A stretch of 64,000 nt of DNA. Origin: Natranaerofaba carboxydovora. GTDB lineage: Bacteria; Bacillota; Natranaerobiia; Natranaerobiales; Natranaerofabaceae. The stretch covers positions 2,550,501 through 2,614,500 of the forward strand of contig NZ_CP054394.1 of the NCBI RefSeq assembly GCF_022539405.1. Reading direction: 5' to 3'. Shown one piece after another: positions 1-64,000 of this stretch. Position 1 is the stretch's first letter. The number at the start of each line of letters is the position of its first letter. The position numbers were made by a program, and so were the translations under genes. Under the pieces are notes generated by a model. It did not search any database. It was not told the origin of the DNA and saw only the letters and a program-made list of their open reading frames with translations.

Positions 1-21
1 AGCTGTTAAATCCTTTTTCAT
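1..21 (-). CDS. Start of a gene leaving the window (partial)
   Basis: An ATG at 21 on the minus strand opens a frame reading MKKDLTA before the window edge. A textbook AGGAGG lies at 31-36, nine bases upstream, which is why I believe a gene starts here. The product cannot be recognised from seven residues. Confidence 0.6.
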
Positions 22-110
22 AAAACAAAACCTCCTATTTTGTGTTTAATTTGTTAACATATCTGTGGTTTATTTAGTACTACATGTAATATAGATGCAA
101 TTTTTGTGCC

Positions 111-142
111 AAAAAAAAAGACCCCCGAAAATCCCGAGGATC
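111..142 (-). terminator. Rho-independent terminator of the bactofilin-like gene
   Basis: On the minus strand an 8-bp stem (plus-strand arms 120-127 and 135-142, with two G-U pairs) is followed by nine T residues (111-119 read as T). It lies 32 bases past the stop codon of the gene at 174-1094. Confidence 0.8.
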
Positions 143-173
143 TATTAAAGGAATAAGATGAATGAAAAGTACA

Positions 174-1094
174 TTACCCGGTTTTTTTGAACCAGGGGTT
201 CATAGTGCCAAACTTCGTATCTATGACAAGGCCTAAGGAGATAATCACAATAGCTATATAAATAAAGGCACTAATTAAAGGTAACTGCTGTATTAACCAC
301 AGAGACACATAGCCTACAATTAACTCAATTGCAATAGTCTGAGATGTTTTGAATAGATTAAGAATATATCTACCTACTAGCACTGCAAGGGCTACATAGC
401 CATAAAATACCACTGCAAAAAATCCTATAATCAAAAATGGCACCAGAGGAAGACCTATTATTGTCAGTGCTACAGCAAGAAGAAGCACTGGAAAAACTGC
501 CAGCCCTATAAGTCCTATAAGAAGAATCCTGCCAATATTTCTCTCCAAATAATCAGACATGTTATCAATGTATTTTTTAGTTAGAGATACCACAAGAAAA
601 GCTATCACCAAAAACCCAAGTAAAGACACTATCCTAATAGCCATTCCAAAAACATTACCAAGAGCCATCATACCCGGGGCATGCACACCAATTGCACTCA
701 ATCTGTCAATCACACCTCCTGCCTGTATCGATATCTCACCGCCTCTAAGGGTGCCATCATTAGAGACTGTCAAAGCTCCTCCCATTGTAATAGCATCCCC
801 ATGAACCACACCATTTATCTTGACATCACCGGCAAAAGCTATTACGTCTCCTTCTACTTCTCCATCAACCACCACATTACCACTAAAGGCAACTACATCG
901 CCCTCAATTATCTGCCCCGCTTCAACATGTACATCTCCACTAAATTTGACTATTTCGCCTCTTCTTTCCAATTCTTGACTCTGTTCATTTCCTTCAACTG
1001 CATTAACATAACTGTTTTCTATTATCCCAGCACCCTGAAATATTAAAGCAAAAAACATCACAATAAATACTGAAATTACTAATCTTTTTCTCAT
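174..1094 (-). CDS. Exported bactofilin-like (polymer-forming, DUF583-type) membrane protein
   Basis: 306 residues. An N-terminal hydrophobic segment (about residues 5-24) acts as signal peptide or anchor. Residues 45-135 hold short repeats of the type GDVVAFSGNVVVDGEVEGD, the right-handed beta-helix pattern of bactofilins. About four hydrophobic segments follow (150-300). Classical bactofilins are cytoplasmic scaffolds; here the repeat block should lie outside the membrane. The ATG at 1094 has AAGGAGGAAG upstream. It lies downstream of, and in the same direction as, the ECF sigma/anti-sigma pair, so it is a plausible target of that regulon or last gene of that transcript. A terminator follows. 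The domain call is good; the cellular role is unknown. Confidence 0.75.
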   Translation of the reverse strand: MRKRLVISVFIVMFFALIFQGAGIIENSYVNAVEGNEQSQELERRGEIVKFSGDVHVEAGQIIEGDVVAFSGNVVVDGEVEGDVIAFAGDVKINGVVHGDAITMGGALTVSNDGTLRGGEISIQAGGVIDRLSAIGVHAPGMMALGNVFGMAIRIVSLLGFLVIAFLVVSLTKKYIDNMSDYLERNIGRILLIGLIGLAVFPVLLLAVALTIIGLPLVPFLIIGFFAVVFYGYVALAVLVGRYILNLFKTSQTIAIELIVGYVSLWLIQQLPLISAFIYIAIVIISLGLVIDTKFGTMNPWFKKTG

Positions 1095-1123
1095 TAATCT
1101 TCCTCCTTATAAAAGTTAAAATA

Positions 1124-1183
1124 GATGCAATTTAACTGCAAAACATATGATCAAAGTAAAGTTTTGTTTTTAATCGTAATTCA
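1124..1183. repeat. Degenerate half copy of the dispersed palindromic repeat
   Basis: Contains the blocks TGCAAAACATATGA, CAAAG and TTTTGTTTTTAAT in the same order as the full copy at 15444-15538. It fills most of the gap between the bactofilin-like gene and the anti-sigma gene and touches the 3' end of the latter. Confidence 0.6.
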
Positions 1184-1771
1184 GTTTGATACAATTCTTG
1201 CAAGGGTTCGGTATAATAACAACAAGACAGCCAAGGACAATATAAATAATGTAAAGTATATCTCGAAAATCGAACTATATATCCCAAAAAATATTTCAAA
1301 AGTAACCTGGGCAAATGCCAGCAGAGCTTCTAAGAGCGAAAGAATATATATTCCAAAAGATAGAACTTGACTTATTATCCAACTGCTAACACTCGAAAAA
1401 GCAGCTAGCATCGAACTAACCTCTGTAATAATCTGCTCCCTAAACAATGCCCCCTGTAGTATTATTAATGCCGCAATGAAAATAATTTTTACCCCAACTA
1501 AAATTCTATTTTTATAAATAGATTTATCTAACTCTGGGATAGGTTTGCTATTTATCTCTTCCATCACTTGAGCTTCAAAATTTACCGGTACTGCTGCTTT
1601 TTTAACATCATCAAAGCTAGAATAAAGATTTTTTAGCTCTTCTAGCCGCCTTTCGCACTTAGGGCAGTTTTCTATATGGGAACTAAGCTTTTCTTTTTCT
1701 TCACTACCTAGCATGCCATCTAGATATAGATTTATAGCACTTTCATCGCATCTTTGATATCTTTTAATCAT
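1181..1771 (-). CDS. Anti-sigma factor with zinc-finger (zf-HC2) domain
   Basis: About 196 residues. The N-terminal cytoplasmic domain carries the HIENCPKC zinc-binding motif (H-x3-C-x2-C) of zf-HC2 anti-sigma factors. After a linker there are about three hydrophobic segments, so it is membrane anchored. It should hold the adjacent ECF sigma factor inactive until an envelope signal arrives. Two adjacent ATG codons are possible (1774 and 1771); the second has better spacing to GGAGG at 1778-1782. Its start overlaps the end of the sigma gene, implying translational coupling. The signal sensed is not visible from sequence. Confidence 0.85.
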   Translation of the reverse strand: MIKRYQRCDESAINLYLDGMLGSEEKEKLSSHIENCPKCERRLEELKNLYSSFDDVKKAAVPVNFEAQVMEEINSKPIPELDKSIYKNRILVGVKIIFIAALIILQGALFREQIITEVSSMLAAFSSVSSWIISQVLSFGIYILSLLEALLAFAQVTFEIFFGIYSSIFEIYFTLFILSLAVLLLLYRTLARIVSN

Positions 1772-2354
1772 CATCGACCTCCTTCAAAAAAACAAGCTCT
1801 TTTTGGAGAAGTTTTCTCCCTTTGAATAACCTGTTCTTTACTTTTGATTGATTTATATCAAGAATCTCTGCTATTTCTTTGTAGTTAAAGCCATTAATGT
1901 GATAGAGAACCACTACAGCCCTGAATTCGTGGGGGAGCTTTTTTATTGCTTTTTCCATGTAGTTTAGCTGTTCTTTTTGGATCAAATTCTCTTCTGGCCC
2001 TTCTGATCCATTAGTGCTTTCTAACTTTTGCATACTGTCATCATCTTTTAAAAGAATATCTTTCTTTTTTTTCAAATAATCGAGGCAGGTATTTGTAGCT
2101 ATTTTGTATATCCAGGTGCTAAATTTGTACTTAGCATCAAAAGTATCAAGTTTTTGATAAGCTTTTATGAAGCTCTCCTGGGCAAGGTCCTCTGCATCCT
2201 GGCTGTTTTTGACCATTCTTTTTGTAAGAGTCAAAATCCCCTTTGAGTATCTATTTACGATCTCAGAGTAGAAAGAGCTATCTCCATATTCTAGTATCTT
2301 CTTGACAATTTTTTCATCTGATAGATAATCAGTTAGATAGTCATTGCTTCCCAA
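1764..2354 (-). CDS. ECF-type RNA polymerase sigma factor (SigW-like group)
   Basis: 196 residues with region 2 (about 25-95; motif AEDLAQESFIKAY, then FSTWIYKIATNTCLDYLKKK) and region 4 (about 130-185; LPHEFRAVVVLYHINGFNYKEIAEILDI, the helix-turn-helix reading the -35 element). Regions 1.1 and 3 are absent, as usual for ECF factors. Start is TTG at 2354 with GAGGTGG upstream. It overlaps the anti-sigma gene, so the pair is co-transcribed. ECF factors usually activate their own promoter, but I could not identify a convincing ECF-type promoter in the 260 bases upstream. The exact ECF group is not determined. Confidence 0.92.
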   Translation of the reverse strand: MGSNDYLTDYLSDEKIVKKILEYGDSSFYSEIVNRYSKGILTLTKRMVKNSQDAEDLAQESFIKAYQKLDTFDAKYKFSTWIYKIATNTCLDYLKKKKDILLKDDDSMQKLESTNGSEGPEENLIQKEQLNYMEKAIKKLPHEFRAVVVLYHINGFNYKEIAEILDINQSKVKNRLFKGRKLLQKELVFLKEVDDD

Positions 2355-2520
2355 AAGTACCCACCTCTGTTAAAAAACCTGACTCTAATTCCAATAATGA
2401 ATGTCATATATGTTTAGCAATAGTATTTGGTTTTATTTTTTTATCTATTAAGTAATACGATCAGGTTTTAAAAAAGTTTATATCAATCCCGAAATATTAT
2501 TTTAATTTAAATTTATCATA

Positions 2521-2566
2521 AAAAATAAGCCAGCAGCTACTAAAGAGTAACTGCTGGCTTATTTTT
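2521..2566 (-). terminator. Terminator downstream of the FMN-binding lipoprotein
   Basis: A 14-bp perfect stem (2523-2536 with 2551-2564) flanked by A and T runs, in the gap between the lipoprotein's stop and the sigma gene's 5' end. The rest of the gap 2355-2615 is AT-rich with nothing else recognised. Confidence 0.85.
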
Positions 2567-2615
2567 CGGGGGCTTGTTTTGTTTTTGTTTTAGTTAATTA
2601 AGTTAGAAGTTATAT

Positions 2616-3698
2616 CTAGAATCGACCAATAACAACTTCATCTTCAGCTAAGATTCCGGTATTAACAAGTGCTCTCTGGTAAGATGTACTTTCACGAGAC
2701 ATTCTTACAGTTGCGCCAGTTATAGTATCGATAGAATCTTGAGCTGTGTTTGTTGCACCAGATGGTACATCTACTCCAAATACATTGTCTTCATTGACAG
2801 CATCTCCCCATCTGTCCACTTCCCAATCTACTAAGGAAGTAAGCTCAGTAGCATCTTGGCCTTCAAGATATTCGGTAATAGCATCGTAGTTACCTGACCA
2901 ACCACCTAAGCTGTGATACCCGTATTCTACACCCATAGGTACAGGTGTATTATTTTCAAATTCTACACCCATAGCTTCTAAAAACTCTTTTACTGTGGTG
3001 TCATTATCCATTCCTTCAAAAGTTCCATAATCGTTAACAACATGATTCCAGTTATCAATATCAAAAATGGTATTGTCTGCTAACTCGTCCCAATCAGGCA
3101 TATCTGATCCGCCGGTTCTCTTTGTGGGTATAAACTGATCTTCATTTCCTACAGTTAGACCTTCTCCAATTGTAGTGTTCTCGAAGTCGTAATCTTCATC
3201 AAACTTCATCTCAAACTGGAACCTTGTCCATGGGTCAACTATAACTGCAGCAGTTTGTCCTGTATCTTCATCTACTTCTACGGCCCATAAGGACATCATG
3301 TTGTTTGTTGAAATCTTAAACATAGAGTTCCCTTCTTCTAAGTCTTCACCTTCTGTATCTGCAAAAGTAGGCTCTTCTTCAAAATCAACCCAGATATCTG
3401 CTGCATCGTCATTACGTGTTCCCCAGTATCCATCATACATTTGGAAATAACGCATTTTTGCATTTTGAATAATTCCATCTTCATCAAGTTCTAGGATAGT
3501 CTCGATGTATCTTTCTGCCTCATCTAATTCTGCTCCGTCTGCTTCCCCCTGCCAGGAATAACCTACGTAAGTTCCTTCCAAAGAATCATCTTCTGGTATG
3601 TCAGCTACTTCCTCCTTCTCACAACCGGCAGCAGCAACTACTAATGATAAAGCTAGAACAATCACAAGCATTAATCCCCCTCTTTTGTTAAATTTCAC
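2616..3698 (-). CDS. Secreted acidic lipoprotein with FMN-binding (RnfG/NqrC-like) motif
   Basis: 360 residues. A signal peptide ends in a lipobox-like AAAGC, so the mature protein is probably lipid-anchored outside the cell. The mature chain is strikingly rich in Asp and Glu. Near the C terminus D-x-I-T-G-A-T (324-330) matches the S/T-G-A-T motif where ApbE-type enzymes attach FMN covalently in RnfG and NqrC; a second S-G-A-T lies at 313-316. Start is GTG at 3698 with GGGGGAAG upstream. A 33-bp palindrome lies upstream, and a NarL-type two-component system is next door. An extracytoplasmic electron carrier is the most likely role; the partner is unknown. Acidity points to high salt. Confidence 0.7.
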   Translation of the reverse strand: MKFNKRGGLMLVIVLALSLVVAAAGCEKEEVADIPEDDSLEGTYVGYSWQGEADGAELDEAERYIETILELDEDGIIQNAKMRYFQMYDGYWGTRNDDAADIWVDFEEEPTFADTEGEDLEEGNSMFKISTNNMMSLWAVEVDEDTGQTAAVIVDPWTRFQFEMKFDEDYDFENTTIGEGLTVGNEDQFIPTKRTGGSDMPDWDELADNTIFDIDNWNHVVNDYGTFEGMDNDTTVKEFLEAMGVEFENNTPVPMGVEYGYHSLGGWSGNYDAITEYLEGQDATELTSLVDWEVDRWGDAVNEDNVFGVDVPSGATNTAQDSIDTITGATVRMSRESTSYQRALVNTGILAEDEVVIGRF

Positions 3699-3803
3699 TA
3701 TTACTTCCCCCTCTCATTTTTTTAAAAAAAGCCCCCTTCTAAAATATACGAAACTTCATATCGTTTTTCTTATTTTAACTAATTTGCACAGGTAATTGCT
3801 AGT

Positions 3804-3836
3804 TACAATCGTACTATTGATCATAGTACGATTGTA
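3804..3836. promoter_or_regulatory. Perfect 13-bp inverted repeat, candidate operator
   Basis: Arms TACAATCGTACTA (3804-3816) and TAGTACGATTGTA (3824-3836) around a 7-base spacer. It lies about 105 bases upstream of the FMN-lipoprotein start and has no T-run, so it reads as an operator rather than a terminator. The neighbouring NarL-type response regulator is the obvious candidate binder (inference). Confidence 0.6.
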
Positions 3837-3854
3837 CTTGTAGGGTTTCCCAAA

Positions 3855-3904
3855 TAAAAAAGGCCTTAACACCACACGGACGCATTGTGTGTTTTAGGCC
3901 TTTC
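3855..3904 (-). terminator. Terminator of the two-component operon
   Basis: Arms AAAGGCCT and AGGCCTTT with further partly paired bases inside, followed on the minus strand by a T-rich stretch. It lies about 30 bases past the response regulator's stop. Confidence 0.75.
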
Positions 3905-3931
3905 GTCAATCCTTTTATTTGTTTTTTTATG

Positions 3932-4579
3932 TTAGCTATTTTTATCTTTTAACTCTGAGGCATAAAATGCCGCAGCCTGGGCTCTATTACTTAAATCTAA
4001 TTTACTCATAATACTGCTAAGCTGATTTCTTACAGTTTTTTCGCTAATATATAGTTTTTCACCAATTTCTTTATTGGTTTTTCCTTCTGATACTAATTCT
4101 AATATATTAAATTCTCTAGGAGATAGTCTTTCAGAGGTTTTTTTCCTTTTATTTTCATTTTTCTCTTGTAGTCTTTCCATAACTTTTTGGGTTATTTCGT
4201 TACTCAAAAGCGGCTGACCCATAGCAGCCTTTACGACGGTATCTACAAGGGATTTGGCTTTAACCTCCTTTAGCAGATAGCCTGATGCTCCGGCAAGGAT
4301 GGATTCGATTAAAGCATCATCATCAGAATAAGCTGTCAGCATTACAACATTTGCTTCAGGGTTATTATTCATAATCTCTTCACATGCTTTAACTCCACTT
4401 TTGTCTGGCAGTCTGATATCCATTATAATTACGTCATAATTGCCTTCTTTTGCTTTGTTGATAGCACTCTCGCCATCTGCTGCTTCATCTACTTGTTCTA
4501 TCCTATCATCCCTCGTTAAGTGTTGTTTTAGACCAATACGAACAATCTCATGATCATCAACAATCAAAACTTTATACAA
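3932..4579 (-). CDS. NarL/FixJ-family response regulator
   Basis: 215 residues. The receiver domain (1-120) has the acidic pocket in IVDDHE, the phosphoacceptor Asp in VIIMDIRLPDKSG, and conserved Thr and Lys. A LuxR-type helix-turn-helix follows (about 148-205; LSPREFNILELVSEGKTNKE then ISEKTVRNQL). Start is TTG at 4579 with GAGGGG upstream. It is separated by 22 bases from the kinase gene, which is translated first, so the two form one system. Likely targets include the adjacent lipoprotein gene with its palindromic upstream site (inference). Confidence 0.93.
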   Translation of the reverse strand: MYKVLIVDDHEIVRIGLKQHLTRDDRIEQVDEAADGESAINKAKEGNYDVIIMDIRLPDKSGVKACEEIMNNNPEANVVMLTAYSDDDALIESILAGASGYLLKEVKAKSLVDTVVKAAMGQPLLSNEITQKVMERLQEKNENKRKKTSERLSPREFNILELVSEGKTNKEIGEKLYISEKTVRNQLSSIMSKLDLSNRAQAAAFYASELKDKNS

Positions 4580-4601
4580 AACCCCTCACCCCTCAAGTAA
4601 T

Positions 4602-6017
4602 TTAATCAAGTGGCACTTCTAATTTAACCCTGGTACCTTTTGAGTTCTCTGTTGTAAGCCAAAAGCTGCCACCTAAGTTATTCATTCTTTCCTTAACATT
4701 TATCAGTCCTAGTTTGTCGCCTTTTTTTTGCTTTTCTTCTAATTTGTTAAGATCTATCCCTCTTCCGTTATCTTGTGTAATTATAACTAATTTATCTTTT
4801 TCCTGGTTTAGCTCTATTGTCACAAGGTCACCCCTTGAATGCTTTATAGCATTGATTAGTAACTCACTGAGTACATGATATAAGTTTGCTTTTATATTTG
4901 GAGGCACCACCAGAGATGGTTTTAGATTATTAGTTATTTTGATATCCATATTATAGTTTAGCTTATCTTTAAGCTTTTCTAACAGGTCCAAAAGTGTCTG
5001 TGAGGCATATTCAGCCGTTTTTAGGTCTTCAATATGAAGCCTAAGATTAGATAAAACTTTATTTAAGCTGTCAATCGAATTCTCTACCTGTGATTTTATT
5101 TTATCATATTCATCATTTTCAATGTCGTCTATACTCGTTTCAAGACCAAGGCCTACTGCATATATAGATTGGATAACATCATCATGCAGGTCTTTTTTAA
5201 TTCTTTCTCTTTCTAAAAGAATTGCATTTTCGCTGTCTATCCTGCTGAGCTTTGCTAAATTCTCTGACTGGATATTTCTCAAAATAATAATAATGCAAAT
5301 AGTGATTAATAAGCAGAAAAAAGTCCTAAAGAGAGGCACAGGTATATTTACCAGCCTGAAAAATACGTCCATATTTACTACAGAGGACGGGAAAAAATAT
5401 CCTTCAGGTACAATTACCCCTGCAAAAATTCCATACAAAATAAGGGAAAAAGTCAAAATATTATAATTCATAGATACATTTTTATTGTAAAGTCTATCTT
5501 TATTCTGTTTTTTGTGAAGATAAAAAGCTATCCCAGAGATCAGTCCTCCCGGAAAAGCAAAAAAGTACCTGCTTATTATCTGCGCAGAATTAAACCACAG
5601 CTCTGTGTTTTCCCCAATCAAAATCAACCTATAAATTACAAAATAGCCTAGCCAAACTAAAATAAGAAAGATAGAAAAATATATTATATATTTTATTACT
5701 TCGTTGCCTTTTAGATCATACAGAAATTTTAGACCAAATAATAATAAAAAACCAAAAGAAATCCCTACCAGGTTTAAATTTATAAGTTCTAAAACAAATT
5801 CTGAAAAATGAGACTCTCTGAAAGGAATGTAAAAGTAACTCCATTCAGAAACCCCGTGCAAATACCCAAAAACAGCTAATAGCCACAGGTTCCCTACAAT
5901 TGTCTTACTTGAATAATCTTTAACCTGAAGGGTTATAGCAATAGCCATTATAATAAATGACAATCCGTATATGAAATATATTTCAGCCAGGTATTCTATA
6001 AAAAATTCCTTAATCAT
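4602..6017 (-). CDS. Membrane sensor histidine kinase (HisKA_3/NarX-like class)
   Basis: 471 residues from the ATG at 6017. That start is preferred over an upstream in-frame one because GGGAGG sits nine bases before it. The N-terminal half has about seven or eight hydrophobic helices and no large extracellular domain, so the signal is probably sensed in the membrane. The phosphoacceptor His is in KKDLHDDVIQSIYAVG (HisKA_3), followed by a HATPase_c domain with NIKANLYHVLSELLINAIKH and DNGRGI. It is co-transcribed with the response regulator at 3932-4579. The ligand is unknown; redox or membrane stress are possibilities only. Confidence 0.9.
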   Translation of the reverse strand: MIKEFFIEYLAEIYFIYGLSFIIMAIAITLQVKDYSSKTIVGNLWLLAVFGYLHGVSEWSYFYIPFRESHFSEFVLELINLNLVGISFGFLLLFGLKFLYDLKGNEVIKYIIYFSIFLILVWLGYFVIYRLILIGENTELWFNSAQIISRYFFAFPGGLISGIAFYLHKKQNKDRLYNKNVSMNYNILTFSLILYGIFAGVIVPEGYFFPSSVVNMDVFFRLVNIPVPLFRTFFCLLITICIIIILRNIQSENLAKLSRIDSENAILLERERIKKDLHDDVIQSIYAVGLGLETSIDDIENDEYDKIKSQVENSIDSLNKVLSNLRLHIEDLKTAEYASQTLLDLLEKLKDKLNYNMDIKITNNLKPSLVVPPNIKANLYHVLSELLINAIKHSRGDLVTIELNQEKDKLVIITQDNGRGIDLNKLEEKQKKGDKLGLINVKERMNNLGGSFWLTTENSKGTRVKLEVPLD

Positions 6018-6118
6018 AGTACAAATCCTCCCTACAAAATGATACCATAAATATAAAATAATTAAATGTACAAAATTTTGCAAAAAAGTGTAAGTTAATA
6101 AAGAAGGGGGAAAATTTA

Positions 6119-7453
6119 ATGAAATATGATGTGACTGTTATTGGCGGTGGGCCAGGAGGTATTGCCTGTGCTGTAAAATCTTCAAAGCTAGGGCTAAAAA
6201 CTGCGTTAGTCGAAAAGAACTTCCCCGGAGGTGATGCTATTAATGAAGGTTATTACCCTTTGAAAGTGCTGCTCTCAGATGACGAAAAAGTTTTGCCAGA
6301 AAGGATACAAAATGCATCTTTTGCCTGGCATGATAGGTTAAGAAAGTGCGGTGTAGACGTAATTGAAGGAGAGGCAGAAGTCCTTGATGAAGGTAAAATC
6401 AAAATAATAACAAGCACCCATACTCAAAACATACATACAAAAAATATTGTCATCGCCACAGGAAATGTCCCTGTCTCACCAGTGGAGGGCGTCAAGCTAG
6501 ATGGACAAGGATTTATCTCTTATCAGCATGCTATGAAAGAAAGCAAAGCGGGTGAGTTGACGGGAGATAAGATAGCAATCTTAGGTGCTGATGTAGAGGG
6601 CTGTGAATTTGCATCTTTTTTTAGATCTACAGGCAAGGATGTGTCTCTTTTTGAAACTTTGGATAGGATTATGCCTCTATGTGATAAAGATACAGGAAGT
6701 TATCTTTATGATAGCTTTGTCCATCATGGTATTAAGATTAAAACCAATACCAAAGTCACAAACTGCAGTTACGAAAAGGCTCAGGACAACGATAGAAGCA
6801 ATATAAACAATAGAAAAGTCAAGTTAGAGTTTGAAAACAGTGACCCAGAACTTTTTGACCGGGTTCTTCTCACCGGAAAAAGCATTCCAAAATTCCCTGA
6901 AGGTTTAGATAAGCTTGGGATATCTTGTAAAGATGATGGGTATATAAAAGTTGATTCAAAGATGAAAACATCGGTGGATGGAATATATGCTATTGGAGAT
7001 GTTATAGGGGGGATAACGTCTGCTAATGCAGCCATATTAGAAGGAAGGACAGCGGCAGTTAATATATCTGGTATAAAAAAAGACATAGATTATTCTACTA
7101 TGCCTTATGTGTTCTTTACTAATCCGCAAATATCTGCTGTAGGACTTAGAGAGATGGATGTTATAAGTAAAGAAATCCCTTATAAAGTTGGTAAAATTGA
7201 TTTTAGATACAATCTAAGAGCACTCTCCCTTGGATATGACAGAGGTTTTGTCAAGGTATTAGTTAATCCAGAAGAAAATATAATCTTGGGTATACACATT
7301 ATAGGGGATAATATATCGGAGCTAATCCCCCTCTCCACCCTGGCATACAGTAAGGCTATATCTACCTATGATATTACAGATCTGCCGCTGCCCCATCCGA
7401 TCATGGGGGAAATCGTATTAGAAGCTATAGAAGAAGCACTATATGAAGCTTAA
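6119..7453 (+). CDS. Dihydrolipoamide dehydrogenase-like flavoprotein lacking the redox cysteines
   Basis: 444 residues, normal length for the class I pyridine nucleotide-disulfide oxidoreductases. The FAD motif GGGPGGIACA starts at residue 9, an NAD-binding domain is around 150-240, and GIYAIGDVIGG closes the FAD site. The C-terminal dimerisation domain keeps the catalytic His-Glu pair (H426, E431). The disulfide motif, normally GGTCLNVGCIPSK, reads GGDAINEGYYPLK: both cysteines are replaced (Ala40, Tyr45). It therefore cannot run the usual dithiol chemistry and may be a diaphorase-like or regulatory enzyme. Translation starts at the ATG after AAGGGGGAAAATTTA. It is divergent from the histidine kinase gene and has no 2-oxoacid dehydrogenase genes nearby. 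Confidence 0.85.
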   Translation: MKYDVTVIGGGPGGIACAVKSSKLGLKTALVEKNFPGGDAINEGYYPLKVLLSDDEKVLPERIQNASFAWHDRLRKCGVDVIEGEAEVLDEGKIKIITSTHTQNIHTKNIVIATGNVPVSPVEGVKLDGQGFISYQHAMKESKAGELTGDKIAILGADVEGCEFASFFRSTGKDVSLFETLDRIMPLCDKDTGSYLYDSFVHHGIKIKTNTKVTNCSYEKAQDNDRSNINNRKVKLEFENSDPELFDRVLLTGKSIPKFPEGLDKLGISCKDDGYIKVDSKMKTSVDGIYAIGDVIGGITSANAAILEGRTAAVNISGIKKDIDYSTMPYVFFTNPQISAVGLREMDVISKEIPYKVGKIDFRYNLRALSLGYDRGFVKVLVNPEENIILGIHIIGDNISELIPLSTLAYSKAISTYDITDLPLPHPIMGEIVLEAIEEALYEA

Positions 7454-7498
7454 TTATAAGAAGTACAATGCAAAACCGAACAGGATCAGATTATCAGA

Positions 7499-9097
7499 TC
7501 ATAATGTATTTAACGTGTTGATCTGCATAACAAGAAAAGTGATATCGTCATTCCCCTGAAGAGAGCCACCATTAAAACGTCTAAAGTCTTCATTTAAAAA
7601 CTCGACAATAAATTCAGGGGACAAATAGCAATAGTCATAAAAAACTGATCGCAATCTTTCGTCGTATACTTTGCCCATATTTTCTTGTTCTGTAAGACCG
7701 TCAGTATAGATTAACAAAGTAGCTCCCTCGGTTAGAGTACAGGAGCTTTCGCCAAAATCAATAATATCTGCCGGGTATGCCTTCGATATCGGAAGTCCCT
7801 GGCTTTTTAGTTCTTTAAGCTTTTCATCAATAACAAGAAGGGGTGGGGTCTGAAACCCAACTCCACTATAGGTCAGCTCTAGTGTATTTAAGTCCAGCAC
7901 AGCAACAAAAATACAGATAAAGTAGTCATCAGGATAATTTTCTTTACCAAATTGATCCGAAAGGTATTTTAATACCTTTTCAGGTGTTATCTCTTTTTCC
8001 TCTACTAAGTTAACATAATTTTGGATTGTGTTTTTAACAAATACGCTCATCATTGCCCCTTCAAGGCTGTGACCGGTTACATCAGAGAGATAAAATACTA
8101 TCTTTTCATCAAGTTCCATAACATCATAAAAGTCTCCTCCTAACCGTTCTGCAGGGTAATGATGAGCCCCAAAAGAAACCTGTTCGAGCTCAGGCAAAGA
8201 TTCGGGCAATATTCTTTCATGGATCTGCTTTGCCTTTTGGAGCTCTTCATCTAGCTTATTATAAAGATTTTCTAACTCTAAGTTTTTTAGTTCAACTTCT
8301 GCTGTGTATTGATTGATCTTTTCCTGGTTTTCCTTGTTTTCAGTTATGTCCCTTATAATAGAAATAACTTCGTCATTATTAGTGGGTACGAGCCTCGCCT
8401 CAAAATATCTTTCTTCCCCGTTCAAAATAGCCAGTTTGTACTCTGTTCTCTGCATTTTGCCGGTTGCAATAGCTTCCTCCATGGAATAGCACACCCTATC
8501 TACCACCTCTCGAGGGAGTGTTTCGGATATATTTTTACCAATTGCATTTTCTTCAGCTATATAAAGCATTAATTCATCAGGTGCGTTAATATCAAGAAAT
8601 TTGCCATCTCTATTAAGTCTAACAATTATATCTGGAATTGCCGACATAATGGTATTACTAAATTTTTCACTTTGAACAAGGGCACTTTCTACTTCTTTTC
8701 TTTTTGATATGTCTTTTGAAGCACCAATAATTTTAACTACTTTATCATTTTTTACAATGGGAAATAGAGTTGTAAGCCAGGTTTTATCATCTTCTTTAAA
8801 ATTTATTGATTCCTGATAGTTTAATTCTTTTTTAGTTTTAAAGCATTCTTGATACTTTGACACCTGCAAGCCACCTGTTTTTTTATCAAACACTTCCACA
8901 GGAGTTTTCCCAATTACCTGATCTATATCTTTTATCCCGGTTTGTTTTTTGTATGCTTCATTTACATATTCATAGAAAAAATTATTATTATCGTCTATGC
9001 TTATTAAAAAAACAGCATCGTGGATGCTATTCATTATTCCTTCAAACAATATAGATAAATCTCCTAAGTTATCAATTAAGTATTTTTGCAATGGCAT
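7499..9097 (-). CDS. PAS-PAS-PP2C (SpoIIE/RsbU-type) serine phosphatase
   Basis: 532 residues. Two PAS domains (about 10-135 and 145-260, the first ending with the PAC-like ISKRKEVESAL), a coiled coil (about 260-300) and a C-terminal PP2C/SpoIIE domain with GGDFYDV, LSDVTGH and LLIYTDGLTE, which carry the metal-binding aspartates. Such proteins dephosphorylate anti-sigma factor antagonists in partner-switching stress pathways. No STAS protein or HPK-type anti-sigma kinase is nearby, so the target is elsewhere. The PAS domains may bind haem, flavin or a small ligand; which one cannot be read. GGAGGAGTGAATT precedes the ATG. Convergent with the flavoprotein gene; no terminator is obvious between them. 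Confidence 0.9.
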   Translation of the reverse strand: MPLQKYLIDNLGDLSILFEGIMNSIHDAVFLISIDDNNNFFYEYVNEAYKKQTGIKDIDQVIGKTPVEVFDKKTGGLQVSKYQECFKTKKELNYQESINFKEDDKTWLTTLFPIVKNDKVVKIIGASKDISKRKEVESALVQSEKFSNTIMSAIPDIIVRLNRDGKFLDINAPDELMLYIAEENAIGKNISETLPREVVDRVCYSMEEAIATGKMQRTEYKLAILNGEERYFEARLVPTNNDEVISIIRDITENKENQEKINQYTAEVELKNLELENLYNKLDEELQKAKQIHERILPESLPELEQVSFGAHHYPAERLGGDFYDVMELDEKIVFYLSDVTGHSLEGAMMSVFVKNTIQNYVNLVEEKEITPEKVLKYLSDQFGKENYPDDYFICIFVAVLDLNTLELTYSGVGFQTPPLLVIDEKLKELKSQGLPISKAYPADIIDFGESSCTLTEGATLLIYTDGLTEQENMGKVYDERLRSVFYDYCYLSPEFIVEFLNEDFRRFNGGSLQGNDDITFLVMQINTLNTL

Positions 9098-9340
9098 AAT
9101 TCACTCCTCCATTATTGGCTGCACATTAAGCAATATATGTATTAAACACATCAAAATTACATCAGATTCAATATTACATAGAGTCCATTATACTATATTA
9201 GGATTGTTTATTATATATTCTTCTAAATAAATCAAATTCCTGTTACCATCACAAAATTATATAAGTATAAAAAATAAATATAGAAAAGAGTTAGTAAAAC
9301 TAATATAATGAAGTATAATGATTAAATGGAAAATAAATGA

Positions 9341-9360
9341 TTGATTCTGGTGCAAAGATA
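9341..9360. repeat. End fragment of the dispersed palindromic repeat
   Basis: TTGATTCTGGTGCAAAG matches the terminal arm of the full copy at 15444. It lies in the 5' region of lemA. The remainder of the 283-base gap 9098-9381 is AT-rich with no other feature I can support. Confidence 0.55.
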
Positions 9361-9381
9361 AATTCAAAGGAGGTATGAAAA

Positions 9382-9933
9382 ATGATTATCGCATTGGTTG
9401 TTTTAGGAGTGATAATATTATATGTTGTTGTACTTTATAACGGTCTAATATCTAAGAAAAACAACGTAGACCGAGCCTGGAGCGACATTGACACACACCT
9501 GCAAAAAAGATACGACCTTGTCCCAAACCTTGTTAATACTGTAAAGGGTTATATGAAACACGAACAGGAGGTCTTAGAAAATATTACCCAAGCCCGCACA
9601 AAATGGATGAATTCTAGTACCCTTAAAGATAAAGAAGCAGCTGAAAATCAAATGGCAGGTGCATTAAAGAGCTTATTCGCCGTTTCTGAGAACTATCCGG
9701 AGTTAAAGGCTAACGAAAACTTTAAGCTTTTACAGGAAGATTTGACCGCTATCGAAAATAAGCTTGCTTATGCTAGACAAAGATACAATAGAACTGTTAA
9801 GGCTTTTAACACTGCGATTCAGAAGTTCCCTGCTGTAATCTTTGCAAACATGCTAAACTTTGAACAGCAGGAATATTTCGAAGTTGAAACTGAAGAAGCA
9901 AGAAGGCCTGTTGAGGTGAACTTTGACGAGTAA
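9382..9933 (+). CDS. lemA: LemA family protein
   Basis: 183 residues: one N-terminal membrane helix (about 2-20), then the helical LemA domain with the family signature SKKNNVDRAWSDIDTHLQKR followed by YDLVPNLVNTV, and the conserved C-terminal NMLNFEQQEYFEVE segment. LemA proteins are membrane anchored, with helical bundles of poorly defined biochemical role, and are very often encoded next to an HtpX-type protease, as here (59 bases downstream). The ATG has AAGGAGG upstream. Function in membrane-protein quality control is inferred from the partner. Confidence 0.93.
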   Translation: MIIALVVLGVIILYVVVLYNGLISKKNNVDRAWSDIDTHLQKRYDLVPNLVNTVKGYMKHEQEVLENITQARTKWMNSSTLKDKEAAENQMAGALKSLFAVSENYPELKANENFKLLQEDLTAIENKLAYARQRYNRTVKAFNTAIQKFPAVIFANMLNFEQQEYFEVETEEARRPVEVNFDE

Positions 9934-9992
9934 AAGAAAAATAAGAATGCAGATATATTTAAGGTGAGTAAAGTGAGGTGTAATTACTAAAA

Positions 9993-10964
9993 ATGCTTAT
10001 TGAAGAACACATTAAGCGCAACAAACTAAAAACTTACTTGCTTTTCGGGCTGTATATTTTTTTATTTGCTGCAGTAGCCTTTTTACTCGGATTATATACC
10101 GGAGATGTAGTAACCTGGGGAATACTGTTCGGTGTTGTTTTTGTTGTTATGTTTATAATTAGTAACTTCTTTGGCAAAAATGTAATCGCCAAGATGACAG
10201 GAGCAAGAGAGGTTACAAGAGAACAAGAGCCATATCTCTATCACACAATTGACGGGCTTAGTATAGCAGCAGGTATTAATACCCCCAAAGCTTATATTAT
10301 AGAAACTGATACTCCTAATGCCTTCGCTGCTGGCTCTTCTCCCAAAAATGCTATCGTTGGGGTGACAAGGGGACTTTTGAATAGATTAAACAGGGAAGAG
10401 CTTGAAGCAGTTATCGCACATGAAATGGCTCATATTAAAAATTACGATATTAAGGTAGCTACTATATCCGTAGTACTTGCAGGGACTATAGTTTTTGTGG
10501 CTCATATGATGAGAAGGAGTCTTTTTTGGGGTAGATTTGGCCGTGCTGGCATGGGTGGAGGCTCTAGACGAGGAGGCAGTGGCAAAGGCGGTGCCGCTGT
10601 AATTCAAATTCTTGCTTTGATTGTAGTGATTATAATTGCCCCTCTAATGGCAAGGATAATACAGTTTGCAATCTCAAGAAAAAGAGAATACCTTGCAGAT
10701 GCAAGTGGTGCTGAATTAACAGGGTATCCTGAAGCACTTGCAAGCGCCCTTGAAAAAATCTCCGGTATGCAAAAAGATGATACAAAACTAGACAACGATG
10801 CCATTAAAGGGCTGTTTATCGTTAATCCTTCTTTGGAGGATAGTGCAGGTGCTGTAGGCAGCGAGCAGACAGATGTGATGAGCTTTAGCGGCAAAAGAAA
10901 AAGTAGTCTTTTTTCTACACATCCGGATGTTAAAGATAGAATAGAGCGGCTTCGAAGCATGTAA
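9993..10964 (+). CDS. htpX: HtpX-like M48 zinc metalloprotease
   Basis: 323 residues. Two N-terminal membrane helices (about 17-70), then the zinc-binding HEMAH motif in VIAHEMAHIKNYD with the third ligand Glu in SRKREYLADASGAEL, and two further hydrophobic segments between them. The glycine- and arginine-rich insert MGGGSRRGGSGKGG is probably a flexible loop. HtpX proteases degrade misfolded inner-membrane proteins with the active site on the cytoplasmic side. It forms a pair with lemA. GAGGTG is about 13 bases before the ATG, a slightly long spacing. A weak hairpin with a T-run follows. Confidence 0.95.
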   Translation: MLIEEHIKRNKLKTYLLFGLYIFLFAAVAFLLGLYTGDVVTWGILFGVVFVVMFIISNFFGKNVIAKMTGAREVTREQEPYLYHTIDGLSIAAGINTPKAYIIETDTPNAFAAGSSPKNAIVGVTRGLLNRLNREELEAVIAHEMAHIKNYDIKVATISVVLAGTIVFVAHMMRRSLFWGRFGRAGMGGGSRRGGSGKGGAAVIQILALIVVIIIAPLMARIIQFAISRKREYLADASGAELTGYPEALASALEKISGMQKDDTKLDNDAIKGLFIVNPSLEDSAGAVGSEQTDVMSFSGKRKSSLFSTHPDVKDRIERLRSM

Positions 10965-10988
10965 ATATTTTTTAAACATATTAATCAC

Positions 10989-11009
10989 AGGTTGAAAACC
11001 TCTTTTTTT
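10989..11009 (+). terminator. Short hairpin terminator after htpX
   Basis: AGGTT-GAA-AACCT (5-bp stem, 3-base loop) followed by seven T at 11003-11009, 25 bases after the htpX stop. The weak stem lowers confidence. Confidence 0.5.
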
Positions 11010-11030
11010 ATGTTTTATAATCTTTTTCAA

Positions 11031-11056
11031 GTGGTGTTTTCTTGTGGTGTTTTCTT
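11031..11056. repeat. Perfect 13-bp tandem duplication
   Basis: GTGGTGTTTTCTT occurs twice back to back (11031-11043 and 11044-11056), just upstream of the ribosome binding site of the next gene. Confidence 0.7.
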
Positions 11057-11090
11057 TAATTTGTAGTCATAAATTTTGGAGGCAGATAGC

Positions 11091-11831
11091 TTGGAAAAAA
11101 AGCAAATACCATTTATAATAACAATTTCCTATTTCATTGCCTTTATCGGTATTAGGATGGCAGTACTAATAGCCGGCTCTGCTGAGAGTGAGTTCGCAGA
11201 TGCTGCAAAACACGGATTAACTCCAGAGGTAGATTTTTATATAGGCAGAAATATAATACTTTTTGGTTATCATATTCACCATTTTTATTTTGGAATCGCT
11301 CTTATATGTATAGCAGGGTGGCTTGCTTTGGTTGGATCAGAGTTTTTGAAAAAGCAGCATATAGCCTTTTTGTACGGGACTGGGCTTGGGTTATTCATGG
11401 ACGAGATTGGACTTTTACTCACCTGGGGTGATTATTATTCTAGCTTGACTTACCTTATCAGCTTATTCTTGGCAGGGATTCTGGTCAACATAGTGTTTTT
11501 TCCATATTTTTGGAGAAGCGTTAAGGAAAACCTGGTAAGTACCAGTCCAAACTCATTCTTTTGGAAAATAACATTATATAACAAAAATTTTGTGAGGACG
11601 GTGGATAACTTGAGTAATGATACTAATAAAACTCACAGAGCCAGTTTAGTATTTACTGGGGTCATTTATATTGCTGTCGGATTTTTAATCCTATTGTACC
11701 CTGAGTTTGTTTATTACTGGGTTGCAGGTGGATTTTTCATCCAGGGTGCAGCTTCTCTAATTAGAGCCTGGCAGAATAAAGAAGACGAAAAAGAAGAAGC
11801 AGAAAAAAGTAAAGCCCAAAATACATCATAG
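11091..11831 (+). CDS. Integral membrane protein of unknown function
   Basis: 247 residues from TTG 11091; GGAGG at 11078-11082 sits eight bases before it, so the in-frame TTG at 11076 is too early. About six hydrophobic segments. Histidines cluster in FGYHIHHFYFGIALI around residue 65, and MDEIGLLLTWGDYYS follows near 105, a pattern that could bind metal or haem but is not diagnostic. The C-terminal tail is highly charged. I do not recognise the family with certainty. It converges on the yqeC-like gene, and no terminator is apparent between them. Confidence 0.7.
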   Translation: MEKKQIPFIITISYFIAFIGIRMAVLIAGSAESEFADAAKHGLTPEVDFYIGRNIILFGYHIHHFYFGIALICIAGWLALVGSEFLKKQHIAFLYGTGLGLFMDEIGLLLTWGDYYSSLTYLISLFLAGILVNIVFFPYFWRSVKENLVSTSPNSFFWKITLYNKNFVRTVDNLSNDTNKTHRASLVFTGVIYIAVGFLILLYPEFVYYWVAGGFFIQGAASLIRAWQNKEDEKEEAEKSKAQNTS

Positions 11832-11858
11832 TTTGTCATAGCACAGTTTATTCATAAC

Positions 11859-12638
11859 CTAGTTAAGCACCTTCTGTACCGGGTTCATTGCCTTTAAGGT
11901 CCCAAGTATTATCCTATCAAATTTTATTTTGTCTGATTTTGCTAACTTAGATACAATGGGCAGGGCTTTGTTTAATTCTTTTTCGGTATCAACTTTATTA
12001 ATAAATAATATCACTCTTGCATCAAAAGACATTTTACTAGCTCTAAGTGATGTGTATTCAATGATCTTTCTAAAATAATTTTCTTTCAAAACACTTCCTA
12101 TTTTTAACCCTGTTATTTTGGCTGCTAGCTCTGCTCTATGAACGTGTTCTTCAGTTAATTTTTTGTCTACTGCATCAATCCCTGTCATCATTACAACCAC
12201 ATCTGTTCCTCCAGGTATCACAGGTTCATTTTCCAAAAAACCACCTTTTAGCGGTTTTCTTTTGGCACCGTCAGCTTCTACGATCATACTTTCTACTAGA
12301 CCTTCAGTCTTTACAAACTCTTTAAGCTCCTTAATCCATTTCGTAGGCACACCTTCTACTTTATTTCCTGCAATTTTTTTAGAGGCCAAGAAAATAGTTT
12401 TATCATCTGGATTTATGGTTTTTAATTCTTTTTTTACCTGCTTCAAATCATCTGAAATAATATATTTATCAACTTTTTTGGGGCAAAGATGCTCCATTTG
12501 GGTAGTTGTTGTAATGATAACTCGTTCCTCCATTGTTAATTCTCCTGCAAGACGCAAGATAAAACTTGTTTTGCCCCCACCTCCAACAACACTTATCACT
12601 CTATCGTCAAAACCAAGGGACATCCCTTCTATTAACAT
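11859..12638 (-). CDS. yqeC: YqeC-like selenium-dependent hydroxylase accessory protein
   Basis: About 259 residues. The P-loop-like VVGGGGKTSFILRLA near the N terminus, TTTTQM, EADGAKRKPLKG and MTGIDAV are typical of the YqeC family. YqeC genes usually accompany labile-selenium molybdenum hydroxylases, and YqeC is thought to help mature their cofactor. No molybdenum hydroxylase, selD or yqeB is in this window, so the gene is an isolated member here. ATG 12638 is chosen because AGGAG is nine bases upstream; a GTG at 12647 is too close to it. Function is by family only. Confidence 0.75.
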   Translation of the reverse strand: MLIEGMSLGFDDRVISVVGGGGKTSFILRLAGELTMEERVIITTTTQMEHLCPKKVDKYIISDDLKQVKKELKTINPDDKTIFLASKKIAGNKVEGVPTKWIKELKEFVKTEGLVESMIVEADGAKRKPLKGGFLENEPVIPGGTDVVVMMTGIDAVDKKLTEEHVHRAELAAKITGLKIGSVLKENYFRKIIEYTSLRASKMSFDARVILFINKVDTEKELNKALPIVSKLAKSDKIKFDRIILGTLKAMNPVQKVLN

Positions 12639-12750
12639 ATATAGCACTCCTATCTATATAAACTGCTTTTATATTTAAAGGTACATTATAGTCCAAAAAT
12701 TATAGTATGCCTAATTTAAGATTATTATTCCAAAGTTAATATAATTTAAT

Positions 12751-12783
12751 GAAGCGGCCCACCAAAAGAAATTAGGCCGCTTC
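12751..12783 (-). terminator. Hairpin after the sugar-binding lipoprotein gene
   Basis: Perfect 9-bp stem GAAGCGGCC / GGCCGCTTC (12751-12759, 12775-12783), about 40 bases past the stop. The following minus-strand sequence is AT-rich but not a clean T-run. Confidence 0.6.
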
Positions 12784-12822
12784 AATTAGTAATTAATACA
12801 TTTCTAAACAAGTAAGTTTATA

Positions 12823-13965
12823 TTAATCCCAGAGATGGTCCAGTTTATTCTCCCAAAGCCTCTCATCATCAGGATCTACTTCATGGGGCACTAAAGGTCC
12901 CTGCTGCTTCAAGTATCCACCTTCATCAGCCCATGGGTTTTCTTCTACGGGCGCCGGAGCCCAAATAGCGTCCTCATCATCTACTTCATCACCGGGCCTT
13001 GGTATTTCTTTTCCTTCATTAAGGTCATTTAAGTACCCTACTGCAAGCTTAGCAGCAGAATATGCAGGCTGTGCTACTATTGACCTTACTTTTCCATCTT
13101 TAATTAAATCAAGGCCTTCTGGTCCCATACAGATTCCGGTTATTCCGTAATCGGCCGGATCTTCGCCGTGACTTTCTATAGCGCTAACCGCTCCAGGCCC
13201 CATTATATCAGGTGTATGAACATATACACCCAGCACCTCGTCACCATGCCTTGTCAAAAGGTCGCTTGTTCTCTCAAAAGCATCATCATTGTTCCAGTGT
13301 CCTTCACCCTGGGCCACTTCTAGCTGAGAATATTCTTCTATAACTTCATTAAAGGCTTCTGTTGAAGCCTGAGCAAACATATCCTGCATAGATCCTGTAA
13401 TCTCAAGTACCACTCCTTCAGGCACTTCTCCATCATTACGTTCTTTTATACCTTCAATGAAATCTTCAGCTGCTTTTGTGGTAGCTTCATGGATGTCAAA
13501 ATTAATATATAGCTCTATATCTCCACCTTCAGGGGATGTATCAAGGGCCATTACAGGTATATCCTCTTCATTTAAACTTTCTATACCGGGAACTATAGCC
13601 TGTAGATCCACTGCCCCCGCCATAATCAAGCCATCTACCTCCTGAGTGATGTAATTATCCATAAGATTCATTATAGTTTCGGCATCTGCCTGTCCATCCC
13701 TTATATCAACATGAACATCACCTAGCTCATCTGCTTTGTTCTCTGCACCTTCTCTAAAAGCCTCTATGTAAGGAGTGCCCGGGTATTTAATAATCATCCC
13801 AAAGTTTAGATCAGCATCTTCATCAACTTCAACTTCCGCGTCTTCCATACCGGGATCACCACCAGCATCCTTACCTTCCTCAGGCGAACAGCCAGTTACT
13901 ATAAACGCAGCCAGTAAAACTGTTAAGATAGTTAACAACAATAATTTACTATTTAGTAATTTCAT
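12823..13965 (-). CDS. Sugar-type ABC transporter substrate-binding lipoprotein (Peripla_BP_4 type), orphan
   Basis: 380 residues from ATG 13965, chosen because GGAGGGG lies six bases upstream. The signal peptide ends in a lipobox (FIVTGC), followed by a very acidic linker (EVEVDEDADL). The mature protein follows the RbsB-like fold: LNFGMIIKYPGTPYIEAFREG, then TIMNLMDNYITQEVDGLIMAG and a second lobe with GVYVHTPDIMGPGAV. It would capture a sugar or related solute outside the cell. No permease or ATPase gene is next to it, so it must use a remote transporter or serve as a receptor. Ligand unknown. Confidence 0.82.
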   Translation of the reverse strand: MKLLNSKLLLLTILTVLLAAFIVTGCSPEEGKDAGGDPGMEDAEVEVDEDADLNFGMIIKYPGTPYIEAFREGAENKADELGDVHVDIRDGQADAETIMNLMDNYITQEVDGLIMAGAVDLQAIVPGIESLNEEDIPVMALDTSPEGGDIELYINFDIHEATTKAAEDFIEGIKERNDGEVPEGVVLEITGSMQDMFAQASTEAFNEVIEEYSQLEVAQGEGHWNNDDAFERTSDLLTRHGDEVLGVYVHTPDIMGPGAVSAIESHGEDPADYGITGICMGPEGLDLIKDGKVRSIVAQPAYSAAKLAVGYLNDLNEGKEIPRPGDEVDDEDAIWAPAPVEENPWADEGGYLKQQGPLVPHEVDPDDERLWENKLDHLWD

Positions 13966-14110
13966 AAAAAACCCCTCCTCTATTTTTTGCTGCAACAATT
14001 AATTTAACTTTTTATTTCTTCATTTTTATTATATTTATTCTATTTGTAGCACCTCCTTCCTTTAAAAAGGCAAAATTCAAATAACTCAAATAATGCCTAT
14101 CGACTGCCTA

Positions 14111-14151
14111 AAAATTTTCGACAAAAAATTAATATTTCCTTCGAAAATTTT
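14111..14151 (-). terminator. AT-rich hairpin after the DUF362 gene
   Basis: Perfect 11-bp stem AAAATTTTCGA / TCGAAAATTTT (14111-14121, 14141-14151) directly after the stop codon, with a T-rich run following on the minus strand. Low GC makes it a weak terminator call. Confidence 0.5.
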
Positions 14152-14152
14152 C

Positions 14153-15394
14153 TTATTGTAAACATTTAAGTACTTTCAATACTTCATTGTTTTCCGGGGG
14201 GCAGCCAAAAACACGGGTTAATTTAACATTTTGCTTATTTGTTTTATTTAAAATTTCAATTTTGAAGGTACATGGTCTAAGAGCACACCTACCAACCAGT
14301 ATCACTTCAGCGTCGTTTTTGTCATAACTCCCAACACTTTTGGCATCCCCATTTTTTGTCATCTCATTGTATTCTTCCATCTCATTCAATTCACCCGTTA
14401 TAATTGTTTTATTTGCTAACTTTTTTTCTAAATTGTCTTCTTTTATATCATAAAGACAGCTAATCACAGTATTTTTACACCCTGTGCAAGTCGATTTAGA
14501 AAAAACCATCGAAAACCCATCAGCTTCTATTTTTATATCCTTGCCTCTATCAAAATTTTTCACAGGGAGATTATCTTTAGTGTAATCACCAAGAATTTTT
14601 ATCTTTTCTCTATCGATTGTTCCAAACTTTTTATTAGACAGTGATTTTTCTATGAATAACTCATCCTCATTAACCCCCATTATTTCAGAGGCAATAGCAT
14701 CAACAGCCACCAAATCCATACCTGCAAGAATAAGGTCCATATTAACAGGGCTACCAAAAACAGGCCCTCTTCCCTCAAGGGCATAAATCCCGTCCATCAC
14801 CGACAAAACTTGCTTTTCACCAATCAAAGTACTTACAAACTCGCTCAAAGCTTCTGAAAGATTATATTTGTTATGAAATCTCTTTTTTTCTTCATCTGCC
14901 AAAAGGCCCTTTAAGTTTTTTATTCCAAGGCTTACTTCAAACTGATCATGAGTTTTCATCACGGGAAGGGTAATGATAACATCTACTTCTTTTACCGTAT
15001 TATAGATTTTAAATCCGTTTAGCTTTGAAATTTTGTCTTTTTTTAAATCCCTTACATCATAGCCTTTTTGTCTTAACTCATCATAACCGCATGTAGAGAT
15101 AACATCTTCAGTATTAACACCCACTGCCGAAGAATCACCAATTATAGGAGTTGCTCCAGCTTTAACGACCTGAAGGGCAAGGGCTTCACTTACTTCTACA
15201 AGGGTTACAGCTCCGCTTATTCTTTTTGGCGGCACTGCAACCAGGTTTGGTTTTATCAAGACTTTTTGGCCTGGGGTTATATATTTATCTAGTCCAGCTT
15301 CAATATAGCTTTTCTCTACAGCATGGATTATCTTTTCTTTATCTAAGTCCCTTACATCCTTCTGTCTAGCTTTATTTACTGAAACAATCGCCAT
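14153..15394 (-). CDS. DUF362-domain protein
   Basis: 413 residues from ATG 15394, chosen for GAGAGGG upstream and because the family starts near this point. The DUF362 core (about 1-290) includes KVLIKPNLVAVPP, SGAVTLVEVSEALAL, PVMKTHDQFEVSLGIKNLKGLL and MDGIYALEGRGPVFG. The C-terminal 120 residues contain cysteines (CTGCKNTVISC, CALRPC, FGCPP) that might bind metal but do not form a standard ferredoxin motif. DUF362 proteins are often linked to iron-sulfur chemistry; the reaction is unknown. Upstream lies a full copy of the dispersed palindromic repeat. The gene stands alone. Confidence 0.8.
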   Translation of the reverse strand: MAIVSVNKARQKDVRDLDKEKIIHAVEKSYIEAGLDKYITPGQKVLIKPNLVAVPPKRISGAVTLVEVSEALALQVVKAGATPIIGDSSAVGVNTEDVISTCGYDELRQKGYDVRDLKKDKISKLNGFKIYNTVKEVDVIITLPVMKTHDQFEVSLGIKNLKGLLADEEKKRFHNKYNLSEALSEFVSTLIGEKQVLSVMDGIYALEGRGPVFGSPVNMDLILAGMDLVAVDAIASEIMGVNEDELFIEKSLSNKKFGTIDREKIKILGDYTKDNLPVKNFDRGKDIKIEADGFSMVFSKSTCTGCKNTVISCLYDIKEDNLEKKLANKTIITGELNEMEEYNEMTKNGDAKSVGSYDKNDAEVILVGRCALRPCTFKIEILNKTNKQNVKLTRVFGCPPENNEVLKVLKCLQ

Positions 15395-15443
15395 ATTAAA
15401 ACCCTCTCTATCTACATTCATAATACTTTCACATATATAGTAC

Positions 15444-15538
15444 TTGATTCTGGTGCAAAAAGTCATATGAACAAAGGTTTTGTTTTTAATTGTAAAAACA
15501 CTTAGCTTATGTGAATAGACTTTTTGCACCAGAATCAA
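15444..15538. repeat. Full 95-bp copy of the dispersed palindromic (MITE-like) repeat
   Basis: Terminal inverted repeats of 21 bp match perfectly (15444-15464 and 15518-15538; the outer part reads TTGATTCTGGTGCAAAAAG). The interior is itself imperfectly palindromic. There is no ORF inside and no clear target-site duplication. It separates the DUF362 gene from the 55-residue ORF. Confidence 0.85.
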
Positions 15539-15541
15539 ATT

Positions 15542-15709
15542 TTATATTACATCAAAAATCCTGAGAAAGATGATTATAATTATTAAAATAGATATATTCA
15601 AGGATATAACAGATATTTTTCGATTCGCAAGAATAAAAGCCCTGCCAACCAGGGAGGTTATTTTTAACAGTAACAATGATATTAGATAAAAGTAAAAATC
15701 ACCCATCAT
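15542..15709 (-). CDS. Small membrane protein (55 residues), hypothetical
   Basis: Begins MMGDFYFYLISLLLLKITS and contains two hydrophobic helices separated by a short basic loop (GRAFILANRKIS). The ATG at 15709 has AGGGAGG five to six bases upstream, much better than the earlier in-frame ATG at 15790. Its stop codon lies four bases from the end of the repeat at 15444-15538. No family is recognised. The strong ribosome binding site is the main support. Confidence 0.5.
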   Translation of the reverse strand: MMGDFYFYLISLLLLKITSLVGRAFILANRKISVISLNISILIIIIIFLRIFDVI

Positions 15710-15767
15710 TAAGTCCTCCCTTGTTAATTCTTTTTGATAGAAAATTTTAGACTTTGTAGACATACTA

Positions 15768-15803
15768 AAGCCTTTAAGGAGGCTTATCATCTCTTAAAGG
15801 CTT
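15768..15803. terminator. 11-bp hairpin after the GGDEF-like gene
   Basis: Arms AAGCCTTTAAG (15768-15778) and CTTAAAGGCTT (15793-15803) pair perfectly, 16 bases past the stop of the gene at 15819-16253. There is no strong T-run, so it may be a terminator or an RNA-stabilising hairpin. Confidence 0.45.
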
Positions 15804-15818
15804 CAGCTAAATGGTTCT

Positions 15819-16253
15819 TTATCTAACAACGTTCTGTGTTTTGTAGATATTTCGGTGAGTTATGTCTATATCAAACAGCTCATTGTCATTACTATCCGTA
15901 AATTTTTGTTCAATTCTTTTAGTAACAGTTTTGAAATGTTTTTCTTCTATATTGATTAATAATACAATAATTTGATTCTCATTCCATATAGTCACTAAAT
16001 CGCTTTTTCTAAGGGCATGCCAAAGAATGTCCTTTAAATTTTTTGCAGCACTCTCAATCTGCTCATAAGATATTTGGCTTTTTCTGCGCATTGTAATTAT
16101 CATGATTATGGAGTTCCTATTATAACGATAGCTTATCCTTTTCTCCAGGTTATATACAAACTTAAAGTAATCAACTTCACAGAAAATAGGGCCTTCTAAA
16201 AGCTCGTGATCTGTTAAAATTTTGTCGATTAAAAAAGAATCTACTTCTTTCAT
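15819..16253 (-). CDS. Degenerate GGDEF-like domain protein
   Basis: 144 residues. The stretch LRKSDLVTIWNENQIIVLL aligns with the LRxSDxxARYGGDEFxxLL region of diguanylate cyclases, but GGDEF itself reads NENQI, so catalysis and GTP binding are almost certainly lost. The protein is shorter than a full GGDEF domain plus sensor. It could be a c-di-GMP pathway remnant or a degenerate nucleotide-cyclase-fold regulator. The ATG is well placed behind GGGGGGG. The fold assignment is moderate and the function unknown. Confidence 0.55.
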   Translation of the reverse strand: MKEVDSFLIDKILTDHELLEGPIFCEVDYFKFVYNLEKRISYRYNRNSIIMIITMRRKSQISYEQIESAAKNLKDILWHALRKSDLVTIWNENQIIVLLINIEEKHFKTVTKRIEQKFTDSNDNELFDIDITHRNIYKTQNVVR

Positions 16254-16393
16254 AAGCTTACCCCCCCTTTACTTTATTACTTTAACAAAGGTGGTATTAT
16301 TGTGAAAATATTCTTTATTATTACTTTAAGTATAACTTATTTTTTCCCAAAAATATATTACTTTTTAATTACTTTTACATCTTCAAACATAAA

Positions 16394-16449
16394 AATCTCC
16401 CCTTTAAGTATTAGATTCTTGTTTAATCTAATTACATAAAGGGGAGATT
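16394..16449 (-). terminator. Terminator of the NuoEFG-like operon
   Basis: 13-bp perfect stem (16394-16406 with 16437-16449) and an inner 7-bp stem (TTAGATT/AATCTAA), followed on the minus strand by TTTTTA. It lies about 60 bases past the last gene of the operon. Confidence 0.85.
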
Positions 16450-16505
16450 ACCCGAATCAAAAGATCATCTTAAGTTAGCTTTTAAGCTTTTGACTTGTTA
16501 ATTTA

Positions 16506-19500
16506 TTAAATCTTTTCAACTTCTTTGGCAAGTACATCAAACTTATCTACTGCTTTTTTGCCAAGATTATCAGCAAGCTCATTAACTACCTGCCAGCTTT
16601 CCTTACCTGCAGGAGGCATTAAAACACAATTAACTTTTTGTTTGTCGCCAACTGAGTTTATCATTGTACCTCTCTTCTCGGAGTGAGAAGTACCTGGCAA
16701 AATGACATCTGCATTTTTGATGTTTTCTTCTAATACCGGGCTAACAACTACTTTGTAGACATCATTTAGTCCCATAATTTCCTCTGGCAGATCATCTTCC
16801 GATGCTAGAATTATCATACCTTTTATCTTGCCATCTTTTGCTTTGTTTAATACATCGATGCAGTCGCTAACCGTTGATTTGATCCCTGCTTCCATAAATC
16901 CAAGGGTATTACCATAAGGCTGTAGTAATAACGCACTGTCTTCAATTTCTTCAATAAGCTTTAGTTCTTCTTCTTTGATATTTGCACCGTCACAGACAAT
17001 TACAGGATTTTCTGCCTCTAGATATCCTTTGATAGCTTTAAATAACTTCTGCGGAGTTATATTAAGCTTTTCTGCTGCGTCCATTATAGCATCTTTTACT
17101 TTGTCGTCACCTGCTCCTTTGCATTCTTTTAACATCTCTAAGAATATTTTTGCCTTAGAAGGAGTTATGCGAAGTGATGCACAGACGTCTTTTTCTAATC
17201 TAATTGGCTTGTTATTGACTGAAAGAGCTTTTTTCTCATCATTGTTTATCGCTTTTCTTATTCTGGTATCTGCAACAGGATAATCTACGTCAACATCTAC
17301 ATTGTACATTAAGATGAAGTCACTATCATCTACAGCGTCGTAATCTTTTAGTATCTTTTGATTCTTGATTGCTTTCTTTGCGTCTGTTACTACGGGACTT
17401 GTGGTTAAAACATTTTCTGTTCCAATAACGTCTTCTGCTAATTTCTTCCCTAGTATAGCTTCCTCTAAAGTAAGCTTTGGTGAAATTAGTACTGCTACAG
17501 AATCTTTGCCACTATCAGAAGCAATCTGTTTTACTTCCTCTGCTGCTTCTTTAACTGCATTTTCTACTACTGTTTCTTGTAGGTCATTTCCATTTTTTAC
17601 GTATGCCTTTTCAATACGTTTATCCATATCCCATTCACAAAGCTCGAAAGAACCTTTGATGCATAGATTACCATTATTGACTGTACCATTTCCATTACTT
17701 CCGGCAATTGCTCCTCTAACCTCTGCTACAGCGTCTCCTGCTCTGTGAAGTTCAATTTTGCAGCCTACTCCGCAGTGAGGACATACTGATTCTACTGCTT
17801 CAGTTTCAAATGGTCCTGGCTTTTCTAGGTTTACTTTGGAAACTAGAGCACCAGTTGGACAACTGCTGATACACTGACCGCAGGATACACAGTCGGTATC
17901 TTTAAGTGGTAGTTCAAGGGACGGCTTAACAACTGTGTCAAGTCCTCTATTAACCATACCAAGAGCAGCAATTCCCTGAACTTCTTCACAGATTCTCACA
18001 CAGTTACCGCATAGTACACATTTGTTAGGGTCACGCTTAACGTATTCATGATCATCAGAGATAGGATGAACCTGGCTATCCATAAGCTTCGTTATCTTAT
18101 CATCTTCTACCCCGTAGCGTGTTGCAAGTTCTTTAAGTCTGCAGTCATATACATCCTCGCAACCACAGGATAAGCATCTCTCTGTTTCTTTTCTAGCCTG
18201 GAATTCTTCGAATCCTTTGTTGAATTCATCGAAGTTAGTTCTTCTTTTTTCAGGGTTTTCCTCTTCAGGGTGCATTCTTTTGATCTCTTCGTATTCTTCA
18301 AATTCTGCTCTATCAAGTTCTTCTTTGTTACCTTTAGTAGCATTGTATGGTTTTGCTACTTCTATTGGTTCTCCATTTAGATACTTATCAATAGATTCGG
18401 CAGCTTTTTTGCCCTGGCCGATAGCTTCTACTACTGTAGCAGGTCCTGTTACACAGTCCCCTGCAGCAAACACTCCTTCAGTGCTTGTCTGCATTGTCTC
18501 TTCGTCTGCGGCTACACTGTCCCATTTGTCTGTTTCTATACAACTCTTAATACAGGCAGCTTCAACTTCCTGACCAACTGCAAGGATTACAGAGTCAACA
18601 TCAATGGCAAAGTCTGAACCCTCAACGGGCATAGGCCTTCTTCTGCCACTTTCATCCGGCTCACCAAGTTCCATCTGAATACACTCTAACTTCTCGGCAC
18701 AGCTATCGCCCAGTATCTGCTTTGGATTTGTCAAAAATCTAAATTTAACGCCTTCTTCTTCCGCCTCAATTATCTCAATCTCTTCGGCCGGCATTTCATT
18801 TCTTGTACGACGATAAACAACAGTCACATCTGCACCTAATCTAACGGCAGACCTTGCACAGTCCATGGCAGTGTTACCGCCACCTACAACTACTACTTTC
18901 TTGCCAAGATCAATTTCTTTTCCATATGCAATATCCCGCAGCAGCTCTACCCCTGAATAAAATCCTGGGATATCACCGCACTGAAGATCAAGCTCTCTGT
19001 TCATTTGCGCTCCGATTCCTACAAAAACAGCATCGTATTCTTTCTTTAAGCTCTCTACGGTGAAGTCCTCGCCAAGGGTTACTCCTGTTTTGTAGTCAAT
19101 TCCTAGCTTAAGGATATGGTCAATCTCTTTGTCAAGGACATCCTCTTTGGGAAGTCTGTACCTTGGAATTCCATATCTCATGAAGCCACCAAGCTCTTCT
19201 TCTCTTTCATAGATAGTAACCTCATGTCCCTGCTGTCTAAGGTAATAGGCTCCAGTAAGACCTGCAGGACCTCCCCCTACAATTGCTACTTTCTTACCTG
19301 TATCAGGCTTAACTTCAGGCAAAATGTCAGCGCCTGCTTCAAGGTCTTTATCACCTGCGTACCTGTGAAGGGTACAGATAGATACTGATTCCTCTACGAT
19401 CTGGCGTCTACATTCGTCTTCACAAAATGCAGGACAAACTCTTCCCACAGAAGCAGGGAAAGGCATATTCTGTCTAACGACTTCTGCAGCTTTTCTATAC

Positions 19501-19874
19501 TGGCCATCAGCAATATATGCTATAAATCCTTGAATATCCACACTAGCAGGACATGTCATATTACATGGAGGGCTGCAGTCACCATAGTGATTGGATAATA
19601 ACAGTTCAAGGGCTGACTTTCTGATCTCATCTATAATTTCAGAATTAGTTTTTACTACCATCCCGTCGTCAGCAACAGTAGAGCAGGCAGTGAGGGGCTT
19701 TCTAGCACCTTCAACTTCTACAAAACACATTCTGCACGCTCCAAAAGGCTCAAGACGAGGGTCATAACAAAGGGTCGGTATATCAAGGCCTAGTTTTCTT
19801 GCAGCTTCTAGTACCGTACTGCCTTTCGGAACGCTAATTTCTTTACCATCAATTGTCAAATTAACAGCTGCCAT
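16506..19874 (-). CDS. NuoG-like/GltD-like fusion subunit of a putative bifurcating oxidoreductase
   Basis: 1122 residues in six parts. A [2Fe-2S] domain (C36, C47, C50, C64). A His-Cys3 [4Fe-4S] site (H96, C100, C104, C108). A GltD-type FAD/NADPH domain (about 190-510; KKVAIVGGGPAGLTGAYYL, VVVVGGGNTAMDCARSA, VFAAGDCVTGPATVVEAI). A CLSCGCEDVYDC cluster. Two ferredoxin motifs (CVLCGNC, CVSCGQC). Last, a molybdopterin-oxidoreductase-type Fe-S entry (CPHCGVGC) with a short NuoG-like tail. No Cys or Sec molybdenum ligand is seen, so the tail is probably structural, as in NuoG. With NuoF and NuoE it gives both NADH- and NADPH-type sites on one complex. Its ATG overlaps the NuoF stop by one base. 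Confidence 0.85.
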   Translation of the reverse strand: MAAVNLTIDGKEISVPKGSTVLEAARKLGLDIPTLCYDPRLEPFGACRMCFVEVEGARKPLTACSTVADDGMVVKTNSEIIDEIRKSALELLLSNHYGDCSPPCNMTCPASVDIQGFIAYIADGQYRKAAEVVRQNMPFPASVGRVCPAFCEDECRRQIVEESVSICTLHRYAGDKDLEAGADILPEVKPDTGKKVAIVGGGPAGLTGAYYLRQQGHEVTIYEREEELGGFMRYGIPRYRLPKEDVLDKEIDHILKLGIDYKTGVTLGEDFTVESLKKEYDAVFVGIGAQMNRELDLQCGDIPGFYSGVELLRDIAYGKEIDLGKKVVVVGGGNTAMDCARSAVRLGADVTVVYRRTRNEMPAEEIEIIEAEEEGVKFRFLTNPKQILGDSCAEKLECIQMELGEPDESGRRRPMPVEGSDFAIDVDSVILAVGQEVEAACIKSCIETDKWDSVAADEETMQTSTEGVFAAGDCVTGPATVVEAIGQGKKAAESIDKYLNGEPIEVAKPYNATKGNKEELDRAEFEEYEEIKRMHPEEENPEKRRTNFDEFNKGFEEFQARKETERCLSCGCEDVYDCRLKELATRYGVEDDKITKLMDSQVHPISDDHEYVKRDPNKCVLCGNCVRICEEVQGIAALGMVNRGLDTVVKPSLELPLKDTDCVSCGQCISSCPTGALVSKVNLEKPGPFETEAVESVCPHCGVGCKIELHRAGDAVAEVRGAIAGSNGNGTVNNGNLCIKGSFELCEWDMDKRIEKAYVKNGNDLQETVVENAVKEAAEEVKQIASDSGKDSVAVLISPKLTLEEAILGKKLAEDVIGTENVLTTSPVVTDAKKAIKNQKILKDYDAVDDSDFILMYNVDVDVDYPVADTRIRKAINNDEKKALSVNNKPIRLEKDVCASLRITPSKAKIFLEMLKECKGAGDDKVKDAIMDAAEKLNITPQKLFKAIKGYLEAENPVIVCDGANIKEEELKLIEEIEDSALLLQPYGNTLGFMEAGIKSTVSDCIDVLNKAKDGKIKGMIILASEDDLPEEIMGLNDVYKVVVSPVLEENIKNADVILPGTSHSEKRGTMINSVGDKQKVNCVLMPPAGKESWQVVNELADNLGKKAVDKFDVLAKEVEKI

Positions 19875-21688
19875 TATCTCTCCCCTCCTTTGTTCATCTT
19901 TTGAAGCTCTTTTTCTCCAGATAGAGCTTCTATAGCATCAAATTTGCAAGAGCTAATGCAAAGCCCGCACTTGATACACTTTTCAGTATCAATTACATGA
20001 GCTTCTTTCTTATCGCCTTCTATTGCATCAGAAGGACATACTTTCTTACATCTTGTACATCCAGTACATTTTTCTTCATCTATAAAGTATAGAATAAGTT
20101 CCTTACACTTTTTGGCAGGACATCTTTTTTCATTTACATGGGCTTCATACTCATTTCTAAAGTATTTCAAGGTTGTTAGAACCGGGTTTGGCACTGTCTG
20201 GCCAAGTCCACAAAGTGAGCCTGCACTGATCTGCCCACCTAACTTCTCAAGCTCGTCTAAGTCTTCTTCCTTACCTTCACCCTCGGTTATCCTATCTAGT
20301 ATCTCTAACATCTGATGAGTTCCTATTCTGCAAAAAGTACACTTACCACAGGACTCTTCTGCTGTAAAGTCAAGGAAGAACTTAGCAACGTCTACCATAC
20401 AGGTGTCTTCGTCAGTAACCAATAGTCCCCCTGAACCCATGATAGCCCCAAGGCTTGTAAGTGAGTCATAGTCAACAGGCGTATCCTGCAGGCTTGCAGG
20501 GATACATCCCCCAGATGGACCACCAATCTGCACAGCTTTAAATTCCTTACCTGAAGCAATACCTCCACCTATATCATAAACTATATCTTTTATAGTAACT
20601 CCCATGGGAACCTCTATTAGGCCACCTCTTTTAACCTTTCCTGCAAGGGCAAAGACCTTAGTTCCTTTGCTATTTTCTGTACCAAGTTTACTGTAAGCCT
20701 CTGCTCCGTCGGTGAAAATTCTTGGTACATTAGCCAAAGTTTCCACGTTGTTAATACAGGTAGGCTGTTTCCACAGTCCTTTTTGGGCAGGGAAAGGAGG
20801 TTTAAAGATAGGTGAGCCACGTTTACCTTCTATACTTGCTAGAAGCGCTGTCTCCTCACCACAGACAAAAGCTCCTGCACCTTCTCTGATATAGATGTCA
20901 AAATCAAAACCAGAACCCATTATATCTTTTCCTAGATAACCTTTCTTTCTTGCATCATCTATAGCTATATTGAGCCTTTTTACCGCTAGGGGATACTCGG
21001 CTCTGATATAAATATATCCTTCATTTGCACCGATTGCATATCCAGCTATAATCATTCCCTCAAGTAAGCTGTGTGGGTCACCTTCAAGGACACTTCTGTC
21101 CATAAAAGCACCGGGGTCTCCCTCATCTGCGTTACACACAACATATTTAGGATAATTGTCTTCTATTTTGGTAAAGTTCCATTTCATGTGAGTCGGAAAT
21201 CCTGCTCCCCCACGTCCTCTAAGACCTGCTTCTTTAACTTCGCCGATAACATCATCAGCACTCATTTTCTCTAGTACATTTTTGAGGCCATCGTATCCTC
21301 CAACCTTTTCATAGCTTTCGATACTTTCAGGGTCAATATTTCCGCTATTTCTTAGAAGAATTCTTTCCTGCTTATCTATATAATCCTTGTCTTCAGTCTC
21401 TACTACATCAGAATATACTAAAAAATCTTCAACTGGCTTGTTTTGTTCTACATGCTCATCAATTAGCCTCTGGGCTTTGTCTTCAGAGTCAATCCCACCG
21501 TACAAATACAGGCCTTTGTCGTCTTTTATCTCAACAAGTGGTTCATTGAAGCACATTCCTATACAGCCAGTCTTAGAAATATCGATACTATCGCCTTTTA
21601 GCTTTTCTTCCAAATATTCATGCATCTTATTTGCTCCGGCAGCTATCCCACAGCTAGCGGAACCTACTTTTATCTCTATTTTACTCAT
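19874..21688 (-). CDS. NuoF-like NADH-binding flavoprotein subunit (HydB/BfuB architecture)
   Basis: 604 residues from ATG 21688, behind GGGAGGTGAG; an upstream start would run deep into nuoE. Order: thioredoxin-like [2Fe-2S] domain (about 1-95; CIGMCFNEP), the NADH/FMN domain (GLRGRGGAGFPTHMKW, IYIRAEYPLAV), SLBB-type segment (AVQIGGPSGGCIP), the [4Fe-4S] site ESCGKCTFCRIG with GSLCGLG, and two C-terminal ferredoxin motifs (CTGCTRCKKVC, CIKCGLCISSC). The C-terminal ferredoxin extension is absent from complex I NuoF but typical of electron-bifurcating HydB/BfuB-type subunits. It should exchange hydride with NADH. Stop and start codons overlap with its neighbours, so it is tightly coupled in the operon. 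Confidence 0.92.
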   Translation of the reverse strand: MSKIEIKVGSASCGIAAGANKMHEYLEEKLKGDSIDISKTGCIGMCFNEPLVEIKDDKGLYLYGGIDSEDKAQRLIDEHVEQNKPVEDFLVYSDVVETEDKDYIDKQERILLRNSGNIDPESIESYEKVGGYDGLKNVLEKMSADDVIGEVKEAGLRGRGGAGFPTHMKWNFTKIEDNYPKYVVCNADEGDPGAFMDRSVLEGDPHSLLEGMIIAGYAIGANEGYIYIRAEYPLAVKRLNIAIDDARKKGYLGKDIMGSGFDFDIYIREGAGAFVCGEETALLASIEGKRGSPIFKPPFPAQKGLWKQPTCINNVETLANVPRIFTDGAEAYSKLGTENSKGTKVFALAGKVKRGGLIEVPMGVTIKDIVYDIGGGIASGKEFKAVQIGGPSGGCIPASLQDTPVDYDSLTSLGAIMGSGGLLVTDEDTCMVDVAKFFLDFTAEESCGKCTFCRIGTHQMLEILDRITEGEGKEEDLDELEKLGGQISAGSLCGLGQTVPNPVLTTLKYFRNEYEAHVNEKRCPAKKCKELILYFIDEEKCTGCTRCKKVCPSDAIEGDKKEAHVIDTEKCIKCGLCISSCKFDAIEALSGEKELQKMNKGGER

Positions 21689-21689
21689 C

Positions 21690-22190
21690 TTAACTCTCAC
21701 CTCCCTTGGCGTTTTCCTTAGCGCCTTTAACAGCTTTTTCAGGGCCAAGCCTTCCTAAAGTTTCTTCATTCATGTTCATAACCGGTGCTAGACTGCAGCA
21801 GCCAATGCAGGCAACTTTTTCCACGGTGTATTTTTTATCCGGACTGGTTGTTTCTCCTTCTTCAATGCCAAACTCTCTTTTTAGGGCATTTGTAATCTCT
21901 TCAGCTCCGGCAAGATGACAGGCAGTTCCATGACATACCTGGATATAGTTCTCTCCTAGCGGTTCAAATCTAAATTGTGAATAAAAAGTCAAGATACTAT
22001 ATATGTCACTTTGCGAAATTCCTGTTAAAGCTGATAACCTCGGGATTAACTGCTTTGGAACAAAACCAAACTCCTCCTGTATGCTCTGGAGGATTGGGAT
22101 TGCAGCTCCCCTCATTTTACCGTGGTCTTTAACTATTTCTTCTAATTTTTTTGCCATTTCAGCAGGCTTTATCATTGTTTTGCCACTCAT
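21690..22190 (-). CDS. NuoE-like thioredoxin-fold [2Fe-2S] subunit
   Basis: 166 residues with an N-terminal helical part (GAAIPILQSIQEEFGFVPK) and a C-terminal thioredoxin-like domain with four cluster ligands in CHGTACHL (C-x4-C) and CIGCCS (CIGC plus one). It normally passes electrons to or from the NuoF flavin. It is the first enzyme subunit in the operon: one base separates its stop from the NuoF start. GGAGGG is about 13 bases before the chosen ATG; the Met at residue 6 is an alternative start. Confidence 0.93.
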   Translation of the reverse strand: MSGKTMIKPAEMAKKLEEIVKDHGKMRGAAIPILQSIQEEFGFVPKQLIPRLSALTGISQSDIYSILTFYSQFRFEPLGENYIQVCHGTACHLAGAEEITNALKREFGIEEGETTSPDKKYTVEKVACIGCCSLAPVMNMNEETLGRLGPEKAVKGAKENAKGGES

Positions 22191-22220
22191 ATAACTTTAA
22201 CCCTCCTTTTGAATATACTT

Positions 22221-22517
22221 TTACTCGGCCATCATTGATTTAAGTTTTTCTTCTGCTCCTTTTACCTTTCTTTCAAGACCAAAAACCTTCAATGTAGTTA
22301 ACTCCTCAATTCCACCAACTTTAGTTTTTAGGTTTTCTTCTAGCTCTCTTGGACCCATTTCAGCTTCCATAGCCAAAACAAAGTCATATTCGCCCATGAC
22401 TGGGTCTAGCGCTTCTATTTCTCCCTGTTCTCCCCCCAAGTTAAGCACTTTCTCGACGAATTCGTCCTGGCTTGCCCCTTCTTCTAACTTAATTAAAAAA
22501 TAAGCCCTCTCTGCCAT
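22221..22517 (-). CDS. Stand-alone Lrp/AsnC ligand-binding (RAM) domain protein
   Basis: 98 residues matching only the C-terminal RAM effector domain of Lrp/AsnC regulators (AYFLIKLEEGASQDEFVEKV, GEYDFVLAMEA); there is no helix-turn-helix. Such small SraA/DM1-like proteins bind amino acids or act by pairing with full-length Lrp proteins. It is the promoter-proximal gene, 30 bases before nuoE, so it probably tunes the enzyme complex or its operon in response to a metabolite. AAGGAGGAG precedes the ATG. The role in this operon is inferred. Confidence 0.8.
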   Translation of the reverse strand: MAERAYFLIKLEEGASQDEFVEKVLNLGGEQGEIEALDPVMGEYDFVLAMEAEMGPRELEENLKTKVGGIEELTTLKVFGLERKVKGAEEKLKSMMAE

Positions 22518-22601
22518 AGAATAACTCCTCCTTTAAAATATTTTAAATATTTATTAAAATTATGATTTCGCTGTATTCCGGCCAAAAAATAGTATTCTAC
22601 T

Positions 22602-22624
22602 TTGGCAGTTAATATTCCTGCCAA
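22602..22624. promoter_or_regulatory. Inverted repeat upstream of the Lrp-NuoEFG operon, candidate operator
   Basis: TTGGCAG (22602-22608) and CTGCCAA (22618-22624) are perfect inverted arms nine bases apart. A second overlapping pair, GCCAAA (22581-22586) and TTTGGC (22601-22606), is also present. It lies about 85-105 bases upstream of the first start codon. It does not match the Rex consensus I know. The rest of the 295-base gap 22518-22813 holds only the DASS terminator and AT-rich DNA. Confidence 0.5.
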
Positions 22625-22704
22625 TTATGAGAAACATTATTAAAGCCTTTTTTTAAAAAATAGGTTTTTAGCATATATATAATTGATTTTAACAGGCTTA
22701 TTTT

Positions 22705-22746
22705 AAAAAAAGAAGCAGTAAAATTTTACTTCTATTTTACTGCTTC
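22705..22746 (-). terminator. Terminator of the DASS transporter gene
   Basis: 13-bp perfect stem (22712-22724 with 22734-22746) followed on the minus strand by seven T. Confidence 0.88.
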
Positions 22747-22813
22747 CATCAATTATATTCCTTAAATTTACACTTAATTAAAACATTATATAAAAAGTCT
22801 ATACGAGCTAATC

Positions 22814-24586
22814 TTACCACCCAGATGGGAACACATTTACATCAATACCCCATATTACAGGCAGCCAGATATATACCAACACTGTAATTACCACAATAGC
22901 AATCAAGTTAAGCCAAATACCTGCTTTAGCCATCTGAGGTATAGTTATATACCCACTGCCAAAGACAACTGCATTAGGCGGAGTTGCAACAGGTAACATA
23001 AATGCATAAGAAGCGGCAGTTGCTGCTGTAATCATCAAAGCATATGGGTGAACCTGCATAGCCGCTGCCATCGAAGCCATAATAGGCATCATCATAGATG
23101 TAGTTGCTGTATTAGAAGTAATCTCGGTAAGGAAGATTACAAGAGCAACAACAGCAAGCATAATTATAATCATCTGTGTACCGTGAAGAATTGATAATCT
23201 CTCGCCAATCCATACAGCAAGGCCAGTCTCAGAAAATCCTGCTGCTATAGACAGGCCTCCACCAAATAGAAGTAGTATGCCCCAGGGCACTTTTACCGCT
23301 GTTTCCCAGCTGTTTAAGAATTTTCCTTTACTTATATCTACAGGAATCAAAAAGGTAATCACAGCTCCTAGTATCCCTATGGTAGCATCATGGATCATAG
23401 GAAAAATATCTTCTAGCAAAAAGGAACGGCTAATCCATGCAATCGCAACAAAGGCAAAAACTACAGCTATCTTTTTCTCTTCACTTGTAATCTTGCCAAG
23501 CTGTTTTAGCTCATTTTGTATAACTTCTTTGCCACCAGGCAGATCACTCATCTCCGGCGGATAAGCTATTTTTGTCATATATAACCAGGCAATAAGCAAG
23601 AAAACTATTGAAAGAGGCAGGCCATACATAAACCACTGGTCAAAAGCTATTGTCTGGCCAAACATTTCGTCTGCAACACCTGCAAAAGTAATGTTTGGAG
23701 GTGTACCTATAAGAGTTGCAACTCCTCCTATAGATGCTGCATATCCAATCGATAACATAAGCCCCGTACCAAATTTGAAATAACCTTTTCTGACATCTAT
23801 ACCCTGCATATCTTTTTTCTGTACTATTTCTGCAACTTTTACAATAACTGCAAGCCCTATCGGCATCATCATCATAGTCGTTGCAGTATTAGATATCCAC
23901 ATAGATAAAAAAGCAGTAGCAACCATAAATCCTAGGATCAATCGGGTAGGGCTAGTCCCTACAATATTTATAATATTTAGTGCAATCCTTCTGTGAAGGT
24001 TCCAGCTTTCCATACATACGGCAATAGTAAATCCTCCCAAAAACAAAAACACATTTGGATTGGCGTAGGGAGCCATAGACTCAGATGCTCCAAGGGCCCC
24101 TGTCATAGGAAACAACACTACAGGTAATAATGATGTTGCCGGAATTGGTATGGCTTCAGTTATCCACCAACAAGCAACCCAGGCAGTAGAAGCAAGAACT
24201 CTTTGGGCTTCAGGTTCCATGCCAGGTGGAGTTGGAATTAATAAGAAGATCACAAATAACAAAGGACCCAAAAAAAGCCCCACTTTCTGACGACCACCAT
24301 AATTATCCCCAGGATCCATTCCGCCACCTCCACCTCCGGCGGATTCATCACCATCGGGAATAATGTCTTCTTTTTTTACTTCTTCTTTTTCTTTTGACTC
24401 TGACTCATCGCTTGCATTAAGATAAGCTTTTTCTCTTTCTTGTTCATTTTCTTCAACTGCTTTGGCAATCTTATTATTTACGTACTGCGGCGACAAGAAC
24501 CTTAACGTAACTATGTCTTTTGTCTTGTAATGAAGCTGCCAAAGATAGTTCCAAAATTCCTTAATTGATGTACTAGTTGAACTCAA
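22814..24586 (-). CDS. DASS/SLC13-family sodium:dicarboxylate or sulfate symporter
   Basis: 590 residues from TTG 24586; GGAGGAGGG sits just before it, inside the longer frame that begins at ATG 24604. About 105 charged, glycine-containing residues precede the first membrane helix, an unusually long cytoplasmic tail. Then come some 11-13 helices with family motifs WWITEAIPIPATSLLP, SNTATTMMMMPIGLAV, a second ITSNTATTSMMMPIMAS and PVATPPNAVVFGSGYI near the C terminus, the paired SNT signatures that bind sodium and substrate. It probably imports C4-dicarboxylates or a related anion. It is a single-gene unit between the Nuo operon and the XRE-cupin regulator. Confidence 0.92.
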   Translation of the reverse strand: MSSTSTSIKEFWNYLWQLHYKTKDIVTLRFLSPQYVNNKIAKAVEENEQEREKAYLNASDESESKEKEEVKKEDIIPDGDESAGGGGGGMDPGDNYGGRQKVGLFLGPLLFVIFLLIPTPPGMEPEAQRVLASTAWVACWWITEAIPIPATSLLPVVLFPMTGALGASESMAPYANPNVFLFLGGFTIAVCMESWNLHRRIALNIINIVGTSPTRLILGFMVATAFLSMWISNTATTMMMMPIGLAVIVKVAEIVQKKDMQGIDVRKGYFKFGTGLMLSIGYAASIGGVATLIGTPPNITFAGVADEMFGQTIAFDQWFMYGLPLSIVFLLIAWLYMTKIAYPPEMSDLPGGKEVIQNELKQLGKITSEEKKIAVVFAFVAIAWISRSFLLEDIFPMIHDATIGILGAVITFLIPVDISKGKFLNSWETAVKVPWGILLLFGGGLSIAAGFSETGLAVWIGERLSILHGTQMIIIMLAVVALVIFLTEITSNTATTSMMMPIMASMAAAMQVHPYALMITAATAASYAFMLPVATPPNAVVFGSGYITIPQMAKAGIWLNLIAIVVITVLVYIWLPVIWGIDVNVFPSGW

Positions 24587-24799
24587 ACTGCATCCCTCCT
24601 CCATTTTATTATTCTATTTAATACCGGCAAACATCTTGGCCGGGGCTACCCTGTATTAAATTTTCGCATTTTTTGACAATTCATATATTTCTAAATGTAG
24701 ATACTATTATTCTCATATCATCGATAGATTTCCTTCTTACTTCCAATATTCGCAATATTTGAAACTGTCGTAATTAACATTTAATTACCGCAAATTAAA

Positions 24800-24823
24800 A
24801 AACCCCCGATTTTTAGGGGGTTT
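24800..24823 (-). terminator. Terminator of the XRE-cupin regulator
   Basis: 8-bp stem AAACCCCC / GGGGGTTT (24800-24807, 24816-24823) with an 8-base loop and T-run, 24 bases past the stop. Confidence 0.88.
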
Positions 24824-24846
24824 ATACTTCTTTATAACAAATGCAA

Positions 24847-25401
24847 TTATTTATTATGCACTATCATAAGGATTATGATGGACTTTTCATCCAAGGGGTT
24901 TTTAACGGATTCTAAATATTCTCTTTTGATGTAAATGCTGTCACCTTGATATAATTTGATTTTTTCACTACCAAAATTAAATTCCAGTTCTCCTCTTACA
25001 AGCAGGGCACATTCCTCTTCATCATCACCCAGGTGAATAAGCTTTTTTTCTTCAGAATGCGGTTCAAATTCAACCTGCAGCAATTCAATCTTATTACAAA
25101 TATCTGGTGATAAAATCTCATATTTAGTCTTACTTCCAGGGATAAGTAATTTTTTTCTATCGTATTTTCTAACAACTAGTTTGTCTTCATTCAAGTCCCT
25201 TTCTTCTTTAAAAAACTCAGTAATAGAAACCCCAAGGCCTTGTGCAATTTTTCTCAAGGTACTAATCGAAGGAACAACATTTCCCTTCTCAACCCTAGAA
25301 ATCAAGCTTTCAGAAAGCCCCGTTTTAGACGAAAGACTAGCAATCGTTAAATTTCTTATTTTCCTTTGCTCTTTTATTTTCATACCGATATACTTTTCCA
25401 T
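24847..25401 (-). CDS. XRE-family regulator with C-terminal cupin domain
   Basis: 184 residues from ATG 25401 (AAGGA is nine bases upstream; the ATG at 25407 is too close). N-terminal helix-turn-helix (about 8-62; RNLTIASLSSKTGLSESLIS) and C-terminal cupin (about 110-180; HLGDDEEECALLVRGELEFNF). Regulators of this build control amino-acid, polyamine or osmolyte metabolism, with the cupin binding the effector. It lies just downstream of ortAB-ald on the same strand, behind a terminator, and upstream of the DASS transporter, so it probably controls one or both of them. Effector unknown. Confidence 0.88.
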   Translation of the reverse strand: MEKYIGMKIKEQRKIRNLTIASLSSKTGLSESLISRVEKGNVVPSISTLRKIAQGLGVSITEFFKEERDLNEDKLVVRKYDRKKLLIPGSKTKYEILSPDICNKIELLQVEFEPHSEEKKLIHLGDDEEECALLVRGELEFNFGSEKIKLYQGDSIYIKREYLESVKNPLDEKSIIILMIVHNK

Positions 25402-25509
25402 TGGCATTCATCCTTTAAATTAGTATCAAATCAGCACTCATATTCTGCCGTAAATATAGCTTCTATACATATATCAAAATTTCCTTTAAATATTAACAAT
25501 AATCCTGAC

Positions 25510-25550
25510 AAAAAAATAAGCGAGACTTTCTCACCTGTGTAAAGCCCCGC
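25510..25550 (-). terminator. Terminator of the ortA-ortB-ald operon
   Basis: 10-bp stem with two G-U pairs (25520-25529 with 25541-25550) followed on the minus strand by TTATTTTTTT, ten bases past the ald stop. Confidence 0.8.
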
Positions 25551-25560
25551 CATCGTATAT

Positions 25561-26691
25561 TCACACTTTCACAGCATCCAAAAGCTTACCTAGTGGAGTA
25601 TATTCCATGTTCAATGATTCTGCTACCCCTTTGTAAGTTAATCTTCCTTTGGCAGTATTAACACCAAACGCAAGTAATGGGTCATCAACACACGCTTCTT
25701 TGAAGTCAAGATTAGCAAGTTTTAGAACGTATGGCAGAGTTGCGTTGGTTAGAGCAATAGTGGAAGTTCTAGGAACAACACCAGGCATATTAGAAACAGC
25801 ATAATGAATTACACCGTGCTTTTCATAAGTGGGGTTTTGGTGGGTTGTTATCCTGTCTATTGTTTCAATAGAACCCCCCTGGTCAACAGCCACATCAATT
25901 ACTACAGAACCTTCAGGCATCTTCTTAACCATGTCCTCTGTCACCAGCTTTGGAGCTTTGGCACCAGGTATCAAAACTGCTCCTATTAATAAATCAGTAT
26001 TTTCTAAACAGCTTTCTATATTATAACTGTTACTCATCATTGTCTTAATTTTATTGTAGAATACATCGTCTAGGTATCTTAATCTTGAGGGATTTATGTC
26101 AAGCAGCGTTACATCTGCACCCATCCCTGTGGCTATCTTTGCAGCATTTGTACCTACTATGCCTCCACCCAATATAGTAACCCTGGCGGGTGAAACTCCC
26201 GGCACTCCCCCGGGTAAAATACCCATACCTCCATTTGTTTTTTCTAAAAATCTAGAACCCATCTGTACTGCCATCCTGCCGGCAACTTCACTCATAGGAG
26301 TTAAAAGAGGAAGACCTCCATTGCTATCTTCAATAGTTTCATAAGCAATAGCAGTAACTTTGCTTTCTAACAATGCCTCGGCAAGCTGCGGTTCTGCAGC
26401 TAGATGCAGATAAGTAAATAAAATTTGATCTTCTTTAAAATACTTAAACTCAGAAGGCAGGGGTTCTTTAACTTTAATTATCATATCTGCTGTTTCATAT
26501 ACTTCCTTTGCACTATTTTGTATTTTTGCCCCAACCCTTACATAATCTTCATCTTTAAATCCACTTCCAACCCCCGCTTTTGCTTCAACAAAAACATCAT
26601 GACCCGCATCTTTAAGTGCCGTCACACCCGAAGGTATTAATCCAACTCTATTTTCATCCGGTTTTATTTCCTTAGGTACTCCAATTTTCAC
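25561..26691 (-). CDS. ald: Alanine dehydrogenase
   Basis: 376 residues from GTG 26691 ([20 protein letters not shown]), chosen because AGGAG is eight bases upstream and the family starts this way. The N-terminal substrate domain and the NAD domain (about 130-300; [21 protein letters not shown] and [11 protein letters not shown]) are complete; length is typical. It reversibly deaminates L-alanine to pyruvate and ammonia with NAD. The gene follows ortB by 15 bases, so alanine made by the thiolase can be oxidised, giving NADH. OrtAB produces D-alanine in the known clostridial pathway, so an alanine racemase elsewhere would be needed. Confidence 0.96.
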
Positions 26692-26706
26692 AGAAATCAC
26701 TCCTGT

Positions 26707-28134
26707 TTAATTATTAATTTTTGACTCCTGACTAATATTTTGAAGAAAGTTTTCTACTTGTTCAGGCGTCAGTTTGGTGTCTTCTGCCAAAAATTCAATT
26801 GTATTTTCATCAAAATAATCACCGCCGCTAACTTTAATAACATTCTTAAAATACGTCTTTTTTAGTTTGTCTAAGCTTATTTCCGTATATTTAAGCTGTT
26901 CGGGTTTTTTGGGTATAACAATTTTTTCTCCAGGGACATTGTCTTTTGGATCCCCATTTGTGATGTCAATATTGTTCTCTTTTGCAAAGGTAAGCTGAGC
27001 GTAGGGATGTTTGCCTGCACCTGTGTATTCTGTTTCCTGGACCACGACTACCTGATCCTCATCTAGCATTTGGGCATAATGAAAAGCTGATGCAAGGCTT
27101 GTGTTCCCTGCAGGCCCTCTCTCTAAGCCTTCTAGAGCCGCTAATGCTTCTGTGATATAAAAGACATCTCCCTGGGTAACAGTTACATATTTGTCCATAT
27201 ATCTAAGGGCCCTTGCAGCATTTATCGGTACGTCTGTACGATCAGGCCTTGTTGCAAAAGGAACTCCAAATCCTGTATGGCCCGTAGTAAATGATTTTTT
27301 GTTAAAATCGTTATCACTTGCCATGTGAAGCCCTGTCAAATCAACGCTTGTAGCAATAATGTCAGTATCTACACAATCTTCTCTCAAAAGTCCCCTGGCA
27401 GTACCTGTTAAATTGCCACCACCGGCATTTGTTACTATTACAGCATCCGGGTCTTTACCCGTTTCTTCATTAACCTGTTTCTTTATTTCTATTCCTATTG
27501 TCTCAACTCCGGCAATACTAAATGGAGTATACAAAGAAGCGTTAAAATACTCTGTTTGTTCTAGCAAAATCAAAAATTTATAAAAAAGCTCCGGTCCAAC
27601 GGTCAGCTGAATAACCTCAGCTCCATAAGCCTCACATTTTCTACCTTTTTCCAAAATTTCCGGCTGGCCTACATTCCTTGAATCAAAAACTTCTTGAACT
27701 ATAATACAATCAAGTCCAAGTTTAGCTGCTAGGGAAGCAACTGCCGCGCCATAGTTACCACTTGTTGCAGCAATGACCCCTTTATAGCCTTTTTCTTTCG
27801 CATGATATACAGCCATACTAGCACGTCTTGCCTTGTAGCTTCCAGATGGATTACAGGCCTCATCTTTCAAAAATATTCTAGCACCTTTTCCAGGTGGAGA
27901 TATCACCCTTGCAAGCTTAGTTATATTTTTCAATTCTAACAGAGGAGTGTTTCCCACACCAGTATCTTTTTGTATTTTTTGTACTTCAAGGGTACTATAC
28001 CCTACTTCTTGCATCATCCTCTCATAATCAAAAACCAAAGGCGTTTTCCTATATCTTTCATAATCTATGCCTACAGCTTCTTTCATGATCTGCTCTCGCC
28101 TTGTCATTACACTATAGTAGTCTTTTCTCATCAT
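26707..28134 (-). CDS. ortB: 2-amino-4-oxopentanoate thiolase, beta (PLP) subunit
   Basis: 475 residues of the fold-type II PLP family. The Schiff-base Lys lies in NPSGSYKARRA, the phosphate-binding loop region in AATSGNYGAAVASLA and a glycine-rich loop in TNAGGGNLTG. The mix of threonine-synthase-like sequence and the partner OrtA upstream (four-base overlap) identify OrtB rather than a diaminopropionate lyase. OrtAB cleaves 2-amino-4-oxopentanoate with CoA to acetyl-CoA and alanine, the last step of oxidative ornithine degradation. The other ornithine genes (racemase, oraSE, ord) are not in this window. Confidence 0.88.
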   Translation of the reverse strand: MMRKDYYSVMTRREQIMKEAVGIDYERYRKTPLVFDYERMMQEVGYSTLEVQKIQKDTGVGNTPLLELKNITKLARVISPPGKGARIFLKDEACNPSGSYKARRASMAVYHAKEKGYKGVIAATSGNYGAAVASLAAKLGLDCIIVQEVFDSRNVGQPEILEKGRKCEAYGAEVIQLTVGPELFYKFLILLEQTEYFNASLYTPFSIAGVETIGIEIKKQVNEETGKDPDAVIVTNAGGGNLTGTARGLLREDCVDTDIIATSVDLTGLHMASDNDFNKKSFTTGHTGFGVPFATRPDRTDVPINAARALRYMDKYVTVTQGDVFYITEALAALEGLERGPAGNTSLASAFHYAQMLDEDQVVVVQETEYTGAGKHPYAQLTFAKENNIDITNGDPKDNVPGEKIVIPKKPEQLKYTEISLDKLKKTYFKNVIKVSGGDYFDENTIEFLAEDTKLTPEQVENFLQNISQESKINN

Positions 28135-28457
28135 CTATCAGCCTCTCTCAGGAGATTTTTTAGTTCGGGGCCTATGTCTAGTAACTCCCTGGGCACTCTC
28201 CCAAAGTCATGATCATAGTAAGGGTTAACATCAATCAGCTCCCCCTCAACCTCCCTGCCAATTACCGTCTTTATTTTTACACTATCTCCTAGTGTACTAT
28301 CTTCCTGTAAAAAACCTTTTACTTTCATTTGAAGAGGTAGCCTTCTAGTATCTTCAGGAATGTTATCCGGCCTCTCATTAGGTTCTAAAACTGTCTTTTG
28401 AATCTGTACATAGCTTCCTTTGTTTACTTTAGAACCTGGGTTATCTATCCTATTCAT
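28131..28457 (-). CDS. ortA: 2-amino-4-oxopentanoate thiolase, alpha subunit
   Basis: 108 residues from ATG 28457, nine bases after AGGAGG (28467-28472); a TTG at 28463 is too close to it. Conserved features of OrtA include KGSYVQIQKTVLEPNERPDN, LPEDTRRLPLQ-like sequence (IPEDTRRLPLQMKVKGFL) and the C-terminal DVNPYYDHDFGRVPRELL. It is the small subunit that works with OrtB. It is the first gene of the operon; a full copy of the dispersed repeat sits 51 bases upstream, so the promoter lies near or within it. Confidence 0.88.
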   Translation of the reverse strand: MNRIDNPGSKVNKGSYVQIQKTVLEPNERPDNIPEDTRRLPLQMKVKGFLQEDSTLGDSVKIKTVIGREVEGELIDVNPYYDHDFGRVPRELLDIGPELKNLLREADR

Positions 28458-28508
28458 AATCAAAAGCCTCCTAGGTGGAAGAGTTACTCTGGATATTATT
28501 AGTAAACT

Positions 28509-28603
28509 TTGATTCGGTGCGAAAAGTCATTGAGCAAAGTTTTGTTTTTAATCAATTAAAACACAGGTAGCTTATGTAAATAGATTTTTCGCATCAGAAT
28601 CAT
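28509..28603. repeat. Full copy of the dispersed palindromic repeat upstream of ortA
   Basis: About 95 bp with imperfect terminal inverted repeats (TTGATTCGGTGCGAAAAGTC at the left; GATTTTTCGCATCAGAATCA near the right). The internal TTTTGTTTTTAATCAATTAA and AGCTTATGTAAATAG match the copy at 15444. Confidence 0.8.
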
Positions 28604-28650
28604 TTTAATTTGCACGATTTTTGCAAATTCTTGCGCCACGTTGGTATGTG
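28604..28650. repeat. Right half of the hairpin-core repeat family
   Basis: TTTTAATTTGC, GCAAATTCTTGCG and ACGTTGGTA occur in the same order and spacing as in the hairpin at 48318-48412. The left outer arm is missing and the palindromic repeat at 28509-28603 abuts it. The remainder of the 28458-28744 gap is AT-rich. Confidence 0.7.
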
Positions 28651-28721
28651 TGAAAAACTAAATTGGTTCTTTTTGATTATTTTCAGCAAAATAAATATAT
28701 TTATGATAAATTTAATCATAA

Positions 28722-28761
28722 AAAAAGCTGCCAGATTTCATTTTCTATCCAGCAGCTTTTT
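28722..28761 (-). terminator. Terminator overlapping the end of the TPR gene
   Basis: 10-bp stem AAAAAGCTGC / GCAGCTTTTT (28722-28731, 28752-28761) followed by a T-run on the minus strand. The upstream arm is inside the last codons of the TPR gene. Confidence 0.85.
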
Positions 28762-29344
28762 CCATTAATCTATCTATGGCCTTTTTTTCTTCAGGCATGG
28801 ATTTATTTATTAACTTTTCTAGGCTTTCTTCTTTCCCGCCAAGCTCAAAGTATTTTTGAATATAACGTAAGGAATCGTCTTCCACAGGCGGGTTATAAGC
28901 TTCTAGCAAAATTGCCAATCTACCATACCCGGATACATAGTTAGAATCTTTTTTTATAGCTTTCTTCAAACAGTTATATGCTTCATAGTACTTTTCCTGG
29001 CGTTTAAAACAGGTAGACATATTATTATATACTGCCGGCGAAGGAGCATACCTTGCGGCAATTCTATACATAGAGATGGCAAGCTCAAAGTGCTTCTCCT
29101 TTGCACAGGTTGTCCCTACATTATAATAGATATTTCCTGCCCATTTATCTTCTGGATAATACGGATTTTTGGGCGAAGTAGGGTAAACTTCTAAGAATTT
29201 TTCTATATATTCATTTAATTTTTCTTCGTCATTATCCTTAATTGCCTGCCCCATCTTTTGTTCAATTTTGGAAGCCTGTTTTGACAACTTGTATTGTCTG
29301 AAGAATTCTTTTATCAATGCAGGAAATTTTCTTATATCCTTCAA
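28745..29344 (-). CDS. Tetratricopeptide-repeat protein
   Basis: 199 residues, all helical. Two to three TPR units are visible (about 75-165): NIYYNVGTTCAKEKHFELAI, VYNNMSTCFKRQEKYYEAYN and SGYGRLAILLEAY, with the spacing of W-G-Y-A-P type repeats. No signal peptide or membrane segment. TPR proteins act as protein-binding scaffolds; the partner is not evident from the neighbours. Start TTG 29344 has AGGAGG about ten bases upstream. Its transcription terminator begins within its own last codons. Confidence 0.8.
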   Translation of the reverse strand: MKDIRKFPALIKEFFRQYKLSKQASKIEQKMGQAIKDNDEEKLNEYIEKFLEVYPTSPKNPYYPEDKWAGNIYYNVGTTCAKEKHFELAISMYRIAARYAPSPAVYNNMSTCFKRQEKYYEAYNCLKKAIKKDSNYVSGYGRLAILLEAYNPPVEDDSLRYIQKYFELGGKEESLEKLINKSMPEEKKAIDRLMEKAAG

Positions 29345-29549
29345 AGTAACCTAACCTCCTTGGTTTCGACTCTTACTTACTACTTGTGACTTATATATCC
29401 CTTTTGCCTTAATTTATTTTATCATTTTAACACAATTTAATCCTCAGGTGAACTGAACAGTTTTGCTCCTGAACATTTGCTTCCCGATAAGTATTCAAAA
29501 TAAAGTATTCAAAATATTATTGATTTTTACGCTTTTATGTGAGAAAATC

Positions 29550-29577
29550 TTGATAAATATTGAACGTTCATTATATT
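29550..29577 (+). promoter_or_regulatory. Promoter with embedded operator for the TetR-MCP operon
   Basis: TTGATA (29550-29555), a 16-base spacer and TATATT (29572-29577) form a sigma-A-like promoter. The palindrome TGAACGTTCA (29561-29570) sits inside the spacer, the usual place for a TetR-family repressor to block its own promoter. Confidence 0.65.
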
Positions 29578-29597
29578 ATTGGAGGTAAAATTCAAAG

Positions 29598-30266
29598 ATG
29601 AGCAAAAACCTACCATCAGAGGTAAGGAAAAGTCAGGTTACTAACGCTTTTATAGAATGCTTATTAGAAAATGGATATGATAATTTCTCGGTAAAAGACA
29701 TCGCCAAAAAAGCTGGAGTAAGTACAGGAATTTTGTATCATTATTTTTCTGGAAAAGAAGACATTATCGTGGCCGCTCTAAAAGAATCATTCTCTTCAAC
29801 AGATCGAAAAGTATTAAATATTGTTGAAGAAAACGATGATCCAGAAGAAAAGCTGACTTTATTTATCAACTATATTGGCAAAATGGTAAAAGAAGATGAA
29901 CAGACATTTAAGATAGCTGTTAATTATCTCGGTCAGGTACTACATAATGACAGTATTACAGATTTGATGGCCAAGTTTTTTGATAACATTAGAAGCTTCA
30001 CTACAAATACGTTGGAAAACACAATATCAGACATAAGTGCCAGGAGTAGCGAAATAAATACTAGTAGTAACGATGAAACAAAGTATAGTGACAAAACAGA
30101 AGTTAATGATTTAAATGAAAAAACTATAAACTCTCTTTCTACCATCTTTGTGGCTTTTAGCATTGGTCTTGGTATTCAGTATATGGTGGACAAAGATGAA
30201 AAGATTGACCTTGAAGACTGTACCAGGTTAATGGAAAAATTTTTTTCAAATGAATTAAAAAGTTAA
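29598..30266 (+). CDS. TetR-family transcriptional regulator
   Basis: 222 residues. N-terminal helix-turn-helix (about 10-55; ENGYDNFSVKDIAKKAGVST, then GILYHYFSGKEDII) typical of TetR. The C-terminal ligand domain contains a long Ser/Asn/Thr-rich insertion (about 140-175) that is probably a flexible loop. It is followed after 18 bases by a chemoreceptor gene, so it probably represses its own operon through the TGAACGTTCA site. Inducer unknown. GGAGGT is a little far (12 bases) from the ATG. Confidence 0.92.
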   Translation: MSKNLPSEVRKSQVTNAFIECLLENGYDNFSVKDIAKKAGVSTGILYHYFSGKEDIIVAALKESFSSTDRKVLNIVEENDDPEEKLTLFINYIGKMVKEDEQTFKIAVNYLGQVLHNDSITDLMAKFFDNIRSFTTNTLENTISDISARSSEINTSSNDETKYSDKTEVNDLNEKTINSLSTIFVAFSIGLGIQYMVDKDEKIDLEDCTRLMEKFFSNELKS

Positions 30267-30283
30267 ATGGAGGGAAGTAGATT

Positions 30284-31807
30284 ATGAATTACGAAGAGTT
30301 CAGAGAACAACAACTAAAACAAAGAGAACAAAAAAGTGTTAGAAGTCTTTTAACTACTTATTCAATATTATATTGTTTTTCAATTTTGGTAGCTTTTATT
30401 GTTTTAATTATGGGTGATTCTTCTTTGGACAGGCCAGAGCATTTGTTAATTTTGGTCATAGCGGGGACTCCAATATTTGCACTTTATTTTTACTCTCGAA
30501 GAGGCAATTATCACCCTCTTCTAAAGTACATATCTATCTTCGCTATTTTCTTAGCCCTTTTTATCTTCAGTTACTTTTTAATCGAAAATCCTACCATTTA
30601 CACGGTTTTGTATGTGGCAGTGCTGTCATCTCTATTTTTTATTAATAATAGAGTTACAATTTTTGCTTTTATACTGGCTGTGATAGGTATTGCAATCATC
30701 TCGCTAAGTAACCCATTATTAATCGATTTAGGTGCAACAGCTTTTTCTGTGATAATAGTAGCAACCATGCTAATCTGTACTGTATTATGGCTGAACATTA
30801 GATTTCTTAGAGAGACTTTTGAAGATTCTATAGACAAGGAATTTGAAGCACTAAAATCAGCAGAAAACCTTAAATCACTAATTAAAAGCGTTAACGAAAA
30901 ATCACAAAGAGTAGCAAACTCATCCCAGGACCTAAGTGAAAATGCCGACGATAATGCAAGAGCAGCAAACGAAGTTGCAAAAGCTATTGAGGAGATCTCC
31001 GAAGGCGCTTCAAAACAAGCAGAAGAGACAGAGGATACCTCTAAAAAAATAGACTCTCTTGGCAGCTTAATTGAACAAGAAAAAGAAAATGTAGATATTT
31101 TAGAAAACACCACAGAAAAGGTTGACAATCTTAAAGAAGAAGGCACAACCACTATAAACAAATTAATTGAAGCAAATAATGAAAGCGATAAAGCAACCAA
31201 GGAAATCTCCCAAGTAATAAATGAAGTTAACGAAAGCTCCAATGATATTCAATCTGCAAGTGAAGCAGTGGGTGAAATAGCAGAGCAGACCAATCTACTT
31301 GCTCTAAACGCTTCTATAGAGGCTGCAAGAGCAGGCGAACATGGCCAGGGCTTTGCAGTAGTTGCCGATGAAATTAGAAAACTAGCAGAGCAAACAAATG
31401 AACATTCAAATAATATTACAGAGGTTATAAACAAATTATCCGAAAAAACCGGCAAAGCTGTTGAAACTATAGATAAAATAAAAAACGAAATCATCAACCA
31501 TCAAAACGAATATGTTAAAAGTACAGAAGAGAAGTTTGGTGAGATTGCAGGTGTCATAGATGAACTAAATAGAGTCAGCGATACTCTTAAAGAATCCGGT
31601 AGTTCTATGGAATCCAAAAAAGAAGAAATACTAGAAAAGATACAAAATTTGTCATCCATTGCTGAAGAAAACTCTGCCAACACAGAAGAGTCAACTGCAT
31701 CTGTAGAAGAACAAACAGCTTCCATGGATGAGATTAAAAATGCAAGCAAAGAGCTTGCAAATCTAGCAGAAGAACTGCAAAGTGAAATGAATCAGTTTAG
31801 CTATTAA
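30284..31807 (+). CDS. Methyl-accepting chemotaxis protein with membrane-embedded sensor region
   Basis: 507 residues. About six closely spaced membrane helices (35-185) replace the usual periplasmic ligand domain, and I see no HAMP domain. The long cytoplasmic coiled coil (200-507) contains the signalling hairpin [20 protein letters not shown] followed by [18 protein letters not shown] and Glu/Gln-rich methylation helices. It should report to CheA/CheW on a membrane or energy-state signal. Co-transcription with a TetR regulator is unusual for a chemoreceptor. GGAGGG lies nine to ten bases before the ATG. Confidence 0.93.
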
Positions 31808-31852
31808 CTAGCTGTCAATTTTTTAATTTTGGTAGACTAACAGTTTTATAAA

Positions 31853-31901
31853 GCCCGGTGTAATTACCAAAAATATAAACCTTCAGTAGTTTACACCGGG
31901 C
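31853..31901. terminator. Bidirectional terminator between the MCP gene and panC
   Basis: 11-bp stem GCCCGGTGTAA / TTACACCGGGC (31853-31863, 31891-31901), centred between two convergent genes. Confidence 0.75.
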
Positions 31902-31939
31902 ATAAAAGGATTATTATCCTCTTCAAACTTCAAACATCT

Positions 31940-32785
31940 CTAAACTTCTAAACTAATATTATCTATCAACCTTACCTCACCAAGTCTTGCTGCAAGAGCA
32001 ATAAGAATTTTCCCTTCGATAGTACTAACTTTTTCTAGTTCAGTTTTATCGAGAATTTCTACATATTCTAGCTCAAACAAGGGTTCTTTATTTATCTCTT
32101 CTTCAATTAAATTTTTTATCTCACCTGCGTTTTTTTCTCCTTTTTCTATCTCCTCTTTTGCTTTAGCCAAAGCTTTGTAAAGGGCTGGGGCAGCTTCTCT
32201 TTGTTCTGGTGTTAGATTGACATTCCTAGAACTAACTGCAAGTCCATCTTCTTCTCGCTGAATGGGACAGGGAACGACCTGAATAGGAAAGTTTAGATCT
32301 CTTACCATCTGCTTTATAACTAGCAACTGCTGGGCATCCTTTTCGCCAAAATAAGCCCTATGAGGTTGAATTATATTAAACAGCTTAGAAACTACGGTTA
32401 GCACTCCAGTAAAATGCCCCGGTCTGCTTGCCCCGCAAAGTTTTTCCGTTATTTTTTCAACATTAACAGAAGTTTTAAAATCCTCTGGATACATATCTTG
32501 TTCGGTCGGGCAAAACATAATATCTACACCTTCTCTACTGGCTAGCTTTTGGTCTCTTTCGAGATCTCTAGGATATATATCAAAGTCTTCTGATGGTCCA
32601 AACTGTATAGGATTCACAAAAAGACTGACTATAGTTATATCATTTTCTTCTACTGACTTTCTCATTAAAGAAAGATGCCCTTCATGAAAATATCCCATTG
32701 TTGGAACAAGCCCAATAGACCTCCCACTGGCCCTTTGGGTCAGAGCCATGTTTTGCATATAATTAATAGACTTTATAATTCTCAT
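31940..32785 (-). CDS. panC: Pantothenate synthetase (pantoate-beta-alanine ligase)
   Basis: 281 residues, family length. The ATP-binding motif PTMGYFHEGHLSLM (with the HxGH signature), FVNPIQFGPSEDFDIYPR and YFGEKDAQQLLVIKQM are present, as is VSSRNVNLT. It ligates pantoate and beta-alanine with ATP to pantothenate, the CoA precursor. It is the last gene of the DUF2520-panB-panC unit, 71 bases after panB. panD is not visible here. AAAGGGGATG precedes the start. Confidence 0.97.
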   Translation of the reverse strand: MRIIKSINYMQNMALTQRASGRSIGLVPTMGYFHEGHLSLMRKSVEENDITIVSLFVNPIQFGPSEDFDIYPRDLERDQKLASREGVDIMFCPTEQDMYPEDFKTSVNVEKITEKLCGASRPGHFTGVLTVVSKLFNIIQPHRAYFGEKDAQQLLVIKQMVRDLNFPIQVVPCPIQREEDGLAVSSRNVNLTPEQREAAPALYKALAKAKEEIEKGEKNAGEIKNLIEEEINKEPLFELEYVEILDKTELEKVSTIEGKILIALAARLGEVRLIDNISLEV

Positions 32786-32856
32786 AATATCATCCCCTTT
32801 ACTATTTGACTTTAACTAATATCTATAAAGTCTGGTTGATTTAAACAAAAGTTAAG

Positions 32857-33690
32857 TTATTCTATATCTTCTAAAATACTTTCATCCATTGAAAAACAAT
32901 GTTCTTTGGCCGGAAATTCACCCTGCTTCACCTCTTCAATATACCCTTTTACAGCATCTTGAATCTGTGTACCAAGATCAGCGTACTTCTTGACAAATTT
33001 CGGCACCATATCAGAGTACATTCCAAGCATATCCTGATAAACCAGTACCTGTCCATCACATGCATTTCCGGCACCAATACCTATTGTGGGGACGTTTATT
33101 TTTTCTGAAACCAGTTTTGCTAAGGGGTAAGGCACACATTCTAAAACTATGGCAAACACCCCTGCCTTTTCGAGTAGCCTAGCATCTTTTAAAAGTTTTT
33201 TCGCCTCTTCTTTTGATTTACCTTGAACTTTGAAGCCACCTGCCACATTAACAGACTGCGGAGTAAGGCCAAGATGGCCAACAACAGGTATCTGGGCTTT
33301 GATTATAGCTTCGACTTTATCAATTATCTCTTGTCCACCTTCTAGCTTAACCGCTTCTGCACTGCCTTCCTGAATCATTCTACCGGCATTTCTTATCGTT
33401 TCTTCTACACTTATATGGTAGGACAAAAAGGGCATGTCAGCTATAACAAGACTTCTACTTGCACCTCTTGATACAGCCTTAGTATGATGGATAATATCAT
33501 CTACACTTACCTGAAGGGTGTTATCATAGCCAAGCATAACCATCCCAAGGGAATCTCCGATCAACATAGCATCAATCCCCGCACTATCAAAAAGTTTTGC
33601 CGTAGAATAGTCATATGCTGTTAGCACCGTTAACTTCTCATTATCTTGTTTTTTTTCAATAAAATCACTTACCGTTACTTTTTTGGTCAT
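32857..33690 (-). CDS. panB: Ketopantoate hydroxymethyltransferase
   Basis: 277 residues; TIM-barrel with LTAYDYSTAKLFDSAGIDAM, the metal-binding GDSLGMVMLGYDNTLQVS, LEGG and PTIGIGAGNACDGQVLV. It transfers a hydroxymethyl group from methylene-tetrahydrofolate to 2-oxoisovalerate. AAAGGAGAATTAGC precedes the ATG. Its neighbour upstream encodes a reductase-like DUF2520 protein that may supply the next step (ketopantoate reduction). Confidence 0.97.
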   Translation of the reverse strand: MTKKVTVSDFIEKKQDNEKLTVLTAYDYSTAKLFDSAGIDAMLIGDSLGMVMLGYDNTLQVSVDDIIHHTKAVSRGASRSLVIADMPFLSYHISVEETIRNAGRMIQEGSAEAVKLEGGQEIIDKVEAIIKAQIPVVGHLGLTPQSVNVAGGFKVQGKSKEEAKKLLKDARLLEKAGVFAIVLECVPYPLAKLVSEKINVPTIGIGAGNACDGQVLVYQDMLGMYSDMVPKFVKKYADLGTQIQDAVKGYIEEVKQGEFPAKEHCFSMDESILEDIE

Positions 33691-33741
33691 GCTAATTCTC
33701 CTTTCGTTTATTTATTCTTATAGTTAAATTATATTCAGCTG

Positions 33742-34608
33742 TTAATCGTTATTGCTTTCAAGCAATTTGTTAAGTTTAATAACTTCTTCTTCTGACAGTC
33801 CTTTTTTGTAAGCAATCTCAACAGTTTCTAACCCAAGTAACCTGTATATTTCTAGTATTCTATCGTAACCTTCATCTTCTAAAGTTTTCAAATGTTTATC
33901 TACTGTAGAAGCATCTCCCCTGGCAATAGGTCCTGTGAGTGCTTCCACGGTATCATAATTTTGTATATTATTCATAGTACCTTCCATAAGTGTTCCTGCT
34001 ACACCAAGAGCCTCTTCTCTTTTGAAACCACAGTCCTCAAGAAGTCTAAGGGCAATATTAGTAAGAGCAACAAGATAATTCGAGGCAATTGATGCTGCAC
34101 CATGATACAGGGACTTTTTTTCTGGATCTATTTCAACATAAGGATTGTTAAGTTTTTCAAAAAGCTTTATTAACTTAGCTTTGTCACCCTCACCTTCTAA
34201 AGTAAAGAAGGTCTTTTCTAAATCTTGTATAGCTTTTTGGACATTGGCAAAAGACTGTAATGGGTGAAGAGAATATGTACTTGCTCCCTGGTCTTTTGCA
34301 CTCTTTAATTCTTTTGAAGAAAGGCCTCCTGACATGTGAACCAGGGTATGATTCTTTTTAAAACCAATATTATCTGCCATTTCATCACATACTTTAGATA
34401 TCTGTGAGTCAGGAGTTGTTATGAAAATTAGATCAGCTTTATCTACTATCTCTTCTCTTGTTACCACAGAGCTATCCGTTTCTTTAGAAGCAAGTTCTTC
34501 TGACTCTTTGGTTCTGCTAGAATAACCTATTACCTCAAAACCATTAGATTTTAAATAATATCCAAAACTACGTCCGACTTTGCCAGCTCCTATAAATGCA
34601 AGCTTCAA
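33742..34608 (-). CDS. Rossmann-fold/DUF2520 oxidoreductase-like protein of the pantothenate operon
   Basis: 288 residues. Starts with a dinucleotide-binding motif GAGKVGRSFGYYLKSNG (Rossmann). The middle part has VHMSGGLSSKELKSA, YSLHPLQSFAN and the DUF2520 C-terminal helical domain (GAASIASNYLVALTNIAL). The fold resembles 6-phosphogluconate-dehydrogenase-like reductases, to which ketopantoate reductase (PanE) belongs, and its place before panB suggests it may perform or replace that step; this is inference. Start is TTG 34608 with GGGGGAAG upstream. Confidence 0.85.
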   Translation of the reverse strand: MKLAFIGAGKVGRSFGYYLKSNGFEVIGYSSRTKESEELASKETDSSVVTREEIVDKADLIFITTPDSQISKVCDEMADNIGFKKNHTLVHMSGGLSSKELKSAKDQGASTYSLHPLQSFANVQKAIQDLEKTFFTLEGEGDKAKLIKLFEKLNNPYVEIDPEKKSLYHGAASIASNYLVALTNIALRLLEDCGFKREEALGVAGTLMEGTMNNIQNYDTVEALTGPIARGDASTVDKHLKTLEDEGYDRILEIYRLLGLETVEIAYKKGLSEEEVIKLNKLLESNND

Positions 34609-34905
34609 GTATCCACTTCCCCCTTGAGTTAAGAATAAGAATCTATTTCTAAATTATTTTTCTTTTATTTCTAATATTTTCTTTCAACGAATTTTTAATC
34701 ATTTCCTGCTTGATTTGCTAGAATTTAAGTTCAAAAAAAAACAATTAGATATAATATAAGCTCCAAAATAACAGAAAAAATGTGCCAGAGCTAGCAACTG
34801 ATATTTAAGAAATATATATTTCTAGTTAAATATACTTATACCTATGTATTTTCTCTCTTTTTTGTGTTATACTAATATTAAGGCTTTAATAAAGGAGTTA
34901 GATGT
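34609..34905. other. Intergenic region containing the left side of the IS607-type element
   Basis: 297 AT-rich bases between the divergent DUF2520 gene and tnpA. It must contain the left end of the element, but IS607 elements have no terminal inverted repeats or target duplication, so the boundary cannot be placed from one copy. No other feature seen. Confidence 0.4.
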
Positions 34906-35520
34906 ATGAAAGTACCTATTAGCAGAGCATCTAAAGAGCTTGGTGTTAGTATAGATACATTAAGGCGCTGGGAGCGTGAAGGAAAATTTACTTCTGAACG
35001 TACTCCTGGCGGACATAGACGTTACGACTTAGATAAACTTCAAAAAATAGCAAATAAGGAAAGAGATGATGAAAAAATAACAATTATATATGCAAGAGTA
35101 TCTACTCCAAACAAAAAAGAGGACCTAAAATCTCAAATTGAGCGATTAGAAATGTTTTGTGCATCTAAAGGTTGGAGATACAAAGTTATTCAAGACATCG
35201 GATCAGGATTAAACTACAATAAAAAGGGTTTGCTTGAGTTGATAAAACTAATCGAAACTGATCAGATTGAACGTATAGTTGTAAATTATAAGGATAAATT
35301 ATTAAGGTTTGGGACTGAATTGCTATTCGAAATTTGCAAATATCACAATGTTGAGATTGTCATTTTAAACGAAGATGAAGAAAGAACTCACGAAGAAGAA
35401 CTTGTAGAAGATGTTTTGTCTATAATAACTGAGTTTTCTGCAAAACTGTACGGAAGCAGAAGTCATAAAAACAAAAAGGTGGTAAGTGAGGCAAAAAAAC
35501 TCTTTAAGGAGAGCGATTAA
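34906..35520 (+). CDS. tnpA: IS607-family serine transposase TnpA
   Basis: 204 residues. An N-terminal MerR-like helix-turn-helix (ISRASKELGVSIDTLRRWER, then PGGHRRYDLDKL) is followed by the serine resolvase domain with the nucleophilic Ser in YARVSTPNKKEDLKSQ and the conserved SGLNYNKKGL. This small domain order defines IS607 transposases, which excise and insert a circular intermediate. The frame looks intact. The tnpB remnant begins two bases downstream. GGAGTTAG precedes the ATG. Confidence 0.95.
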   Translation: MKVPISRASKELGVSIDTLRRWEREGKFTSERTPGGHRRYDLDKLQKIANKERDDEKITIIYARVSTPNKKEDLKSQIERLEMFCASKGWRYKVIQDIGSGLNYNKKGLLELIKLIETDQIERIVVNYKDKLLRFGTELLFEICKYHNVEIVILNEDEERTHEEELVEDVLSIITEFSAKLYGSRSHKNKKVVSEAKKLFKESD

Positions 35521-35521
35521 T

Positions 35522-35912
35522 ATGCAAGTTCCAAAATGTGTTAAACAGCATAGCTTTGAACTTGATCCAAAAGTTTTAGAAGAACTGGAGATAATATCCG
35601 ACCGTTATAACTCAGTTAAAAATTATATATATTCAAAATATAGTGGAATAAGAAGTTTACTTTTAATCCAAAATCCTCGTAAAAACATTCGTGATATTTG
35701 GATTAAAGAAAAATTCAAAGATTTGTAATAAGTGTGAAAGGTTCGGAGACAGAAAAGGTGATTTGTTTAAGTGTAAGTGTGGTGAATATTATGCTGATAT
35801 TAATGCAGCTATAAATATTAAAAAACGTAAATTTGATAGCGAAATTGGTTTATATACACCTTATAAGCAAGTTGAAAAGACTTTAGAAAAAAGAATAAAA
35901 GAAGTAGTGTGA
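35522..35912 (+). pseudogene. tnpB: Internally deleted tnpB (IS607 accessory nuclease) remnant
   Basis: Two pieces in different frames. 35522-35728 encodes a TnpB-like N terminus (MQVPKCVKQHSFELDPKVL) and stops. 35691-35912 encodes the extreme C terminus: a zinc ribbon (CNKC ... CKCG) followed by the third RuvC motif ADINAAINI. Roughly two thirds of a normal TnpB, including RuvC I and II, is missing. The nuclease must be inactive. The element can move only through TnpA if its ends are intact. Confidence 0.85.
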
Positions 35913-36180
35913 CCGTCAAGTAGTTTAAAACATTCTCCTTATCACAAGTGTAGCTACCCCTTTTTAGGGAGGTTGCGCTTCACCGCAAGGCGGGGGTAAG
36001 GAAGATGTAGAAATACTCTTAAACGGTTGGGGGAAGTATCCTTATTTAGGTTCTATCTAAGGAGGGGGACACTGGTTCAACCTAGGCTTCGTGTCCTATG
36101 CGGTACAGAAGTGTGAAATGCTCTAAAATCTATGTAGAACATATATTTGAGTAGTTTTACATATGTTTTAGGGACCAGGC
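35913..36180 (+). ncRNA. Structured 3' end of the IS607 element, candidate omega-RNA remnant
   Basis: About 270 bases, much richer in G than its surroundings and without an ORF. Local hairpins are visible: CCGC-AAG-GCGG near 35980, TTAG/CTAA near 36050, and GGACAC/GTGTCC around 36068-36094 enclosing GGTTCAACC. TnpB guide RNAs are encoded over the tnpB 3' end and the element's right end, which is this position. The assignment is from location and structure, not from a covariance model. Confidence 0.5.
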
Positions 36181-36181
36181 C

Positions 36182-36210
36182 TTGACTAATATATTGTGTT
36201 TTTTTACAAT
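36182..36210 (+). promoter_or_regulatory. Sigma-A-type promoter of hsp20
   Basis: TTGACT (36182-36187), a 17-base spacer and TACAAT (36205-36210). The CIRCE element begins 15 bases after the -10, covering the expected start of transcription. Confidence 0.8.
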
Positions 36211-36224
36211 ATAATCGAGAGGAG

Positions 36225-36251
36225 TTAGCACTCTAGCATGAAGAGTGCTAA
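36225..36251 (+). promoter_or_regulatory. CIRCE operator (HrcA binding site)
   Basis: TTAGCACTC-N9-GAGTGCTAA, an exact match to the canonical 9-9-9 CIRCE, 48 bases before the hsp20 start codon. HrcA should repress this gene until heat shock occupies GroEL. Confidence 0.96.
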
Positions 36252-36299
36252 TTGGTGGGTCTATAAGACTGGTAATAATAAAATATGGAGGTGATTCCT

Positions 36300-36734
36300 A
36301 TGACAAGACTACCAAGAAGATGGGGAGAGCCTTTCGGAATGTTGGCTGACTTTGGCAGCTTGCTAGACAAGTTTGACACAGAGTTTGGACTCAAAAGTAA
36401 TTATGGCAGAACCGACATCTATGAAAAAGACGGAGAACTGCACTTTGAAATCGAACTGCCAGGTTTAGATAAAGAAAACCTAAATGCTAGGATTGAAGAA
36501 GATCGATTAATAGTAGAAGGCGAAATAACCAGGGACGATAAGATAGAAAAGGAAAACTACTTAAGAATGGAAAGAAGTCGCGGCGAATTCAAGAAAGCAT
36601 TCCCATTACCAAATGAAACAGACACTGATAGTATCGATAATCTAAAAGCCAAATTCCAGGATGGAATTTTAAAAATCTCTGTCCCGTTAAAGAAGTCTAT
36701 CAAGGGCGATTCTATTGACATCGAAATAGAGTAA
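36300..36734 (+). CDS. Small heat shock protein (Hsp20/alpha-crystallin family)
   Basis: 144 residues from ATG 36300, directly behind GGAGGTGATTCCT; an in-frame ATG at 36285 includes the ribosome binding site and is rejected. The alpha-crystallin domain spans about 40-135 (TDIYEKDGELHFEIELPGL, and the conserved FKKAFPLP and AKFQDGILKISVP). The C-terminal I-x-I type motif appears as IDIEIE. It is an ATP-independent holdase. A CIRCE element and a sigma-A promoter control it, so it belongs to the HrcA regulon. It lies just past the IS607 element. Confidence 0.96.
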   Translation: MTRLPRRWGEPFGMLADFGSLLDKFDTEFGLKSNYGRTDIYEKDGELHFEIELPGLDKENLNARIEEDRLIVEGEITRDDKIEKENYLRMERSRGEFKKAFPLPNETDTDSIDNLKAKFQDGILKISVPLKKSIKGDSIDIEIE

Positions 36735-36761
36735 TAAAAGGTAGTTACCACAAATCTTTGC

Positions 36762-36787
36762 TCCGGCATTTAGCCGGATTTTTTTTT
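36762..36787 (+). terminator. Terminator of hsp20
   Basis: TCCGGC-ATTTA-GCCGGA (36762-36767, 36773-36778) followed by nine T. Confidence 0.93.
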
Positions 36788-36923
36788 GTTTAAAAATTAT
36801 ACATATAATGTATTATCATGGTATAATTATGTCTAAACTTATTTATATAGCCAAAATATAGTCAACGCACCTGACTAAAATTGAAACTACTGCAAAAACT
36901 CTACATCAAGGAGGAAAAGAAAA

Positions 36924-38057
36924 TTGATCGAAAGTTATTTATTTGAATTCTTAGGGGTTGAAAATTTTCCGGATTTATTTTTAAACATCGTCAAAATACT
37001 TATAGCAGCTTTTATCGCCCTTGTACTACATAAAATAGGCACTTATATTATAAATAAATATGTTAGTAAAGCTAAGAACGAACTTATTGATGAAGAGCTG
37101 GTGAATTTTGTCACTGTTAGCCTGAAGAAAATTTTAAAATATGGATTGATTTTTGTAGTTATCCTTGTAAGTCTTGAAATATTCGATATAGATGTTATAG
37201 GGGCAAGTGAAATAAGGCTAGCCGGGACTACTATTGTCAAAACAGCAGTAATTATAGTACTAGCAAAAATTTTACTCGGTCTTGGCAGACAGCTTATAAC
37301 TCATATTTTTGAACGTAGCGATATCAAAAAACAGATGATAAATGAAAGACGACGCCATACCCTGGCAGGACTATTAAAGAATGTTTTAAAATATGCTGTC
37401 TATTTTATAGCAGGACTTATGATTCTAGAAAATTTCGGCGTAAAGACAAGCTCCATCCTTGCAGGTGTTGGGGTAGCAGGTCTTGCAATAAGTTTTGGCG
37501 CCCAAAGTTTGATAAAAGATGTTATTACAGGCTTTTTTATAATGTTTGAAGACCAGTATAATGTAGGGGATTTTGTGACTGCTGCAGGGGTTACAGGTAT
37601 AGTCGAAGAGCTAGGACTTAGAACATCCAAAATCAAAGAATGGACAGGAGAACTTCACATCATTCCAAATGGTGAAATAGGGCAGGTAAAAAACTTCAGC
37701 AAAGATAACATAATAGCTCTGGTTTTTATGGATATTGCTTACGAAGAAGATATAGACGAAGCCATTAGTGTATTTGAAGAAGAAGGTAAAAAAGCTGCAG
37801 AAGAACTTGAAGCAATAATCGAAGAACCTTTGGTTCACGGTGTTGTAGAGCTAGGTGATTCTTATGTTAGAATCAGGATAGGTACAACCTGTGTACCAGG
37901 AGAGCAGTGGGCCATAGAAAGAGAGCTTACAAGGCGCTTTAAGAAAGCATTAGATAGAGAAGGAATCGAGATCCCATATCCAAGAAGGGTCCTTATTTCC
38001 AAAAATACAAATGAAAACGCCAAAGATACTAATATTTCCCAGGAAGACCTGGACTAA
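36924..38057 (+). CDS. MscS-family small-conductance mechanosensitive channel
   Basis: 377 residues. Five hydrophobic segments, then the pore-lining TM3 with the glycine/alanine pattern GVGVAGLAISFGAQSLIKDV and the beta domain (NVGDFVTAAGVTGIVEELGL, IIPNGEIGQVKNFS). An extra pair of helices at the N terminus distinguishes it from the 286-residue E. coli MscS. The acidic C-terminal domain is complete. It releases solutes on hypo-osmotic shock, sensible for a halophile. Start TTG 36924 lies nine bases from AGGAGG. Single-gene unit. Confidence 0.95.
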   Translation: MIESYLFEFLGVENFPDLFLNIVKILIAAFIALVLHKIGTYIINKYVSKAKNELIDEELVNFVTVSLKKILKYGLIFVVILVSLEIFDIDVIGASEIRLAGTTIVKTAVIIVLAKILLGLGRQLITHIFERSDIKKQMINERRRHTLAGLLKNVLKYAVYFIAGLMILENFGVKTSSILAGVGVAGLAISFGAQSLIKDVITGFFIMFEDQYNVGDFVTAAGVTGIVEELGLRTSKIKEWTGELHIIPNGEIGQVKNFSKDNIIALVFMDIAYEEDIDEAISVFEEEGKKAAEELEAIIEEPLVHGVVELGDSYVRIRIGTTCVPGEQWAIERELTRRFKKALDREGIEIPYPRRVLISKNTNENAKDTNISQEDLD

Positions 38058-38199
38058 GCCATGTGATATAATTGTATAATCACGCATAAGCTAAATCAAT
38101 TATTGACATTTTAAATAATTGTATAGGAAGTAAAATAAATTTGTTTATATGGATTAGTTAAATTATGGTTTTTTTTAGATTTATTTTGGGGGGAGTTAT

Positions 38200-39045
38200 G
38201 TGAAAATCTATGCTCTATACGGCAAAAGCGGCACCGGCAAAAGTCACAGGGCCGTAAAAATAGCCCATAAATATTCTATACCCACTATTATAGACGATGG
38301 GCTAATTATTCACCAGGGCAAAAAGATCACTGATTCAAAGTCAGCAAAAGGTGAAAAGAACATGATAGGTGCGATCAGAAGAGCAATATTTGAAAACCAA
38401 GAATACGCAAAAAAGATGAAAGAGGAAATAAATAATTTAGATACAGATAAAATTCTAATCCTCGGAACTTCGGTAAATATGATCTATAAGATAATAGAAA
38501 ATCTTGATCTGCCTGAGCCCTCTATATGGATAGATGTAAATGAGTTAACAACTCCCGAGGAAAGAAAAATAGCCAAATCTCACAGGGTAAAAGGCAAACA
38601 TGTAGTTCCACTAGCGCCTACAGAGGTATCAAATGGTATTAAAGTACCCCTTCTTGGCAGGTTAAAAATATTTCTAAAAGGTGAGGAAAACCCTCGCAAA
38701 AAATCATCCAAAAAAAGTAGAATAACAAAAGAGCAAACCATAGTTAGAGCTAACTATCAGGCACTTGGCTCAGTTTATATCAAAGAAAACGTACTCTATG
38801 AATTAATTAAATATACTTTGGAAAAAGATTCAAGAGTTAAGTATATAAAGGATATAAAGGTACATCCTCCAAAAGCCTCTCCGGTTATTGAAGCAAAGGT
38901 AGCACTCGATTTTGACTGGGGAAGTAAGCTTCAAGAAGCGGGAGGTAACATTTCAACAGAGATTACAGATTTTGTTAAAACTACCACAGGTATTGATGAT
39001 TTAAAGGTGGTAATTGTGATTTCGGAGATTGCGATTAACACCTGA
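38200..39045 (+). CDS. P-loop ATPase fused to an Asp23/Gls24-like domain
   Basis: 281 residues. Walker A GKSGTGKSHRAVK begins at residue 8, and a Walker B-like DKILILGTS lies near 85, in a kinase-like N-terminal half (1-150). A basic linker (PRKKSSKKSR) leads to a C-terminal domain (about 180-281; ALGSVYIKENVLYELIKYTL ... ITDFVKTTTGI) that resembles Asp23/Gls24 envelope-stress proteins. I know of no defined biochemical role for this combination. Start GTG 38200 follows GGGGGGAG. A long hairpin begins four bases after the stop codon. Confidence 0.7.
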   Translation: MKIYALYGKSGTGKSHRAVKIAHKYSIPTIIDDGLIIHQGKKITDSKSAKGEKNMIGAIRRAIFENQEYAKKMKEEINNLDTDKILILGTSVNMIYKIIENLDLPEPSIWIDVNELTTPEERKIAKSHRVKGKHVVPLAPTEVSNGIKVPLLGRLKIFLKGEENPRKKSSKKSRITKEQTIVRANYQALGSVYIKENVLYELIKYTLEKDSRVKYIKDIKVHPPKASPVIEAKVALDFDWGSKLQEAGGNISTEITDFVKTTTGIDDLKVVIVISEIAINT

Positions 39046-39048
39046 GAG

Positions 39049-39130
39049 ATTTGACATCATGCACTCGCCTCGCAAAAGGATTCGTAAAATACATACGAAT
39101 CAAAAGCTCGCTCATTGCATGATGTCAAAT
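39049..39130. repeat. Hairpin-core repeat with locus-specific outer stem (copy 1)
   Basis: The outer stem ATTTGACATCATGCA / TGCATGATGTCAAAT (39049-39063, 39116-39130) is perfect over 15 bp. It encloses a core whose minus strand reads ATGAGCGAGCTTTTGATTCG ... GCGAGGCGAG, with an inner stem GATTCGTA/TACGAATC. Between convergent genes; it probably also works as a terminator. Confidence 0.8.
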
Positions 39131-39160
39131 TTTTAGAAAAACCGTCACCTTGGCTAGTAG

Positions 39161-40357
39161 TTAAGTAGTTAGGTCTTCAATTGTCTGGAGGATTATAGAG
39201 GTTGCTATTATAAGAGCTCTTTCGTCAAAATCAAATTTAGGATGATGGTGTGGATATTTGTACTCATCACCACCAGCACCTAAGAAAAATAAAGCTGCTG
39301 GTACATACTTTGCATATTCAGAAAAATCTTCAGAAGGAAATACCGGACCGTAAGGAAATTGGATACTGTCTTCTGGCAGTATCTTTTTCATCGATTCTAA
39401 AACATATTCTGTAAGAGAAGGATCATTATAAGTTGGACTTGCACTACTTTCTAAAATGTATTCCCAGTTTATACCATATAAATCTTTTTTATTGTCCAAA
39501 AGGCTATAAATTTTTTCTTTTATCAAGTTGGCAGTTTTTTCTTCAAATGTCCTAAAAGTCCCATCGAGTTCTACCTTTGATGGCAGTACATTTCCTTTCC
39601 TCCCGCCTTCAATCTTACCAAAGGAAAGAACGTAACTCTCCTCAACCGAAATCACTCGAGACAATATATGATGAATACCCTGGATAAACTCTGCCGCAGC
39701 TGAGATAGCGTCTATTCCTTGATGAGGCATAGCACCATGAGATTCTAACCCGTGTATGATAATTTTAAAATTTTCCGTTGATGCCATTAACTCTTCCTTT
39801 TTGATCCCAACTTCACCTGTTTGAAGAGGCTGCCAAATATGAAAGCCCAGTACATAATCGGGCCTAGGCGATTCTAACACCCCTTCTTTGATCATCCTTT
39901 TAGCTCCTTGAACAAGCTCTTCAGCAGGTTGAAAGATAAGTTTCACTGTTCCATTCCATTTGTCCTTATTCTGGACAAGTAGTTTAGCCGCTCCTAGGAC
40001 AGCAGCCATATGACCATCGTGACCACAGCTATGCATAACGTCCTCATGCTTTGACTTATAAGAATGACCTGTTTTCTCACTTGCCGGCATACCATCCATA
40101 TCAGCCCTTATGGCTATTACAGGTCCAGGATTTTTGCCTTCTATCAATGCAACCATCCCCGTATCAGCACAGTCCTTATAATCAATCCCCATGCTATCTA
40201 AGTATCCTTTAATCTCCATTGAAGTTTTTTCTTCTTCAAAGCTAAGTTCTGGTATCTGATGTAGACTTCTTCTATAGTTTATAATTTCATCTTTTATTTT
40301 TTGGGACTTTTCAAACCATATATTATCTTTAGCAATTATTTCATTAATATTTTTCAT
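39161..40357 (-). CDS. M20-family amidohydrolase (hippurate hydrolase/AbgA-like)
   Basis: 398 residues with the M20D pattern: RRSLHQIPELSFEE, the metal ligands in RADMDGMPASEKT and MHSCGHDGHMAAVLGAA, then FQPAEELVQGAK with the catalytic/metal Glu pair, and the dimerisation domain HGLESHGAMPHQGIDAI. Such enzymes cleave N-acyl or peptide-like amide bonds of amino acids in the cytoplasm; exact substrate unknown. It is a single-gene unit, convergent with the P-loop gene through the hairpin at 39049-39130. GGGGATAATC precedes the ATG. Confidence 0.94.
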   Translation of the reverse strand: MKNINEIIAKDNIWFEKSQKIKDEIINYRRSLHQIPELSFEEEKTSMEIKGYLDSMGIDYKDCADTGMVALIEGKNPGPVIAIRADMDGMPASEKTGHSYKSKHEDVMHSCGHDGHMAAVLGAAKLLVQNKDKWNGTVKLIFQPAEELVQGAKRMIKEGVLESPRPDYVLGFHIWQPLQTGEVGIKKEELMASTENFKIIIHGLESHGAMPHQGIDAISAAAEFIQGIHHILSRVISVEESYVLSFGKIEGGRKGNVLPSKVELDGTFRTFEEKTANLIKEKIYSLLDNKKDLYGINWEYILESSASPTYNDPSLTEYVLESMKKILPEDSIQFPYGPVFPSEDFSEYAKYVPAALFFLGAGGDEYKYPHHHPKFDFDERALIIATSIILQTIEDLTT

Positions 40358-40455
40358 GCATGATTATCCCCTTTCAAAAAACACCTAATAAAAGTTAAAT
40401 TTAATTTGATATTTACAACATATCATATCACAAAACAATTTGTTAATTCTACGAA

Positions 40456-40472
40456 TGATTCTAGTGCAAAAA
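40456..40472. repeat. End fragment of the dispersed palindromic repeat (left of the haem lipoprotein gene)
   Basis: TGATTCTAGTGCAAAAA matches the terminal arm, in the orientation opposite to the fragment at 42261-42284 on the other side of the gene. Confidence 0.55.
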
Positions 40473-40473
40473 T

Positions 40474-40518
40474 AAAAAAATTTAGACCCCCTATCCAAAA
40501 GTTAATAGAGGGCCTAAA
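40474..40518 (-). terminator. Terminator of the haem lipoprotein gene
   Basis: Imperfect 14-bp stem (40481-40494 with 40505-40518) followed on the minus strand by seven T, ten bases past the stop. Confidence 0.75.
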
Positions 40519-40527
40519 AAAACCGGA

Positions 40528-42213
40528 TTAATCAATATATTCTTTTGACTTTTCATATATTTCCTCTTCAGTATGACAATCCTTGCAACTTGTTTCATCT
40601 TCTATGAAATTAGCACCTTCACCGTGGAATTCTTCATCTGTCAAATCATCATAATATACTTCCCCGGGAAGATAAACCGTTACTTCCAAAGGTTCTATAT
40701 CATCCCAATTCACCCTGTCTACTTCATCTGTAGTATCTATAGTCAAATCTTCTTCCACATTTGCTATTTCGAGGTCCGCTTCTACTTCTTCTCCTCCTAT
40801 CTCAAAAGGAAGGGACACGTGATGGAATATACCATCTTTTTCGATATCGTGAATCGAAAAGGCCATGTTATAGATTTCTTCTTCTAACAAGGCTTCAAAA
40901 TCTACATCATCTACTGGTTCTTCCTCATCTTCACCTTCATCGTTATTTTCTTCATTATTCTCCTCATCGTTTTCATCTTCATTCTCATCATCTTCTGCTT
41001 CTTTTTCTTCTGCTTCCTTTTCTTCTTGATCTTCCTCTTCTTCTTCCTTAGCTTCCTCCTCTTCTATCTCTTCAACCGGTGGGTCTTCTTCATCCTCATC
41101 TGCTTCAATATCCCGTATAAGAGTTACACTCCAGGTATTAGTATCAACATCAAACTCTCTAGTTGTTCTTACATCATGCTGGCTAGATTCAAAAACATAG
41201 CCGGTATTTGATGAAATAAGCGCCCCTTCTTCTAACTCTTCTACAATTTCATTTAACAGTTCTTTAGCTCCTTCAGGAGTAGTTATATTTAATCTTTTAC
41301 TCCAGTACTCTTCCCATTCTTCACCAATATCTGGGGAGAGTTCATCATTTGCCATCAAAACCAAAAACTTAACATCAATAGAGTTAACCCTATCCTGCTC
41401 TGGGTCAAACTCAAAGTCTTGATAAGCTACATTCAAGGTTTCATATTCCATGTCGTCTATGCTTTCTTTAAGTTCATCAGGATCGGTTATTAGATTACCT
41501 TCTTCATCGGAGTAAAAGAAGTTTTCAAATATCACTTCATCCGGGTCAAAAACAAATCTGGGTATTATCTTCCCTTCCCACTCTCCTGCCGACATAGGCT
41601 GGTCCTTGATTATCGAAGCTCCCTCTTCGCTGACCCATTCAGGCAGTTCTTCTTTTTCTTCATCGTCTATTATGTCCCTTTCTACACCGCTGACACCTTC
41701 ATCTGATTCTTCATACATTATCCATTTGTCCCTGGCATAATCCATCGAACCTATTTGTCCTCCAAAGTCCCACATATCAAGGGAAAATTCTCCTACCTCT
41801 TCTTCATCTTCAACTTCAACATAGTGATGCTCCATATCTTTGTGACAGGAAACATAACAGCCTGCCTCACCAAAACCTTCTATTTCATTTTCGGGGTCTT
41901 CAAACATTATAGAAACCCGATCTTCTACCACCTCATCTTCACCTTCTAATTTAGTCCACTCTTGTCCATCATACTTCATTATGTCACTAAACTGTGCCGG
42001 ATAGCCTTTTCTACTTTCCCACTCAAAATGAAAAGCGATCTCATCATCAGTATGAGCAGCCCTTACTTCAACCTCTATAGGTTCTTTTAAAGATTTTTCA
42101 TCAGCCTTTTCTTTGTCTTCTTCTTCAGGCGAGTCCGGTCCTATATCTATCAACTCACAAGCAGGCAGCAGTGCAGCTAACATCAAAAATACGAGAACTA
42201 TAATCTTTTTCAA
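40528..42213 (-). CDS. Acidic, haem-binding ethylbenzene-dehydrogenase-like lipoprotein
   Basis: 561 residues from TTG 42213 (AAGGAGG upstream; earlier in-frame codons lack a site). The signal peptide ends in the lipobox LLPAC19. The first domain (about 40-330) resembles the gamma-subunit-like EB_dh family (VRAAHTDDEIAFHFEWES) and carries C119-x3-C-H124, an unusual haem c-type spacing. A roughly 70-residue stretch consists almost only of Glu, Asp and Asn. The C terminus has a standard C543-x2-C-H547 haem c motif (CKDCH). It therefore looks like an extracytoplasmic electron-transfer protein of a halophile. No cytochrome c maturation genes are in the window. Terminal fragments of the dispersed repeat flank it. 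Confidence 0.75.
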   Translation of the reverse strand: MKKIIVLVFLMLAALLPACELIDIGPDSPEEEDKEKADEKSLKEPIEVEVRAAHTDDEIAFHFEWESRKGYPAQFSDIMKYDGQEWTKLEGEDEVVEDRVSIMFEDPENEIEGFGEAGCYVSCHKDMEHHYVEVEDEEEVGEFSLDMWDFGGQIGSMDYARDKWIMYEESDEGVSGVERDIIDDEEKEELPEWVSEEGASIIKDQPMSAGEWEGKIIPRFVFDPDEVIFENFFYSDEEGNLITDPDELKESIDDMEYETLNVAYQDFEFDPEQDRVNSIDVKFLVLMANDELSPDIGEEWEEYWSKRLNITTPEGAKELLNEIVEELEEGALISSNTGYVFESSQHDVRTTREFDVDTNTWSVTLIRDIEADEDEEDPPVEEIEEEEAKEEEEEDQEEKEAEEKEAEDDENEDENDEENNEENNDEGEDEEEPVDDVDFEALLEEEIYNMAFSIHDIEKDGIFHHVSLPFEIGGEEVEADLEIANVEEDLTIDTTDEVDRVNWDDIEPLEVTVYLPGEVYYDDLTDEEFHGEGANFIEDETSCKDCHTEEEIYEKSKEYID

Positions 42214-42260
42214 AGTTTTTCCTCCTTGTACAGCTTTTTGATTTTCGTTAGTTTTTGCAA

Positions 42261-42284
42261 ATAGACTTTTTGCACCAAAAACAA
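42261..42284. repeat. End fragment of the dispersed palindromic repeat (right of the haem lipoprotein gene)
   Basis: ATAGACTTTTTGCACCAAAA matches the right arm of the full copy, with the end slightly altered. Confidence 0.6.
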
Positions 42285-42295
42285 ACTTGAAACTT

Positions 42296-42327
42296 TCATA
42301 AAATAACTGTGTCATAAAATAACTGTT
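42296..42327. repeat. 16-bp tandem duplication next to the hisC promoter
   Basis: TCATAAAATAACTGTG and TCATAAAATAACTGTT (42296-42311, 42312-42327) differ at one base. The second unit overlaps the candidate -35 box of hisC. Confidence 0.7.
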
Positions 42328-42354
42328 GACACCAAAAACCTAATGTGATACTTT
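42326..42354 (+). promoter_or_regulatory. Candidate promoter of hisC-pheA
   Basis: TTGACA (42326-42331), 17 bases, then TACTTT (42349-42354), a weak -10. It would give a leader of roughly 130 bases containing the terminator at 42438-42466. Confidence 0.5.
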
Positions 42355-42437
42355 TTTATAGAGTGATGAGAATGGGATAAATGTAGTTTCTAAGAGACAT
42401 TTTTAGAGTATGTTTTACGTAACTAAATACATATCGT

Positions 42438-42466
42438 CCTTGCCCAGAGGTGGGCGAGGCTTTTTT
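42438..42466 (+). terminator. Intrinsic terminator in the hisC leader, candidate attenuator
   Basis: CCTTGCCCA / TGGGCGAGG (42438-42446, 42451-42459) with a four-base loop and six T, 30 bases before the hisC ATG. No plus-strand gene precedes it, so it should act on the leader transcript. No T-box sequence was seen. Confidence 0.7.
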
Positions 42467-42495
42467 GTATTAATAATTCTGGGAGGCTAAGCAAA

Positions 42496-43614
42496 ATGGT
42501 ACTTAGAGCCAGAAACTGCATTAAAAAATTGTCTGCCACAAAACCTGGCGATCCCGCTGAAGAAGCGAAAATCAAGCTGGGTACAGATGATGTCATGAAT
42601 CTAAGTTCTAATGAAAATCCTTTAGGCCCATCGAGGCAGGCTGTTAAAGCCATGCAGGAAGCCATAACCAGTGTTCACCTGTACCCGGATGGAAATAGTA
42701 CTGACCTAAAAAATGCTCTTTCGAGACATTTGGGAGTAGATAAAGAAAACCTACTCTTTGGAAACGGATCTGACGAATTGATCAAGTTAATTGCAGAAAC
42801 CTTCATAGAGCCAGGAGATAATGTCAATGTATGTGATCCATCATTATTAGAGTACCATTTTGCGGCCTATCTTATGTCAGGAGAACTGGTAAAAATTCCT
42901 CTAGATGAGATGGCCTGTAATCTCGAGAAGATACTGCATTCCATCACGGATGATACTAAGTTAATCTACATCTCAAACCCATATAATTTAACCGGCACCA
43001 TATACACCCAAAAAGATCTAGAAAGATTTATAAAAAGAGTTCCCTCTGATGTCGTTGTAGTCTGCGACGAAGCCTACATTGATTACTGTAATGATGAAGA
43101 GTGCGGTTCCGGGATTACTCTGATCGACAAGTACCCTAATTTAGTTGTACTTAGAACCTTCAGTAAGCTATATGCTCTTGCCGGGTTAAGGCTTGGTTTT
43201 GCCATAGCAAATAAAGAAATGATCTCAATGTTACAGAGGGTTAGAGAACCCTTTAACGTTAACCGTATTGCTCAGGCTGGTGCCATAGCTAGCTTAAAAG
43301 ACAGGAAACATATAGAAAAAACCAAGAAATGCACCTGGCGGGGATTAAAATTTTATTACCGTAATTTACCCGAAATTGATCTTGGCTATGTAAAAAGCCA
43401 GGCAAATTTTATACTTATAGATTTAAAAAGTAGAAACGACGAAATCATCACTGAAAACCTTTTTAGAAAAGGTATCTTGGTAAAAAGCGGAACTTCTATT
43501 GGGCTTAAGGGATATATTAGGGTGACAATTGGACTGATGCATCAAAATTATGCTGTCATATCAGCTTTAAAAGAAGTTATTCAAAACCAGGTTTCAATCA
43601 GGAGGTCTATATAA
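42496..43614 (+). CDS. hisC: Histidinol-phosphate/aromatic aminotransferase (class I/II PLP)
   Basis: 372 residues of the HisC family: SSNENPLGPSRQAVKAMQEA, LLFGNGSDELIKLIAETF, VCDEAYIDYCN, the PLP-binding Lys in LRTFSKLYALAGLRLGFAI, and GLKGYIRVTIG. HisC enzymes also transaminate phenylpyruvate. With pheA immediately downstream (one-base overlap) and no other his genes here, this copy more likely finishes phenylalanine synthesis, although the histidine pathway is not excluded. GGGAGG precedes the ATG. The leader holds a terminator, which suggests attenuation. Confidence 0.93.
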   Translation: MVLRARNCIKKLSATKPGDPAEEAKIKLGTDDVMNLSSNENPLGPSRQAVKAMQEAITSVHLYPDGNSTDLKNALSRHLGVDKENLLFGNGSDELIKLIAETFIEPGDNVNVCDPSLLEYHFAAYLMSGELVKIPLDEMACNLEKILHSITDDTKLIYISNPYNLTGTIYTQKDLERFIKRVPSDVVVVCDEAYIDYCNDEECGSGITLIDKYPNLVVLRTFSKLYALAGLRLGFAIANKEMISMLQRVREPFNVNRIAQAGAIASLKDRKHIEKTKKCTWRGLKFYYRNLPEIDLGYVKSQANFILIDLKSRNDEIITENLFRKGILVKSGTSIGLKGYIRVTIGLMHQNYAVISALKEVIQNQVSIRRSI

Positions 43615-44450
43615 TGGAAAATACTGCCGGTTATCTTGGGCCGCCGGGAACTTTTTCTAGCGAAGCTGCTGACAAAATTTCTGATGATATAAAACCCTAT
43701 CAGAGTATCAGAGAAGTTGTAGATGCCATTGAAAATAGAGAAATAAAGCTAGGTGTTTTGCCTATAGAGAATTCTTTAGAAGGTGCTGTAACAGAAACCA
43801 TGGACCTTCTCTTAGAAGTAGAAAATACAATTATAACCCAGGAAATAATATTACCTATAAGGTACGTTTTGCTTGCAAATCCTGGCGAAAAGCTAGAAAA
43901 CATAGATACAGTAATTTCACACTCCCAGGCCCTTGCCCAGTGTAGAGAGCTGTTTGTAGAATACCCACATCTTGAAAAAGAGATATCATCTAGCACTGCC
44001 GGTGCTGCCGAAAAAGTCCAAACCAAAGAAAAAGCGGCTGCCCTAGCCCCTGCTTCCTGTAACAATTATAGTTTAGATATTCTCTGGGAAGGCCCCAAAA
44101 AACAATATAACAATGAAACTAGATTCATAGTTCTAGGGCATGAGCCGCCCAGTCCTACAGGAGATGATAGAACTTCTATAGTCTTTGGTATCGAGGATAG
44201 CCCAGGAGCTTTATACAAATCTTTAGAGATTTTTTCCAAGTTAGAGATTAACCTTACCAGGATAGAAAGTAGACCCTCAAAAAGAAAGCTAGGCGAGTAT
44301 GTCTTTTATGTTGATTTTGAAGGGCATAAAGAAGAAAGACGTGCTTATCAGGGACTAAAAGGTGTAGAAAAAAACGTAAACTTCTTAAAAGTTCTGGGAA
44401 GCTACCCAAAAGAATACGGAAACTTAGGTGAAAATAAAATTACATCTTAA
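43614..44450 (+). CDS. pheA: Prephenate dehydratase
   Basis: 278 residues. The PDT domain (1-180) has GYLGPPGTFSSEAA, LPIENSLEGAVTETMDLL and the catalytic region NNETRFIVLG. The C-terminal ACT domain (about 190-270; GALYKSLEIFSKLEINLTRI, then ESRPSKRKLGEYVFYVD) should give feedback inhibition by phenylalanine. It converts prephenate to phenylpyruvate. It is monofunctional: no chorismate mutase domain. Starts within the hisC stop (TAATG) behind AGGAGG. Confidence 0.97.
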   Translation: MENTAGYLGPPGTFSSEAADKISDDIKPYQSIREVVDAIENREIKLGVLPIENSLEGAVTETMDLLLEVENTIITQEIILPIRYVLLANPGEKLENIDTVISHSQALAQCRELFVEYPHLEKEISSSTAGAAEKVQTKEKAAALAPASCNNYSLDILWEGPKKQYNNETRFIVLGHEPPSPTGDDRTSIVFGIEDSPGALYKSLEIFSKLEINLTRIESRPSKRKLGEYVFYVDFEGHKEERRAYQGLKGVEKNVNFLKVLGSYPKEYGNLGENKITS

Positions 44451-44495
44451 GTACAGCTTTGTATAATTCCTAGTCAAGAGGTGGTGAGATTAATT

Positions 44496-45020
44496 TTGAC
44501 TGAAAGCAAGGCACAAAATAGAAGAGAAAAGATCCTTGAACACCTTTCCGGCAAGACTCCTATTACAGGTAGTAAGCTTGGAGATATGTTAGGCGTATCA
44601 AGACAGGTCATTGTCCAGGATATAGCTATTTTGAGAGCAGGTGGTCATGAAATAATATCCACCCCTCAGGGTTATCTTCTCAAATCAGATGAAGAAAAAA
44701 CAAAAGAACTTAAATTCACTATAGCATCAAAGCATGACAGAGAAGGAATAAGAGATGAACTTACAACTATTGTTGATCTTGGAGGCAAAGTAATAGATGT
44801 TATTGTGGAACATCCAATTTACGGGGAAATATCCGGTTACTTGATGATAGGTTCTAGGAGAGATGTAGAAGAATTTTTAAGTAATTTGTCAAAAAGTAAA
44901 GCAGAGCCTCTTTCCTATCTCACAGGAGGAGTACATCTGCATACAATTGAAGTCTCCAAAGAAGAAATTGCAGAGGAAATAAAAAACGCTTTGAAAAATA
45001 AAGGTTTTTTAATAGAGTAA
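44496..45020 (+). CDS. niaR: NiaR-type transcriptional repressor (3H domain)
   Basis: 174 residues from TTG 44496, seven bases after AGAGGTGGTGAG; GTG 44481 lies within that site. N-terminal HTH_11 (RREKILEHLSGKTPITGSKL, then LGVSRQVIVQDIAILR) and the C-terminal 3H domain named for three histidines (EHPIYGE, TGGVHLHTIEVS). NiaR represses NAD synthesis genes when niacin is plentiful. nadA-nadC follow directly, with a palindrome at their promoter. It is close behind pheA (45 bases), so it may be read from that promoter as well. Confidence 0.92.
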   Translation: MTESKAQNRREKILEHLSGKTPITGSKLGDMLGVSRQVIVQDIAILRAGGHEIISTPQGYLLKSDEEKTKELKFTIASKHDREGIRDELTTIVDLGGKVIDVIVEHPIYGEISGYLMIGSRRDVEEFLSNLSKSKAEPLSYLTGGVHLHTIEVSKEEIAEEIKNALKNKGFLIE

Positions 45021-45038
45021 GGTCTTTTTTTATCCCAT

Positions 45039-45081
45039 AGGTGTAAAGACACTTGACATTACAAACGTCAAGTGAAATAAT
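45039..45081 (+). promoter_or_regulatory. nadA promoter overlapped by inverted repeats (candidate NiaR operator)
   Basis: TTGACA (45053-45058), 17 bases, AATAAT (45076-45081). CACTTGAC-N9-GTCAAGTG (45050-45057, 45067-45074) overlaps the -35 and spacer. A second overlapping pair, AGGTGT (45039-45044) and ACACTT (45049-45054), is also present. Repressor binding here would block the promoter. Confidence 0.7.
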
Positions 45082-45103
45082 CTTTCATAATACATTTACA
45101 ATT

Positions 45104-45191
45104 TTGATTCAACTGCAAAAATTCTATTCACAAAAGTAAAGTGTTTTTAAAAACAAAACCTTGTTCATATGACTTTTTGCGATTGAATCAA
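45104..45191. repeat. Full copy of the dispersed palindromic repeat upstream of nadA (inverted orientation)
   Basis: 88 bp ending in TTGATTC at the left and GAATCAA at the right. The internal order (ATTCTATTCAC ... AAAACAAAACCTTGTTCATA) is that of the opposite orientation to the copy at 15444. It sits inside the nadA leader. Confidence 0.8.
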
Positions 45192-45233
45192 TCTATAATT
45201 ATTAATGTTATCTAAACTGAAAGGGGATTTTGT

Positions 45234-46157
45234 ATGTATAACAAATTGGAAAAGATAAAGGAGCTAAAAAAAGAAAGGGACGCTGTTATACTTTCTCATA
45301 ATTATCAGATGCCAGAAATTCAAGATGTTGCTGATGTAGTAGGTGATTCTTTTGAACTTAGTAAAAAAGCCGCCGAAGTCAAGGCTTCAACTATAGTATT
45401 TTGTGGGGTACATTTCATGGCAGAATGTGCTCATATCTTAGCACCAGACAAAACTGTGCTTTTGCCAGACAAAACCGCAGGATGTCCAATGGCAGATATG
45501 GCCGATGTAGATGATTTGATCGAAAAAAAGAAAGAACATCCAAATGCTAAAGTAGTAGCTTATGTAAACACTTCAGCAAAGGTGAAAGCAGAAGTAGACA
45601 TATGCTGTACTTCTTCAAATGCAAAAGAAGTTGTTGACTCTTTGGACACAGAAGAAATTTTATTTTTGCCAGATAAGAATCTGGCCTGGTATATCTCTAA
45701 CAAAACAGACAAAAAAATAATACCCTGGCAGGGATACTGCATCACCCATGCAAGGGTAAGCCAAGAAGAAGTTGACGCTTGTAGAAGTAATTTCCCTGAT
45801 GCACCGATCATCTGTCATCCGGAATGTTCTCCTGAGATCCAAAATAAAGTGGACCACATTATGGGTACCGGCGCCATGGTGAGATTCGCCAAAGAAACAG
45901 ATGCCAAAAGAATAATAGTAGGAACTGAGATGGGTCTTATTCATAGGCTTCAAAAAGAAGCCCCTGACAAAGAGTTTTTGCTATTAAGTCAAAGTTTTGT
46001 CTGTTCAAACATGAAAAAAACAACTCCTGATAACCTGCTGTATGTTCTTGAAAATATGGAGAATAAAATAACCCTTGAGCCAGAAATAAGAGAGAGGGCA
46101 AAAGACTCATTAGTAAAAATGCTAGAAGTTAGAGGTGAAGCAATTGGAAGTAGATAA
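45234..46157 (+). CDS. nadA: Quinolinate synthase A
   Basis: 307 residues with the three-fold repeat architecture and the [4Fe-4S] cluster cysteines (in CGVHFMAECAHILAP, CHPECSPE and the C-terminal SFVCSNMKK), plus GTEMGLIHRLQ. It condenses iminoaspartate with dihydroxyacetone phosphate to quinolinate; the cluster is oxygen-labile. AAAGGGGATTTT precedes the ATG. nadB (aspartate oxidase) is not between nadA and nadC; iminoaspartate must come from a gene elsewhere, possibly an aspartate dehydrogenase, given that aspartate oxidase normally needs oxygen or fumarate. Confidence 0.97.
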   Translation: MYNKLEKIKELKKERDAVILSHNYQMPEIQDVADVVGDSFELSKKAAEVKASTIVFCGVHFMAECAHILAPDKTVLLPDKTAGCPMADMADVDDLIEKKKEHPNAKVVAYVNTSAKVKAEVDICCTSSNAKEVVDSLDTEEILFLPDKNLAWYISNKTDKKIIPWQGYCITHARVSQEEVDACRSNFPDAPIICHPECSPEIQNKVDHIMGTGAMVRFAKETDAKRIIVGTEMGLIHRLQKEAPDKEFLLLSQSFVCSNMKKTTPDNLLYVLENMENKITLEPEIRERAKDSLVKMLEVRGEAIGSR

Positions 46158-47004
46158 TATAATACTAGAAAAAATAATAGAAAATGCACTAATAGAAGAT
46201 ATAGGGCCTTCAGATATCACTACTGACAATATATTTGTTGATACAAATAACATAGAAACAGCCCAAATAACTGCAAAAGATAAAGGAGTTCTTGCCGGAG
46301 GATTTGTTGTTAAAAAGGTTTTTGACCTAATAGATCAAAACATAATTGTTGATCTAAAGTTAAGTGACGGCCAAGAATTTGAACCTGGAACATTAATTGC
46401 TTCAATTGAAGGCCGTACAGACAAAATCCTAAAAGGCGAAAGGACTGCCCTAAATTTTGTCCAAAGGCTCTCAGGCATTGCAACTAAGACCAGAGAAATG
46501 GTAAATTTAGCTTCGCCTTACGGGGTAAAAATCCTAGATACCAGAAAAACCACCCCTACTTTAAGATATTTGGAGAAGTACGCTGTTAGAGCTGGCGGGG
46601 GAATAAACCACCGTATGGGATTATATGATGGTGTAATGATAAAAGATAACCACAAAAAAGCAGCAGGCTCGATAAAAAATGCCCTAGAAAAGTTAAAGTC
46701 AAACCTTGGACCAATGGTGAAAATTTGTGTAGAAGCGACAAACAAAGAGGAAGCAGAAGAAGCTTATTACAACGGGGCAGATCAGATTTTACTTGATAAT
46801 ATGAGCCCAGAAGTTATCTCTGAAATAGTAAAAAAGATTGGTGACGAGGACAAAAGAGCCGAGAATAAAATAGTAAAGTTTGAAGTTTCGGGGAATATAG
46901 GAGAAAGTGATATAAAAGCCCTAGCAAAAACAGGGATAGACTTCATATCATCGGGAAAAATTACTCATTCTTATAACTCCATTGATTTTAGCCTTAATTT
47001 TTGA
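46144..47004 (+). CDS. nadC: Nicotinate-nucleotide pyrophosphorylase (quinolinate phosphoribosyltransferase)
   Basis: 286 residues from TTG 46144 (AGAGGTG six bases upstream), overlapping nadA by 14 bases; a GTG at 46135 is the alternative. Diagnostic segments: EDIGPSDITTDNIF, GERTALNFVQRLSGIATKT, TRKTTPTLRYLEKYAVRAGG, GINHRMGLYDGVMIKDNH and DQILLDNM. It decarboxylates quinolinate and joins it to PRPP to make nicotinate mononucleotide. Translationally coupled to nadA. Confidence 0.97.
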   Translation: MEVDNIILEKIIENALIEDIGPSDITTDNIFVDTNNIETAQITAKDKGVLAGGFVVKKVFDLIDQNIIVDLKLSDGQEFEPGTLIASIEGRTDKILKGERTALNFVQRLSGIATKTREMVNLASPYGVKILDTRKTTPTLRYLEKYAVRAGGGINHRMGLYDGVMIKDNHKKAAGSIKNALEKLKSNLGPMVKICVEATNKEEAEEAYYNGADQILLDNMSPEVISEIVKKIGDEDKRAENKIVKFEVSGNIGESDIKALAKTGIDFISSGKITHSYNSIDFSLNF

Positions 47005-47071
47005 GTCATTGTATGTTATACTTAATAATTGATAGTAATTATTATTTATAGGCAATGAAGGAGGAATAAAA

Positions 47072-48259
47072 ATGAGTTTTAAGATAACAGATGGAGTCAA
47101 ATGGGTAGGAAAAATCGATTGGGAATTAAGAACTTTTCATGGTGAAGAACTGTCAACTCACAGGGGCACAAGCTACAATTCCTATTTAATTCAAGATGAA
47201 AAAACAGTCCTTATCGATACATCCTGGAAGCCTTTTGCAAAAGAGTTTATTGAGAACCTAAAAAAAGAAATTGACCTAAAAGAAATAGACTACATTGTAG
47301 CAAATCACGGCGAAGTAGACCACAGCGGGGCACTCCCAGACTTGATGAAGGAGATACCGAACACACCTATCTACTGTACCAAAAACGGAGTCAAATCCCT
47401 AAAAGGCCAATATCATCAGGACTGGAATTTTGTCGAAGTAAAGACAGGCGATAAGCTAGACCTTGGTAGTAAGGAACTTACTTTTATCGAGGCAAGAATG
47501 CTTCACTGGCCTGACAGCATGTTCTGCTATCTATCTGAAGATAATATTCTGTTCTCTAATGATGCCTTTGGTCAGCATTACGCTTCAGAGCAAATGTACA
47601 ATGACCTTGTAGATGAATGTGAACTATATCAAGAAGCTATGAAGTATTATGCTAATATTGTTAATCCATTTAGCAAGCTGGTAGAAAAGAAAATTAATGA
47701 AATCCTGGAGTTAAAGCTCCCTGTAAATATAATCTGTCCAAGTCACGGTATCATTTGGCGTGATAGCCCACTTCAAATAGTAGAAACTTATATGGAGTGG
47801 GCTAAGGATTATCAAGAAGATCAAATTACACTAATATATGACACCATGTGGGAAGGTACCAAAAGAACTGCAGAAGCTATCACAGAAGGCATCCACGAAG
47901 CAGATAATAATACAACTGTGAAGCTAATCAATTCTGCAAAGACCGACAAGAGTGATATTATTACTGAAGTGTTTAAATCAAAAGCAATTCTTGTAGGTTC
48001 ACCTACGATAAACAAAGGCATTCTTTATTCAATCGCAGGTATACTAGAGTTAATAAAAGGCGCAGGGTTTAAAAATAAAAAGGCTACTGCCTTTGGTAGA
48101 TACGGCTGGAGCGGCGAGAGCACCGATATTATTACAGAAGAATTAAAAGATGCTGGCTTTGAAGTAGTTTTAGAAGGGTTCAAAGAATTGTGGCACCCTG
48201 ACGAAGAAGGACTACAAAAAGCAAGAGAGTTTGGAAAAGAGTTTTGTAAGAATTTGTAA
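47072..48259 (+). CDS. fprA: Flavodiiron protein (A-type flavoprotein, FprA)
   Basis: 395 residues. The N-terminal metallo-beta-lactamase-like domain has the di-iron ligand motif in NHGEVDHSGAL (H-x-E-x-D-H) and later SHGIIW; the C-terminal flavodoxin domain (about 250-395) has LIYDTMWEGTKRTAEAI and AFGRYGWSGE. These enzymes reduce oxygen to water or NO to N2O and protect anaerobes. No fused rubredoxin. GAAGGAGG precedes the ATG. Single gene 68 bases after nadC; a promoter of its own is likely but not clear. Confidence 0.96.
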   Translation: MSFKITDGVKWVGKIDWELRTFHGEELSTHRGTSYNSYLIQDEKTVLIDTSWKPFAKEFIENLKKEIDLKEIDYIVANHGEVDHSGALPDLMKEIPNTPIYCTKNGVKSLKGQYHQDWNFVEVKTGDKLDLGSKELTFIEARMLHWPDSMFCYLSEDNILFSNDAFGQHYASEQMYNDLVDECELYQEAMKYYANIVNPFSKLVEKKINEILELKLPVNIICPSHGIIWRDSPLQIVETYMEWAKDYQEDQITLIYDTMWEGTKRTAEAITEGIHEADNNTTVKLINSAKTDKSDIITEVFKSKAILVGSPTINKGILYSIAGILELIKGAGFKNKKATAFGRYGWSGESTDIITEELKDAGFEVVLEGFKELWHPDEEGLQKAREFGKEFCKNL

Positions 48260-48297
48260 TGAACAGAGCTTTGTTCATATGACTTTTTTGCACCAAA
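48255..48297. repeat. Half copy of the dispersed palindromic repeat after the flavodiiron gene
   Basis: AGCTTTGTTCATATGACTTT followed by TTTGCACCAAAAT matches the right half (inverted orientation). It overlaps the stop codon region of the gene before it. Confidence 0.65.
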
Positions 48298-48317
48298 ATT
48301 TATAAATTTGTTTGTTG

Positions 48318-48412
48318 AAAAACACCTGCTAGCTACCATAAGTGAGTGAGCTTTTAATTTGCGAGGTTTTTAGCAAATTCTTGCGATACGTTGGTAGCTA
48401 AGCAGGTGTTTT
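48318..48412. repeat. Hairpin-core repeat with locus-specific outer stem (copy 2)
   Basis: Outer arms AAAACACCTGCTAGCTACCA and its complement (48319-48338, 48392-48412, one bulged base) look like a bidirectional terminator with A- and T-runs. The core contains TAAGTGAGTGAGC, TTTTAATTTGC, GCAAATTCTTGCG and ACGT. It lies between convergent genes. Confidence 0.8.
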
Positions 48413-50702
48413 AATTTTCTAATCCCAAGATAAGTAAAGGGACACTCACATACAAAAACATTGTTGCAGCAGCTATCACACCGGAATCATTGATCAAAAA
48501 GGCCGTAATACCTCCAAATACTACACCAACAAGGCCTCTTTTAAGTATGGGATAATTTTGATTTAAATTATCCATTACAGAAGTAAATTTTAGTAGTTTC
48601 AAAAATAGCACAGCTAAAAAACTTAAAAAAACTATACTCCAGTCAGAATATCTAAGAAGGTTCAAATTCATCGATATTTTTCTCGTTATGATTGGCAAAA
48701 GTTCACCGGGACCCTCGACAATGGCTAGTCTAATAGCCCTCCCAAGATGCGTAACTTCTTCCAAAAGAAGGTTAAACCCCAAAAAACCACCTATTACTAA
48801 AATCAAAGAGCCTAAAAAGATGTAAATCAATTGTTTTTGGTGATTATCTTTTAAAAATATATAAAGTATTACAAAGAAAGCTACTGCCGCACTTACACCC
48901 CCACCAAAATTAGCACCAAAACCTGGATGAAAAAAATAAAATACCAGTAAAATTCCCAGAAGATAATACGAGTTTTTCCACTCAGGCTTTATAGTGTAAA
49001 GGCTAAAAAAACCCATGACAAAAGAACCTATTAAAACACCCATTAGTTCATTTCCAAGCCCATAGTACCTGGCACCACTTATAGGATCATGGCTTAAAAC
49101 TCCAGTGTAGATTATATTTTCACTTCCTATAATAAAAGGCAGCAATATTGCAATAGAAGTTAAGAGACATATTGTACCTATCCTCCATATATTGCTAGCC
49201 GTTAATTTTACAACTAAGATACTCCCTCCTATAGAAATAACCAGGACAAATACGGCTAACCCCCACAATGAAAAAATAGAAAAATATGGCGCCAAAATAA
49301 ATCCTAGAGGGCTAATAAGCATGGCATAGAGCAGTATATCAAGATAAGGTATTTTGTATTTGGTTATAACAGCCAAAAGACCAAGTACCATTACAACAAC
49401 CTGGGCTATTATATAATTTTTTAAAACAGGCGGCCTGACATTAAACGTATTGATAAGCTTATCATTTAAGCTAATAAGGCTTTTAATTTTACCTTCACCT
49501 TCATTAAAATTCAAACCAGAAGCGCTATTTGTTTCTATCCTATTACCCTTTGACTTCGGAGAAATTTCTATATCAAATTCTTCAAGAATAGTAGGTAAAA
49601 AGTCCATATTTGCTACTAAACCATCTCTTTTAGTGGTATTAGAAACAAGTATATTACCATCTAGCTCACGGCTTAAACCTCCTACAGGAGAGTACAAAAT
49701 AGGGGTTAATCTTTTCCCTTGATGATAATTCTCGTGACTTGGAGCAGGGTTTAGAAGGATCAGGCCAAAATCTTTCTCTTTCCTTAGCGAACTTATCCGC
49801 CCAATTAATTCATCTATGTTTTGAAGGGTTTTAGCTACCAAATTTTCTCTAATTTTTTCATCTAATCTTTCTTCTTCATAATCATCAATCCTTGTACCAT
49901 CTCCAAGCTCTAAAATATACAGAAAAGAGCTATCCTCTTCAGCTCTATCTTTAAAAGTTTCTTCTACTACAGTGTAAGTTTTGTCATAATCTGTCTTGTA
50001 ACCAAATGGGAAATTCTCTTTTGCTGTTAAGGTGCTTTGGGGAGTTACTATTCCCTGGGAAATAACCCCCATATCATTAATTGCAAGAAGTCCACCATAT
50101 CTTTTTTTTTCATAAGTATCTGTATTCCCATGGTATACTACATCGACATTATTTTCTTCCAAGTTTGCTGCCAGTTTACCTATTTCGACGTTATAATCTT
50201 GATCTTTATTTTTTGTTTTTAAGAGAGGATATTCTACCGCTATAGCAGACTCTTCCTCTAATTCTGCATCTAGACCGGTATGTCTTTGATAAAATTTTTT
50301 TGCATTATAACCTTCATATTTTTCTAAAGGGTTATAGATAGCTCCTGACATCTTACATGAAGTGGACCTAATACCGGTTCCAAGGGAAAGATAAGAAGAC
50401 GAAGGGTGATATGGTCTGGTAACAGTAGTGTTCATAAGCCCTACCGCAGAATCTTCAAGCAATTTCTCAAAATTATTTAAGTTATAATTATTATAATCTT
50501 CCCAAAAAAACCCCGGCACCAGGATAACCATAATAGGATCTGTAGAATTTTCTGTATTATTCTCAGAGAAGTTTTTTGTAGAATTATTAAAATTATTTGT
50601 CAAACTAACAGTTAAGTCCTCATTATGATGGTTAATTGCTACCAACGCCACCATTAACAAAGCCATAACAAAACCAGTAAACATGACAGGTTTCTTTCTC
50701 AT
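48411..50702 (-). CDS. Multi-pass membrane protein with an alkaline-phosphatase-superfamily-like extracellular domain
   Basis: 763 residues. One N-terminal helix (8-25), an Asn/Thr-rich linker, an extracytoplasmic domain (about 58-420) starting PIMVILVPGFFWEDY with PYHPSSSYLSLGTGIRS and later LILLNPAPSHENYHQGKR, and about ten membrane helices (430-763). The strand-turn starts resemble the phosphatase/phosphoglyceromutase superfamily, but I cannot confirm all metal ligands. It overlaps the GT4 gene upstream by four bases, so it probably works with it in making or modifying a cell-surface glycan. Substrate unknown. Confidence 0.65.
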   Translation of the reverse strand: MRKKPVMFTGFVMALLMVALVAINHHNEDLTVSLTNNFNNSTKNFSENNTENSTDPIMVILVPGFFWEDYNNYNLNNFEKLLEDSAVGLMNTTVTRPYHPSSSYLSLGTGIRSTSCKMSGAIYNPLEKYEGYNAKKFYQRHTGLDAELEEESAIAVEYPLLKTKNKDQDYNVEIGKLAANLEENNVDVVYHGNTDTYEKKRYGGLLAINDMGVISQGIVTPQSTLTAKENFPFGYKTDYDKTYTVVEETFKDRAEEDSSFLYILELGDGTRIDDYEEERLDEKIRENLVAKTLQNIDELIGRISSLRKEKDFGLILLNPAPSHENYHQGKRLTPILYSPVGGLSRELDGNILVSNTTKRDGLVANMDFLPTILEEFDIEISPKSKGNRIETNSASGLNFNEGEGKIKSLISLNDKLINTFNVRPPVLKNYIIAQVVVMVLGLLAVITKYKIPYLDILLYAMLISPLGFILAPYFSIFSLWGLAVFVLVISIGGSILVVKLTASNIWRIGTICLLTSIAILLPFIIGSENIIYTGVLSHDPISGARYYGLGNELMGVLIGSFVMGFFSLYTIKPEWKNSYYLLGILLVFYFFHPGFGANFGGGVSAAVAFFVILYIFLKDNHQKQLIYIFLGSLILVIGGFLGFNLLLEEVTHLGRAIRLAIVEGPGELLPIITRKISMNLNLLRYSDWSIVFLSFLAVLFLKLLKFTSVMDNLNQNYPILKRGLVGVVFGGITAFLINDSGVIAAATMFLYVSVPLLILGLEN

Positions 50703-51811
50703 ACTTTCACCCCGTTATACTGATCAATTACATTCTTTATCATAATTTCATCGTTAAAATTGCTTATTACATTTATATAAGCCTGCAAGGCGATTCTTCT
50801 GCGAATTTTTTGATTCTTTACTAAAGTCATTATCGCTTCGCCCATCTTTATAGGGTCATCAGATGGACATAATAAACCAGTTTCAAAATGATTTATCAGT
50901 TCCACAAGGCCACCTTTTTTGGCAGCGATCACAGGGCAAAACGACGCCATCGCTTCAAGGGCGGTAATCGATAACCCTTCATGTCTTGATGGTATACAAA
51001 GAACTTCAAGGCTTTTTAGTATATCAGTCACGTCCTCCCTATGACCCAAAAACATAATTTTTGAAGCAAGGCCCAGGTTCCAGGTCAGTTTTTGTAATTT
51101 TTCTTTTTCTGGCCCATCACCAATAATTAAGAAATAATATCTCCTGGAGTTAAAGTAATTATTATATCTTTCATATAAATATTTCACAGAATAAATAAAA
51201 TTATCTATACCTTTGTCATGATTTAGCCTGCCGATACAACCAATTAATTTGCCCTTTGGAAGCGACAATCTATTATCAATAGGGCGATGAAAAGAAGGTA
51301 GAGAAATGCCATTGTACAATACTGTACATTTTTCTTCATCTATACCCACAGAAATCAGTTCTCTTTTCAAACTATTAGAAACGAGCTGAATTTTATCTGC
51401 CCTGTTTAAAATATTTTTTACAAAAAACTTGAATGTCTTTCTACGTATTGATGAGGTTTGAAAATTATGTATGGTTGTTATCCAGGAAAAATTCACCATG
51501 CTCTTTGCCATAGCTACAATTAAAGAAGCTTTGTAGCCGTGAGAGTGAACTATATCTGGCTTTGTCTTTTTAATCAATTCTTTTAACTTAAAAACATTTT
51601 TATAATCTTTAATTTTAAATCCATCCTCTAATGGGAGGTGATAAAATTCTCCACCCGAGATAGTATGTTCAAAATCTTCTTTGGGAGCACAAATAACAGG
51701 ACTTATGTTATATTTTGGAAGTTTATTTGCAAGGGTCTTTAGATGGGTTCTTATCCCGCCCCTAGCCTTTCTGGTTACAAACATGCATTTGACCCGGTTA
51801 TTATTTTCCAT
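50699..51811 (-). CDS. Glycosyltransferase family 4 (GT-B) protein
   Basis: 370 residues with N-terminal ARGGIRTHLKTLANKL, HSHGYKASLIVAMAK, and a C-terminal donor-binding half with LIGCIGRLNHDKGIDNFI and the E-x7-E motif region HEGLSITALEAMASFCPVIA. It transfers a sugar from an NDP donor, retaining configuration, on the cytoplasmic face of the membrane. It is co-transcribed with the membrane phosphatase-like gene (four-base overlap). Likely part of surface polysaccharide or glycolipid synthesis; acceptor unknown. GGAGGTG precedes the ATG. Confidence 0.92.
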   Translation of the reverse strand: MENNNRVKCMFVTRKARGGIRTHLKTLANKLPKYNISPVICAPKEDFEHTISGGEFYHLPLEDGFKIKDYKNVFKLKELIKKTKPDIVHSHGYKASLIVAMAKSMVNFSWITTIHNFQTSSIRRKTFKFFVKNILNRADKIQLVSNSLKRELISVGIDEEKCTVLYNGISLPSFHRPIDNRLSLPKGKLIGCIGRLNHDKGIDNFIYSVKYLYERYNNYFNSRRYYFLIIGDGPEKEKLQKLTWNLGLASKIMFLGHREDVTDILKSLEVLCIPSRHEGLSITALEAMASFCPVIAAKKGGLVELINHFETGLLCPSDDPIKMGEAIMTLVKNQKIRRRIALQAYINVISNFNDEIMIKNVIDQYNGVKV

Positions 51812-51868
51812 TTGTTTTTATCACCTCCCATGTTCCATTTAATATTTTGTTCCAAATTAAAAATAAAA

Positions 51869-51887
51869 AAACGCCCAACGGGCGTTT
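51869..51887 (-). terminator. Terminator after the 114-residue ORF
   Basis: AAACGCCC-AAC-GGGCGTTT (51869-51876, 51880-51887) followed by a T-run on the minus strand, ten bases past the stop. Confidence 0.9.
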
Positions 51888-51896
51888 AATTTTTTC

Positions 51897-52241
51897 CTAT
51901 TCATCCTTTAATTTATAGATAGCTTTTACAACGGATTCGAGAATTCCCTCACCTGTATGAAATACTTCTTTTTCTTTACCTTCATGGTTTGCAAGTAAAT
52001 TAATACTTATTACATCCCTATCGTAGCTTCCTTTTCTGGTCTCTGCAAGGAGCCTTTCATCTTTTACATCACCTAATTTTTCATCAATTAATTCACAAAA
52101 ACAATTGCCAATGGCACCAAGCAAAGTTTCACCTGTCGCCTGATATTTCCTGTACTCCTCCTCATCAATCTTTACCTCCATTGAAACCTGAATCGAACCA
52201 TCCTCTAATACCTTACTGTACATACTTACAAGTTCAACCAT
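51897..52241 (-). CDS. Hypothetical protein, 114 residues
   Basis: Not recognised. Soluble, acidic, mixed alpha/beta pattern; begins MVELVSMYSKVLEDGSIQVS and contains two cysteines (CFCELIDEK). AAGGGGGC lies eight bases before the ATG and a strong terminator follows, so the gene is probably real. Part of the cytoplasmic block between murC/radical SAM and the GT4 gene; a half copy of the dispersed repeat separates it from the radical SAM gene. No function proposed. Confidence 0.7.
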   Translation of the reverse strand: MVELVSMYSKVLEDGSIQVSMEVKIDEEEYRKYQATGETLLGAIGNCFCELIDEKLGDVKDERLLAETRKGSYDRDVISINLLANHEGKEKEVFHTGEGILESVVKAIYKLKDE

Positions 52242-52268
52242 ATTTTCTAGCCCCCTTATAGATCATAC

Positions 52269-52316
52269 TTGATTTGGATACAAAAAGTCATATGAACAAA
52301 GTTTTGTTTTTAATCA
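52269..52316. repeat. Half copy of the dispersed palindromic repeat supplying a stop codon
   Basis: TTGATTTGGATACAAAAAGT then CATATGAACAAAGTTTTG and TTTTTAATC. The TAA of the radical SAM gene (52310-52312) lies in the repeat's TTTTTAATC block, so insertion or recombination here appears to have set the end of that protein. Confidence 0.7.
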
Positions 52317-53653
52317 AATAGTTCTACTTCTATATCAAATTCATCTTCCAAACTTGAATAGTGTTCCCCTCTTAAATCAAAGCCTTTATTGTCAAAAGCC
52401 TTCCCTGGTAGGATGACACAGTCATAATTTTCTTTTAGGTATTCAGCAAAAAACTGCTTTTTCAGGCAGTCTCTAAAGTCATCTACTACCAAAAGACCTG
52501 CTGATATTATATTTCCTCCAAGATATTTGCTTTTTACTTTTTTTATATCTACCTTATTTTGGAGCTTGTCTTTATCTTTAGCTTTATTTGTCTCCCTTTT
52601 AAGTATATTATATCCTCCCTCAGAGGCTAATAACAATATATTCTTTTTTTGATCAGTTTTTGGATCAGAAACCGAAAGTCCTGCCAAAAATTTTATTTCT
52701 TCTGGCGAGATATCATAATCAAAACATAGCCCGCTAGATTCACCTTTACTTTTTTCTATTTTTACAGTTTTATTTTCTAAAGATATAACCGGGTTTTTCT
52801 TATATGTAACAAGACGATAGGCATGAACACTGCTTGGGACATCCTCTTCGTCTATCTTTAGGATAAGATCATTTCTTTTGATTCCTTTTTTATGGGCTGG
52901 CGAATCCTTGATTACACCTGACACTATAGGTGCTGCTTCAGTTTTAATGGAAGGTTCAATCAAAATTGGCACATCAAACTGGTCCTTAATTTTGTATAGC
53001 TCTTGGTAATAATCAGGTGGAACTTTTAATTTATCATTAAACTTTGTAAATCCAGGAACAAACAATCTTACTGTTTTGGCCCCATTGTCCTCTAAATGTT
53101 TTATCGTTTCTAACAGCCTTTCCCAGCCGTATAGAAAGGATAACGAAACTATACTTCCATTGTAATCTATTCCTAGTCTATTAAATTTTTGGGGAAGCTC
53201 TCTTGCTATATATGGTGATGTATCCTTCATTATTTCACACCTTAAATCTTCATCCAATACATTAATAGAAAGATTAATCTCTATTGGCTCTAAGTTCTTT
53301 AATACTTTTAATATATTATCATCAATCAAAGTACCATTTGTTGTTATCTGTATAGGTACCAAAGGATATTTATCCCTTAAAAACTCCAATATTTCAATTA
53401 TATTTGGATGTAAGAAAGGCTCTCCTTCTGAAATTTTAGTAGCTGATTCACCAATAATAATTTTCTTTTTTTCATCCAAAAAAATAGAAGCCTCTTTAAC
53501 CTCATTTAAGGTTAAAGGAGGCAATCTTATCTCTTTTAGATCCGGGGGGTTTTGGTTATTACTGCAGAAGATACAGTTTAGGTTACAGCCACTAATAAGT
53601 GGAAGTATATTTGAATTGTGGATAGATTCTAAAATAAGATTTAAGTTATCCAT
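52310..53653 (-). CDS. Radical SAM protein with internal PDZ domain and DUF512-like C terminus
   Basis: 447 residues. The radical SAM cluster motif is CNLNCIFC (C-x3-C-x2-C) at about 23-30, with GEPFLHP and ITTNGTLI typical of the barrel (20-240). A PDZ-like domain follows (about 240-300; VSGVIKDSPAHKKGIKRNDL), then a C-terminal region (about 330-440) resembling DUF512. In the PDZ-radical SAM-DUF512 proteins I know the PDZ is at the front, so this order is unusual. Four bases after murC; no obvious ribosome binding site, suggesting coupling. Substrate unknown. Confidence 0.75.
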   Translation of the reverse strand: MDNLNLILESIHNSNILPLISGCNLNCIFCSNNQNPPDLKEIRLPPLTLNEVKEASIFLDEKKKIIIGESATKISEGEPFLHPNIIEILEFLRDKYPLVPIQITTNGTLIDDNILKVLKNLEPIEINLSINVLDEDLRCEIMKDTSPYIARELPQKFNRLGIDYNGSIVSLSFLYGWERLLETIKHLEDNGAKTVRLFVPGFTKFNDKLKVPPDYYQELYKIKDQFDVPILIEPSIKTEAAPIVSGVIKDSPAHKKGIKRNDLILKIDEEDVPSSVHAYRLVTYKKNPVISLENKTVKIEKSKGESSGLCFDYDISPEEIKFLAGLSVSDPKTDQKKNILLLASEGGYNILKRETNKAKDKDKLQNKVDIKKVKSKYLGGNIISAGLLVVDDFRDCLKKQFFAEYLKENYDCVILPGKAFDNKGFDLRGEHYSSLEDEFDIEVELFD

Positions 53654-53657
53654 AAAG

Positions 53658-55091
53658 TTAGCCGTTTGATTTAGCTTTGTTACTAGAATCTAATTCTAAT
53701 TTTTCCTTTAGGTCTTCTGCAGCTTTGTAAATATCACCAGCTCCCATGGTTATAACATAATCACCCGGCTTTACTGTATCTTCTAGGTATTTTACTATAT
53801 CGTCTTTATCATCCATTACTAGAACTTCTTTAGTGGAGAGGCTTTCACTTTTTATTATTTTGTCTGCTAATATATCTGATGAGACACCTTCAATAGGTTC
53901 TTCCCCTGCAGGATATACTTTATTTAGGATAATTTTGTCCGCATAACCAAAAGACTCGGCAAATTCCTCCATCAAAAATTTTGTCCTTGAATACCTGTGA
54001 GGCTGAAAAACAGCTATAACATTTCCTTCGCATTCATTTTTGGCAGTCTTCAAAGTAGCCTCAATCTCAGTTGGATGATGAGCATAATCATCCACAATAA
54101 CTGTATCATTAACTTTACCAACTATGGTAAAGCGCCTTTTGGCACCTTTAAACTTAGATAAAGCTTTTTTAATTTTATCAAAATCTATTCCAAGCTGTAA
54201 TGCTACCACTGCTGCTGCGGCAGAGTTCTGGATATTATGTTCTCCGGGCACCTGCATTTCTATAGTTCCAAGTTCGATAGTTCCAAGTTCGTTTGCTTTT
54301 CCATTTTCTTTTAAAACAAACTTTGATCCGCCTTTAAAAAGCTTAATGTCATCGATAACATAATCGGCATCATCTGACTTACCGAAGGTTATTAGCTTTT
54401 TATCCACACCTTGTATTACTCTTTTTATGTGATCGCAGTCAGCACTTACTACAGCAACTCCACCTGGCTTCAAGTTAGCCAAAAACTCCTCATATGTTTT
54501 AAGAAGCTTCTCAAAGTCCCCATCATAGTATTCTAGATGATCTGCCTCAATATTTGTTATCACCGCTATATAAGAATTATATCTCAAAAAAGAATGATCA
54601 CTTTCACAGGCTTCTGCAACGATTTTATCCCCTCCACCTGTTCTAGCATTACCACCAAAATTAGATAGCTCTCCCCCGATAAGAGCCGTTGGGTCAAGAC
54701 CGCTTTCTGCCAAAATCAATGATATCATGGAAGTTGTAGTAGTTTTACCATGAGCTCCCGCAACACCTATGCCATCCTTTTCGTTAAATAAATGTGCAAG
54801 AAGCTCAGAGCGATGCCATAAAGGTATATTTTTTTCTTTGGCAGCTTTTATTTCTTCGTTATCTGCATATATTGCAGTAGAATACACTACCAGGTCAGTG
54901 TTATCCACATTGTCTTTTGAGTGAAATAAATTTATTTTTGCTCCCATATTTTCAAGAGAAGAAATAAGTGAAGAAGGAGTAATATCTGAACCTGTTATTT
55001 CATATCCATTTTGTAAGAACACTTTAGCAAGAGCACTCATCCCATATCCACCTATACCTATGAAGTGAATTTTATTTACATTATTAAACAT
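53658..55091 (-). CDS. murC: UDP-N-acetylmuramate-L-alanine ligase
   Basis: 477 residues. N-terminal Rossmann domain (HFIGIGGYGMSALAKVF), ATP-grasp-like central domain with the P-loop GVAGAHGKTTTTSMI, the HPTEIEATL region (DDYAHHPTEIEAT) and the C-terminal ligase domain. It adds L-alanine to UDP-MurNAc, the first amino acid of peptidoglycan. Unusually placed outside a dcw cluster, beside a DnaA-box array. GAGAGGAATAATT precedes the ATG; the radical SAM gene follows. Confidence 0.97.
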   Translation of the reverse strand: MFNNVNKIHFIGIGGYGMSALAKVFLQNGYEITGSDITPSSLISSLENMGAKINLFHSKDNVDNTDLVVYSTAIYADNEEIKAAKEKNIPLWHRSELLAHLFNEKDGIGVAGAHGKTTTTSMISLILAESGLDPTALIGGELSNFGGNARTGGGDKIVAEACESDHSFLRYNSYIAVITNIEADHLEYYDGDFEKLLKTYEEFLANLKPGGVAVVSADCDHIKRVIQGVDKKLITFGKSDDADYVIDDIKLFKGGSKFVLKENGKANELGTIELGTIEMQVPGEHNIQNSAAAAVVALQLGIDFDKIKKALSKFKGAKRRFTIVGKVNDTVIVDDYAHHPTEIEATLKTAKNECEGNVIAVFQPHRYSRTKFLMEEFAESFGYADKIILNKVYPAGEEPIEGVSSDILADKIIKSESLSTKEVLVMDDKDDIVKYLEDTVKPGDYVITMGAGDIYKAAEDLKEKLELDSSNKAKSNG

Positions 55092-55249
55092 AATTATTCC
55101 TCTCTTTCGATGAAGAATGGTTATAAATAATATGATAAAAAGAAACTAGTCGTGATATATTATAACACATATAAAAAAAGGTTAAACGCATAATAATATA
55201 ATATCTTAATCTAATTATTAATCCGATATCAAAATTTTATACACAAAGA

Positions 55250-55275
55250 TAATTCTGGTACAAAAAGTCATATGC
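55250..55275. repeat. Fragment of the dispersed palindromic repeat upstream of murC
   Basis: TAATTCTGGTACAAAAAGTC followed by ATATG matches the left arm. It lies in a very AT-rich stretch (55130-55380). Confidence 0.6.
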
Positions 55276-55390
55276 AAAAATAAAAGATTAATATAATTTT
55301 TATGTTTATTATATTATGTATCCTAAAAACTATTTTAGATTTTAGAGATTATACGTGTTTATACCCCTTTTTAGTAATTGCTAAAAAAAG

Positions 55391-55550
55391 TAATCCACAA
55401 ATTCCACAGGTTTATCCACACAACCACCCCGGATTTTAAGCAATCCACAAAGTTATCCACTTTATCCACAGGTTATTTACATAAAAATGTGGACATACTT
55501 CTCACAAAGTTATTCACATTTCTCTGTGGATAACCCGCTATTTATCCACA
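55391..55550. other. Dense DnaA-box cluster (oriC-like or DnaA-titrating locus)
   Basis: Four perfect TTATCCACA boxes: plus strand at 55412-55420, 55462-55470 and 55542-55550, minus strand at 55525-55533. Three one-mismatch boxes lie at 55391-55399, 55453-55461 and 55510-55518, and further weak matches are present. The flank 55130-55380 is extremely AT-rich and could serve as an unwinding element. No dnaA, dnaN or rpmH is near. The 492-base gap 55092-55583 holds nothing else except a repeat fragment and a terminator. Confidence 0.8.
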
Positions 55551-55551
55551 C

Positions 55552-55584
55552 AAAAAAACTACCCTATTCTTAAATAAGGTAGTT
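55552..55584 (-). terminator. Terminator of the tsa operon
   Basis: AACTACC / GGTAGTT (55557-55563, 55578-55584) with a partly paired interior, followed on the minus strand by seven T. It abuts the last DnaA box. Confidence 0.8.
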
Positions 55585-56627
55585 CACATCTCAAGGTTTG
55601 GAACAGCATTTAGATCAAGGGCTGTCGATATTTTGTTTTCTTTGTATGAATGATATGCAGAGGCTCCAACCATAGCCGCGTTATCAGTACACAGTATCAA
55701 GGGTGGAGAATGGACTTTTATCCCGAGATCTTTTGCTTTTTCTTTGAATTCATCTCTCAAAGCAGAGTTTGCTGATACACCCCCGGCTAGCACTACATCA
55801 TTCACATTCTTATCCCTGGCTGCTTCTAAGGTATTACTAACAAGCACATCAATAACTGACTTTTGAAAACCAGCGGCTACGTCTTTTTTATCCACAGTCT
55901 CTGATTTCATCTCACAGCGGTTCAAATAATTTAACACAGCACTTTTTAATCCACTAAAGCTAAAATCATATGGTGATGTTGGATCTTTTAATTTGGCCTT
56001 TGGAAATTCAATTCTTCCTTCCAGGCCTTTTTTTGCTAATTTGTCTATCTTTGGGCCTCCTGGATAACCAAGATCAAGGGCTCTAGCTATCTTGTCAAAA
56101 GCTTCTCCTGCTGCATCATCCACAGTCCTTCCAATTATCTCAAATTCATTGTGGTTCTTCATATATATTATATCAGTATGCCCTCCAGAGACCACCAGGG
56201 CTATCAAAGGAAATTCAGGCGGCACTCCATAATTTTCATCTATACTCTTGTCCAAAAAATTTGCGTATATATGGCTTTTGATATGATGTTGTGGGACGAG
56301 GGGGATGTTTTTGGCATAAGAAAGAGATTTGGCATAAGATAGCCCCACAAGCAGAGGACCAACAAGTCCCGGTCCGTGGGTAACTCCGATAGCATTTAAT
56401 TCTTCTAAACTAACATTTGCTTCTTCTAGTGATTTTTTTACAACTGGTATCAAAAGCTTCAAGTGTTCTCTTGAAGCAATCTCCGGGACAACTCCTCCAT
56501 AAAGGCTGTGAGTTTCTCTTTGGGAGCTTATTACATTACTTAATATTTTGTGGCCATCCTTTATTACCGCTGCTGTTGTATCATCACAAGAAGTCTCTAT
56601 AGCAAGTATTTTTATCCCTTCCTGCAT
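55584..56627 (-). CDS. tsaD: tRNA N6-adenosine threonylcarbamoyltransferase
   Basis: 347 residues: ILAIETSCDDTTAAV, the metal-binding HHIKSHIYAN (H-x3-H), LVVSGGHTDIIYM, DDAAGEAFDKIARAL, GGVSANSALRD and the C-terminal CTDNAAMVGASAY. Transfers the threonylcarbamoyl group to A37 of ANN-decoding tRNAs. It is the last gene of tsaE-tsaB-rimI-tsaD, whose products (with TsaC elsewhere) form the t6A pathway. GAGGAGTG precedes the ATG, which follows the rimI stop by one base. Its terminator borders the DnaA-box cluster. Confidence 0.98.
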   Translation of the reverse strand: MQEGIKILAIETSCDDTTAAVIKDGHKILSNVISSQRETHSLYGGVVPEIASREHLKLLIPVVKKSLEEANVSLEELNAIGVTHGPGLVGPLLVGLSYAKSLSYAKNIPLVPQHHIKSHIYANFLDKSIDENYGVPPEFPLIALVVSGGHTDIIYMKNHNEFEIIGRTVDDAAGEAFDKIARALDLGYPGGPKIDKLAKKGLEGRIEFPKAKLKDPTSPYDFSFSGLKSAVLNYLNRCEMKSETVDKKDVAAGFQKSVIDVLVSNTLEAARDKNVNDVVLAGGVSANSALRDEFKEKAKDLGIKVHSPPLILCTDNAAMVGASAYHSYKENKISTALDLNAVPNLEM

Positions 56628-56628
56628 A

Positions 56629-57132
56629 TCAATACACTCCTCTAGATATCTTCTTTTGCATTAATATAGCATCTTCACCATTATCCTGATAATAGGAGGG
56701 CCTGACACCTATTGTACTAAATCCCATACTCTCATAAAGCCTTCTTGCTGTATCATTTGACCTTCTTACTTCAAGGGTAATATACTTAAAACCTTTAGTC
56801 TTAGCAAATAGGGTGATAAAACGAAGCAGCTTGGTGCCAAATCCTTTTTTTCTGTAATCAGGAGCTACGGCAAAGTTGGTAATATGAATTTCATTGTGGA
56901 TAAACCACATCCCCATATAGGCTACAATATCATCTTCATGCTCTAGTACAATATATCTTGCAAGACTATTTTGAAATAGCTCATAGATAAAAGAATCCTT
57001 TGACCAGGGGCTATTAAAAGAATTAATCTCAATCTCTCTAATTTTATCTAAATCTTTTTCTTTCATTTCTCTTATTTCTATTTTTTCTTCTAATATTTTA
57101 TCTTTCACTTTTCTAATCGACCCTTTCTTCAC
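56629..57132 (-). CDS. rimI: Ribosomal-protein-alanine N-acetyltransferase (GNAT)
   Basis: 167 residues; GNAT fold with the acetyl-CoA loop YRKKGFGTKLL and ARRLYESMGFSTIGVRPSYY. RimI acetylates ribosomal protein S18 in E. coli; here it sits between tsaB and tsaD as in many Firmicutes. It overlaps tsaB by about 20 bases. The GTG at 57132 is the longest start; a GTG eight codons later is also possible. Confidence 0.93.
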   Translation of the reverse strand: MKKGSIRKVKDKILEEKIEIREMKEKDLDKIREIEINSFNSPWSKDSFIYELFQNSLARYIVLEHEDDIVAYMGMWFIHNEIHITNFAVAPDYRKKGFGTKLLRFITLFAKTKGFKYITLEVRRSNDTARRLYESMGFSTIGVRPSYYQDNGEDAILMQKKISRGVY

Positions 57133-57841
57133 GTTTTTTCTCAGCTTCAGATTTTCTAATATATATAGGTGTTAATTCATGAGGTGAAAGGATATTACCT
57201 TTTTTTATTTCGTTTAGTCCAAGTCTTGCTGTAACAGAAGCTCTATTTATCTCTATTTCTTTATAAGTATGCACAGACAAAAAAGGAGTATTCTCTATCA
57301 ATTCTTCCCTAAAAACATCCACTCCATCACCTGTAAATAAAATTTCAGTTTTATATTTGTCACGTTCCTTACTTACCTTTTCCTTATTTAGATCCAAAAA
57401 AAGCTGTTCCAAAGAAATCACCCTGTATTCCCATAACCTCTCTACTCCGTTTTCTGTACCTTCATATAAGCAGGTATAAACCTCATTTTTCCTAGCATCC
57501 AACACAGGACAGATCAACCCAATAATTGGCCTCTGGTTAGCAAGTACATCAAGGCTTGAAACACCGACAAGAGGGATATCATAACCTGTACTTAGCCCAA
57601 ATGCAGTGGCTATACCTATTCTAAGTCCAGTAAAAGAACCAGGGCCATTAACAACACTGATCCCAGAAAGCTCTTCTAGTACTGTTTTGCTATCAGTCAA
57701 AACTTTATCAACAAGGGGCATTAATTTTTCAGAATGAGTCCTTTTATCCCTTAAAGTATATTCTGCTATTAGCCCGTCATATTCACATATAACAGATACA
57801 GAAGTCGCTTTTGTAGAAGTATCTAAACCAAGAACTTTCAT
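57113..57841 (-). CDS. tsaB: tRNA threonylcarbamoyladenosine biosynthesis protein TsaB
   Basis: 242 residues, ASKHA-fold homologue of TsaD lacking its metal-binding histidines: VLGLDTSTKATSVSVI, LSGISVVNGPGSFTGLRIG and the conserved AFGLSTGYDIPLVGVSSL. It is a scaffold that dimerises with TsaD. Overlaps the tsaE stop by four bases (ATGA type) and rimI at its end, so the four genes are tightly coupled. Confidence 0.97.
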   Translation of the reverse strand: MKVLGLDTSTKATSVSVICEYDGLIAEYTLRDKRTHSEKLMPLVDKVLTDSKTVLEELSGISVVNGPGSFTGLRIGIATAFGLSTGYDIPLVGVSSLDVLANQRPIIGLICPVLDARKNEVYTCLYEGTENGVERLWEYRVISLEQLFLDLNKEKVSKERDKYKTEILFTGDGVDVFREELIENTPFLSVHTYKEIEINRASVTARLGLNEIKKGNILSPHELTPIYIRKSEAEKKREERVD

Positions 57842-58314
57842 AGCGTTAAGTTTGCCCCCTCTTCTTTTATTATCTTTAAAAGATTATCATACCTCTCACC
57901 CTGAGAAGAAAGAACAAGGCGGCGTCTACTGTTATCTTCGACAAAGATTTTTATTTTCAAATACTCCTCTAGAGATTCAAAGTCTTCCATCTTTTCAAAC
58001 CATTCAATCACCGTCACACCATCATCATACATATAATCAAATAACCCAACCTCTATCAACTCTTCAGGATCTTCAATTCTATATAGATCAAAATGATACA
58101 ACGTTAATCTACCATGATACTCCTGCATCAAAGTAAATGTTGGGCTCGTTATGGGGTTATCTATATCTAGACCACTGCCAAGACCTTTAGTAAACAAAGT
58201 CTTACCTGCACCAAGATCTCCTGACAAAAGTATTATATCACCTTTATCTAAGTATTTTGCAAGATTACGGGCAATATTTTTAGTTTCCTCCGGAGAATTT
58301 GTATATATTTCCAT
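57838..58314 (-). CDS. tsaE: tRNA threonylcarbamoyladenosine biosynthesis ATPase TsaE
   Basis: 158 residues, P-loop ATPase with LLSGDLGAGKTLFTKGLGSG, SPTFTLMQEY, HFDLYRIEDPEEL and the ligand WFEKM after VTVIEW. First gene of the t6A operon. GAGGGGTTTTAAAG precedes the ATG. ATP hydrolysis by TsaE resets the TsaBD complex between cycles. Confidence 0.97.
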   Translation of the reverse strand: MEIYTNSPEETKNIARNLAKYLDKGDIILLSGDLGAGKTLFTKGLGSGLDIDNPITSPTFTLMQEYHGRLTLYHFDLYRIEDPEELIEVGLFDYMYDDGVTVIEWFEKMEDFESLEEYLKIKIFVEDNSRRRLVLSSQGERYDNLLKIIKEEGANLTL

Positions 58315-58348
58315 CTTTAAAACCCCTCATCATTGTAATAATTAAATC

Positions 58349-58422
58349 TTGATTCTGGTGCAAAAGTCATATGAAATAAAAACATTATATTTTTTATGTG
58401 AACAAACTTTTCTCAGTAGAAT
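58349..58422. repeat. Degenerate copy of the dispersed palindromic repeat between tsaE and the PRC-barrel gene
   Basis: TTGATTCTGGTGCAAAAGTC at the left, then ATATGAA; the right arm is decayed (TTTTATGTGAACAAACTTTT). A further end fragment, TTTGCGCCAGAATTA, lies at 58500-58514. The 261-base gap 58315-58575 has no other feature. Confidence 0.65.
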
Positions 58423-58575
58423 ATAATTTTGCTAAATATATATACATTATATCATTCCCTTTACACAAACTAAAATAGGCTGAGACATATTTAGCTTTGT
58501 TTGCGCCAGAATTAGATTAATAATAAAAGTAATAATTAGGAAAAATATTAAAAAACAGTAAGGAGGCGATCAAAT

Positions 58576-59817
58576 TTGAATAGAAGCGAACTAATCAATT
58601 TGCCGGTAATCACTTTGGATGATGGAAGTTTTGTAGGTCAAATAAAGGATTTGATAATCGAACCTAACGAAAAGATGATTATAGGTTTTGAGATTGGAAG
58701 TAAAAGACTCTTTCAGGCAAAACATAAGTATATATACTTAGGAGATATTGAGACTATCGGCAGCTATGCAGTTACGATAGCTACAAAGAATGTAATATTC
58801 ACAGAGGAACAAAAGGCTACGCGGCAGTTTAAAAATTATAATTCCCCTTTGGGCAAAAGAATTATTACAAGGTCTGGAAGCTTTGCCGGAAGAGTAGTAG
58901 ATTTTTCATTTGATCTACATTCTGGAATATTAGACAAACTCTATATCAAAAACGAAGAATACGATATTGAAAGCCTATCCCTATCTTCAAACAGCATATT
59001 AACCCTGGGCAAAGATGTAATAGTTACAGATATCGAGCCACCACTTAAAAGCACAACAAATGAAACAAATGATAAATATTCAGATGAGACACATGATAGT
59101 CACTCAGATAACACAAAAACAGGACAGGGGCAATTTTCAAAGAAATTTGGCAGTTCAAAGTTTAGCAGCACCCTTGAGGAAAAAGCCGTTGATTTTGCCA
59201 TTGGAAGGCAAGTCTTTAGGACAGTTAAAGATAGTCATGGTGGAGTAATTATTAACCGGGGAGAAATAATAAAGCCCGAAGTAATTGACCTTGCCAGAGA
59301 AAAAAATAGGCTTGCACACCTTCTAGTAGCAGCAGGAGTAAGCGAAATAATTGAAGGTTTAGATTACACCTGGGAAAAAATTGATGAAGGAAGTAGAAAA
59401 CTAATTGAAAATTTGAATCAAATTAAAAAGGAGTTAAAGACTCAGGATAAGCCACAAGACTTCTTTACCCATATAATAGACCTTGATGATACTTTGTATA
59501 AACTTTGGAACGAAAGACTAAAGAGAACCTTTGCTAATATGGATTTTGATTACAATACTGCAGCTAGTATCAAGCAATTTCTGTTAAATAAGACTCCAGC
59601 TTTTAGAGTTACAAATGAAAAAGGAGAGGTTTTAAAAGAAAAAAATGATGCCATCACTAAGGATAATTTAGAGGTGTTATATAGACCCGAAGATCTTATC
59701 GCACTTCTTGCAGCCGTTAGCGCCAAAGAGGTTACAGACTTTATCCAGAATATAGAATCAAATATTATGGACCAAATCAAAAGAGAAAAGCCGGAAAAAA
59801 ATGAGATCATGAATTAA
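58576..59817 (+). CDS. Protein with two PRC-barrel domains
   Basis: 413 residues from TTG 58576 (AAGGAGGCG upstream). Two PRC-barrel beta domains, about 1-75 (LINLPVITLDDGSFVGQIKDL) and 90-160 (GKRIITRSGSFAGRVVDFSF), then a low-complexity Thr/Asp/His/Ser linker (165-205) and a helical C-terminal half with no recognised family (GVIINRGEIIKPEVIDLA resembles a third barrel-like start). PRC barrels mediate protein contacts in ribosome maturation and in photosynthetic or sporulation proteins. Precedes tldD by 87 bases, so they may share a transcript. Confidence 0.8.
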   Translation: MNRSELINLPVITLDDGSFVGQIKDLIIEPNEKMIIGFEIGSKRLFQAKHKYIYLGDIETIGSYAVTIATKNVIFTEEQKATRQFKNYNSPLGKRIITRSGSFAGRVVDFSFDLHSGILDKLYIKNEEYDIESLSLSSNSILTLGKDVIVTDIEPPLKSTTNETNDKYSDETHDSHSDNTKTGQGQFSKKFGSSKFSSTLEEKAVDFAIGRQVFRTVKDSHGGVIINRGEIIKPEVIDLAREKNRLAHLLVAAGVSEIIEGLDYTWEKIDEGSRKLIENLNQIKKELKTQDKPQDFFTHIIDLDDTLYKLWNERLKRTFANMDFDYNTAASIKQFLLNKTPAFRVTNEKGEVLKEKNDAITKDNLEVLYRPEDLIALLAAVSAKEVTDFIQNIESNIMDQIKREKPEKNEIMN

Positions 59818-59904
59818 ATTTAGGTTAAGCTTTTAGAGGAAAAATATACCGGAGTCAAGAATAAATAAGACTAGCAACAGATGTTTGAAAGGAGGACAAC
59901 TTTT

Positions 59905-61281
59905 TTGGAAGATACATTAAAGAGCGTCTTATCAGGTAAAAAAGCTGATTATATCGAAATAAGGGTAGAAGAGTCAAAAACAGATTCAATCGAATTTCAA
60001 GGACCAGAACTAGAACAGGCGGGGGGATCAATTAAGTTTGGTGGAAGTGTTCGCGCTTTTGTCAAAGGTGGAGTAGGTTTTGTTTCCTTTAACCGGCTTA
60101 AGGATTTGGAGGAAAAAGTAGACCTTGCCATCAAACAGGCTGAACTTATAGGTAGTAGGAGCAGTGAATCTACAAACCTAAGTCCTGTTAAAGTTATTAA
60201 TGACAAAGTGACCATAGAAACAATCGAAGACCCCAGGGAGATCCCGCTAGACAAAAAGATCAACCTGTTTAAAAACTATAACGATATAATTCTATCTTAT
60301 GGTGAGCCCATCTCTAGCTCAAGAATAAACTATTTTGATAAGTACACCAAGCTATATTTCGCTAATTCTGAGGGAAGCTACATAGAACAGGAAAAACTAG
60401 ACCTTGGAGGTAACATCACAGCAGTGGCTAGTAAAGGCGAAAACACCCAAATGTCCCGTGTAGGATTTGGAAGTTCTAAAGATTTCGGCGAGGCTAGAAA
60501 TCTTGAAGACAATATCAAAACTTCGTGCAAAAGAGCTTCTGATATGCTTGAAGCACCACCGATAAAAGGTGGTGAATACACTGTAGTTCTAGATCCTACT
60601 TTGGCAGGAATATTTGTGCATGAGGCATTTGGCCATTTGAGTGAAAGTGATTTTGTTTTTGAAAATCCTGAACTACAAAAACTGATGAAGCTTGGAACCC
60701 AATTTGGACCAAAAGAGCTAAATATATATGATACTGGAGATAGTGTTGGAAGTAGAGGGTATTTGAAGTACGATGATGAAGGTGTACAAACAGAAAAGAC
60801 CGACCTGATCAAAGAAGGCCAACTGGTTGGTAGACTCCATACCAGAGAAACAGCCGATAAAATGGATGAAAAACCCACAGGTAGTGCAAGAGCTATCAAC
60901 TATAATCATCCTCCAATCTGCAGAATGAGAACTACCTGCATTGCCCCTGGTGATGCAAGTTTTGACGATATGATCAAGGATATCAAAGAAGGTGTCTATG
61001 CAGTTGATGCATACGGAGGGCAAACTAATGGTGAGATGTTTACCTTTAAAGCCGGCGAAGCTTATATGATTAGAAACGGTGAAATTGCTGAAATGGTCAG
61101 AGATGTTAATTTGACCGGAAATGTATTTACTACTCTCTCTAACATCGAAGCTATAGGGAATGATTTTATGATTAGAGATTCTGGAGGCGGCTGTGGCAAG
61201 GGCGGACAGGGACCTCTTCCTACAAGCCAGGGAGCTCCTTCCCTTAAAATTCAAAAGGTAGTCATAGGGGGGAAAAGTTAA
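59905..61281 (+). CDS. tldD: Metalloprotease TldD
   Basis: 458 residues from TTG 59905; AGGAGG is seven to eight bases upstream and lies inside the longer frame starting at 59881. The zinc-binding H-E-x3-H motif is in VHEAFGHLSESDFV, and the C-terminal beta barrel has the conserved GGQTNGEMFTFKAGEAYMI and GGGCGKGGQGPLPTSQGAPS. TldD is the catalytic partner of TldE; together they digest modified peptides and unfolded proteins. The tldE start overlaps the stop by one base. Confidence 0.97.
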   Translation: MEDTLKSVLSGKKADYIEIRVEESKTDSIEFQGPELEQAGGSIKFGGSVRAFVKGGVGFVSFNRLKDLEEKVDLAIKQAELIGSRSSESTNLSPVKVINDKVTIETIEDPREIPLDKKINLFKNYNDIILSYGEPISSSRINYFDKYTKLYFANSEGSYIEQEKLDLGGNITAVASKGENTQMSRVGFGSSKDFGEARNLEDNIKTSCKRASDMLEAPPIKGGEYTVVLDPTLAGIFVHEAFGHLSESDFVFENPELQKLMKLGTQFGPKELNIYDTGDSVGSRGYLKYDDEGVQTEKTDLIKEGQLVGRLHTRETADKMDEKPTGSARAINYNHPPICRMRTTCIAPGDASFDDMIKDIKEGVYAVDAYGGQTNGEMFTFKAGEAYMIRNGEIAEMVRDVNLTGNVFTTLSNIEAIGNDFMIRDSGGGCGKGGQGPLPTSQGAPSLKIQKVVIGGKS

Positions 61282-62582
61282 TGGACGATATCATAAAAAA
61301 AGCAAAAGAAAAAGGCGAAGAGGCTGAGCTTTTTCAGGTAACCCATAAAACCACACCGGTCGAATTTGAAAACAATCGTCTAAAAAATATAAAGACTCAG
61401 GAACTAAACAGTTATGCCCTTAGATTAATTAAAGATGGACGTCTTGGATTTTCTACTTCAACAAAAGAAGATAACCCGGAAGAACTTCTAGAAAAAGCAA
61501 GACAATCAAGTACCTTTGGCAGAAATTTTGAACCTAATCTACCGGAAAACGATCCTGTAGAGCTAAAGGACATGTATGATCCTAAAGTACAGGAAGTACC
61601 TTTAGAGAAATTAATAGAGCTTGGCACAGAGCTAGTAGATACAATGAAAAACAAAAACAGCGACGTTCTTGCCCAGGCCGAGGTAGAAAAAGCAGAAACA
61701 AAGATTACAATAAAAAATACCAGAGGATTTGATAACAGTTATACGAAGAGTTCTTTTACCATTATGGGTGGAGCTATGCTGATGGTAGGAAAAAGTTTTT
61801 TAACCTTTGGAAGCTTTAAAAGCTTACCAAATTATGATCCTGATACAGCGGAGATAAAAGAAGAGCTTTTGCAGGACCTTGAGTTTGGCCCCAAAGAAGT
61901 AGACATAACAAGCGGAAATTACGATGTTATCATTTCTCCATCAGCCATGGGAGATGTCTTTAGACCTATCATTGCAAGTATAGACGGGCAGGCTGTCGAA
62001 AAGAAAATGTCGCCTTTTAGAGACAAACTAGAACAAAAACTCTTTGATGATAGAGTTAGCTTAATTGATATGCCCCATAAGCCATGGACGCCGGGTATGT
62101 GTCCTTTTGATGATGAAGGGACCTTGACTAAAGAAACACCTTTCATAAAAGAAGGGACTTTGTTAAACTTTCCCCTTGATCTTTTGACTGCTAACTCTCT
62201 TAAAATGGAGCCAACAGGGCATGCCGTACGCTCTGCCTTAAGTCTTCCGTCTCCTGGTCTTCATAATGCCGTCTTAGAACCTGGCGAAACTGAACTAAAA
62301 GATATGATAAAAAGCATAGATAAAGGTGTCTATGTCAAAGACCTGATGGGAGCATGGGCCGGAAACCCTTACGGCGGTGAAGTAAACGGAAACATTTCTC
62401 TTGGTTATCTGATTGAAAACGGGGAAATTGTCGGACGGATAAAAGACTGCATGTTTAGCTGTAATACCTTTGAAGTATTAAAGGACCAGTTGGTTGACTT
62501 TAGCAAGGAGTCAAAATGGATGGGAAGTATATCTTATCCATATGCGCAATTGGAAGGGGTAAGTATAACGGCAAAAGGATAA
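61281..62582 (+). CDS. tldE: Metalloprotease partner TldE (PmbA)
   Basis: 433 residues, paralogue of TldD without the HExxxH motif: FENNRLKNIKTQELNSYALR, YDVIISPSAMGDVFRPIIAS, LSLPSPGLHNAVLEPGE and GGEVNGNISLGYLIENGEI. It forms the heterodimer with TldD. Overlapping TAATG start behind GGGGGGAAAAG. Followed by a hairpin-core repeat and then a conventional terminator. Confidence 0.97.
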   Translation: MDDIIKKAKEKGEEAELFQVTHKTTPVEFENNRLKNIKTQELNSYALRLIKDGRLGFSTSTKEDNPEELLEKARQSSTFGRNFEPNLPENDPVELKDMYDPKVQEVPLEKLIELGTELVDTMKNKNSDVLAQAEVEKAETKITIKNTRGFDNSYTKSSFTIMGGAMLMVGKSFLTFGSFKSLPNYDPDTAEIKEELLQDLEFGPKEVDITSGNYDVIISPSAMGDVFRPIIASIDGQAVEKKMSPFRDKLEQKLFDDRVSLIDMPHKPWTPGMCPFDDEGTLTKETPFIKEGTLLNFPLDLLTANSLKMEPTGHAVRSALSLPSPGLHNAVLEPGETELKDMIKSIDKGVYVKDLMGAWAGNPYGGEVNGNISLGYLIENGEIVGRIKDCMFSCNTFEVLKDQLVDFSKESKWMGSISYPYAQLEGVSITAKG

Positions 62583-62588
62583 CCACCC

Positions 62589-62670
62589 TTAGTTATTGCA
62601 TACCAACGCTCGCTCGGAATTTGCAGGCACAGTCCAAATTAAAGGCTCGCTTATGGTATGCAATAACTAA
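62589..62670. repeat. Hairpin-core repeat with locus-specific outer stem (copy 3)
   Basis: Outer stem TTAGTTATTGCATACCA / TGGTATGCAATAACTAA (62589-62605, 62654-62670), 17 bp perfect. The minus strand core reads TAAGCGAGCCTTTAATTTGG ... CAAATTCCGAGCGAGCGT, matching copies 1 and 2 while the outer arms differ completely. Confidence 0.82.
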
Positions 62671-62674
62671 CACT

Positions 62675-62705
62675 TACTGATTTTCTTTTAATCAGTATTT
62701 TTTTT
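62675..62705 (+). terminator. Terminator of tldD-tldE
   Basis: TACTGATT / AATCAGTA (62675-62682, 62690-62697) followed by eight T. Confidence 0.92.
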
Positions 62706-62754
62706 GCTGCAAATGAATAAATTTTTAAAAAGAATTAATTCAGGGGGGATTTTA

Positions 62755-62973
62755 TTGTTTCATTCTTTAAATGTTAGGAATAAGAAGAAAAAAGCACTTG
62801 TACTTTCGCTAATTGTGTTTTTGGCAGCAGGAGTCTATTTAACTCTTCCCGGAAGAGATACGGGAGCTGTGATACCTGTATTTCAGGAGGAAGAGAAAAA
62901 GACACCGATCTATTATGTGGATACCGAAGAGAACAAAGTTGCAATTTCATTTGATGCAGCCTGGGGAGCGTAA
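62755..62973 (+). pseudogene. Truncated polysaccharide deacetylase (PdaB-like) remnant
   Basis: 72 codons from TTG 62755 behind GGGGGG. Membrane anchor (about 14-30), then the start of the NodB domain: KVAISFDAAWGA, where the first catalytic Asp motif of PdaA/PdaB sits, immediately followed by TAA. A normal enzyme continues for about 180 more residues. The DNA after the stop (62974-63064) does not continue the domain in any frame I can read, so the 3' part was deleted, not merely frameshifted. In sporulating Firmicutes PdaB acts on spore or cell-wall peptidoglycan. Confidence 0.8.
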
Positions 62974-63064
62974 TTTTTATTACAGTATTTTTATTGAAGA
63001 AAACTATTCCCTAGAAAATACTTGCCAATTTCAAGGTGGAAATAAGAGTTATAAAATTGTATTA

Positions 63065-63727
63065 TTAAGTTTCATTTCTTAAGACTACATTATAAATTCT
63101 CCTGGGCAAATCACCCTCTTCAAGTTCTTCTACCTGAAGAATTTGAAAACTTTCAGAAAATCTTTCTATAGTTTTTCTATCAAAAAAATGAATAATAAAA
63201 TCGCTTATATTATATATGTTTCCTTCAAGATGAGTTCCGGTACCAAAATGGGGATCTTTTTTGTTCCTTACGGTATAGATGTTTATACCCCCGTTTTTAA
63301 GTATTCTTTTAATCTCCTTGAACAAAAAATCAAGTTCTTCTGTTTTAAAATTCATACAGCATAATAAATGAGAAAAACATCCATCAAATGAATCATCAGC
63401 AAAAGTCAAAGGTTCTTTTACGTTATGTTGAATTGCCGTAACTCTATTAGACAAATTATGATCCACTGCTTTTTGTTTGATATCTTTAATTCCCTTAGCA
63501 GCATAGTCCAAAACATAAACTTGAAATCCTTCCCGGGCAAAATATAGAGTGTCTCTCCCCTGTCCTCCACCTAATTCTAAAATACTTGTCACCTGGTTAT
63601 CTTTGAACACTTTAGCAGCCTTAACTGCAGCTTCGCTTGGTGATTTACCAAAAAAATCTTCAACTGTATTATAACTGTTTTCCCATTTTAATTGATTATC
63701 TATATATTTTTCATTGTTCGATGCCAT
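63065..63727 (-). CDS. Class I SAM-dependent methyltransferase
   Basis: 220 residues of the Methyltransf_25/11 type. SAM motif I is ILELGGGQGRDTLYFA (about 50-65), motif II VYVLDYAAKGI, motif III region DSFDGCFSHLLC, and the post-motif IKRILKNGGINIYTVR. Substrate not predictable; UbiE/tellurite-resistance-like small-molecule methyltransferases look similar. GGAGGAATAGTT precedes the ATG. Followed upstream on the same strand by the sortase gene. Confidence 0.9.
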   Translation of the reverse strand: MASNNEKYIDNQLKWENSYNTVEDFFGKSPSEAAVKAAKVFKDNQVTSILELGGGQGRDTLYFAREGFQVYVLDYAAKGIKDIKQKAVDHNLSNRVTAIQHNVKEPLTFADDSFDGCFSHLLCCMNFKTEELDFLFKEIKRILKNGGINIYTVRNKKDPHFGTGTHLEGNIYNISDFIIHFFDRKTIERFSESFQILQVEELEEGDLPRRIYNVVLRNET

Positions 63728-63773
63728 AACTATTCCTCCATAATATTATTTTAGCCGCTACTGTAACCTGAAA

Positions 63774-64000
63774 TTAATCTTCAAGATAAGCACGTACTAT
63801 TAATCTTTTTTCCGATGATCCAGGGGGCTCACAGGTAGTTAAAGTTAAAGCAGGGTCAGAAGTATCTTCAATTACACTCCAATCATATTTATCCGTTGCA
63901 AATACATCATCTACTTTGTAAATGTATACATTATCTTCAAAATATAATTTTATATTGTCCTCTTCTTCAAGTTTATTTAGCTCACCAAAAGGTGCTCCAT
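63774..64000 (-). CDS. Sortase (class D-like), C-terminal part only
   Basis: 75 codons ending at TAA 63774; the 5' part lies beyond the window. The sequence LTLTTCEPPGSSEKRLIVRA holds the catalytic Cys of the TLxTC sortase signature and the catalytic Arg after it. Sortases join surface proteins to the peptidoglycan or build pili. The catalytic His is outside the window. The gene precedes the methyltransferase by 46 bases, probably as one transcript. Confidence 0.88.
   Translation of the reverse strand, partial: GAPFGELNKLEEEDNIKLYFEDNVYIYKVDDVFATDKYDWSVIEDTSDPALTLTTCEPPGSSEKRLIVRAYLED

Follow-up and report, generated by a model that had tools for sequence, protein, structure and literature searches.

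An apparently decaying IS607 element beside hsp20 in Natranaerofaba carboxydovora combines a broken TnpB gene with a complete omega-RNA scaffold

The window analysed here, a 64,000-nt stretch of the one-contig genome of Natranaerofaba carboxydovora (3,264,732 bases, listed as 100% complete), carries a single rightward IS607 copy at 34789–36178, between a leftward gene (start 34608) and hsp20, which encodes a small heat-shock protein (36285–36734, + strand; PF00011, 69.5 bits). The copy consists of an intact TnpA, a broken TnpB and a complete 258-nt right end. We are confident that it is a decaying insertion whose guide RNA, if made at all, is a partnerless passenger; going by sequence comparison, a loss of function in the window copy is the most likely account. 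These limits refine the original prediction, whose first position, 35522, is the start of tnpB; the scaffold itself occupies 35921–36178.

The transposase gene tnpA (34906–35520, + strand) is intact, as the original prediction held. Its 204-aa open frame scores 221.6 bits against the NCBIfam model transpos_IS607 (NF033518; cut-off 110) and has the IS607 domain order, a MerR-type HTH (PF00376) followed by a resolvase/serine recombinase domain (PF00239); its best solved relatives include the TnpA proteins of ISC1904 and ISC1926. No second TnpA copy occurs in the genome; apart from its own place, TnpA matches there only a resolvase domain (31% identity) within a 515-aa frame. When genome contigs were scanned for TnpA, two loci came up, L002 in a Syntrophomonadaceae MAG and L003 in a Clostridiales MAG, whose TnpA proteins are 92% and 67% identical to that of the window, respectively. 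L002 sits between genes read as gyrB and gyrA, and its TnpB is one open frame of 467 aa from its ATG. Similarity to this independent copy spans 34787 to 36178, so that the two elements have their ends in common; it defines the left end (34791–34905, + strand), with 101 of 119 aligned bases identical from 34787 to the tnpA start. Over the whole split between the window and L002, dN/dS of tnpA is 0.12.

TnpB has lost most of its nuclease, also as predicted. The window and L002 align in two blocks, 930 bp at 91% identity and 466 bp at 88%, and the roughly 1,012 bp between those blocks are present only in L002, which places an internal deletion and a frameshift in the window tnpB, with the junction at about 35715. 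What survives is the first ~64–67 residues, read from 35522, and the last 65 (35715–35909), in different frames. The N-terminal remnant (35522–35728, + strand) is 85% identical to residues 1–67 of L002 TnpB and passes into a foreign frame after about residue 64–67; the C-terminal remnant (35715–35912, + strand), which includes the zinc ribbon and the last RuvC aspartate, is 84.6% identical to residues 403–467, and the open frame at 35691–35909 scores 27.1 bits against PF07282 (cut-off 26.3). The RuvC acidic residues of L002 TnpB, which we take to be those of GIDKGY, MEDL and ADIN, align in all four intact TnpBs compared; with residues ~65–402 lost, the first two are missing from the window, which therefore holds no TnpB with the full D-E-D set. 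The dN/dS of the tnpB remnants against L002 is 0.24 pooled (0.15 and 0.39), and amino-acid changes are in slight excess over tnpA (p 0.04, uncorrected, from two sequences), weak hints that the remnants may be under relaxed selection. Measured against the divergence from L002, the deletion is probably recent, as judged from these two sequences. At the tnpB stop, a 16-bp insert (35909–35924) lies between AAGTAGT repeats and is absent from L002; it reflects a slip in the lineage of either the window or L002.

The third component, the G-rich, hairpin-forming stretch that the original prediction had placed at the guide-RNA position, is structurally complete on the evidence of the comparisons that follow. 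The prediction had called for a search for intact copies and had staked itself on right-end similarity to them, and L002 supplies it: 235 of 258 aligned bases of the scaffold (35921–36178, + strand, ending GACCAG) are identical. Because the intact L002 element matches on both sides of the deletion, we identify the structured 3′ end as the right end and omega-RNA (reRNA) scaffold, an assignment also drawn from alignment, covariation and a covariance model. The stretch contains 25.2% G, a value reached by 15 of 638 same-sized windows on the + strand. With 20 nt of flank included (35921–36198), its folding energy is −87.2 kcal/mol (z −3.28, matched by none of 200 shuffles), a weaker fold than that of L002 (z −6.81). 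When the L002 minimum-free-energy structure is mapped onto the window, 73 of its 93 pairs are unchanged, 11 are changed but kept and 9 are broken, 4 of these being among the 5 pairs made with the guide flank. Compared with L002, the scaffold has changed at 23 of 258 positions and tnpA at 30 of 122 synonymous sites (Fisher p 1e-4), which suggests that the scaffold was constrained for much of the time since the split; its rate is not clearly below that of the left end (23/258 versus 18/119, p 0.08).

Conservation with intact copies extends to both sequence and structure. We aligned 18 right ends with MAFFT (16 full loci and 2 partial; G350 and G368 were left out as too distant and unalignable by eye, and L053, L014 and L112 as short or rearranged). 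The conserved blocks run in the order ATCACAA, a hairpin, GGTTG, ACTGG, AAG.G.GAA and a terminal [G/A]ACCAG, and the window agrees with 49 of the 50 columns in which the 17 remaining rows do not vary, departing from them at the base at 36114. Over 25 pairs in 5 helices, 96.9% of 424 cells are paired versus 88.6% in shuffles, and 42 cells are double-changed versus 16.0 (0 of 500 shuffles as high for either count), a comparison that is favoured by the tested structure having been derived from the same alignment; slid controls reach at most 53.7% paired and 8 double-changed cells. Two measures do not stand out in this alignment: 9 pairs are changed on both sides versus 6.4 in shuffles, a count equalled or exceeded in 30 of 500, and there are 21 further pair types versus 21.6. 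Once the alignment is anchored by hand on ATCACAA and GGGT, a choice that leans towards finding a stem, every row (16 of 16) can form pairs 1–8 of the outer stem of the 5′ domain, and these pairs are unlike in three lineages; pair 9 is broken in the window and pair 10 fails in 11 of 16 rows. RNAalifold, run on the full MAFFT alignment, missed this stem because the alignment offsets the stem's 3′ strand by about 2 columns from one lineage to another. Rfam gave only two unrelated weak matches over the element at E up to 5, and none over the whole window at gathering thresholds.

The boundaries of the element indicate what the RNA would read. In the 16 full loci and in L053, a further right-end copy in the L002 genome (98%), the terminal [G/A]ACCAG is followed by 20 nt of host DNA that differ from locus to locus, as expected of an omega-RNA whose guide is the flank. 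On the left, the window, like L002 and L003, has AGAG ahead of [N]TAGC, and GGAG precedes CAAC in 11 of the 11 IStron-like loci whose left end is visible. When the flanks of two related insertions within genes are joined, both (2 of 2) regain their reading frame only with a single AG retained, and we accordingly took AG as the crossover and the bases ending in AG as the TAM. AG is present at both ends of the window element; its inferred left crossover would be 34789–34790 (+ strand), and AGAG at 34787–34790 is the predicted TAM of the empty site. The predicted guide (36179–36198, + strand, by analogy with the host DNA after [G/A]ACCAG in the members listed) would begin at 36179, cover the −35 hexamer of hsp20 (36182–36187) and target the uninserted site. 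The inserted allele has CCAG rather than AGAG before the guide and so should not be recognised, leaving the uninserted site as the only expected target. No second guide target stands out from chance in the genome: the first 16 nt have 35 places within 3 mismatches versus 39 for a reversed control, and only the guide's own place has fewer than 2. The empty site of the insertion was not found in the hsp20 loci of relatives. An IS607 TnpB group with TAMs AGGAG or GAGGG has been described (PMC11061315).

These features suggest the following sequence of events. In an intact element, TnpA would excise the element and insert it at a short crossover, here AG; TnpB would take up an RNA made from the right end, whose last 16–20 nt are adjoining host DNA, and would cut the chromosome copy that has lost the element, so that repair copies the element back. 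Cutting of the donor joint has been proposed as a role of TnpB (PMC8612924). In the window, an internal deletion has destroyed TnpB, and the scaffold, apparently complete, would carry a guide that reads the hsp20 promoter region. With no matching TnpB in the genome, such an RNA is most likely without partner and effect. Both the mobility of the element and production of the RNA may persist, given a nearly perfect scaffold and a tnpA that seems to be under selection.

Among the other accounts of this locus, the one that fares best, though we consider it unlikely, is a regulatory change, in which the right end would have replaced the DNA upstream of the hsp20 −35 box and read-through would give heat-independent expression. 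The element and hsp20 share orientation and, as the original prediction had noted of the hsp20 promoter, the right end lies directly beside it: the element stops 3 nt before TTGACT, which is spaced 17 bp from TACAAT (36182–36210, + strand; the best promoter-like site by consensus match, at 10/12). Downstream lies an exact inverted repeat (36225–36251, + strand, 0 mismatches; 0.01 expected within 3 mismatches) that we take to be CIRCE, the operator of HrcA, and it is intact. Read-through from the element is possible on this arrangement: no terminator-like site occurs in 34620–36320, where only 0.2 were expected by chance. Against a regulatory change, promoter-like sites are no commoner than in shuffles (8 versus 7.8), and relatives' hsp20 loci offered no empty site for comparison. 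By eye, no shared upstream sequence shows at the hsp20 loci of G001 and G002, where two of the four matches were read, and a search for CIRCE in all six loci with 5 substitutions allowed gave two loose matches, at L127, inside the coding part, and at L130. Elsewhere in the window, 40528–42315 (− strand) encodes a 595-aa acidic protein with a lipoprotein-like start and, by eye, one CxxCH and one CxxxCH.

Somewhat less probable still is that the structured stretch is kept only as the right end needed for TnpA transposition and not for an RNA. TnpA is intact, the ends are conserved and the final ~50 nt could pair into an AT-rich stem, in keeping with the AT-rich inverted repeats described at IS607 ends (PMC4227781). 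Conservation and covariation, however, span 258 nt, beyond what a crossover site presumably needs, and the scaffold is kept in 13 loci (L099–L111) with no match to the L003 TnpA at E 1e-4 in the fetched stretch (L106 being cut by its contig end).

The original prediction had also raised action of the RNA on an intact TnpB elsewhere, and this suggestion fared badly: we regard it as very improbable that another TnpB, such as one of five alike TnpBs in the genome, uses the retained RNA in trans and so guards or targets the hsp20 site. The genome does hold six other TnpB-like genes, and the scaffold is nearly perfect. But a TnpB needs its own kind of scaffold, and neither such a scaffold nor a fitting protein was found. 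The right-end DNA search gave no second scaffold in the one-contig genome, and a covariance model of the scaffold 3′ part scores the window at 96.1 bits (the window being in the model by construction) and the next place at 19.3 bits (E 1.5). With 22 of 22 candidates scored, the Pfam TNB domain turns up seven times in the genome, namely in the five alike TnpBs (frames of 246–386 aa, IS605-type by our reading), the window remnant and one further gene, L012. A search with L002 TnpB, in which 21 of 21 candidates were scored, places the five at 30% identity across ~150 residues; nothing better besides the window remnants was found in the whole genome, and L012 is unmatched at E up to 1. L002 and L003 TnpB score 57 and 56 bits against the TNB model, so an intact relative should have shown in that search. 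Around these six genes (L006–L010 and L012), nothing resembles the window scaffold (best 14.6 bits, E 0.64). The many protein contacts made to the scaffold in a described IS607 TnpB complex (PMC11061315) likewise count against use in trans, as does the CCAG before the guide in the inserted allele. The cognate TnpB is thus absent from the assembly and the scaffold is present in a single copy; a partner could be encoded on a plasmid that the assembly lacks. L012 itself (G000:C1:2464779-2467985) seems to be without the usual zinc-ribbon cysteines and has a structured-looking tail ending GAGTAGTTCAC, presumably as in IS605 elements.

That the window scaffold is an orphan omega-RNA kept because it still acts, whether by serving an unrelated TnpB in trans or by forming an RNA leader at the hsp20 promoter under CIRCE control, has in our judgement hardly any chance of being right; if true, it would make a transposon guide RNA part of heat-shock control.

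Decay, the reading that we prefer, fits the wider scaffold family, in which TnpB decay is common and the window is otherwise a case of ordinary decay. Leaving aside L106, the TnpB frame is open in 12 of the other 15 full-scaffold loci and broken in 3, the window, L104 and L111 (2 of 14 without the window). L111 (G859:C62:1-3000) has an internal TnpB deletion, of query residues ~130–311, beside a complete scaffold. In L104 (G867:C11, about 725,772-726,082), TnpB is interrupted by ~300 bp that look palindromic and, by eye, MITE-like, and its sister copy L105 has an open frame. Right ends with no TnpB in view occur at L112, at the contig ends L113, L114 and L053, and at the rearranged L014. A search of 101 genomes with the right-end DNA matched 2, the window's own genome and G001, a genome of the same order whose rearranged relic (L014, G001:C2:105356-105667) lacks adjoining tnpA and tnpB and has its 3′ half inverted relative to its 5′ half. 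Among relatives of the L002 genome, at least 10 of 296 genomes contain a match, all short except in the L002 genome and G500; among relatives of the L003 genome, at least 56 of 291 do, many of them short, and full-length TnpBs of the group near that genome are 50–53% identical to L003 TnpB. Both searches scored 2 candidates per genome, so the family given here is a lower bound. In G350, two TnpBs (L045 and L046) end at contig edges, each followed after its stop by a shared GC-rich tail of ~437 nt; the tails are 96% identical and may represent an oversized guide RNA.

Viral contigs held no relatives by L002 TnpB, L002 TnpA or the scaffold motif, and scaffold DNA matched neither plasmids nor phages. 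Element DNA as query matched 2 plasmid records, at 65–68% over the tnpA part. L002 TnpB protein matched 130 plasmid records, of which 16 span 80% of the query and the best listed reaches 30% identity, and 35 phage records, none of which spans 80%; identity was below 60% throughout.

The element shares with the IS607 family its TnpA family, gene order, right-end RNA and use of the host flank as guide, and differs in its deleted TnpB. IS607 itself is described as having a GG crossover (PMC4058570), whereas AG is inferred for the window. L002 TnpB scores 41.6 bits against NCBIfam IS607_TnpB, far below the cut-off of 350, and 93.8 bits against guided_TnpB, just below the cut-off of 100. The IStron-like relatives of the L003 genome have a conserved block of ~410 bp before tnpB, which by its motifs we take to be a group I intron; Rfam listed no intron in L105 or L100. 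Group B IStrons (PMC4227781) are a close comparison for these relatives, which have a scaffold of the window's family and a right end in ACCAG. By contrast, the window, L002 and L003 have only ~115 bp before tnpA, which leaves no room for the intron block (115 bp from left end to tnpA in the window), and a left flank of AGAG, not GGAG. ORF-less IStron copies and frequent loss of ORF A are on record in the same source, so partial elements are familiar (PMC4227781). The RAGATH-18 reRNA of IS607 TnpB (PMC11061315) resembles the window RNA in lying downstream of the coding region, in its AG-rich TAM and in the order of its length (a described scaffold of 187 nt, here 258 nt); TnpBs of that group average 390 aa according to the same source, versus 467 aa for L002. 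Rfam gave no RAGATH-18 match to the window element up to E 5, in a library that may lack a RAGATH-18 model.

TldR repressors are full-length TnpB-like proteins without nuclease activity. Like the predicted window guide, theirs are described as reading a promoter region (PMC13418256), but most of the window TnpB is gone, leaving no full-length, nuclease-dead protein. Among the titles and abstract openings of the open PMC matches listed, we found no report of an omega-RNA outlasting its TnpB. Studies of IStron guide RNAs, like the first TldR paper, reportedly date from 2024.

The window copy clearly illustrates the stage at which a TnpB element has lost its nuclease and not yet its guide RNA, with an intact relative for comparison. 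The scaffold family to which it belongs has no relevant Rfam match in the loci scanned, joins stand-alone IS607 elements with the IStron-like ones of Clostridiales relatives and presents a difference in TAM, AGAG versus GGAG, that can be tested.
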